From positions 1 to 28,528 of IMG/VR virus record IMGVR_UViG_3300009103_000124: DNA of 28,528 bases. One strand, given 5' to 3'. The notes under the pieces are model-generated. The model saw nothing but the letters and a program-made list of their open reading frames with translations, searched no databases and was not told where the DNA came from. The position numbers and the translations under genes are program-made. The DNA is from a virus. Positions 1 to 28,528 of the stretch are shown in pieces (the stretch's first letter is position 1; the number at the start of each line of letters is the position of its first letter).

Positions 1-105
1 TCCATAAACACCACTATTTACCCCTGCTATGTAACTACTTATTTCCATACCTTCTTTCTGTAAGGTTTTTGTCTTATCGAATTTTATTGTTTCAAATTGT
101 TTCAT
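1..105 (-). CDS. partial small gene, N-terminal 35 residues only
   Basis: An ATG at 105 opens a minus-strand frame that stays open to the window edge. The 35 visible residues start MKQFETIKFDKTKTLQKEG and are mostly charged and polar, with no motif I recognise. The start overlaps the stop of the upstream zinc-ribbon gene in an ATGA (102-105), the junction used repeatedly in this early region, and has the typical taaattATG context. That coupling is the main reason to accept it as a gene. Function unknown; it probably belongs to the same early operon. Confidence 0.6.
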   Translation of the reverse strand, partial: MKQFETIKFDKTKTLQKEGMEISSYIAGVNSGVYG

Positions 106-338
106 AATTTATAACTATTATCTTCTTTGTTTTGGTTTATATAGTTCTCCAAGAAAATAAATCCACAACCACTCGTACACCATATCTGGGTGTTATCTTC
201 TCCTTCGTTTGTTATCACTGGTATCCCAAGCGATTCTACCTTACAGCTTGGGCATCTAAAGAAATTCCCATCTGCAAATTTGCGAACTGTTTCTCTTTGC
301 TTTTTCGTTGATTTGAAATGATACTTTTCGGTTTTCAT
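102..338 (-). CDS. small zinc-ribbon protein
   Basis: 78 residues. Two cysteine pairs, C29-x2-C32 (in CPSC) and C54-x3-C58 (in CTSGCGF), are separated by about 20 residues and look like the two knuckles of a zinc ribbon. The N-terminus is basic (KTEKYHFKSTKKQRETVRK) and the C-terminus acidic/polar. Such proteins in phage early regions often bind nucleic acid or an RNA polymerase component, but that is a family generality and not shown here. It follows the 341-769 gene by two bases and ends in an ATGA overlap with the next gene, so it is part of a translationally coupled early chain. Specific function unknown. Confidence 0.7.
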   Translation of the reverse strand: MKTEKYHFKSTKKQRETVRKFADGNFFRCPSCKVESLGIPVITNEGEDNTQIWCTSGCGFIFLENYINQNKEDNSYKL

Positions 339-340
339 AA

Positions 341-769
341 TTAATAGTTTTTTCGTTTAAAATGTTCCCTTTCTCGCGCCTCTGCTTTCTCGTTTAGATA
401 CTTGCTGAACCACTCCATAATCTGCGATGAATCAATGTAGCTGTAGGCTCTACCATAGCGCCCCAGCCTTGCTTTCTTAAACATAATTTTCAAGTCTGCC
501 AATGATTCGTGCCTATACTCGGTCAAGAAGTCCTCACAAAATAATTCTATCTGCTCTTTCGACATATTTTCCTTGACATTAAACCCAGCTAAATTTCTGG
601 TAACCTCGGCGATGAAAACCATCACCACTTGTTGCCCCCCGAATTGTTTAATTTGCGACGAGATTGGAGGGTACTCTAATGCATCTTCAATCGTTAAGAC
701 CGAGGCGAGAGGAAATGTCTTTAGCACTTCCAACGAATTGCTCTGGTGTCTCGTAGGTTTGTTTTCCAT
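341..769 (-). CDS. hypothetical early protein
   Basis: 142 residues, not recognised. It is helical and charged in its C-terminal half (ending KAEAREREHFKRKNY), with a hydrophobic stretch around VVMVFIAEV near residue 50. The start at 769 lies inside the 3' end of the initiator-like gene, overlapping it by 83 bases in another frame. No later ATG would remove the overlap without cutting a third of the protein (the next is before VFIAEV). Sitting directly behind the replication initiator, it could serve in helicase loading or replication, as genes in this place do in other phages; this is inference from position only. Confidence 0.7.
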   Translation of the reverse strand: MENKPTRHQSNSLEVLKTFPLASVLTIEDALEYPPISSQIKQFGGQQVVMVFIAEVTRNLAGFNVKENMSKEQIELFCEDFLTEYRHESLADLKIMFKKARLGRYGRAYSYIDSSQIMEWFSKYLNEKAEAREREHFKRKNY

Positions 770-1442
770 TTTTCTTCTTTATTTGTTCGTTAAAAACCAC
801 CACGTATTTGATGCCCTCCTTATTCTTTGACCTTAGTTTTGGAATGCTTAAAAAATTGCGACACCAAAAATCGTCGGCGCGAGTCTTTTCTACTATCTCC
901 AAAATTAAGTTAAAAGGAACATTATCAATCCGATTAAGTTTGTCTATAACTTCAGCCCATTTCCATAGGCTCTTTTGCTCTGGAATTAAATGCTGGGGAA
1001 AGTGAACTAAACACCTCATAAGGCAATCGTAAACATCATTACCATATTGTTTTGTCTTGTTTTGTTTCGTATTGTCTTGTATTGTTTGTTCAACGGTTGT
1101 TGAGCGGTCGTTGGTTTTTCGTTGCGCCCTTAGTTCAGCTGAACGCCTCCCAGCAAGAGAATTCTTTTTAGACTTTTCCCCTATCTGTTCCATCTGCTCA
1201 TCGAGAAAATTAATTCGCACATAACCCTCGTCGTCTACCGTAACTATCTCACTATCAACTAGGTTATCTATTCCGTCTCCAAAATCTAAACGAGCATCTC
1301 GGAATAGCATCTCGCATCGCTTATGCCAATACTTGCAAATCAAGTCTATGAACATTGCCTTTATTTCGTCTGGCTGACGTTGAATCCTCCCGAACATCCA
1401 TTCGGAAGGCTCAAACATAAAAAATGGCAGTTCCTTAGCCAT
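687..1442 (-). CDS. phage replication initiator-like protein (Lin1244/DUF1376-like N-terminus)
   Basis: 251 residues. Residues 1-110 have the layout of the Lin1244/DUF1376-type N-terminal domain of phage replisome organisers: a start with aromatic residues (ELPFFMFEPSEWMFGRI), a helical DEIKAMFIDLICKYWHKR segment, and VRINFLDEQ followed by KKNSLAGRRSAELRAQRK. A polar linker (about 110-135, ending TKQNKTKQ) follows, then a helical C-terminal domain. In related phages this protein binds origin DNA and recruits helicase. The linker DNA contains a strict 5-bp repeat array next to iterons, separately listed, so the origin probably lies inside the gene, as in lambda O. It follows the recombination pair and overlaps the exonuclease gene by 8 bases. 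The family is inferred from pattern, not from a search. Confidence 0.7.
   Translation of the reverse strand: MAKELPFFMFEPSEWMFGRIQRQPDEIKAMFIDLICKYWHKRCEMLFRDARLDFGDGIDNLVDSEIVTVDDEGYVRINFLDEQMEQIGEKSKKNSLAGRRSAELRAQRKTNDRSTTVEQTIQDNTKQNKTKQYGNDVYDCLMRCLVHFPQHLIPEQKSLWKWAEVIDKLNRIDNVPFNLILEIVEKTRADDFWCRNFLSIPKLRSKNKEGIKYVVVFNEQIKKKNGKQTYETPEQFVGSAKDISSRLGLND
1046..1114. repeat. candidate replication origin inside the initiator gene (8 pentamers plus iterons)
   Basis: On the plus strand, positions 1046-1085 are eight consecutive 5-bp units of form NTTGT (one reads TTCGT). TTGTT follows at 1086-1090, then a G+C-richer repeated segment containing GGTTGTTGAG and CGGTCGTTGG up to 1114. The design, an A+T-rich unwinding tract next to iterons within the initiator gene, matches lambda-type and Gram-positive phage origins. 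A second module of the same design lies at 27461-27540, outside any gene, which argues that the DNA rather than the peptide is selected. Confidence 0.55.
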
Positions 1443-2253
1443 TGCTTTCTCCTATTAACCCCAACAACTCGTCAACGTAGTTTTGAGCTAATTTGACGCG
1501 ACTTTCGACTTCCTGTATAGCTTGACTACTATATTCGAAAGAAAATGCCTTAAATCGCTTGTAATCGGCTAATTCGCTGTATTGATAATCCGCTTGGAAT
1601 TCCTCAAACTGCTCTTTGTCGTTAACGTCTGTTCCCGTCCGAAAACAATGTGACCGATATTCTGACTCTACCAAATGCTGGGGAGTATCCATCAGCGTAT
1701 AGGCGAGGACATATACCTTCGTTTCCGTCAAGTGCATATAGCCTTGCCCTTGCCACCAGTAACTCTTTTCAGGAATCTCTGTTTCGAATATTGGAAAGGT
1801 GCTGAAGTCCCAACTATTTTTGGCGTCTATACACCTACTAGGAAGAACTATGTCGGGAGTGCCAGTTATAAACTCCCCTTCGTAATGTTTCGTATTTTTA
1901 AGCAACATCGGGTACCCTAATTGCTTCGCGATAAAGTCTATTGACTCGTCCTCCACGATTAACCCCTTGTCTGTATACTTGTTGCCCTTGAACGATTCGC
2001 GTTCGTATAGCCTTTCTTTGACCCATTGTTCGACATAACTTTTCGCCCCTTGTGGCAGTTTTGGGTTTTCGTGTGTCTCTATTAATTGGCTCAACTCTTT
2101 ATACATAAAAGGCGTCAAGTCCCTTGCCTTATTCGTCTGGGAATCAGCCTTTCTTTTTAGCAGTTCGTTCATCCTTGTGAACTGTTTTTCAGTTAGGCCT
2201 ATTTGCCCAGCCATTAACGTGCCTATCGCACTACATCTAATCTTAAATTTCAT
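1435..2253 (-). CDS. YqaJ-like PD-(D/E)XK exonuclease
   Basis: 272 residues. Expected to digest one strand of double-stranded DNA ends so that the partner annealing protein can load: the phage Exo/Beta or RecE/RecT type recombination pair. Motifs in order: an acidic residue in KGLIVEDESIDF (about 97-107), GTPDIVLPSRCIDAKNSW with P133-D134 and D143-x-K145 as the PD-(D/E)XK core, and YWWQGQGYMHL (165-175), the Q-x-Q-x-Y-M motif of YqaJ/lambda Exo relatives. The N-terminal 90 residues are helical. It is immediately downstream of, and overlaps by 11 bases, the annealing-protein gene, which supports the pairing. Length is normal for the family. Confidence 0.82.
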   Translation of the reverse strand: MKFKIRCSAIGTLMAGQIGLTEKQFTRMNELLKRKADSQTNKARDLTPFMYKELSQLIETHENPKLPQGAKSYVEQWVKERLYERESFKGNKYTDKGLIVEDESIDFIAKQLGYPMLLKNTKHYEGEFITGTPDIVLPSRCIDAKNSWDFSTFPIFETEIPEKSYWWQGQGYMHLTETKVYVLAYTLMDTPQHLVESEYRSHCFRTGTDVNDKEQFEEFQADYQYSELADYKRFKAFSFEYSSQAIQEVESRVKLAQNYVDELLGLIGESNG

Positions 2254-2917
2254 TGCTTTTCAGTTTTAAAATGTCTTCCTCGGAAATTACATATTTGGCT
2301 TCTAATTGTTCCACCGTTACTAACCCACTTCTTATTGCCTCTACTCCGTTGCTCCACTCCTTGTGTTTTGGGCTGAAAACCTCCTTGCCACCAGCGTCGT
2401 TCAATAGTCCAGAATAATCAATGTCGTTGACGTTGAGGTCTTTACCAAATAGCTTTCCAAACTTCTCAACGGCATCTTTGAAGGCGTACGTCTCTGATGC
2501 TGGGGCTGACATTTGGACTGCCGTACTTTTCATATTGTTAAATTCGATAGCCCCCGAACCCTTGTCAACTTGCAACGGTGAGCCCCCGACTCCATCGTTC
2601 CATTGTGTTTCTCCAGTTAGTGGGCAAGTAACATAAACCCTAACGATTGTCACGATGCTATTCGCAATCAATTCAACCGACTTAACTTCAACCCACCATT
2701 TGCCATAAATACGAGTTAGCATATACTCTAACCTTTCTCTCGGAATGTACTGGTAAGAAACCGTTTTGCCCTCGTTGTTCTTTACTGAAATAAATGGGTG
2801 TTTTTTCAACCACGCCTTCGGTGGGTTTTGATTCAGCAGAACGGTCAATCCAGTCTGCTTTTCGTCTTTGTTCTCTACCAAGTCTTTTAAGGTAGGAATC
2901 TTCGCAATCTTTGTCAT
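2243..2917 (-). CDS. Rad52/ERF-superfamily single-strand annealing protein
   Basis: 224 residues. Residues 55-165 carry the Rad52/ERF fold pattern: YIPRERLEYMLTRIYGKWW, then beta-strand pattern SVELIANSIVTIVRVYV, TQWNDGVGGSPL, and the diagnostic helix SETYAFKDAVEKFGKLFGKDL (Rad52-type AxxDAxxxxxxxFG). The C-terminal 50 residues are probably the variable interaction tail. It anneals complementary single strands during phage recombination or replication, with the YqaJ exonuclease encoded directly downstream. The start is preceded by AAAAACCAAAatt and a TAAATTTA box just after a terminator, so it may begin its own transcript. Which subfamily (ERF, Sak, Rad52_22) cannot be settled by eye. Confidence 0.75.
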   Translation of the reverse strand: MTKIAKIPTLKDLVENKDEKQTGLTVLLNQNPPKAWLKKHPFISVKNNEGKTVSYQYIPRERLEYMLTRIYGKWWVEVKSVELIANSIVTIVRVYVTCPLTGETQWNDGVGGSPLQVDKGSGAIEFNNMKSTAVQMSAPASETYAFKDAVEKFGKLFGKDLNVNDIDYSGLLNDAGGKEVFSPKHKEWSNGVEAIRSGLVTVEQLEAKYVISEEDILKLKSNEI

Positions 2918-2951
2918 AATTTTGGTTTTTAATTTGATGTAAATTTACTAA

Positions 2952-2979
2952 GAAAAAAGGCGCTCACTACGGTACGCCT
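2952..2979 (-). terminator. Rho-independent terminator ahead of the recombination genes
   Basis: Read on the minus strand: stem AGGCGT / GCGCCT (one G-U pair) with a 10-base loop, followed by TTTTTTCTT. It separates the chain of small early genes (5376 down to 2967) from the annealing protein, exonuclease and initiator. Confidence 0.65.
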
Positions 2980-3077
2980 AGCCACATACCAAGCAAACAA
3001 AGAAGGAAGAGTACAAGAAGCACCGCTCCCTCCTTTTGCTCTGGTGTTGGTTGGTTATTCCTCTGGTGTAACTTCAC
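2967..3077 (-). CDS. 36-residue single-span membrane peptide (candidate)
   Basis: A GTG at 3077, inside the 3' end of the 3055-3510 gene, opens a frame to TAG at 2967. The product has a polar N-terminus (MKLHQRNNQPTPEQKEG) followed by one strongly hydrophobic helix with the core VLLVLFLLCLLGMWLGV. An alternative GTG at about residue 19 is preceded by AGGAGGGAGC, the best Shine-Dalgarno-like sequence I noticed, and would give only the 18-residue hydrophobic part. The last codons lie in the terminator hairpin. A toxin-like, lysis or superinfection role would fit a lone membrane helix, but none is shown. It may be a chance frame. Confidence 0.35.
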   Translation of the reverse strand: MKLHQRNNQPTPEQKEGAVLLVLFLLCLLGMWLGVP

Positions 3078-3510
3078 GGATTATTGTTTTCTCTAATTGC
3101 TTCACTTCTTCCAACAACTCTTTTTCGGTTTCCTCTGTGGTTGCCTTGTTGTTAGCGATTTCTTCTTCAGCTTGTAAGATTCTGTCCGTGACAAAACGGT
3201 TGTGAAATTTTGGCCATAAAACAGCCTTCTCGTCGTCTGTAAAATGTAACGGAAAATCACTATCGCCCTTCCAGCCCCTAAATGATTTTTGTCCATTGGC
3301 TATCCACATCGCAAAGCGGTATTCTTTTTCCATTGGCAGTCCATCTTCAGCCGTGTCATATTTTGCTCCTACCTTAATAATAATATCTACACAATGTTTG
3401 TCTGACTTTCTCACGGTATACGTGCCGTTTAGAATCCTATCTACAAAGTATAGGTTTAATTTGTGCATCGCCTCGTTGACTTCTGCCTCGGTGTTAAATT
3501 TGTGTTTCAT
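3055..3510 (-). CDS. hypothetical early protein
   Basis: 151 residues, family not recognised. The N-terminal half is mixed alpha/beta (CVDIIIKVGAKYD, EYRFAMWIANGQKSFRGWKGDSDFPLHF). The C-terminal 45 residues form a highly charged helix (ILQAEEEIANNKATTEETEKE and onward) that is likely coiled coil. The start has AAAAACCAAA four bases upstream, the leader motif shared with other early starts. It is the last sizeable gene before the terminator at 2952-2979. Function unknown. Confidence 0.7.
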   Translation of the reverse strand: MKHKFNTEAEVNEAMHKLNLYFVDRILNGTYTVRKSDKHCVDIIIKVGAKYDTAEDGLPMEKEYRFAMWIANGQKSFRGWKGDSDFPLHFTDDEKAVLWPKFHNRFVTDRILQAEEEIANNKATTEETEKELLEEVKQLEKTIIREVTPEE

Positions 3511-3522
3511 TTTGTTTGGTTT

Positions 3523-3870
3523 TTATTGATTTTTATTGATTTGCTTAAAATGTTTAATAGGTAAAAATACCTGTGCCCTATGTGGTTTAAAGTGAAGGTA
3601 AGACTTCATCGTGTCGAACACCTTCACTCGGCAAACATATAGAGTCTTGGTCTCAATGTCAAGAATCCTAATCTCGGTACAATATAAGCGGATTTCCTCT
3701 AAGAATATTCGCGCATCTATACCTATTGAATTTGTCTTTTTATAGATATGCTTAGACCCCTTGATTTTCCTACAATAGACACCGTTCAAATGGTAGCCTA
3801 TGTTTTTCCACGTTCCATCGTTTTCCCGTATGGAAATATCGTATCGAGTATTACGCTTCCTTTTTGCCAT
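3523..3870 (-). CDS. hypothetical basic early protein
   Basis: 115 residues, very basic, beginning MAKRKRNTRYDISIRENDG. Alternating hydrophobic segments (EEIRLYCTEIRILDIETKTLY, VCRVKVFD) suggest a small beta-rich domain, and the ends are lysine/histidine-rich. The composition would suit nucleic-acid binding, but I see no named motif. The start overlaps the end of the 3851-4075 gene by 20 bases, within the coupled early chain. Function unknown. Confidence 0.65.
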   Translation of the reverse strand: MAKRKRNTRYDISIRENDGTWKNIGYHLNGVYCRKIKGSKHIYKKTNSIGIDARIFLEEIRLYCTEIRILDIETKTLYVCRVKVFDTMKSYLHFKPHRAQVFLPIKHFKQINKNQ

Positions 3871-4075
3871 ATAAGTTGCTTAAAACCGAGATAACCGCCT
3901 CTAATCGGCACAATTCGGATTGAATTCTAATTTGCTTAACTTCTGACAAGGGTTCGTATAGCGTTCTGAGGTTGGTGTAAATCTCATTCTCGCCACGCCT
4001 TAGTAATTCTTCCAGCTGGTTTCTGTATTGCACAAAGGTTTCCAGCACCTCTTTTCCTTTCAGCTGACCAGTCAT
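3851..4075 (-). CDS. small helical (coiled-coil) early protein
   Basis: 74 residues, almost entirely helical by composition, with heptad-like leucines (ETFVQYRNQLEELLRRGENE, then QIRIQSELCRLEAVISVLSNL). The start forms an ATGA overlap with the ribbon-helix-helix gene stop (4072-4075), so it is translated behind it. It could be a small dimerising partner protein; no family recognised. Confidence 0.65.
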   Translation of the reverse strand: MTGQLKGKEVLETFVQYRNQLEELLRRGENEIYTNLRTLYEPLSEVKQIRIQSELCRLEAVISVLSNLYGKKEA

Positions 4076-4221
4076 TTTTTAGTGTTTTTAAAGAACCGTT
4101 TCAAGGCTAATTCAATGATTGCCTCTTTTCTCATTCCCTTGTTGTTCGAATAACTGTCTATCTGCTTAACTAGATTCGCGTCTAGCTTATAGAACCTTCC
4201 TATTTTTTTCAATTGTATCAT
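4072..4221 (-). CDS. ribbon-helix-helix (Arc/CopG-type) protein
   Basis: 49 residues. The pattern is that of a ribbon-helix-helix DNA-binding protein: a beta strand KKIGRFYKL (5-13), helix A ANLVKQIDSYSNNKG, a turn, and helix B MRKEAIIELALKRFFK, with a basic tail. Such proteins bind operator DNA as dimers through the paired strands. Both ends are ATGA overlaps: with the upstream gene at 4218-4221 and with the downstream gene at 4072-4075. That strongly supports a real gene despite its size. As the only obvious DNA-binding regulator in the early chain, it is a candidate autoregulator of the promoter near 5401; this is inference. Confidence 0.8.
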   Translation of the reverse strand: MIQLKKIGRFYKLDANLVKQIDSYSNNKGMRKEAIIELALKRFFKNTKK

Positions 4222-4517
4222 ATCTCCTTATTTGTCTGGTTTAACTCCTTAACTAACTGTATCAAATCATTTCTAGAAACCCTAGTGTTTCGTAGTCGCT
4301 GACCTCCATCAACCAAGTGGGTAGTGACATACCTCAAGTTGTCGGGGTCGGCGAACGGAAAGTTTCTATCCTCGTCTATTAGTTCGTAAACATCTATTTG
4401 AATTTGTTTGGCCTCCCAGTTTATTACCTTTATGGTGTATTCGTTCTTTTCAGTTCGAACCTCGTATGTGGTTGACAGAAGGACTAACCCACTTGGGCTG
4501 TTATCATTCTCTTTCAT
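4218..4517 (-). CDS. hypothetical early protein
   Basis: 99 residues, not recognised. An N-terminal beta-rich half (LVLLSTTYEVRTEKNEYTI, IKVINWEAKQIQIDVYEL) is followed by a polar segment and a helical C-terminus (NDLIQLVKELNQTNKEI). ATGA overlap with the RHH gene downstream; the start overlaps the 3' end of the 4514-4735 gene by four bases. The tight packing supports it as coding. Function unknown. Confidence 0.65.
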   Translation of the reverse strand: MKENDNSPSGLVLLSTTYEVRTEKNEYTIKVINWEAKQIQIDVYELIDEDRNFPFADPDNLRYVTTHLVDGGQRLRNTRVSRNDLIQLVKELNQTNKEI

Positions 4518-4735
4518 CTGTATAGTGTTACATATTCGCCGAAGTGCTTTTCAAACACCTCTAGCAAATGTTCATAATCCCCCGATTTCATATCGTTTAA
4601 AATACGATGCGAGTCGAGGCTTAATTGTTGTGCCAATCTCTTTGCCTTTGCCAACAAATAAAAGGCGTTTCCTTCTGGGCCAGTGAGGTCGATTTCGATT
4701 CCTCTGTCTGACAGTTCTTGTTTAGATTTTATCAT
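4514..4735 (-). CDS. small helical phage protein (TGPEGNAFYLL type)
   Basis: 73 residues from the ATG at 4735, chosen because it makes an ATGA overlap (4732-4735) with the upstream stop; an ATG at 4768 would add 11 residues inside the upstream gene. The segment GIEIDLTGPEGNAFYLLAKA followed by KRLAQQLSLDSHRILNDMKS and FEKHFGEYVTLYR resembles, from memory, a small protein of unknown function seen in many phage early regions. No catalytic motif is visible. I am fairly sure it is a conserved phage gene and unsure of its job. Confidence 0.7.
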   Translation of the reverse strand: MIKSKQELSDRGIEIDLTGPEGNAFYLLAKAKRLAQQLSLDSHRILNDMKSGDYEHLLEVFEKHFGEYVTLYR

Positions 4736-5376
4736 TCCGTTAAGTTTTTGGTGAATCTCCAATAGCACATCGGGTCGTGCTCTGGAGTGCCGTTTTGGTA
4801 TCTGAACTCTTGCTCGTAAGATTTGTAATCGTATACATTCCAGTCTGGATTTTGTTGCTCGAACTCTTCAATCTCTGAAAGGACAAAGGCCTTGTTTTCT
4901 TTGAGTCTCTCTGTCCTTAATCGAACCGCCTTCTTAACGATTGGTGCGAGTTTCTTTTTGTCTACAAAACTCATTTCGGTTAGCTCACTAACATAATAAT
5001 AAAGTGAGGCATAATTTTTCAGTACTCGAACCGTGTTCCAATCCTTTTCTCGAAGAACTTTTTCAAAATCAAAACTTGCCTTGCTTAGAAACTTGAAGAC
5101 CCGTATCTGGGAATCTACCAGTTCGTTTATCTTGTGTAGGTACGACTTCAATTCAGTCGGCTTCAAATCGTCTAGCTTGTGTCCAGCGTCTTTGATGTGT
5201 CCCCCAAGGTATTCAGTCCATTCTGCTTCGTCCTTCTTGAAGGTATTATAAATTGCTTTGCGAGTATCTGGCTTCGTGCCCCTTTTATTCGCAATGTATC
5301 TGTGAATGAGGTACGTTAGATGCACCTTTTCTTTTAAGGTCAGCTCAGATAATTTGACCTTTTTTCGTGTTGTCAT
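4732..5376 (-). CDS. hypothetical helical early protein, first gene of the early operon
   Basis: 214 residues, highly charged and helical throughout (LKEKVHLTYLIHRYIANKR, VDSQIRVFKFLSKASFDFEK, IVKKAVRLRTERLKENKAF), C-terminus aromatic-rich (EHDPMCYWRFTKNL). No family recognised. It is the first gene after the late-region terminator and has a perfect TAnnTTTG element about 25 bases upstream, so it probably leads the early transcript. Start context is taaattATG with CAAACCAAAA a few bases before. Confidence 0.7.
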   Translation of the reverse strand: MTTRKKVKLSELTLKEKVHLTYLIHRYIANKRGTKPDTRKAIYNTFKKDEAEWTEYLGGHIKDAGHKLDDLKPTELKSYLHKINELVDSQIRVFKFLSKASFDFEKVLREKDWNTVRVLKNYASLYYYVSELTEMSFVDKKKLAPIVKKAVRLRTERLKENKAFVLSEIEEFEQQNPDWNVYDYKSYEQEFRYQNGTPEHDPMCYWRFTKNLTE

Positions 5377-5400
5377 AATTTAGACTTTTGGTTTGTACTA

Positions 5401-5408
5401 CAAAAATA
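5401..5408 (-). promoter_or_regulatory. candidate early promoter (-7 element TATTTTTG)
   Basis: On the minus strand TATTTTTG matches the Bacteroidota -7 consensus TAnnTTTG exactly, 24 bases before the ATG at 5376 and just after the terminator at 5430-5459. The -33 region is only T-rich with no clear TTTG, so strength is uncertain. Confidence 0.45.
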
Positions 5409-5429
5409 GTTAAAAATATTTTGCAGAAT

Positions 5430-5459
5430 AAAAAAAAGGCACCTGACAACAAGGCGCCT
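5430..5459 (-). terminator. Rho-independent terminator ending the late region
   Basis: Minus-strand hairpin with arms AGGCGCC and GGTGCCT (one G-U pair) around TTGTTGTCA, followed by seven or eight T residues. It lies between the spanin-like gene (ends 5539) and the early operon, separating late from early transcription. Confidence 0.8.
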
Positions 5460-5538
5460 CTTTCATAAACATTTAAAAACCAAAATGAATATCTATAAAT
5501 AGACACCCAAATATAATCTAATTAATCGAATAAAAAAA

Positions 5539-6189
5539 TCATTTCAGCTGGTTAACTATTAATCCCCCAGCTACGACACCGACTCCAAATTTAACCCAAC
5601 CCCTCTCGTACCACTTGATATCTGGCTTGAAGGTATAACTCTGCAATCCAGTTACCGCTAGATAGGGATTCGTGTTCTGCAGAGCAACGATATATTCGTT
5701 CTTTTTGAACAACCCATTTCGTTTAGTGCCTACGGTAATGCTTTGCTCGTTGGGTATTGTTATAGAGCCGAATGTAATGCCCCTTTTCGTTATGTCTCCC
5801 GACAAAGAATAGTGCAAACTATCTATGTTAAATTCCTTTCGGAAGTCGGCACAAGGTAGGGTATCTGTGAATCTCAGCCTAACGGTATCAAGCTGATAAA
5901 CGGTAACCACCTTAGTATGAGAATTGACGTTTTTAATCTTCAGATTCTTAAACTCTTTTTTCATACTATCTCGCAGAGCCAAGAATCTATTCTCGCTAAT
6001 CTCAATCGCTTTATTGTAGGATATCATTTGGCCGTTCTTCGCCTTATAGACCATCGCGGTATCTTTATACGATGCGAGTGCCTCAGACTGTTCTTCAGCT
6101 ATCTTTTTACCTTGACAAGAGTCAAACCAAAAGAAACATAACACGGCAATAATCCCCAGCAACAAAATCGTTCGAGAATCAATTTTCAT
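5539..6189 (-). CDS. membrane-anchored lysis protein, spanin-like candidate
   Basis: 216 residues. An N-terminal membrane helix (ILLLGIIAVLCFFWFDSCQG, about 8-27) is followed by a long charged helical stretch (about 28-95), a beta-rich middle (SHTKVVTVYQLDTVRLRF and onward), and a weakly hydrophobic C-terminus (WVKFGVGVVAGGLIVNQLK). This is the layout of a protein anchored in the inner membrane and spanning the periplasm. Its place as the last late gene, directly behind holin-like and endolysin genes, suggests a spanin or Rz-like role, though the sequence does not prove it. Its ATG follows the upstream TAG with no gap. I see no convincing lipobox. Confidence 0.55.
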   Translation of the reverse strand: MKIDSRTILLLGIIAVLCFFWFDSCQGKKIAEEQSEALASYKDTAMVYKAKNGQMISYNKAIEISENRFLALRDSMKKEFKNLKIKNVNSHTKVVTVYQLDTVRLRFTDTLPCADFRKEFNIDSLHYSLSGDITKRGITFGSITIPNEQSITVGTKRNGLFKKNEYIVALQNTNPYLAVTGLQSYTFKPDIKWYERGWVKFGVGVVAGGLIVNQLK

Positions 6190-6381
6190 CTATCCTTTAG
6201 GCTTCTTCGGTGCGAGTCCAATTAGTGAGTCTTTCGACCTTAGAAACACCATTGACATCCCCGAAAGAATACCAGCTGATATATCCGTGAATCCATCAGA
6301 GAGATACATATATACCGCGACAGCGAGTAATATCAATCCGATTATAGTTGTAACCATTCCATCTTTAAATAATCGTTTCAT
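6190..6381 (-). CDS. holin-like small membrane protein
   Basis: 63 residues with two hydrophobic segments (VTTIIGLILLAVAVYMYL, about 10-27, and ISAGILSGMSMVFL, about 34-47), a short turn between them and a basic tail (APKKPKG). Size and two-span topology fit a class II holin that would permeabilise the inner membrane to release the endolysin encoded just upstream. The TAG stop touches the ATG of the spanin-like gene in the same frame. Assignment rests on topology and position only. Confidence 0.6.
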   Translation of the reverse strand: MKRLFKDGMVTTIIGLILLAVAVYMYLSDGFTDISAGILSGMSMVFLRSKDSLIGLAPKKPKG

Positions 6382-6399
6382 TGTGTAAGGTTTGAGGGA

Positions 6400-6864
6400 T
6401 TACTCCCAAGTTAAATATTTCGTTCTTCCGTCTATCTTAACCGCTTTCAATATCTGACCCCGATTCCCTTCTCGCTTGTAAGATACGTGAACCCAGTTGG
6501 GGTTTTCATCATCTCCAAACTCCCATATCATTTGGTCAAATTCTAGGTTCTCTTTGATGTAGTAGAACATCTCAGAGTTCGTCTTGTGTCCATAGGTGTC
6601 GTCGATATCCATCGCGCTTCCATTGTTGGATAAATGTTGTGAACTCTTCGAGCCTCCGATTCGCTGGTTCAGTTCTTCACTACGAAACAGACTGTTGATT
6701 TTTATCGCACCCCCAACCCAATTTCTTAGGGGCTCAAAAAGTCTGTCGCAAAGAATTTTGATGTTCTCCAGCTGGTCGACATTCGGCTCGTTGTCTATGT
6801 CGTTTCTTATCGCCGTTTGAGAGTAGGTTGCCTCCCGATATGATACGTGACTTGATATTTTCAT
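6400..6864 (-). CDS. M15-family peptidase endolysin
   Basis: 154 residues from the ATG at 6864 (MKISSHVSYREAT, the usual way these proteins begin). An ATG at 6894 would add ten polar residues (MSECDEKLQM). It is a D,D/L,D-type peptidase of the M15_3 group that cuts peptidoglycan cross-links. Visible zinc-site motifs: SSQHLSNNGSAMDID, giving H77 and D86, and NWVHVSY, giving H126, with W114-E115 before it. There is no signal peptide, so it needs a holin; a holin-like gene follows 18 bases downstream. Family assignment is confident. Confidence 0.85.
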   Translation of the reverse strand: MKISSHVSYREATYSQTAIRNDIDNEPNVDQLENIKILCDRLFEPLRNWVGGAIKINSLFRSEELNQRIGGSKSSQHLSNNGSAMDIDDTYGHKTNSEMFYYIKENLEFDQMIWEFGDDENPNWVHVSYKREGNRGQILKAVKIDGRTKYLTWE

Positions 6865-7183
6865 CATCTGTAATTTTTCGTCGCACTCACTCATAAAATT
6901 CTATCATTTTTTTGAGTCAATTTTCCCCGAAATTTGCATCGTTTTTCGAGCATCATTTTTCTGTCATTTTCCGGATTTTTTGCGAAATACCCGAAATGCC
7001 GTTTGACCCTGTTTTCCTGCGATTTAAGGCAATAACGACTTTGGCCAGTATCTACATATTAGAAAAAATAGTTGTTAGAAAATCGCTACACCGCAATGGC
7101 CACGGTAGTTGCCAGAGGGCAAAATAATCGCAATTTTTTTAGGTTTTTATCTTTTCATTTTGTAAAAAATTTTTTTCAGAGTC
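6865..7183. other. 319-bp spacer upstream of the endolysin, atypical composition
   Basis: A+T-rich, with near-tandem units on the plus strand (GCATCGTTTTTC, AGCATCATTTTTC, TGTCATTTTCC) between 6938 and 6972. It holds the only CCGG of the whole window (about 6971) and one copy of GCGATTTAAGGCA (7019-7031). I found no clear promoter or terminator. A start-less minus-strand frame inside it is listed separately. It looks like an insertion between the coiled-coil membrane gene and the endolysin. Confidence 0.5.
6891..7058 (-). pseudogene. 55-codon open frame without a usable start
   Basis: After a TAA at 7059-7061 the frame is open for 55 codons and ends in a TGA that overlaps the alternative ATG at 6894 (ATGA). 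The peptide reads like protein (SRYCLKSQENRVKRHFGYFA, then EKRCKFRGKLTQK): very basic, with two cysteines. The only ATGs are near its end (giving about 20 residues). It could be the 3' remnant of a gene brought in with the spacer, or chance. Not recognised. Confidence 0.3.
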
Positions 7184-7459
7184 TTAATTTTCACTCTGTA
7201 TTTTCAACAATATTTTCCTAGATACATCGGCTAAATCCTCAACCGCTTTCGTGAGATTTTGAATCTGAATTTCTGTCGTGCTAGTGAGGTTTTCTATTTT
7301 GCTATTCGACTCTGATTTTATCACAGTCACCTCTGTTTTTAGCGATGCAATTTCTTGAACATTTTTTTTAATGTCGGAGTGAAGGGTTCTGAGAAAATAA
7401 GCGATAACACCTATCATTCCCAACGGCAACCACTCCATCACATCGTGCATCGTTTCCAT
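7184..7459 (-). CDS. small membrane protein with coiled coil, lysis accessory candidate
   Basis: 91 residues. An N-terminal hydrophobic helix (WLPLGMIGVIAYFLRTL, about 10-26) is followed by a long regular coiled coil (SDIKKNVQEIASLKTEVTVI onward to the end). This topology resembles XhlA-type haemolysin/holin-partner proteins and small phage membrane proteins beside lysis genes. It sits upstream of the endolysin and downstream of tail-tip genes. A lysis role is inferred from topology and position. The start has the taaattATG context. Confidence 0.6.
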   Translation of the reverse strand: METMHDVMEWLPLGMIGVIAYFLRTLHSDIKKNVQEIASLKTEVTVIKSESNSKIENLTSTTEIQIQNLTKAVEDLADVSRKILLKIQSEN

Positions 7460-7467
7460 AATTTATT

Positions 7468-7848
7468 CTACAAGAAACTAGGAACAATAACGATATCCGT
7501 ATCTATCAAATATTCGTTCGAGTTCTCAACTATCTTTGCCTTCAAATAATCTTGCACTATGTCCATCACTCCCGTTGCGGTGTTTAAGGCAATGTACTCG
7601 GCGTCTGTCATAACGTAATCGTATGTCGCTAGTAAATCTTTTATGGAACCAGATAGGCTAGGCTCGGGCGAATCTGGAACATTATTGAAATAATTGTCTC
7701 TATCGGCCACCGAAAGAAATATATAACAAGGTGTGAATCTCACAATTTTTGTCCCAGCGATAAAGCTAGTATTCCAAGATACGACTGAACCGCTTGGAAT
7801 CGTTAGCCCGTCTTTTCGGTTTAGGTCTTTGTTTATCTGTAATCCCAT
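7468..7848 (-). CDS. hypothetical virion or tail-tip protein
   Basis: 126 residues from the ATG at 7848 (MGLQINKDLNRKDGLTIPSG), chosen because it lies just after the stop of the fibre gene; longer starts (7923, 7890) run into that gene. It is beta-rich in the first half (VVSWNTSFIAGTKIVRFTPC, YIFLSVADRDNYF) and helical later (EYIALNTATGVMDIVQDYLK). It ends IDTDIVIVPSFL before TAG. The location between fibre and lysis genes suggests a small virion or fibre-assembly protein; no family recognised. Confidence 0.65.
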   Translation of the reverse strand: MGLQINKDLNRKDGLTIPSGSVVSWNTSFIAGTKIVRFTPCYIFLSVADRDNYFNNVPDSPEPSLSGSIKDLLATYDYVMTDAEYIALNTATGVMDIVQDYLKAKIVENSNEYLIDTDIVIVPSFL

Positions 7849-7858
7849 TTCTTTTCTT

Positions 7859-8428
7859 TTAACTATGAACTCTTTTCCACCCCGTACCATCGTATAGATA
7901 CATCTCTGAATTGGTAGTATCATATACGAGCATTCCTTCGGTTGGGCTCACGATTGCATTCTTTTGAGACTCCGTCATTCTGGGCATCTTAAAGGCTCTC
8001 TCAGTAGAGTTCAGCTGAAGGATGCAGTTCGGGTCAACCTTTGCGGTCGACACTATGCCAGAGTCGTCTATTAGTTTGCCCTTAACACTGGTGGCGTAGG
8101 TGTTACTCTCATAAATCACTCCAGAATTAAGAAACTTAAGGCCCACTCCTGTGCCTATTGTGGCGGTTATGCCATAGGAACCAGCGAATGAGCAAGTCCC
8201 CCCAAGATTCAGATTGTTACCCCACATCTTAACGAATCTGTTGGTGTTTCCACCAAACTCAACGGTGCCATTCGAATTATTCCCGTTGGTTGGGTTGATA
8301 AAAATAATGTTATTCCCAGACCACCTCAAAGGCGAGTTCGTGAAACTGCCGTCAGGCCGACTGCCTTGAATGTGTTGATTGGCTGGCCCTACTTGGTAGC
8401 TTTTAGCTGATTTTCGAATTATCTGCAT
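7859..8428 (-). CDS. tail fibre-like protein with C-terminal shaft-knob module
   Basis: 189 residues. The first 110 are Gly/Asn/Ser-rich and beta-patterned (NNIIFINPTNGNNSNGTVEF, FAGSYGITATIGTGVGLKF). The C-terminal 55 match a module common in Bacteroidota phage fibres and surface proteins: ILQLNSTERAFKMPRMTESQ, then AIVSPTEGMLVYDTTNSEMY and LYDGTGWK. It is expected at the tail tip for receptor contact. The start follows the upstream TAG by two bases. The short length suggests one segment of a multi-subunit fibre or a trimeric tip. Confidence 0.7.
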   Translation of the reverse strand: MQIIRKSAKSYQVGPANQHIQGSRPDGSFTNSPLRWSGNNIIFINPTNGNNSNGTVEFGGNTNRFVKMWGNNLNLGGTCSFAGSYGITATIGTGVGLKFLNSGVIYESNTYATSVKGKLIDDSGIVSTAKVDPNCILQLNSTERAFKMPRMTESQKNAIVSPTEGMLVYDTTNSEMYLYDGTGWKRVHS

Positions 8429-8430
8429 AT

Positions 8431-8847
8431 CTAAGCGGTTAATGAGGTTACGTTCAAGTCTCCAGTTGTCGGGTTTGAGGCAGTTATGCCGTTGATATCT
8501 CCTTCAAATTCTCCGACTTCAATAACGTATGTTTCGCCCGTACCAAGAGCTAGGCTATATGCCGTAATCGTTGGCACAAAACCAAGCCCAATAAAAACCT
8601 CTTCGTCTGTATTGTTTGTAATAAGGGCTGATAGATACGCCCCAGAGGACAAGATAGAGGCCGACACCGTGGTCATTGCTGGTTGTGTCAGAGTTCCCGT
8701 TGTTGGTGTGGTTGCGCCACCGCCTCCACTAACGGCATCCGTTCGGATAACGTATTGGCCTGTGACATTGTCAAAAAGGAATGTCTGCCTCATTATCTGC
8801 TCGGTAGACTGTTCTCCTTGGTCGCACGTTAAAGGTACTAGAGCCAT
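8431..8847 (-). CDS. small virion protein, Gly/Thr-rich
   Basis: 138 residues, likely secreted into the virion rather than enzymatic. The N-terminal 35 residues (MALVPLTCDQGEQSTEQIMR, FLFDNVTGQYVIRTDAV) are similar in layout to the start of the neighbouring 8910-9140 product. A linker SGGGGATTPTTGTLTQPAMT and a beta-rich domain (ALITNNTDEEVFIGLGFVP, TGETYVIEVGEFEG) follow. This resembles small head-decoration or tail-tip domains, but I cannot name a family. It ends with TAG two bases before the fibre gene and starts just after a terminator. Confidence 0.65.
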   Translation of the reverse strand: MALVPLTCDQGEQSTEQIMRQTFLFDNVTGQYVIRTDAVSGGGGATTPTTGTLTQPAMTTVSASILSSGAYLSALITNNTDEEVFIGLGFVPTITAYSLALGTGETYVIEVGEFEGDINGITASNPTTGDLNVTSLTA

Positions 8848-8861
8848 TTTTTATCGTTTAT

Positions 8862-8891
8862 AAAAAAGCCACACCACAACGGGTATGGCTT
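8862..8891 (-). terminator. Rho-independent terminator between two small virion genes
   Basis: Minus-strand hairpin with 10-base arms AAGCCATACC and GGTGTGGCTT (one G-U pair) and a 6-base loop, followed by TTTTTT. It lies between the 8910-9140 and 8431-8847 genes and would lower expression of fibre and lysis genes relative to those upstream. Confidence 0.75.
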
Positions 8892-8909
8892 TCTTGATGT
8901 TTACAAATG

Positions 8910-9140
8910 TTATTGAAGCAGACGAAGGGCTGGGCCGTTCGCGGTTGATTCAATACTGAGCCTCGTTAGGTTCTCTGCAGTCATTACCGCTGAATTATCA
9001 CAATCCACGGCTGGGGTTCCAGAATCAGTTCCTAGCACTACCCGAATTCCTACGTTGCCTCCAGCATCGGTGGTAAATAGGCTTTGGAGTAGTTGCTCTA
9101 AAGGTACTGCGGAATTGTCACAATCTATGAAATCTGCCAT
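8910..9140 (-). CDS. small virion protein with an internal repeat
   Basis: 76 residues. The motif DCDNSAV occurs twice (residues about 6-12 and 46-52), each followed by a Leu-rich helix-like stretch (PLEQLLQSLF and TAENLTRLSI), so the protein looks like a duplicated unit of about 40 residues. The first half also resembles the start of the 8431-8847 product (Cys-Asp, Glu-Gln, Phe, Asp-x-x-Gly, Ile-Arg). No enzyme motif. Probably structural by position; expressed before a strong terminator. Confidence 0.65.
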   Translation of the reverse strand: MADFIDCDNSAVPLEQLLQSLFTTDAGGNVGIRVVLGTDSGTPAVDCDNSAVMTAENLTRLSIESTANGPALRLLQ

Positions 9141-9165
9141 TTCGCTTAATTTTAGTCATCCCCTA

Positions 9166-9708
9166 TTAGATAGGAGAATCGATTCTTTCTTCTGTGAATT
9201 TCGCTTTCCAAGTCAATGTACCATCGTAGGTAATTATCTCGTCAGAACTTTCTGGAATAATCATATCCAATTCAATGAATGCAGTTATCCCGTCTGTACT
9301 GCCGAACATTTTCCCTCCTAGAGTTTCGTACCAGAAAAGGTAGTTACCGCCACATTCTAATTGTCGAACGGCCTCGTGGTTTAAATCCGAGCATTCGTCA
9401 ACCTTCAAATTGACCGTATGGTCTTTCTGGCCTATTACTTTTCGTTTCAGCGAAATCTCTTTGATGTTGCTCGAGGGCTTGTCTTTAGAACCCACAACAT
9501 TTAAGGTTCTAATCGCGTCGGCCGCGACAGCCGAATTAGACAGTCTTGTTCCCCACTCTACTGGGTCAGTCCAGTCGGTTAATGGGTTGCCGACATTGGT
9601 CATATATACTTTGGATATCTGTGCATCGCACACCTCTGGATTACACTCGTCAAAACTGACTATAGGTAATTCGGCGGCGCATCCCGTTGGGCAAGTTGGT
9701 AAAGCCAT
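9166..9708 (-). CDS. virion structural protein, tail-tube-like candidate
   Basis: 180 residues. It starts MALPTCPTGCAAELPIVSFD with several cysteines (also NPEVCDAQ, DECSDLN, LECGG). The body alternates polar and hydrophobic residues and ends IITYDGTLTWKAKFTEERID. That ending recalls tube-type or tube-initiator proteins, in which a final beta strand precedes a short tail. No major tail protein is evident at the usual place before the chaperones, so this gene is a candidate that sits later than expected. It has its own possible promoter (9743-9750). Structural protein is likely; tube identity is a guess. Confidence 0.55.
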   Translation of the reverse strand: MALPTCPTGCAAELPIVSFDECNPEVCDAQISKVYMTNVGNPLTDWTDPVEWGTRLSNSAVAADAIRTLNVVGSKDKPSSNIKEISLKRKVIGQKDHTVNLKVDECSDLNHEAVRQLECGGNYLFWYETLGGKMFGSTDGITAFIELDMIIPESSDEIITYDGTLTWKAKFTEERIDSPI

Positions 9709-9742
9709 AATCTATCTTTTAATAAGTCTCTTTCATTTGTGC

Positions 9743-9750
9743 CAAATGTA
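9743..9750 (-). promoter_or_regulatory. candidate promoter (-7 element TACATTTG)
   Basis: A perfect TAnnTTTG on the minus strand, about 35 bases before the ATG at 9708. No clear TTTG lies 19-21 bases upstream. It may drive the 9166-9708 gene strongly, in keeping with a high-copy virion protein and a downstream terminator. Confidence 0.35.
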
Positions 9751-9777
9751 CGACACCCCGTTAATTAGGGTAATGAT

Positions 9778-9956
9778 TTAATCGCATTTTAAGAAACGAA
9801 AGGCTACATTTTCTACTCCCCCAGCGTTGAGCCTTGTTTCTTGGGCGCCTCAATATCGGATGTAGGCGTACCGTTTAAGGCGTTTATTGATGTCGTGTAT
9901 AGTATGGCATCGTCTTCAAATAAAGAACCGCTTAAAACCGAGGATTTCGCTTTTGA
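9778..9956 (-). pseudogene. coding-like 3' continuation of the 9957-11312 gene, broken by TAG and a -1 shift
   Basis: Beyond the TAG at 9957-9959 the same frame is open for 45 codons and reads like protein (FEDDAILYTTSINALNGTP) until TAG near 9819. In the -1 frame, opened after a TGA at about 9850, the codons continue to a TAA at 9778-9780 and end AGGVENVAFRFLKCD. Together they would give a C-terminal tail of roughly 60 residues needing one stop readthrough and one -1 shift. Neither frame has a start codon of its own. It may be a decayed ancestral end, a sequence error, or recoding. There is no other gene in 9709-9956. Confidence 0.4.
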
Positions 9957-11312
9957 CTATGGGAGTGATGCCGACTTTGAAGTAATAGAGGGGCAGTTAT
10001 AATTGAACATCACGGCTCTAGTGTGAGTTGGAACCGCCACCGAGGCAATATCTACACCAGCTGAAAATTCAGAAGCAGTAAAATATCCAGCAATCGTAGG
10101 CCAAGTCGTACCCCCATCATAAGAAAATTCCATCCGAACAAAATAGCAAGGGTGAGCGTCTCCAATAACATTCCAAGAGTTAATACCAATAGAGGTGACC
10201 GTTGTAATGTTTGGAATAAGAGTCCACACAGACGAGGTGAACCAATAAAAGTTGGGGCTCTTCCAAGCGATATCCCCTTCAGCTGGGGAACTGTAATCCC
10301 AGTCAACACCGTTCCAAGTAGCGAGTTCGTTTAGATGATTACACCAGTCTACACTAGGGCAACCAAGGGCATCATTTTCTATCGCATAAATGTCTCCAAC
10401 GGTAGGGGGTAAGGCCTCAACCAATAGCTGATTCATTGCAAGTTCAAAATCCACAATTTGAATCGATGTTAATTCTTCTATACATTCCCCACATTGTTCA
10501 GCGATATCATCACAACAAGAACCCTGTACAATGTCTGGTTCTATTTTAAATCTAAGGTCGATTTCATTAGTGCAACCGTTGTCGTCTGGTTCGTGGGTTA
10601 GTTCCACGTTGGTTATCGTTACCACTTTGCCGTTATTTTCTTCGGTAAAGGTCACCGTTTCGTGAAGAACACAAAACACCCAAGCGTTCACAAGATACAG
10701 AGGAATGGAGCCCGTCTGTAACAACCACAAAGTATCAAATTTCACTGAGGTCTGTATCTCCCGACCAAAGTTGTCTGTTTCCGATTGTATCTCTTGGCTA
10801 ACTTGTGGTAACCCCCAAGTCACACCTTGATTTAAAAAGAAGTAAAAATTAAAAGAGGGTATGGCATCGTATGGTACGCCCTCTAAGGCACAATCGTTAA
10901 AATAATCTACCCTAACATACGGAGAGTTCCCAGCACTCCAATCCCCTACCGTAAATATCTCTGAATACCAAGTGTTTACCGAATCATTTATCACCGCTTG
11001 GTGTTGACCGCAGTCTATGGTTATGCCTATGTCTTGCCCATCATAAACCAAATAATCATACGCTATCCCGTCTATTATATTCGAGTGAGCAATAACGATT
11101 TTGGTGGGGTCTATATTTACCAATCCAGAGCCGTCAAAACATTGAATTCTAAAATAATTTATAGGGTCGGGAATGCTCTGCCTCTTTATAATAAATGGCA
11201 ACAGACTGTCGTTCGGGGCATTCAACTCGTAGACGCATTCGTCTTTACATAAAGGTTTCAAGTAATCTACCTCGGTTGCGTCTGTGTAAAATGTCAATGG
11301 CTGGGATATCAT
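9957..11312 (-). CDS. distal tail or baseplate structural protein
   Basis: 451 residues. It has no signal peptide and is beta-rich with many aromatic and Asp/Asn residues. The N-terminal half (about 1-265) repeats patterns of distal-tail proteins in related phages (DPINYFRIQCFDGSGLVNI, WGLPQVSQEIQSETDNFGRE). A Cys-rich link (SCCDDIAEQCGECIEEL, about 267-283) joins a second half with a binding-domain look (YAIENDALGCPSVDWCNHL, WNGVDWDYSSPAEGDIAW, SYDGGTTWPTIAGYFTASEF). It probably forms part of the tail tip beside the propeller-bearing protein, whose stop it overlaps by one base. The reading frame seems to go on past its TAG (see 9778-9956). Confidence 0.65.
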   Translation of the reverse strand: MISQPLTFYTDATEVDYLKPLCKDECVYELNAPNDSLLPFIIKRQSIPDPINYFRIQCFDGSGLVNIDPTKIVIAHSNIIDGIAYDYLVYDGQDIGITIDCGQHQAVINDSVNTWYSEIFTVGDWSAGNSPYVRVDYFNDCALEGVPYDAIPSFNFYFFLNQGVTWGLPQVSQEIQSETDNFGREIQTSVKFDTLWLLQTGSIPLYLVNAWVFCVLHETVTFTEENNGKVVTITNVELTHEPDDNGCTNEIDLRFKIEPDIVQGSCCDDIAEQCGECIEELTSIQIVDFELAMNQLLVEALPPTVGDIYAIENDALGCPSVDWCNHLNELATWNGVDWDYSSPAEGDIAWKSPNFYWFTSSVWTLIPNITTVTSIGINSWNVIGDAHPCYFVRMEFSYDGGTTWPTIAGYFTASEFSAGVDIASVAVPTHTRAVMFNYNCPSITSKSASLP

Positions 11313-14263
11313 TAGTATATCAATTGAAGGGTTATAAGGTCTGTCTCCGAAGAATAGGTTGCCGATACGACCACGCCATTCCCGTAGTTTGTTTTGATAA
11401 GTTTGCTAGGGTCAAAATTAAGCAAATCATCACAACAGAATGGAACCTTAAATTCGTCTTGCAGTTTTGTTCTCTTTACGGTTACGAAGTTCGTGTAGAC
11501 TCCGTTTAGAAATCCTTTACTTGCTGGTCTTTCATAAACCCAATAATCGTGATGTAGGTTTGCCCAAGATAGTTTGTTATTCGCCAGTTCTGTACCGCTT
11601 AATTTTCCAACATCTAAGTAGACGTTATATTCTAGTGGAGTTAGTTGCAAAGAGGCACAAATAACAAAGCCGTCATCGTCTATTTCATTCTCTACCGTTA
11701 AAAGTTCAACCAGTTCCCGAATATATGGAACGTCTGTTGTTATTCTGTCAGCTAGGTTGTCCACTTCGTTTGTTCCCACACATAGGTTTCTCGTTCCGTC
11801 TGATTCGGTATACAGAATGTCCTTGCCAATAAAGTCTATATTTCCAGCCTCCATCCAAGTAAATTTGTCAGATTTTTGTAGCTGACTGACGTCATATTTG
11901 TACGAATTTATACCGTTCAGATACGGCTCATACTGGGAGGCCGTTAAGTCTAGCCCCAGCGTATCTCTGAAAAATGTAATATGCTCTATTCGTAGGTAAT
12001 TATTTACGTCGATGAACCAGTAAACTTGAAACATTGACTTTAAAGAGTCTAGGAGTTCTACTAGCTTGATGTCTCCCCTTGAGGCTGGTTCTGTACTGTT
12101 TGGCCGTTTAATGTCTGACTTCTGTGCTATCAGCAAATGATTCACTCTTATAGGGTCTCCAGTAACGATATCAGTGGCCGATGGCGTGTCTGGGTTAATT
12201 TGAAAGAAGTCACTTTTGATGCCTACAATTTGTGGGCAAATCGTCGTTGCCATTTTATCAATTACATCGTCTAATCTTCTGAATCTAGTGTAAGAATCTA
12301 TCACTCCGAGATTGTACCAATAACCTACCGTTTCTGTTGGAAAAACTTGGCAACCAATTAAGTACCAAGCACTCGTAAGGCTCGGAGGCGTTACACAATC
12401 GCCAGTCACAATCGTAATGTCTACGGCTGGATATCTAACCCATATCGACTCACTAGCAAAGGCACAATTATCTTGGTATAATTGCCACCCTAAACCCGTT
12501 GGTGCCTCGGGCACACCTCCGACACAAGGTGCCGTTGTTGTCTCCCGATATGCTATCAACATTTTAGAGGTATTTTTTATTGCGCCTCGATAGTAATATA
12601 CCTTATTGTTGGCATCGTCTTGGTAACCCAATGAAAGGCAGTCATTTCCAAACGTGGTGTACCCTGAAGAAACATTGGAGTTGATTACTTGAACTCCTGT
12701 TCCGAAGACATATTCTTTCAGTTCATTTGCCCCAGAATCATCGGTGTAGATAATAGAATATTGTAGCACCGCGATACTACCAAAAGGAACTGCGACTAAT
12801 CCGCTTGATGCCGTAAACATTTGAGTCAATGTGGCCGTGGATATATCGTACCAATAATGATGGTTAAAATGAGGTGTTACCGTACTGGCAAACTCGTGAA
12901 AATAGACATTGCCACAGTTGATGTTTCCGCTGATAATATCCCTAGACGCACCCAAGCCACTAGACAGCGTAGAAGAACCAATTGAAAACTGCCACAAAAA
13001 GATATCTTGCCCACTTATCCAAATGACTGAGTCGTCGGCACTATCTATGTTTGATAGCGTACCATTAACAATCAACGTGGTAGCCATAACATCTAGTTGC
13101 AAGTGATTCAAATCAGTACCCCCACCGCTTGGTTCTGCCCAAAATAAATGAATCCCAGACAATCCAATATTCGTTATTCCATTTGACACTGATACACCCG
13201 TCAACGTGGCTCCAGCAATATCATAAACCTTTAGCGTATCTGGGTTCGGACTTGTAAGATAATAAACACAATAATCCCCGTCTATAAATACTTGCTCTAC
13301 ATCGTTGGCCGTTTCTATTATAATCTCTGTGGCAGTAGATATCTGATAGAGAGCAACCTCATTCAAGGCCCTATCTTGATAGAGTAAATAATCTCCACTA
13401 ATATCCATATCATCGTTCCCCATATTGGTCACACTAGTTCTTACCGTGGTTAATGTAGCCGTGGATATTTCATAGACATAAACGGTATTGGTTTGTCTGC
13501 TATACAACCCCACATAATCACCATCTATTGCGTAAGGTCTGACGTCTTGTGGCGTGGCCAGTATCGTAGTTAGAGAATCTGCTCCGTAATCGTAAATTTG
13601 AAAGGCCTCTACGCCCACCGTGTCGTTATAATAAACAAAGTAGTCACCTTGAATTTTGGAATACGGAGTAATAGAGCCGAGCGAAGTTTCCACGACTCTT
13701 GATACACCAGTACCCTCGACCTCGTCTGTGCAATTTCTAAAGCCCTCTCTCCATCCGTCTGTTATGCCTATGGACTCGCCATTACATAACGGGGGCCCAC
13801 AATTATTCGGGCATAATAAGAACTCGTATATCTGTGAATTGAACCAATTTAATTGAACCTTAGTTGTGCCAGATAAAATGTTTATTTCTTTGTCGTTATC
13901 AGAGATACATTGATACGCATCGTTCGGGGTGATTTTCAGCTGAATCGTGCAGATATCCTCATTAAAGACGCACTCATTGATAGACGTTCTCCCCTCAAAA
14001 ACGGCACTCCACTCCCCGTCACACAAGACCTCTGCCAGAAACAAAATGGGTAAACACCTATTCAGCCCGTCTTCTATTCCTTTTATCGTAAGATAGGCGT
14101 CTTTATTTGCGCTCTTTGACCCCCCAGCTATTAGATTACTGGCTAGTTCTACATTGTAGAATATCTTGTCGTTTTCTGTGGTATATTCCAACGAGAATTT
14201 ACCGTTCAAATCTAACGGGTATACAACCGAATTGTGAGTTATGGAATAACGGATTTTAGCCAT
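11312..14263 (-). CDS. tail hub/tip protein with inserted propeller-like domain
   Basis: 983 residues. Residues 1-185 look like a tail-tip N-terminal domain (KIRYSITHNSVVYPLDLNGK, then VLCDGEWSAVFEGRTSI). About 192-572 is a repeat region with eight or so units of about 43 residues (G-D-Y-x-x-Y ... Y-x-ISTATLT), likely a beta-propeller. Residues 575-983 return to tail-tip type sequence (FYWFIDVNNYLRIEHITF-like segments, KFTWMEAGNIDFIGKDILY). By position right after the tape measure it corresponds to the distal-tail/hub slot of siphoviruses. The propeller may contact host glycans or another tail protein; this is inference. Start at 14263 overlaps the tape-measure stop by 8 bases. Confidence 0.65.
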   Translation of the reverse strand: MAKIRYSITHNSVVYPLDLNGKFSLEYTTENDKIFYNVELASNLIAGGSKSANKDAYLTIKGIEDGLNRCLPILFLAEVLCDGEWSAVFEGRTSINECVFNEDICTIQLKITPNDAYQCISDNDKEINILSGTTKVQLNWFNSQIYEFLLCPNNCGPPLCNGESIGITDGWREGFRNCTDEVEGTGVSRVVETSLGSITPYSKIQGDYFVYYNDTVGVEAFQIYDYGADSLTTILATPQDVRPYAIDGDYVGLYSRQTNTVYVYEISTATLTTVRTSVTNMGNDDMDISGDYLLYQDRALNEVALYQISTATEIIIETANDVEQVFIDGDYCVYYLTSPNPDTLKVYDIAGATLTGVSVSNGITNIGLSGIHLFWAEPSGGGTDLNHLQLDVMATTLIVNGTLSNIDSADDSVIWISGQDIFLWQFSIGSSTLSSGLGASRDIISGNINCGNVYFHEFASTVTPHFNHHYWYDISTATLTQMFTASSGLVAVPFGSIAVLQYSIIYTDDSGANELKEYVFGTGVQVINSNVSSGYTTFGNDCLSLGYQDDANNKVYYYRGAIKNTSKMLIAYRETTTAPCVGGVPEAPTGLGWQLYQDNCAFASESIWVRYPAVDITIVTGDCVTPPSLTSAWYLIGCQVFPTETVGYWYNLGVIDSYTRFRRLDDVIDKMATTICPQIVGIKSDFFQINPDTPSATDIVTGDPIRVNHLLIAQKSDIKRPNSTEPASRGDIKLVELLDSLKSMFQVYWFIDVNNYLRIEHITFFRDTLGLDLTASQYEPYLNGINSYKYDVSQLQKSDKFTWMEAGNIDFIGKDILYTESDGTRNLCVGTNEVDNLADRITTDVPYIRELVELLTVENEIDDDGFVICASLQLTPLEYNVYLDVGKLSGTELANNKLSWANLHHDYWVYERPASKGFLNGVYTNFVTVKRTKLQDEFKVPFCCDDLLNFDPSKLIKTNYGNGVVVSATYSSETDLITLQLIY
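12548..13690 (-). repeat. degenerate tandem repeats encoding propeller blades
   Basis: The repeat unit is about 43 codons. ISTATLT or close variants occur at residues about 266, 308, 349 (IAGATLT) and 474; GDY or an equivalent precedes each by about 20 residues. The DNA also keeps partial identity, for example a plus-strand AATGTAGCCGTGGATAT near 13450 and AATGTGGCCGTGGATAT near 12828. Confidence 0.6.
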
Positions 14264-17200
14264 TCTTAATGTACTTTGTGATGTTCCCCTTTTTGATAAT
14301 TTTCACCCCGTCCTTTTCCTCAATCGTTTCTTGATTTTTAAACTCGTCTAAGAACGTTTCAAGGTTGCTGTCTATTTTCTTTAAGTGTTCTGCCAATTTC
14401 TTGTTTAAAATTTCTGAATCTGCATTCTTTTGTTTCGAGGATAGTGCTAATTGTCTCTTCTCAAAATTCCTAGCAATATCCCCAGACATTGACACACCAG
14501 TTCCTTTCAATAAATCTGCCATCTGCATCTGCATCATTGGTAGATTGTCGTTGTGTATTGCCTCAAATAAAGGTCGGAATTTTTTAGTCTTTTCTTTAGT
14601 GTGAACGAACTCTCCTTTGTGTACCGTACCAGCCTCGTCATATTTTCCTCCGTCACCAGTATAGCCACCTTCTGAAAATCCAGCCCCACTATTAACCGCC
14701 TTGAACGCCTCTGATTTTGCTTTGATAAAGAACGCCAACATCGCAGCGACTGCCGCGATACCTAGTGGTAAACCAACGATTGGAATTGTGGAGAATCCTT
14801 GTATGATTTTTACCGAGGAAGTTATTAGGCCAGACGCTTGTGAAATAGTGTCCAAGACTAGTTGGTTCTTGACAATTTTTTGTCTTTCCTCTTGTGCCTT
14901 TTCTTCTGCTTTTTTAAGGTCGGCTAACTCCTTTTCTTTGCCCTCAATATTCGAGGCGTACCCAGCCTCTCTTTTCGCAATCTCTCTATCTATAGCGTTC
15001 TCGGTTGCTGATATTTCATTTTGCAGACCAGCGATTAGAGTGTCTTGTTGCTGAAGCTGGGCTTGTAAGATATTGTTCAGTTCTGTAATAACCGACTGAG
15101 CGAACTCTTGTAGCCCCTCTTTTAGTTTGCCAAATTCTTCATCGTCTAATCCTAGTGCCTCTGCCAAATTAAACTTCGCCTCATCCTCTGATATTTTGTC
15201 TAAGGCACTCTTGACCTCTTTGCTTTCAATGTCTAATTTTTGAATCGTATTATCTAGGGCTGTTTGAGAGTTCTCTATTTGCTTTTCTAGTGTCTCTCGT
15301 CTTACCTCAACTTCTTCGCCTTGCTCCCCTTCTAATGCCTTTAGTTCTAGCGATAGGGCATCAATTTTCGCTTGGGTTTCTTCCGTAAATAACTCCTTCT
15401 TTCTCTGCAAGAATTCTTGTCGGATTTTTAATTCCCCTTTTTCAATGAACCTAGCCCTTGCCAACGCAGAATCAATATCTAGTGCTTCGGCTTGTAATTG
15501 GAGTTTCGCTTGTTCTTCCAGTAACTTTAAACCATTAATCCTCTCTTTGACTGCCTTTCCTTCGGCGTCAGCGACTCTTTTCTCTTCCTCGAGTAAGAAT
15601 GCAATCCGCTTGTCGTTCGCATCGGAAATCGCAGTTTCTCGGAAACTTTCTAGTAGAGCCGTTTGTTCTTCAGTTAGGTCTACCTTGTCTTGAAAGTTCT
15701 GTATCAACGCCTCCTTCTCAGACGCACTCAATTGGGCTAACTGGTCTTTCGTAAATTTCTTTTCTAATTCGACTAGGGCAATCTTTCGTTTCAGCGAATC
15801 TTCAAGCGCATCAATTTCCTCCAAGGCAAACTGTTTCTGCGCCTCGATTAATTCCTCGCCTTCCAGTTCTGCCAACCTCTCTTTTAGTGCTTTTTTTCGT
15901 AATCGTTCTAACTCTTTTTGCAAGTCTTGTTCTACCTTAAATAAGGCGTTCGCTTCGGCTAATTTCTTTTTCCTTAACGTGGCTAGTTGTTCGGGAGTTA
16001 ACCCTTCCTCTGGCGCATCGGGGTCTACCACTGCCGTTGGGTCTACACCAGTTATATCAACGCCTAGCAAAATTTTCTTTAGGTTTTCACCAGCTTGTTT
16101 CGATATTAAAGCCCGTTCGTTTAGTTCTTTTTTTAGTGCCTCATTATCTGCCTTTAGATTTGCTTTAAGAATTTTGCCCACTCTGTTTTTCTGGAGTTCT
16201 GCAAACTCAGAATCCACCGTTGTTCTCAACCCCCCTATTGTGCCCTGAATTAGACCTACGGTGCTCGTAATTCCTTCCTTTCTGCCCGATAGCGACTGTA
16301 GAACTGCCACGTTGAGCCTGTCGTTCGCTTGGGCGTTCTCGTCTATAACCCCAGTTTCTAACTGAGCAAGAGATATGGTGTTCGCCGTGAGTTCGGCTAA
16401 TTTTTCTTCTCTAAATTGTGCATCTTGCTTGGCAATGATGTTGTCTATTACCGCAGAATTTACTCGACGCTGGGCCTCCTCGATATCTGTCAACAATCCC
16501 TTCTCGTCTTTTAAATCTCCTAGATAAACTCCATAGACTTTCTCGAGTTCCTTAATCAATTTCAGCTGGTCTTCTTGTGAGGTGTTTTTATCCTCTAAGG
16601 CCTTGAAAGTTTTATTGATTTCTGTTGCCTCTTTTAAATAGGCAGAAGTTAATTCGTTTTGTCGTTCTGTTACCGCTTTGGTAAATTTTTCTTGTTCGCT
16701 TAATTCCTTGTTGGTGTTGAAGATTGCGTCTCCAAAAACATAAAGGGCCGTGGCTAGGGCAACGACACCAGCCAAGATAAGGCCAACGGGGTTCGCGTTC
16801 ATCGCGATATTCAGCAACCACTGGGAGGCCGTTGCTGATTTTTGTGCCACTGCCAATCCTTTTGTGGCAATAGTCCAAGCCGTAGTGAATATGGCATTCG
16901 CCTTCTGGGCTAGGCCGACTGCAATAGTTACGGTCTTATAGGCCAATAACGCAGAGCCTACGATTGCTATTGTCTTGGATATTCCTCCAATATTTTCCGT
17001 GATGAATCTTACGAAATTAGCGATGCCGTCCACCAGTTTTTTCAAGACTCCGTCTCCCTCTGAAAATGATAATATTAATCCTTCCCAAGCTGAGCCTAAT
17101 GACTTCATAGCACCGTCTAGGTTGTCGGTATTTTGTGTCGCTTGTGCCTGTGCGGTTCCGCTTCTACCTATTCCAGCATTGAGTTCGTCAAATCTATCGA

Positions 17201-18338
17201 CGTTATCTAGCAAAATTTTCCCAGCGACTTGATTCGCTTTCCCAAAAACTTTCACGACCGCCGTTGCATCGCCAGATATCTTGCTGAATTCTCTTAATCT
17301 ATCTGAAATAGGCACCGTTGTATCAGACACCAGTTCCAGATTTACTCCGAATTTTTCTAATTCCTTAACTGCCTCTCTTGGTAGTGCCTTTGCAGTTGCT
17401 AAATTCGTTAAGACATTTCTCAATTTAGTTCCAGCCTCTGCGCCCTTTAACCCTTTGTCTGCGAGGGTTTCAATTAAGCCTACTGACTCTTCTACTGATA
17501 TACCAATTGAGGACGCCAATGTGCCGAAAGGTTGTAGAGCCGTGGTAATGTCTGGTATCGCTGCGGCTCCCAGCTGGGCCCCGTTGGCCAAGGCGTCAAT
17601 CGTCTGTTGGGCATACTCGGCTCCAAGTCCAAATTGGTTCAAGGTTCCCGTTAGAGCATCTACCGAACCCTCCAGCGTAGTTCCCGATGCCTCTGCCAAG
17701 ATAATAGCTTGTTCAGTTACCTTTGCCAGTGCATCAGCGTCTTTCAATAATTCGGGCTTTGCCGAGCCTACTAATTTGAAAGCATTAACCACCTCCGAGG
17801 CACTAAGGGTTGTTGTCGAACCTAGCCTCTTGGCCTCTGCCTCTAATGTCTTGAATCCCTCACTCGCTTGGTCTAGGCCAGTTATAGATGCTAATTCGTC
17901 TAATGACTTGGCAAATTCTCTGATGGTTCCAATGGCATTGCTGATAACTTGAAACCCAGTAATTGCTAACAATGGCCCGAGCGCCGCTTTTAGAATTTTA
18001 CCTATTCCACCGAAGGCTTTCTTTGTTTTGTTGGCTTGTTTTTCGGTCTTCTTTAATTCTTGGTTCATCTTCTTGACCCCAGCCGTGTTCGTGGCTTGTT
18101 TTTGAGCCTTTGAAACCTCCTTATATTCTTTCTCGGTAATGTTAAGGGTCTTATTCGTCTCCTTCTGCGATTTGTTTAGCGTTTGAGCCCCCTTTGATGC
18201 GTCCTTGTATCCTTTGTTAATGTTCTTAGAGAAGTCGGCGGATTCCTCACTTAAATCCTCGAGCCCACCTTTTATCTCTTTAAGGTTGCTGATTAACTGG
18301 GAGGCGTCCCCTCCTATGCTTAAATTTATGTCAGCCAT
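14256..18338 (-). CDS. tail tape measure protein
   Basis: 1360 residues, the longest gene, placed directly after the frameshifted chaperones as in other siphoviruses. It sets tail length and fills the tube before DNA ejection. In order: a helical N-terminus (MADINLSIGGDASQLISNLK), a TP901-type tape-measure domain (about 130-410, with LGSTTTLSASEVVNAFKLVG and GVEEL-like phage patterns), hydrophobic membrane-active segments about 445-535 (TIAIVGSALLAYKTVTIAVG; NPVGLILAGVVALATALYVF), a long coiled coil about 540-1150, and a Gly/Ala hydrophobic segment about 1170-1210. About 1.5 angstrom per residue would give a tail near 200 nm. Start at 18338 overlaps the chaperone extension stop. Confidence 0.92.
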   Translation of the reverse strand: MADINLSIGGDASQLISNLKEIKGGLEDLSEESADFSKNINKGYKDASKGAQTLNKSQKETNKTLNITEKEYKEVSKAQKQATNTAGVKKMNQELKKTEKQANKTKKAFGGIGKILKAALGPLLAITGFQVISNAIGTIREFAKSLDELASITGLDQASEGFKTLEAEAKRLGSTTTLSASEVVNAFKLVGSAKPELLKDADALAKVTEQAIILAEASGTTLEGSVDALTGTLNQFGLGAEYAQQTIDALANGAQLGAAAIPDITTALQPFGTLASSIGISVEESVGLIETLADKGLKGAEAGTKLRNVLTNLATAKALPREAVKELEKFGVNLELVSDTTVPISDRLREFSKISGDATAVVKVFGKANQVAGKILLDNVDRFDELNAGIGRSGTAQAQATQNTDNLDGAMKSLGSAWEGLILSFSEGDGVLKKLVDGIANFVRFITENIGGISKTIAIVGSALLAYKTVTIAVGLAQKANAIFTTAWTIATKGLAVAQKSATASQWLLNIAMNANPVGLILAGVVALATALYVFGDAIFNTNKELSEQEKFTKAVTERQNELTSAYLKEATEINKTFKALEDKNTSQEDQLKLIKELEKVYGVYLGDLKDEKGLLTDIEEAQRRVNSAVIDNIIAKQDAQFREEKLAELTANTISLAQLETGVIDENAQANDRLNVAVLQSLSGRKEGITSTVGLIQGTIGGLRTTVDSEFAELQKNRVGKILKANLKADNEALKKELNERALISKQAGENLKKILLGVDITGVDPTAVVDPDAPEEGLTPEQLATLRKKKLAEANALFKVEQDLQKELERLRKKALKERLAELEGEELIEAQKQFALEEIDALEDSLKRKIALVELEKKFTKDQLAQLSASEKEALIQNFQDKVDLTEEQTALLESFRETAISDANDKRIAFLLEEEKRVADAEGKAVKERINGLKLLEEQAKLQLQAEALDIDSALARARFIEKGELKIRQEFLQRKKELFTEETQAKIDALSLELKALEGEQGEEVEVRRETLEKQIENSQTALDNTIQKLDIESKEVKSALDKISEDEAKFNLAEALGLDDEEFGKLKEGLQEFAQSVITELNNILQAQLQQQDTLIAGLQNEISATENAIDREIAKREAGYASNIEGKEKELADLKKAEEKAQEERQKIVKNQLVLDTISQASGLITSSVKIIQGFSTIPIVGLPLGIAAVAAMLAFFIKAKSEAFKAVNSGAGFSEGGYTGDGGKYDEAGTVHKGEFVHTKEKTKKFRPLFEAIHNDNLPMMQMQMADLLKGTGVSMSGDIARNFEKRQLALSSKQKNADSEILNKKLAEHLKKIDSNLETFLDEFKNQETIEEKDGVKIIKKGNITKYIKNG

Positions 18339-18627
18339 TTTCTTTCATTTTATCCAAACGTTCTTGCATTATTTCCTCTCTTACCGAGAGTAGAGCAAAG
18401 AACTCCATTATCTCCGTGGCTTTAAAGGAATCTATCACATTTTTATCTCCATCACTCAACAGGTAATAAAGACGCATTGTGTATTTCTTTAACTCCAATT
18501 TACGTTGACCGACCAGCTTGATACTGTCTCGAATTTCCTTTTGCTTTTCTACGTGCCTTGGGAAATACTTTGGATATGATTGTTGTAGTTTTCTCTCAAC
18601 CCCCTCACCATAGTTAGTGAGAGCAAA
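18331..18627 (-). CDS. -1 frame extension of the tail assembly chaperone (gpGT-like)
   Basis: Read from the slippery run, this frame supplies about 98 residues (FALTNYGEGVERKLQQSYPK onward, ending EEIMQERLDKMKENG). Joined to the first 140 residues of the 18549-19046 gene it gives a fusion of about 238 residues, the gpG-T layout. An ATG at 18663 in this frame would give 110 residues but lies inside the upstream gene and has no obvious initiation signal, so a frameshift product is preferred. It is helical and charged, ends in TGA inside the tape-measure start, and would bind the tape measure during tail assembly. Confidence 0.75.
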   Translation of the reverse strand, partial: FALTNYGEGVERKLQQSYPKYFPRHVEKQKEIRDSIKLVGQRKLELKKYTMRLYYLLSDGDKNVIDSFKATEIMEFFALLSVREEIMQERLDKMKENG

Positions 18628-19046
18628 AAAAAACCTTGAAACTCTATTCCCTCTTCCATCCAATCGTTGATTTTTTCACCAGCAATTTTCTCGTTCCAAT
18701 ACCTTGTGTCCTCGCCTTCAAAATTGATAAAACAGGCACAATATTTCAACACTGGCATCTCTCTATTTTCGAGGTCTGCAATCCCGTTCATAAGGTTGTG
18801 GCACATAACCGAGGAATCGGCAAATTTTTGAGCATTCAACAACTCGTACAATTCCCCCAGATTTTTAAACAACTCTTCATAGGTTACTCCGAACCCCAAG
18901 TCGTATGATAGTTCTTGCATCTTGTAGAACCTATCCGCACTCAGCTGACTGTCAATATAGTATTCACGCCCGTTGGCAGTGAACCGCCCAGTATCGAGGT
19001 CTAATTGCTTTAATCTTTTCTTTTCTTGCTTTCCAGAACTTGCCAT
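18549..19046 (-). CDS. tail assembly chaperone (gpG-like), zero-frame product
   Basis: 165 residues, helical, with an acidic middle (EELFKNLGELYELLNAQKF) and a charged basic start (MASSGKQEKKRLKQLDLDTG). Its position immediately before the tape measure, an out-of-frame partner frame overlapping its 3' end, and a run of nine T at the overlap are the signature of lambda gpG/gpGT-type chaperones. Without shifting, translation ends at TAG after 24 more codons. The start is inside the 3' end of the membrane protein gene (37-base overlap). Confidence 0.78.
   Translation of the reverse strand: MASSGKQEKKRLKQLDLDTGRFTANGREYYIDSQLSADRFYKMQELSYDLGFGVTYEELFKNLGELYELLNAQKFADSSVMCHNLMNGIADLENREMPVLKYCACFINFEGEDTRYWNEKIAGEKINDWMEEGIEFQGFFLLSLTMVRGLRENYNNHIQSISQGT
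18625..18633 (-). promoter_or_regulatory. -1 ribosomal frameshift site (T9 run)
   Basis: On the minus strand GG followed by nine T and GCTC is read GGT TTT TTT TTG in the zero frame. Slippage of tandem TTT codons (heptamer T TTT TTT) by -1 gives TTT GCT CTC, entering the frame that stays open to 18331. I did not identify a convincing downstream stem-loop or upstream Shine-Dalgarno-like stimulator by eye. Confidence 0.72.
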
Positions 19047-19372
19047 AACATTTGTATCACATCAATCAAAAATACGGAAACCAAAATTACCATTAGGTGC
19101 TCCTTCCAATGATACGTTTCCCATCTAAAATAAAGATACGACCACAATGCGGTTTGCCCAGCTATACAACAAAGGCAATTTACCAATGGGTCGAATAAAA
19201 TTCTTATCGGCTCTTTTCTCTCTCCACCTCTACCTCTGTCGTAGCCAACCAATCTGTTCACTAGCTTATACCACCATCCTAGTGGCTTGTCAGCTTGTAT
19301 TAATATCGCGCCGTATACAAATGAAGATATGGCTACCAGTGTCGAAAATGAAAATATATATTCAAGGCTCAT
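19010..19372 (-). CDS. membrane protein in the tail gene cluster
   Basis: 120 residues from the ATG at 19372, which follows the upstream TAA by two bases; an earlier ATG at 19426 lies inside the upstream gene. It has a hydrophobic N-terminal helix (MSLEYIFSFSTLVAISSFVY), a Cys-containing hydrophobic segment (DPLVNCLCCIAGQTALW, about 60-77) and a C-terminal helix (HLMVILVSVFLIDVIQML). Membrane proteins of this general type occur between tail-completion and chaperone genes in some Bacteroidota phages, as I recall, with unknown function. It is unusual for a virion module to encode one; it may act in infection or exclusion instead of being a virion part. Confidence 0.65.
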   Translation of the reverse strand: MSLEYIFSFSTLVAISSFVYGAILIQADKPLGWWYKLVNRLVGYDRGRGGERKEPIRILFDPLVNCLCCIAGQTALWSYLYFRWETYHWKEHLMVILVSVFLIDVIQMLWQVLESKKRKD

Positions 19373-19374
19373 AG

Positions 19375-19971
19375 TTAACAATTTAGGCAATCGTCTGGAA
19401 CTCCCATAACGAAATCGTTTATGCACTCTGTATCTATCTCGAAGGTCACCGAAATATTGAGAGCAAAATAATCAAAGGGAAACATCAAATACTGGGCCTC
19501 TTCTCTGAAGGTATAGGCAGAAAATATCTGCGTGTTTTTGACCAGCTGATTCTCTATCGTAATGTCAATTCGTTGGAACATTCCTTCGTTGAATCTCGGT
19601 ACATTTAGCACCTTTAAAATTGAGCCAACGGCTAATGAGGTTATCTCGATGTCCTCTTTGCCAATTTTCTTTAGGTTGAGCCACGCGACTAGAGTTAGCT
19701 GGGACTCGTAAATAGTTCTCCTACCGCTTGTTCCATTGTTCGAAATGCCCCTGTCCTCAAAGTAGATAACCGAGGTCTTTTTGTCGTTAGGAATTAGGTC
19801 TGTATATCTCCCGTTGATGCAGTCTGTGTGAGTGACGTCTCTCGATATAGGAAACCTCAAGACTTCTGTTTTATCTTTCTTCTGCCCAACGGTAACCAGT
19901 CCAGCTATCGTGTCCACGAATGGCAGTGTCTCGATTTTTGTTTTTAATATGTTGGCAACGGCACTGTTCAT
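19375..19971 (-). CDS. tail terminator/completion-like protein
   Basis: 198 residues. N-terminal helix (NSAVANILKTKIETLPFVDT), then beta-rich segments (RTIYESQLTLVAWLNLKKIG, YFALNISVTFEIDTECINDF). Order after capsid, adaptor and a gp10-like gene and before chaperones and tape measure is the slot of tail terminator proteins (lambda gpU or HK97 gp10/gp11 neighbours). Three late cysteines (TECIND, DDCLNC) follow the Cys-rich tendency of this phage's virion genes. Start overlaps the upstream gene by an ATGA. Role is inferred from order and size. Confidence 0.55.
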   Translation of the reverse strand: MNSAVANILKTKIETLPFVDTIAGLVTVGQKKDKTEVLRFPISRDVTHTDCINGRYTDLIPNDKKTSVIYFEDRGISNNGTSGRRTIYESQLTLVAWLNLKKIGKEDIEITSLAVGSILKVLNVPRFNEGMFQRIDITIENQLVKNTQIFSAYTFREEAQYLMFPFDYFALNISVTFEIDTECINDFVMGVPDDCLNC

Positions 19972-20432
19972 CTGAAGGCGTCTTTAACTATTTTTTCTAG
20001 GCGAAAACTGAAAATTTCTATCGCTTCGTTTCTTTCTGATTTGCTCGGGCGTAGTATGTCTCCGTATCGTTCAGAATTCCATCTCAATTTATCTTTGGTT
20101 TCTCCATCTTGGCCCCCTATGGACACAAGGAACTTCTTGCCCTTGGTGACCCCAGTTAGCCCCGTCTTGCTCCACATACCAATTCCACCTCTTGAAAAGG
20201 TCAAATCTACGTATTCGGTTTGCAGTTTATTCTTGTCTCGGTACTTTGCATAAGGCTCACTATATGGAGGCAATAATTTACCCGTGGCATCCTTGCCACT
20301 TTCTTGAAACCTATCTTGAATGTTTGCCTTTACCCCAAGGCTTATTTCGGTGGCAATTCGTGGTATCTGTGCCTCAAGAGTGAGTATCAAATTGTCGATT
20401 CTCTGAATGCTATCTTCTAGCGATAATCCCAT
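19968..20432 (-). CDS. head-tail joining/tail completion protein, HK97 gp10- or Mu gpG-like
   Basis: 154 residues. Helical start (LEDSIQRIDNLILTLEAQIP), then IQDRFQESGKDATGKLLPPYSEPYAKYRDK, the pattern of the Mu gpG/HK97 gp10 virion-morphogenesis family (helix, then a G-K-x-L-P-P/Y loop), then a short beta region and a C-terminal helix (EAIEIFSFRLEKIVKDAF). Members of the family close the connector or join tail to head. ATG overlaps the previous TAA (TAATG), and the stop overlaps the next start. Confidence 0.62.
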   Translation of the reverse strand: MGLSLEDSIQRIDNLILTLEAQIPRIATEISLGVKANIQDRFQESGKDATGKLLPPYSEPYAKYRDKNKLQTEYVDLTFSRGGIGMWSKTGLTGVTKGKKFLVSIGGQDGETKDKLRWNSERYGDILRPSKSERNEAIEIFSFRLEKIVKDAFR

Positions 20433-21514
20433 TAGGCAAATATCGTTCTTTTCGCAATAACACTATCCCCATCACAAGTAAGGCAATCGTTAGCCGTAAT
20501 GTCTATTTCTTCGGACAACCATTCTAAACGACTTTGGTACTCGGCCTTGTAGTGATTCCGCTTTCCCCACAACCGTTCGTTCTCCAGTAAGGTATATCTG
20601 TTTACCGCCCCTGACGAGAGGATTTTTTCTATCAGTATTTCTCCAGCCTTCATCTGAATTGTCTTGCCCATAACTCGCTGGATTGTGGTGGGGGAAACCG
20701 TAGAGATATTGTCGCAAATTAAATCGTCTAAACTGCACCCCGTTTCTATTCGCATTGTGATACCGTTGGCGTAGGCATCTGTTGTAAACGAGTCTAAGTC
20801 TGTTGTGTCGTCACCATAGGCACCATCGACGTCAAAATATTCTTTCCAAATGTACTTTCGGCCTTTGCAGTTGCAATCTAGTTTGTTGTTCAATGGAAGA
20901 AAGTCTGTCGGCTCATACAAAATGAAATATTCTAAGTCTTCACCCCCGACACATCTTTCGTCGTATAAGGGCAGAATGACTTCCTCGGCACTAATGTTAT
21001 TGAATTTTCCTTTGTTTGCCTCTGACGCGATATTAAAGCTATACAACGGCGCATCATCGATGTTGTTCCATATCTCAATTGGTATTGTTGCCTTTGTGAG
21101 ATTCATATAGCTGGTAATCTCCGAGATATAAACGTAGGCACCTTTAATTTCCACACAAGGTTTGATTCTGATTCCGTGGTAGTCTCCCAGCTTGGGCAAC
21201 GAACTTGTCCACCCTCGTTCTCCGATAAGCCCTTTGAAGGGTTTTCTAGTTAAGTTTGCATCGCTTTGAATGAACGCTAAGAGTTCACTTTGAAAGGTGT
21301 TACAGGCTATCGTTCGAGAGGATTCCATCAACTCCCAAAGTGACCCATCAGTGCAGTCGTCTAGGCAGTCGGCCATCGTCAAGTTGATGCCCTCCAATTC
21401 GTCTAAGAAATATCCCGAAGTTGAGGTGTTAAAATCTGCTGGTTTCCCAGTATCAAAGCAATTACAATCAGTCTGAGAAAGACCGATAATGTGGTTCAAG
21501 CAATCAAGACTCAT
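20432..21514 (-). CDS. Cys-rich connector/adaptor-like virion protein
   Basis: 360 residues, first gene after the capsid. Thirteen or so cysteines occur, many in close pairs (DCNCFD, DCLDDCTDG, DCNCKG, DDLICD, NDCLTCDG). Otherwise mixed alpha/beta (GAYVYISEITSYMNLTKATI, PIEIWNNID). No family recognised; the location between capsid and gp10-like genes suggests a head-tail adaptor or a large structural protein. It starts just after a terminator and a perfect -7 promoter box. Confidence 0.6.
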   Translation of the reverse strand: MSLDCLNHIIGLSQTDCNCFDTGKPADFNTSTSGYFLDELEGINLTMADCLDDCTDGSLWELMESSRTIACNTFQSELLAFIQSDANLTRKPFKGLIGERGWTSSLPKLGDYHGIRIKPCVEIKGAYVYISEITSYMNLTKATIPIEIWNNIDDAPLYSFNIASEANKGKFNNISAEEVILPLYDERCVGGEDLEYFILYEPTDFLPLNNKLDCNCKGRKYIWKEYFDVDGAYGDDTTDLDSFTTDAYANGITMRIETGCSLDDLICDNISTVSPTTIQRVMGKTIQMKAGEILIEKILSSGAVNRYTLLENERLWGKRNHYKAEYQSRLEWLSEEIDITANDCLTCDGDSVIAKRTIFA

Positions 21515-21528
21515 TGAAATCGTTTTGA

Positions 21529-21536
21529 CAAACTTA
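21529..21536 (-). promoter_or_regulatory. candidate promoter (-7 element TAAGTTTG)
   Basis: A perfect TAnnTTTG on the minus strand directly behind the T-tract of the capsid terminator and 15 bases before the ATG at 21514. The -33 position falls inside the terminator hairpin and shows no TTTG. It would restart transcription for the tail genes. Confidence 0.4.
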
Positions 21537-21538
21537 CG

Positions 21539-21568
21539 AAAAAAGCCCCACCGATTAAGGCGAGGCTT
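21539..21568 (-). terminator. Rho-independent terminator after the major capsid gene
   Basis: Minus-strand stem of ten pairs (AAGCCTCGCC / GGTGGGGCTT, two G-U) with a 6-base loop, then TTTTTT. Terminators behind the capsid gene are common in phages and cap the abundant capsid message. Confidence 0.8.
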
Positions 21569-21593
21569 TCAATTTATGCAATTAACTCATTGG

Positions 21594-22607
21594 TTAGACG
21601 CACTCAAAAGACAGTACTCCCGTCTGAGTTGCCGTACACGAATTAACTGGGTTCTGCAACGTATTATGTCGAGCAACCATCGTATAGGCGTGTTCTGTAT
21701 TATCACGGTCTACACAAATAGCCTCGTAATAAACATCGTATCGAACCGAAGGTAAATTAGCTGAAGGCACAGACCATCGAATCTTAGGACTTCCAAGACC
21801 CATTGGTACAGGCGATTCGCCGTAGAAAGCCTTGCTCACGATAGCAACCGCACCTTTGTCAATTAGATAGGATTTCTTTCCTACCAACGCATCAAGGTTG
21901 AATAGGTCAAAATACTTTCTGAAGGTGTTTAATTTTGCCACGTTTCCAGCCTCATTCGGTCGAGCAGAATTTGCCTCTGCAATCCAGTTTGTCTCAAAAA
22001 AGTTTGAGCCACTCAACAGGTATGGGTTGTTGATTTGGTTAAGGATTGCCGTATGAACAAGGTAAGCGAAAGCGTCTGCATTCATCAGCGCGGCAGGTAT
22101 AGTGGTATTCGTACCAACAACGGTACCAATTCCCCCAGTAAATCCGTTGGTTCCAACAAAGGAATCAATCGCTGAAATACAGCTTTTAGCGATATGCTCG
22201 TCTAGGGCTTTCATAGCCTTAACGAACGCCTTTGCCGTTACTTCTTCTTTCGAAAACATTGAGGTTCTAAACACCCCATCTTTAATCGTGAATCGTACTT
22301 CTTTACAGCCTGTAATTTCATACTCAACACAAGTCGCACCAGCTTCGTCTCCGCCACTAAAATCACAAGCGGTATCACAATCTACTGGTGTCAAATCACA
22401 CATCTCAATCCATTCCAACTTAATTTTGTTGTCTTTGTTTGGGTCACTTAGAGGTGCCATTTGTACTGTTTGCTCTGATAAGACTGCTCTCGCAGACTCT
22501 ATGTGAGCCACATAATCATTGGAGAGCGTGGAATCTGCCCACATCTGCTCTGCCATCGCGGTAATTTCTAACAATTCCGCACAGGTAAAAACTCCTGGAG
22601 TCGCCAT
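21594..22607 (-). CDS. major capsid protein
   Basis: 337 residues, after a scaffold-like gene and before connector genes, with a terminator directly behind it. Size and order fit an HK97-fold capsid: a helical N-arm (CAELLEITAMAEQMWADSTL), a Cys-rich loop (residues about 70-101, with C70, C77, C81, C93, C101), a spine-helix region (FSKEEVTAKAFVKAMKALDE) and a beta-rich P domain (IRWSVPSANLPSVRYDVYYE). No N-terminal cleavage site is obvious. Ten cysteines are unusual for a capsid protein. Assignment rests on order, length and terminator rather than a named motif. Confidence 0.78.
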   Translation of the reverse strand: MATPGVFTCAELLEITAMAEQMWADSTLSNDYVAHIESARAVLSEQTVQMAPLSDPNKDNKIKLEWIEMCDLTPVDCDTACDFSGGDEAGATCVEYEITGCKEVRFTIKDGVFRTSMFSKEEVTAKAFVKAMKALDEHIAKSCISAIDSFVGTNGFTGGIGTVVGTNTTIPAALMNADAFAYLVHTAILNQINNPYLLSGSNFFETNWIAEANSARPNEAGNVAKLNTFRKYFDLFNLDALVGKKSYLIDKGAVAIVSKAFYGESPVPMGLGSPKIRWSVPSANLPSVRYDVYYEAICVDRDNTEHAYTMVARHNTLQNPVNSCTATQTGVLSFECV

Positions 22608-22635
22608 TATTTCTCGGTATTACACTATTAAACTT

Positions 22636-23577
22636 CTATGAATTTTGCGACTGCTTCTGCTCTTGCCAAGCCTTTGTAATTTCCATCCGTTTCTCAGGAG
22701 TCTGGCCTTTCATTGCTGACATATATTCCTCTGAGGTTTTTGGTACGGCAAAATCATATTTTTTTGTCGTGCCTACACCTACTGGGGGCGTCTGCCCATT
22801 TCCACCAGCTGAACCTCTTGGTTGAGCCACTGGTAAATCGTAATAACTAGTGGTTATATCCCGAACTAAATCTTCGAATTCTACCCGTTGTTCGTGGGCG
22901 TCATTTAAGACCGTTCCATCAGGGTTTAAAACAACGGTTCTATCATCTTGAATATCGAACTGATACGCCTTCAATTTGTCGATGATAATACTCCTTTGCT
23001 TTCTAGCCTTTACTGGGTCAGCTGAAAATATGGGATTCAGATTGTCGATAACTGACGATGCTCTGTCCTTTACCTTACCGAATATTTTCTCGGTTTCAAA
23101 AGCCGTTTTCTGTTGGGAGATTTTCGCTTCCCATTCTTCGTTGGCCTTTGAGAGTTGAGCCTTCCACTTTTCTTGTTCATCAATGAATGGTTTGCTCTTG
23201 CGAATTAACTCTGGCGTAACCTCTTGTGGCTCTGGGTTTCCATTGCCGTTAGATTTATGCGCCTCGAGTAAAGACTTCACTAGGTCTAAACCAGTCTTGT
23301 CGGATTGAAATTCGAATGATTCCTTGATAGATTTCTCCAAATTTCCCAACGATTGGCTCTGTCCTTTTTTGAACCCATCGTCGAACAATTTATCCTTATC
23401 TTCTTTGGATAATTTTAGCCCAGAAACTCTATCAGCATCAATCTGCAATAGTGTCTCCAAGGCGTTCTCCTTCAATCCTTCTCCATCCTCATTTTCCAAG
23501 AGAGAGGCCAACTCCTCATCAGTTTTTTTCGTTTGCTTCTGCAACAAACCATATAGTGCTCCTTTGTAATCCATCAT
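22636..23577 (-). CDS. head scaffolding protein
   Basis: 313 residues, strongly helical and charged (VKSLLEAHKS; WKAQLSKANEEWEAKISQQK), a Pro/Gly-rich linker (PRGSAGGNGQTPPVGVG) and a short helical C-terminus (MSAMKGQTPEKRMEITKAWQ). This is the composition of phage scaffolds, which hold the portal and capsid subunits together and leave or are degraded before packaging. It lies directly upstream of the capsid gene. ATG-ATG at its start leaves one residue of ambiguity. Ends in TAG. Confidence 0.75.
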   Translation of the reverse strand: MMDYKGALYGLLQKQTKKTDEELASLLENEDGEGLKENALETLLQIDADRVSGLKLSKEDKDKLFDDGFKKGQSQSLGNLEKSIKESFEFQSDKTGLDLVKSLLEAHKSNGNGNPEPQEVTPELIRKSKPFIDEQEKWKAQLSKANEEWEAKISQQKTAFETEKIFGKVKDRASSVIDNLNPIFSADPVKARKQRSIIIDKLKAYQFDIQDDRTVVLNPDGTVLNDAHEQRVEFEDLVRDITTSYYDLPVAQPRGSAGGNGQTPPVGVGTTKKYDFAVPKTSEEYMSAMKGQTPEKRMEITKAWQEQKQSQNS

Positions 23578-23596
23578 TTAAAATTTTTCCAGCGAC

Positions 23597-23758
23597 TCAA
23601 TCTGTTTGCTCGTCTGCCTCTGGTGGGGTTGCTTTTTTCTTTTTCGTTGCCGAGGGAATTTCCACATATCTGACCTGAACCGACTCTGGGAGTTTCTTAA
23701 ATGTGTCCTTGGACATATCCACGACTTTATTGCTTTTGGTGTGTCTGTATTTTGCCAT
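23597..23758 (-). CDS. small basic head-region protein
   Basis: 53 residues: MAKYRHTKSNKVVDMSKDTF, then KKLPESVQVRYVEIPSATKK and an acidic end. It stands between the 23761-24090 gene (gap 2) and the scaffold gene (gap 19), filling the space neatly on the coding strand. Small Lys-rich proteins in this slot occur in other Bacteroidota phages; function unknown. Confidence 0.65.
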   Translation of the reverse strand: MAKYRHTKSNKVVDMSKDTFKKLPESVQVRYVEIPSATKKKKATPPEADEQTD

Positions 23759-23760
23759 TT

Positions 23761-24090
23761 TTATTGATTTAATTCTTTGATTCTAAGGTCTGCCATTTTC
23801 TTGGCTCCCGTTCGCGTGTCCTCTGATAAAAATTCTTGTATTTCTGGTTCCGAATTAAACCCTTTCAGCTGGGAGGCTAGTTCGTCTAGTCTGTAGTTCT
23901 TAGACGAATCTACTTCGGGGGGTGTGTACGTTGCTGGTTTTGGCTTTTTTTCTGCTTTTTTCTTTTTTGATTTTCCCTTTTTTTTCCACCCGTTTTTGTT
24001 TGGTGGCAATAAATCCCAAGCGAGTCTAGTGAACCCCCTTGTCTCCCCATCTTTCTCGGCAATTACTTGGTAGTCTATGCTCTGATTCAT
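23761..24090 (-). CDS. hypothetical head-region protein with Lys-rich linker
   Basis: 109 residues from the ATG at 24090; an upstream in-frame ATG at 24150 would add 20 residues running through promoter-like DNA. The start MNQSIDYQVIAEKDGETRGF and middle TRLAWDLLPPNKNGW are followed by a very basic tract (KKKGKSKKKKAEKKPKPA), then SSKNYRLDELASQLKG, possibly a HeH/SAP-like helical fold, and a helical end. The basic tract suggests DNA or capsid interaction. Function unknown. Confidence 0.62.
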   Translation of the reverse strand: MNQSIDYQVIAEKDGETRGFTRLAWDLLPPNKNGWKKKGKSKKKKAEKKPKPATYTPPEVDSSKNYRLDELASQLKGFNSEPEIQEFLSEDTRTGAKKMADLRIKELNQ

Positions 24091-24103
24091 AGTAGAATTT
24101 TTA

Positions 24104-24136
24104 CAAAGTAAGGTAAAATTTGAATAGCGAACAAAA
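24104..24136 (-). promoter_or_regulatory. candidate promoter within the head cluster
   Basis: On the minus strand TTTTTG, 20 bases, then TTACTTTG, one mismatch from TAnnTTTG, ending 14 bases before the ATG at 24090. It lies in the 159-bp gap 24091-24249, which has no gene and also carries GCGATTTAAGGCATT at 24164. Confidence 0.35.
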
Positions 24137-24249
24137 ATTTTCTGCTTCACGGCTTATTTTAAAGCGATTTAAGGCATTGTATTTTTCAAGCTATGTTAGT
24201 TATTCTTTTGGCGTAGATGTTCGTTTAAACCGCAAGGAACACCCCTTAA

Positions 24250-25203
24250 TCAATCGGGTTTGCACTTATGTAACTTCTGTGGCTTCGCTTTTGGCCTTTT
24301 CACCAGCTTACCATTCTTTTCCATAAGGTCGGGTCGCCTTCTGAGAACCATTTCGTTTGGCAACCACTGCACATTATGTCGACAGTTGTAGCCACCCATT
24401 TGAGTGATTGGGTTGTATCCCGTTTTAGGCTTACCGCCCCACTTCAATTTCTTCCATTGCTCGGCCTCTTTTTCAGTGAAGATTAATCCGTTTCGTTGGC
24501 AACAAAAATTTCGAGTCGTTTTTATCTTGCCCCCAGAATATCTAAAGGCTTGTAATTTTAAGTCTTTCGCGATTAAGGTGTTATACGTTCTATCTACCTC
24601 TTGGTAGGCATCGTTGACAAAGGTTTTGTAATGTCTTGCCAGTTTGCCCTCTACCCCGTCTGGCACCCCCTTGATAATTGTAGACAGCTCTTGCCTCAAT
24701 ACAGATACTGGGTTTCCAGCCGTGATGTTTTTCACAGTCGCTTGAGTGACCTCTGTTCGAACGGTTGAATCTTGGAGAAAACTGTCCATCATTCCTCCCG
24801 AGACTAGTTTGCCCTTTCCATCGACACCCAATCTGCCTAAGACGATGCCCTTGCTTCGTTTGCCAATTGCGTCAAATTTTGCCTTGGTTGTGAACCCAGA
24901 ATAGTAGTTATTGGATAGACCCATCGACGATTCAATATCGGTTATAAACTGGGAGATATTTTTGGCATTTGCCCCAGCGTTGAATTTCTTAAATAATGCT
25001 TGAATCGAGGCCGTTAATTTGAGGTTTTTTTTGTTCTGCAGAATGACGCCGTTCTTCACATCGACCTTGTCTATTACTTGTTTCAGTATCAGCTGAAATA
25101 ATTGCCTCTCCAACCCCTTCACTCTCTTGTTAAGGTTCTTTTCTCTACCCTCCAGAAAGTCTAGTTTAGATTTGAATAATTTGTTGAGTTCTTCTTCGGT
25201 CAT
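24250..25203 (-). CDS. Mu gpF/SPP1 gp7-like minor head protein
   Basis: 317 residues. Its C-terminal part carries the family signature: FRYSGGKIKTTRNFCCQRNG, a spacer with FTEKEAEQWKKLKWGGKP, then MGGYNCRHNVQWLPNE (Gly-Gly-Tyr-Asn-Cys-Arg-His). In Mu and SPP1 these proteins enter the head with the portal and take part in DNA delivery or assembly. The N-terminal 200 residues are helical and coiled (NLNKRVKGLERQLFQLILKQ). It starts four bases after the portal stop, as is standard. CC and C-R-H residues may bind metal. Confidence 0.85.
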   Translation of the reverse strand: MTEEELNKLFKSKLDFLEGREKNLNKRVKGLERQLFQLILKQVIDKVDVKNGVILQNKKNLKLTASIQALFKKFNAGANAKNISQFITDIESSMGLSNNYYSGFTTKAKFDAIGKRSKGIVLGRLGVDGKGKLVSGGMMDSFLQDSTVRTEVTQATVKNITAGNPVSVLRQELSTIIKGVPDGVEGKLARHYKTFVNDAYQEVDRTYNTLIAKDLKLQAFRYSGGKIKTTRNFCCQRNGLIFTEKEAEQWKKLKWGGKPKTGYNPITQMGGYNCRHNVQWLPNEMVLRRRPDLMEKNGKLVKRPKAKPQKLHKCKPD

Positions 25204-25206
25204 TCA

Positions 25207-27273
25207 TCATTCTGTTGGGGGCAATATTTGTTTGTCAACCATTGCAGATGCCACGTCTTTTTCAAACCCGAATATCTCTTGTATAAGGCGCTCAGCTACC
25301 TTCTCCGACATTTGGTTGTTTGCCACTGCTATGTTTATGTCAATGATAGCTTGAACACCCCCTACGGTACCTTTCAGTTTTGCCTTGGCTTCTGCCTCAA
25401 TGTCTACGGGCGTTTCTATTTGTGCCCCAGTCTCACCGCCGAACGTCATCGCGGTAAATGATTCCCCAGCTATTCTTACCTTGTACTCGTCTATTTTTTC
25501 ATCGACAATCTTCTTTCTAACGGCATAAGGCAGTAGGTAAAAATTCTTGTCTTGTTCTGCATATTCTATTTCAAGTTCTTGCAAAATAGAATCAAAGTTT
25601 GACCACAGAATCAAATCCTTTTCACTCGCTTGTCCTTGGGCTTGTATGTAAACGATTTCCTCGGTAGACTTCCCAGCGAAAGGAATGTGCTCTTGTTTTA
25701 TCATAAACCGATTCAGCTTTTCTGGGCTGTCTGCCCATATTTTTTCAGCGATATCATTCGCGATTTCTGTACGAACAAAACTGGGGGCCTCTGACTCTAC
25801 GGCGTTCTTTAAATCTCTGAGCAAGGCATCGAGGCTCTTTAGCTTGAAATCTTTGGGGAATTTATGTACCACCATTAACCCATCCATATTGTCGGTAAAG
25901 ACTGCGGTCAACGATACTAGTTTTTCGTAGACAGAACTAAACTTTTGGGCGAACGGAAATAGGGTGTCATAAACAGACTGCATTTCTATTACCACTTCGG
26001 TGGCCGTGTTGGCTACGCTGTCTCGATTAAAGGTGTCAGAACTGAAGACGTCTTTGATAGCATCAGCCTCAAGCCTACGCAGATACTGTTCTTGGAACGT
26101 GGCCAGTTGTATGTCGGGGCCAGAATAATGCGTCAACTTCGCTAGGTCGTACATCATCTGAGGGTCTTTCGGAATAGGCAACAGCACGATATCTTGTGCC
26201 GATGTTTGTATCTGGTACCCCGAGCCTTTACAAGAACCGCAAAGGTTACCGTCATCTCTATATCCGTTCTTGCACCTTACGTTATCTTCTCCGTCACACC
26301 GCTTGACATATTGATACTTCTGAGGGAAGGCGTGAAGGGTCATTGTTAGGTCAAATTCCGAGCCAGTTTTCAGCGTCTTTTTCATTCGATTGACCGCTGG
26401 TTGAAACGGACTTACAAATGTTCTCCCGTCTGTTACTAAATCTCTTTTGTATCCCACCCTAATTCCTTGCACCATACCAGAATTTTGGTTGTAGATTTTC
26501 ACTAGAAACTTGTTGTCCTTGTCTAGAGCATAGGTAAACTGGTCAAACGCAACCTCACCAGCGTCTGTCAAGGGTATATCTGTGTATTCAGCTGACGCGA
26601 GTCTGTCAAGGGTAGTTATTTCTACTTGATAGTCCTTCAGATAAATGAAGTATTTATAGTCGGTTACCCACTTTGTGGTCTGTGGGTTAAATTGGTCGAC
26701 AACCTCTCTCAGATATTCTCGCCTAAATAAAATCCATTGTAAGATGTTGTTATCGTACTTGTAATCTAGCACGTCCGACGAGGAAACCTCTACGGGAAAC
26801 GGCTTGGCCTTCTCTGTCTCGGCATTAAACGAGTCGAACTCAACAAGGATAAAGGCATTCGGGTCACAAAACGATAGTTCAATGAACCGTGTGTCCATAT
26901 AAGAGTCGAGGGTGTAATCTCCCCAAAACCCATCTAAGATACCTTCCAGTTCTGCGACTTTTTGCGCCTTGTTTTGGCCTACAAATTCTATCGTCTTAGT
27001 CACGTTGTCCATTCTGCCCACCTTGTTGAATGGGGACATTATTTTTTCGGATATTGCTGGGAGAATCGTTTCGGTAATTTCCAGACGTTGTTCGAAGGCA
27101 TCTTTATCCTCTCTTTTCACAATCTGACGAAGCATCTTGGCAATGCCCTCACCAGTTATCAACCTTTTGTACTCATCGGATAGGTCTGTTACTCGCTCAT
27201 AATCTTGGTGCCTTACCTCATTCTTAATCGACAGACTCAGGCGTCTAATGGCTTGTTCAACTGAAAGGTGCAT
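25207..27273 (-). CDS. portal protein with an embedded zinc-finger-like loop
   Basis: 688 residues, first gene of the head cluster. Helical and mixed pattern of large portals (YMDTRFIELSFCDPNAFILV, DVLDYKYDNNILQWILFRRE, YLRRLEADAIKDVFSSDTFN). It forms the dodecameric ring through which DNA is packed. At 326-348, C326, C334, C345 and C348, with NGYRDDGNLCGSCKGSGY, look like a DnaJ-type zinc finger set into the portal body. Followed at once by the Mu-F-like gene, which supports the call. A good promoter lies 15 bases upstream of the ATG; the terminase genes expected before it are absent from this window. Confidence 0.8.
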   Translation of the reverse strand: MHLSVEQAIRRLSLSIKNEVRHQDYERVTDLSDEYKRLITGEGIAKMLRQIVKREDKDAFEQRLEITETILPAISEKIMSPFNKVGRMDNVTKTIEFVGQNKAQKVAELEGILDGFWGDYTLDSYMDTRFIELSFCDPNAFILVEFDSFNAETEKAKPFPVEVSSSDVLDYKYDNNILQWILFRREYLREVVDQFNPQTTKWVTDYKYFIYLKDYQVEITTLDRLASAEYTDIPLTDAGEVAFDQFTYALDKDNKFLVKIYNQNSGMVQGIRVGYKRDLVTDGRTFVSPFQPAVNRMKKTLKTGSEFDLTMTLHAFPQKYQYVKRCDGEDNVRCKNGYRDDGNLCGSCKGSGYQIQTSAQDIVLLPIPKDPQMMYDLAKLTHYSGPDIQLATFQEQYLRRLEADAIKDVFSSDTFNRDSVANTATEVVIEMQSVYDTLFPFAQKFSSVYEKLVSLTAVFTDNMDGLMVVHKFPKDFKLKSLDALLRDLKNAVESEAPSFVRTEIANDIAEKIWADSPEKLNRFMIKQEHIPFAGKSTEEIVYIQAQGQASEKDLILWSNFDSILQELEIEYAEQDKNFYLLPYAVRKKIVDEKIDEYKVRIAGESFTAMTFGGETGAQIETPVDIEAEAKAKLKGTVGGVQAIIDINIAVANNQMSEKVAERLIQEIFGFEKDVASAMVDKQILPPTE

Positions 27274-27287
27274 AATGAAAGTTTCAA

Positions 27288-27317
27288 CAAATCTAACGAT
27301 TCTATCGCAGTTTCAAA
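27288..27317 (-). promoter_or_regulatory. promoter of the portal/head operon
   Basis: On the minus strand TTTTG, an 18-base spacer, then TAGATTTG: a full match to TTTG-N18-TAnnTTTG, the Bacteroidota primary sigma consensus. It ends 14 bases before the portal ATG (27273), giving a very short leader. The best promoter match I found in the window. Confidence 0.65.
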
Positions 27318-27460
27318 ACCTTGCTGGGAAATTCTGATTTAATCGCATTGGCGCTCGATTTACGGCATTATCTTGGTTTGAACGACTGTTATGCTGCGCC
27401 AGTATTTTAAACCGCTCAAAACCGAGATAAGGCAGTCACACGAGGTTTATATAGTATTCT

Positions 27461-27540
27461 ATTGTCTTGTATTGTATTGTATAGTCTTATATTATATTGT
27501 TTGTTGCACATACGTTGAACGACCGTTGAACGTCCGTTGG
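27461..27540. repeat. second origin-like module (8 pentamers plus iterons)
   Basis: Plus strand: eight 5-bp units of form NTTGT or a near variant (27461-27500; the first four perfect), TTGTT at 27501-27505, a short spacer, then CGTTGAACGAC, CGTTGAACGTC and CGTTGG in tandem (about 27513-27540). The layout copies that at 1046-1114 inside the initiator gene, in the same orientation. Likely bound by the initiator; could be the main origin or an accessory site. Confidence 0.55.
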
Positions 27541-27544
27541 CCTA

Positions 27545-27562
27545 ATGCGAAATTTATCGCAT
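27545..27562. promoter_or_regulatory. inverted repeat, operator-like
   Basis: ATGCGA and TCGCAT form a perfect 6-bp dyad around AATTTA, next to the iterons and before the terminator. ATCGCATT half-sites also occur at 27341 and 9780. A repressor or initiator site is possible. Confidence 0.4.
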
Positions 27563-27590
27563 AAAAAAACCCCCCATCGCTGGGAGGTTT
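27563..27590 (-). terminator. Rho-independent terminator after the DUF932 gene
   Basis: Minus-strand hairpin AAACCTCCCA / TGGGGGGTTT (one G-U) with loop GCGA, followed by a run of T. It isolates the DUF932 transcript from the control region and the portal operon. Confidence 0.82.
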
Positions 27591-27611
27591 CTAAACATTA
27601 AAAATCGAGTG

Positions 27612-28493
27612 CTATGCCTTCACTGTCTTCTTAGCTTTCGCCTCGTTGTTAAGCATCCACTCTAGCACCTTTCCATCCACTCTCTCTCTATCCTCGGCTC
27701 GGTTGTTCAAGTCCTTGTTGTGGTTCAGCTGAAAATTAATCCCGTTAAAAATTAACCAGTCGGTGACGGGAGCCTTCAACTCTTTCGCCTCTTTCATTAT
27801 GGTTTGTTGGATTTCCTCAACCATTTTCTTCGGAGTGCCTTGCACCGCATTAAGCACTTCTTCGAGTCTGTCAGCCCACTTGCTAACCTTTCTGTCAGCT
27901 AGTACCTCAAACGGCTTAATAACGTTCTTAAAGGTTTCTTCCAAGTTGTCAACAATGTCCAGCGCCATTTCCTCAATCGCTTCGGCTGTCAAACTGGAGG
28001 TGTGTTTCTGCGACACAAGTGTATCGTTCGCCCATCCCATCATTCCGTTTGAGCAAACCTGTCTCCATACTCCGTGAGTGATAGAAAATTTCATACAACC
28101 ATCGTAGCTGTGTCGAATCGAAAGTCTCTGCTCTACCACGTCTTTCTTTCCCCCGATGCTGTGCCCTTTACCTTCAAGGACATAATCTACATAAAATCGG
28201 CTGTAATCCCAATGTCTGTAGGTCGCCTTAAACTTTACGCCCTGCTCTTTCAAAACTTTCTCAAACGGCGTCAAAATGTCCTTAATCGGAACAAGTGAAT
28301 AACTCGCCGAGCAAAAGTTTATCAACTTCGGGTTGCCCTCGTTAGTAGTTGCCACGACAACCGAGGCTAATCTGCTGGAGGTCATTTCCATTTTCGCGTC
28401 ACCTAATACGCTGGTTCCAGCTACTTTTTCTACTGGGAAAAACAATTTCGTTTTACCTACTTTCGTCTCTCTGTTGCTAATTGCATTTTTCAT
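27612..28493 (-). CDS. DUF932 phage/plasmid protein
   Basis: 293 residues. The core RLSIRHSYDGCMKFSITHGV, then WRQVCSNGMMGW (121-154), is the hallmark of DUF932 (S-Y-D-G ... R-x-V-C-S-N-G). The family is common in phages and plasmids, usually in early or replication regions; its molecular role is not settled. The C-terminal half is helical and charged. It has a separate terminator, so it ends an upstream transcript, probably an early or replication operon outside the window. Start: GAAACCAAAA and taaattATG, like the early genes. Confidence 0.82.
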   Translation of the reverse strand: MKNAISNRETKVGKTKLFFPVEKVAGTSVLGDAKMEMTSSRLASVVVATTNEGNPKLINFCSASYSLVPIKDILTPFEKVLKEQGVKFKATYRHWDYSRFYVDYVLEGKGHSIGGKKDVVEQRLSIRHSYDGCMKFSITHGVWRQVCSNGMMGWANDTLVSQKHTSSLTAEAIEEMALDIVDNLEETFKNVIKPFEVLADRKVSKWADRLEEVLNAVQGTPKKMVEEIQQTIMKEAKELKAPVTDWLIFNGINFQLNHNKDLNNRAEDRERVDGKVLEWMLNNEAKAKKTVKA

Positions 28494-28528
28494 AATTTAT
28501 AAATTTTGGTTTCTACCGACAAAACCCC

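Follow-up and report, generated by a model that had tools for sequence, protein, structure and literature searches.

Detailed knowledge of how phage initiators open DNA, and of why a phage should have two origins, comes from very few phages (lambda and SPP1). To our knowledge, an arrangement with two copies of an origin has previously been described in detail for the Bacillus phage SPP1 only. SPP1 has two origins of similar organization, oriL within the initiator gene (gene 38) and oriR in a late intergenic region, and both are bound by gp38 (G38P) (PMC6316719, PMC3485210). In a model proposed for this phage, gp38 at oriR blocks forks and triggers a switch to concatemer synthesis (PMC6316719, PMC3485210). 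In lambda, the iterons lie inside gene O and are followed by a 40-bp A+T-rich region that is opened by the O protein (PMC5043065). A third described system is the DnaA-trio/DRE of Bacillus subtilis, in which short repeats stand beside initiator boxes and the strand with 5'-TnnT-3' is bound by DnaD, which holds it through pairs of TnnT (PMC10201434).

The DNA analyzed here, called the window, is a linear virus record of 28.5 kb whose likely genes all lie on the minus strand. As at the SPP1 origins, repeats and an AT-rich element are found inside the initiator gene (module A), and a second site of the same plan is found in a late-region intergenic spacer, between a DUF932 gene and the portal gene (module B). 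By initiator protein, the nearest named relatives are phages of Cellulophaga, Flavobacterium, and Leeuwenhoekiella, and the host is probably a member of the Bacteroidota. The initiator gene (687–1442, minus strand) encodes a DnaD-like/lambda O-like protein of 251 amino acids that matches phrog_29280 (2.6e-16), the DnaD-like helicase loader family phrog_2514 (3.6e-13), the O-like family phrog_391 (1.4e-6), and the “replisome organizer” family phrog_4880 (E 1.6e-5); its residues 75–229 are 39% identical to the DnaD-like helicase loader of phi18:3. The initiator had no sequence match in the PDB, its AlphaFold model, predicted alone, was poor (pLDDT 42) and was not used, and a query against viral contigs gave no confirmed relative. 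Beside the initiator gene are an adjoining exonuclease gene (1435–2253, minus strand; phrog_5715, 2.5e-47; RecE-like phrog_434, 1.2e-7) and a gene for a probable Rad52-like single-strand annealing protein (2243–2917, minus strand; PF04098, E 7.7e-4, with 19.8 bits just under the 20.3 cut-off), which together are what recombination-driven replication needs.

Module B (27446–27544) lies in a gap of 338 bp (27274–27611), the longest non-coding gap of the window as judged from the list of open reading frames. The DUF932 gene (27612–28493, minus strand; PF06067, 4.1e-13; TIGR03299 below cut-off) is upstream of the module and the portal protein gene (25207–27273, minus strand; phrog_7376, 3.2e-17) is downstream. 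A terminator-like hairpin with a T-run (27570–27587, minus strand) would stop transcription of DUF932 ahead of module B. The placement of this array in a non-coding spacer, made in a preliminary description of the sequence, is thus confirmed; the separation of 26 kb from module A given there is correct along the linear fragment but need not be the distance on the complete, possibly circular genome. Rfam and tRNA searches gave no match, and GC skew along the window had no turning point at module A or B, a signal that is masked because all genes run one way. The end of the window (28493–28528) lies inside a terminator-like hairpin upstream of DUF932, and a sister record (L003, 1–141), which extends ∼106 bases beyond the window end, also ends in the same hairpin.

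Both modules have two parts. In module A (1046–1129), eight pentamers (1046–1085, minus strand), the predicted unwinding element of the main origin, encode QDNTKQNKTKQ in the initiator and are joined by four 11-bp iterons (1086–1129, minus strand) with GTTS cores on the plus strand at 1088, 1099, 1110, and 1121. In module B, the predicted DNA unwinding element consists of eight pentamers (27461–27500, minus strand) that read ACAAN/ANAAN on the minus strand and NTTNT on the plus strand, and four 11-bp iterons (27501–27544, minus strand), the predicted initiator binding sites, have GTTG cores on the plus strand at 27503, 27514, 27525, and 27536. Three extra degenerate pentamers of module B (27446–27460, minus strand) read TTTAT ATAGT ATTCT on the plus strand. 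The modules have the same orientation, with iterons first and pentamers second along the minus strand, and they align without gaps in a single register of NTTNT pentamers, a 2-bp TT spacer, and GTTS at +0, +11, +22, and +33. This alignment upholds the common plan and orientation described initially, and two details had to be revised. The count of eight 5-bp units in each array holds for module A but is inexact for module B, which has ∼11 because of the three further NTTNT-type pentamers on the left. Matching the arrays on CGTTGG puts them one unit out of register, because CGTTGG is unit 3 in module A and unit 4 in module B.

Identity between the modules is moderate (31/40 for the pentamers and 26/44 for the iterons). 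The conserved features are the GTTS core and the spacing; outside the core, iteron identity is modest. This common core and spacing is consistent with one initiator binding the repeats of both modules. Periodicity at lag 11 was significant in module B (p = 0.0005) and in module A (p = 0.003). Tandem Repeats Finder (TRF) reported 11.2 copies in module B at 27450–27504, and the module scored 23/24 against ANAAN x8.

The two modules stand alone in the window. The 15-mer ATTGTCTTGTATTGT has two exact occurrences, at 1071–1085 and 27461–27475, in agreement with the 15 identical bases first noted, and allowing up to two mismatches gave six matches, all in the two arrays (0.13 expected; shuffle maximum 1). 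Against NTTGT x8, module A scored 31/32 and module B 29/32; elsewhere in the window the score did not exceed 22/32, and 60 dinucleotide shuffles gave at most 24/32. Strong lag-5 periodicity was likewise confined to modules A and B. All four matches to GTTG-N7-GTTG-N7-GTTG with at most one mismatch fell in the modules (0.18 expected; shuffles never reached four), and neither the core ladder nor the pentamer run was present in the rest of the 28.5 kb. The window is a fragment of the genome, and further modules may lie outside the contig.

The 50-bp stretch of lowest duplex stability in the window is 27447–27496, in module B, and the pentamers of module A are at the 14.5th percentile; in the same register, the pentamer run of module B is longer and less stable than that of module A. 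Other intergenic stretches of very low stability (94–143 and 5489–5538) carry no iterons and are probably promoter regions. Module B is not an assembly error of a single contig, because an identical module B is carried by IMGVR_UViG_3300009130_000174, which is 99.9% identical over 9.3 kb. We rejected the idea that module B is a duplicated segment of the initiator gene, since the match does not extend into the flanks.

The same anatomy marks initiator genes of other phages. In ∼14 unrelated phages, iterons that differ in sequence from phage to phage, usually with a period of 10–11 or 21–22 bp, run directly into a similar row of pentamers within a DnaD-like or O-like initiator gene. The complete initiator gene was read in six phages whose initiators are related or comparable, and in four of the six (morran9-1, Arctus_1, phi19:1, and Nekkels_1) it contains, immediately after the iteron region, the best ANAAN x8 run of the sequence searched. 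The 11-bp ladder before the pentamers reached significance in two of these four (Arctus_1 and phi19:1); it was marginal in morran9-1 (p 0.06) and did not reach significance in Nekkels_1. The element is not universal, because clear pentamer runs were lacking in the initiator gene of phi18:3, which has four 11-bp iterons, in that of tant8-1, which has neither ladder nor pentamer run, and in the TP901-1 rep gene, where the best score (18/24) was tied with other places. The iteron ladder was single, and located in the initiator gene, in all nine other sequences compared, which were complete or nearly complete records and a few long fragments; the pentamer run occurred once in each of the other sequences checked, with no second lag-5 array. 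The window alone among the sequences examined has two ladders and two pentamer runs, with an iteron common to both. The conserved register, together with these in-gene origins, supports the initial suggestion that module B is a bound element of DNA built on the plan of the in-gene array; module A would be the standard origin of this phage class, and module B an additional, late-region copy upstream of the portal gene.

Pentamer-only patterns, with no iteron in the query, were scanned over the 2.9 million viral contigs of IMG/VR. ACAAN x6 was found in 67 stretches; many of these were simple repeats, and about ten lay in initiator genes. The heterogeneous 19-mer ACAATACAAGACAATACAA was found in 10 stretches, seven or eight of which followed repeat ladders, mostly in initiator-like genes, and a 21-mer of module B matched nothing but this phage and two unrelated in-gene modules, of which one was present in two contigs. 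Uniform pentamer repeats do occur elsewhere in other genomes, but the heterogeneous string matches mainly initiator genes. When 10 of the proteins were compared with PHROG, the families matched by eight of them included replication-initiation, DnaD-like, or primosomal families; the top family was sometimes one of unknown function. In 15 of 19 modules, A and B included, a repeat ladder (p ≤0.003), usually with a period of 10–11 or 21–23 bp, directly precedes the pentamers. The shared pentamer looks like a widespread phage unwinding element, and a pentamer run after a ladder is a possible general marker of phage origins. The combination of pentamers with GTTGAACG had no match in viral contigs.

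In most of the unrelated initiator genes reached by the pentamer probe (L101, L102, L108, L046/L026, L024, L076, L035, L037, L040, L042, and L045), the ACAAN run follows immediately on a repeat ladder. A different gene, whose protein begins like MEITGKVHCFFEQSGTFKNEFIKLGIPAEDYDIQNNFG (L013, L017, L020, L022, L027, L030, L034, L043, L050, L073, and L077), contains 6–12 ACAAG units, the number of which shifts its reading frame, and its repeat looks like a phase-variable pentanucleotide repeat. These ACAAG runs in rumen-type contigs were accordingly rejected as origins. In a phage of 69% GC (L041, ∼5037–5070), an ACAAG-type run follows GTTCG-containing sequence in apparently non-coding DNA, possibly an origin outside the initiator gene, although its ladder is not significant. 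Queries with the portal, DUF932, and capsid-candidate proteins in viral contigs recovered only the near-identical record; portal and capsid-candidate queries found nothing in bacterial genomes, and in phage records the portal gave distant matches only and the capsid candidate none. No diverged relative with an orthologous module B was thus found in the viral contigs, bacterial genomes, and phage records searched.

We consider it probable, at roughly 0.7, that the phage's own initiator has in module B a second site of origin type, which would serve as an SPP1-like late origin and/or a fork roadblock. The terminator-like hairpin that precedes the module in the longest non-coding gap also counts for an origin-type reading. 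In the mechanism that we propose, the initiator would bind the four iterons, whose 11-bp phasing would place its N-terminal half on one face of the helix, and strain in the bound complex, by bending or twisting, would open the adjoining NTTNT pentamers. The initiator or a loader partner would then capture one opened strand, holding the strand of the NTTNT repeat, and the replicative helicase would be loaded at the opened pentamers. Forks from module A that reach module B would meet bound initiator there, and module B would act as a late origin and/or as a roadblock that stalls these forks, contributing to a switch to recombination-driven concatemer synthesis. Initiator binding, strand opening, and origin firing or fork arrest at the modules are all inferred.

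The preliminary description had left three alternatives for the second array: a second origin, a handcuffing site, or a site controlling the adjacent promoter. The best fit is a second origin or a fork barrier formed by bound initiator, because the melting element has been retained in module B along with the binding sites and because SPP1 sets a precedent; handcuffing and promoter control fit less well. Iteron plasmids use such iteron sites for control, and the iterons of module B are of the same type as those of module A, so that module B could be a control site (titration, handcuffing, or repression) rather than an origin, sequestering initiator or pairing with module A to limit firing, its pentamers being incidental. 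We regard this as unlikely. A melting element would be superfluous at a pure binding site, yet the pentamers of module B, in the register of module A, exceed those of module A in length and fall below them in stability, and even the deviant units CTTAT and ATTAT remain within the NTTNT consensus of other phages. That the pentamers of module B would melt more easily than any other 50 bp of the window favors an origin over a simple binding site.

It is less probable still that module B is a late-transcription switch, at which bound initiator would turn the portal/head operon on or off and couple it to replication. A Bacteroidota-type promoter-like TTTG-N18-TAGATTTG (27288–27317, minus strand) does stand in the stretch that separates module B from the portal gene, immediately before the portal start, but it is a weak candidate because ∼1.7 matches are expected by chance in the whole window, and the iterons are ∼220 bp upstream of it. 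An isolated iteron-like TTGAACGACTGTT (12/13; 27378–27390, no strand assigned), also between module B and the portal gene, would fit such a switch as a possible extra weak site or may be a chance match. The switch leaves no role for the pentamers. Least probable of all, and in our view very improbable, is a non-functional remnant or low-complexity drift. Slippage can expand pentamer repeats, and other viral genomes do contain uniform runs of ACAAG or ACAAA at unrelated sites. In the window, by contrast, ladders and pentamer runs occur at two places only and not at the many unrelated places that drift had been expected to produce; the pentamers are heterogeneous rather than identical and stand next to a four-unit 11-bp ladder in the phase seen in module A, and outside the module there is no homology to the initiator gene.

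Beyond this phage, we tentatively propose, at somewhat less than an even chance, that phages with DnaD-like, Lin1244-like, DUF1376-like, and O-like winged-helix initiators share an origin code. The phage-specific iteron ladder would be the address, and the common NTTNT array would be read by the initiator as a sequence-specific element of single-stranded DNA, a phage counterpart of the DnaA-trio/DRE. The iterons differ by phage group (GTCAC, TGTCCC, GCGAACGGAT, GTTCG, AATGC, and CCGAAA), as expected of a phage-specific address, whereas these groups have the pentamer in common. As part of this proposal, the module would be portable and able to work outside the initiator gene, because this phage has two complete modules. 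No description of the pentamer element was found in the freely accessible literature searched, and its novelty is therefore provisional. A second natural copy, free of coding constraint, shows the essentials of the module: 11-bp iteron spacing, the spacer, and NTTNT-type pentamers. With the recurrent pentamer, origins can be located simply in the genomes of uncultured phages, and whether phage initiators capture a strand in a sequence-specific way becomes directly testable.

Taken together with described systems, the in-gene origins of flavobacterial phages (Arctus_1, morran9-1, phi19:1, and Nekkels_1) resemble the window in having related initiators and, mostly, 11-bp-spaced repeats, with ANAAN pentamers after them at a corresponding place in the gene; they differ in having one module per sequence searched, other iterons, and pentamers of the AGAAG/ATAAG type. 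Module A shares with lambda the iterons in the initiator gene beside an A+T-rich run of ∼40 bp, and in the lambda segment the best ANAAN x8 run starts directly at the end of iteron 4. Lambda, however, has one origin, its iterons are ∼19-bp inverted repeats with no 11-bp ladder, and its A-rich region is less regular (19/24). The likeness to the DRE is that the phage initiator is DnaD-like and each consensus NTTNT unit contains TTNT; at least two TnnT motifs stand on one strand, as most pentamers of modules A and B contain TTNT, although this could easily arise by chance in AT-rich DNA. The period is five here and three in the DRE, the initiator is phage-encoded, and single-stranded DNA binding here is putative. 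With SPP1, the window shares direct repeats and an AT-rich element at both sites, an unwinding element in SPP1 and a predicted one here, with one site in the initiator gene and the other in a long late-gene intergenic region near transcription signals. SPP1 also encodes an exonuclease and an annealing recombinase (PMC6316719, PMC3485210); here the exonuclease is clear and the Rad52-like match is below the cut-off. SPP1 belongs to another host group (Bacillus subtilis), the two are likened by published organization and not by sequence, and the position of module B directly upstream of the portal gene is this phage's own feature. The best reading of the two modules is that they form an SPP1-like pair, with module A as an oriL-like in-gene origin and module B as an oriR-like late origin or fork-barrier site.
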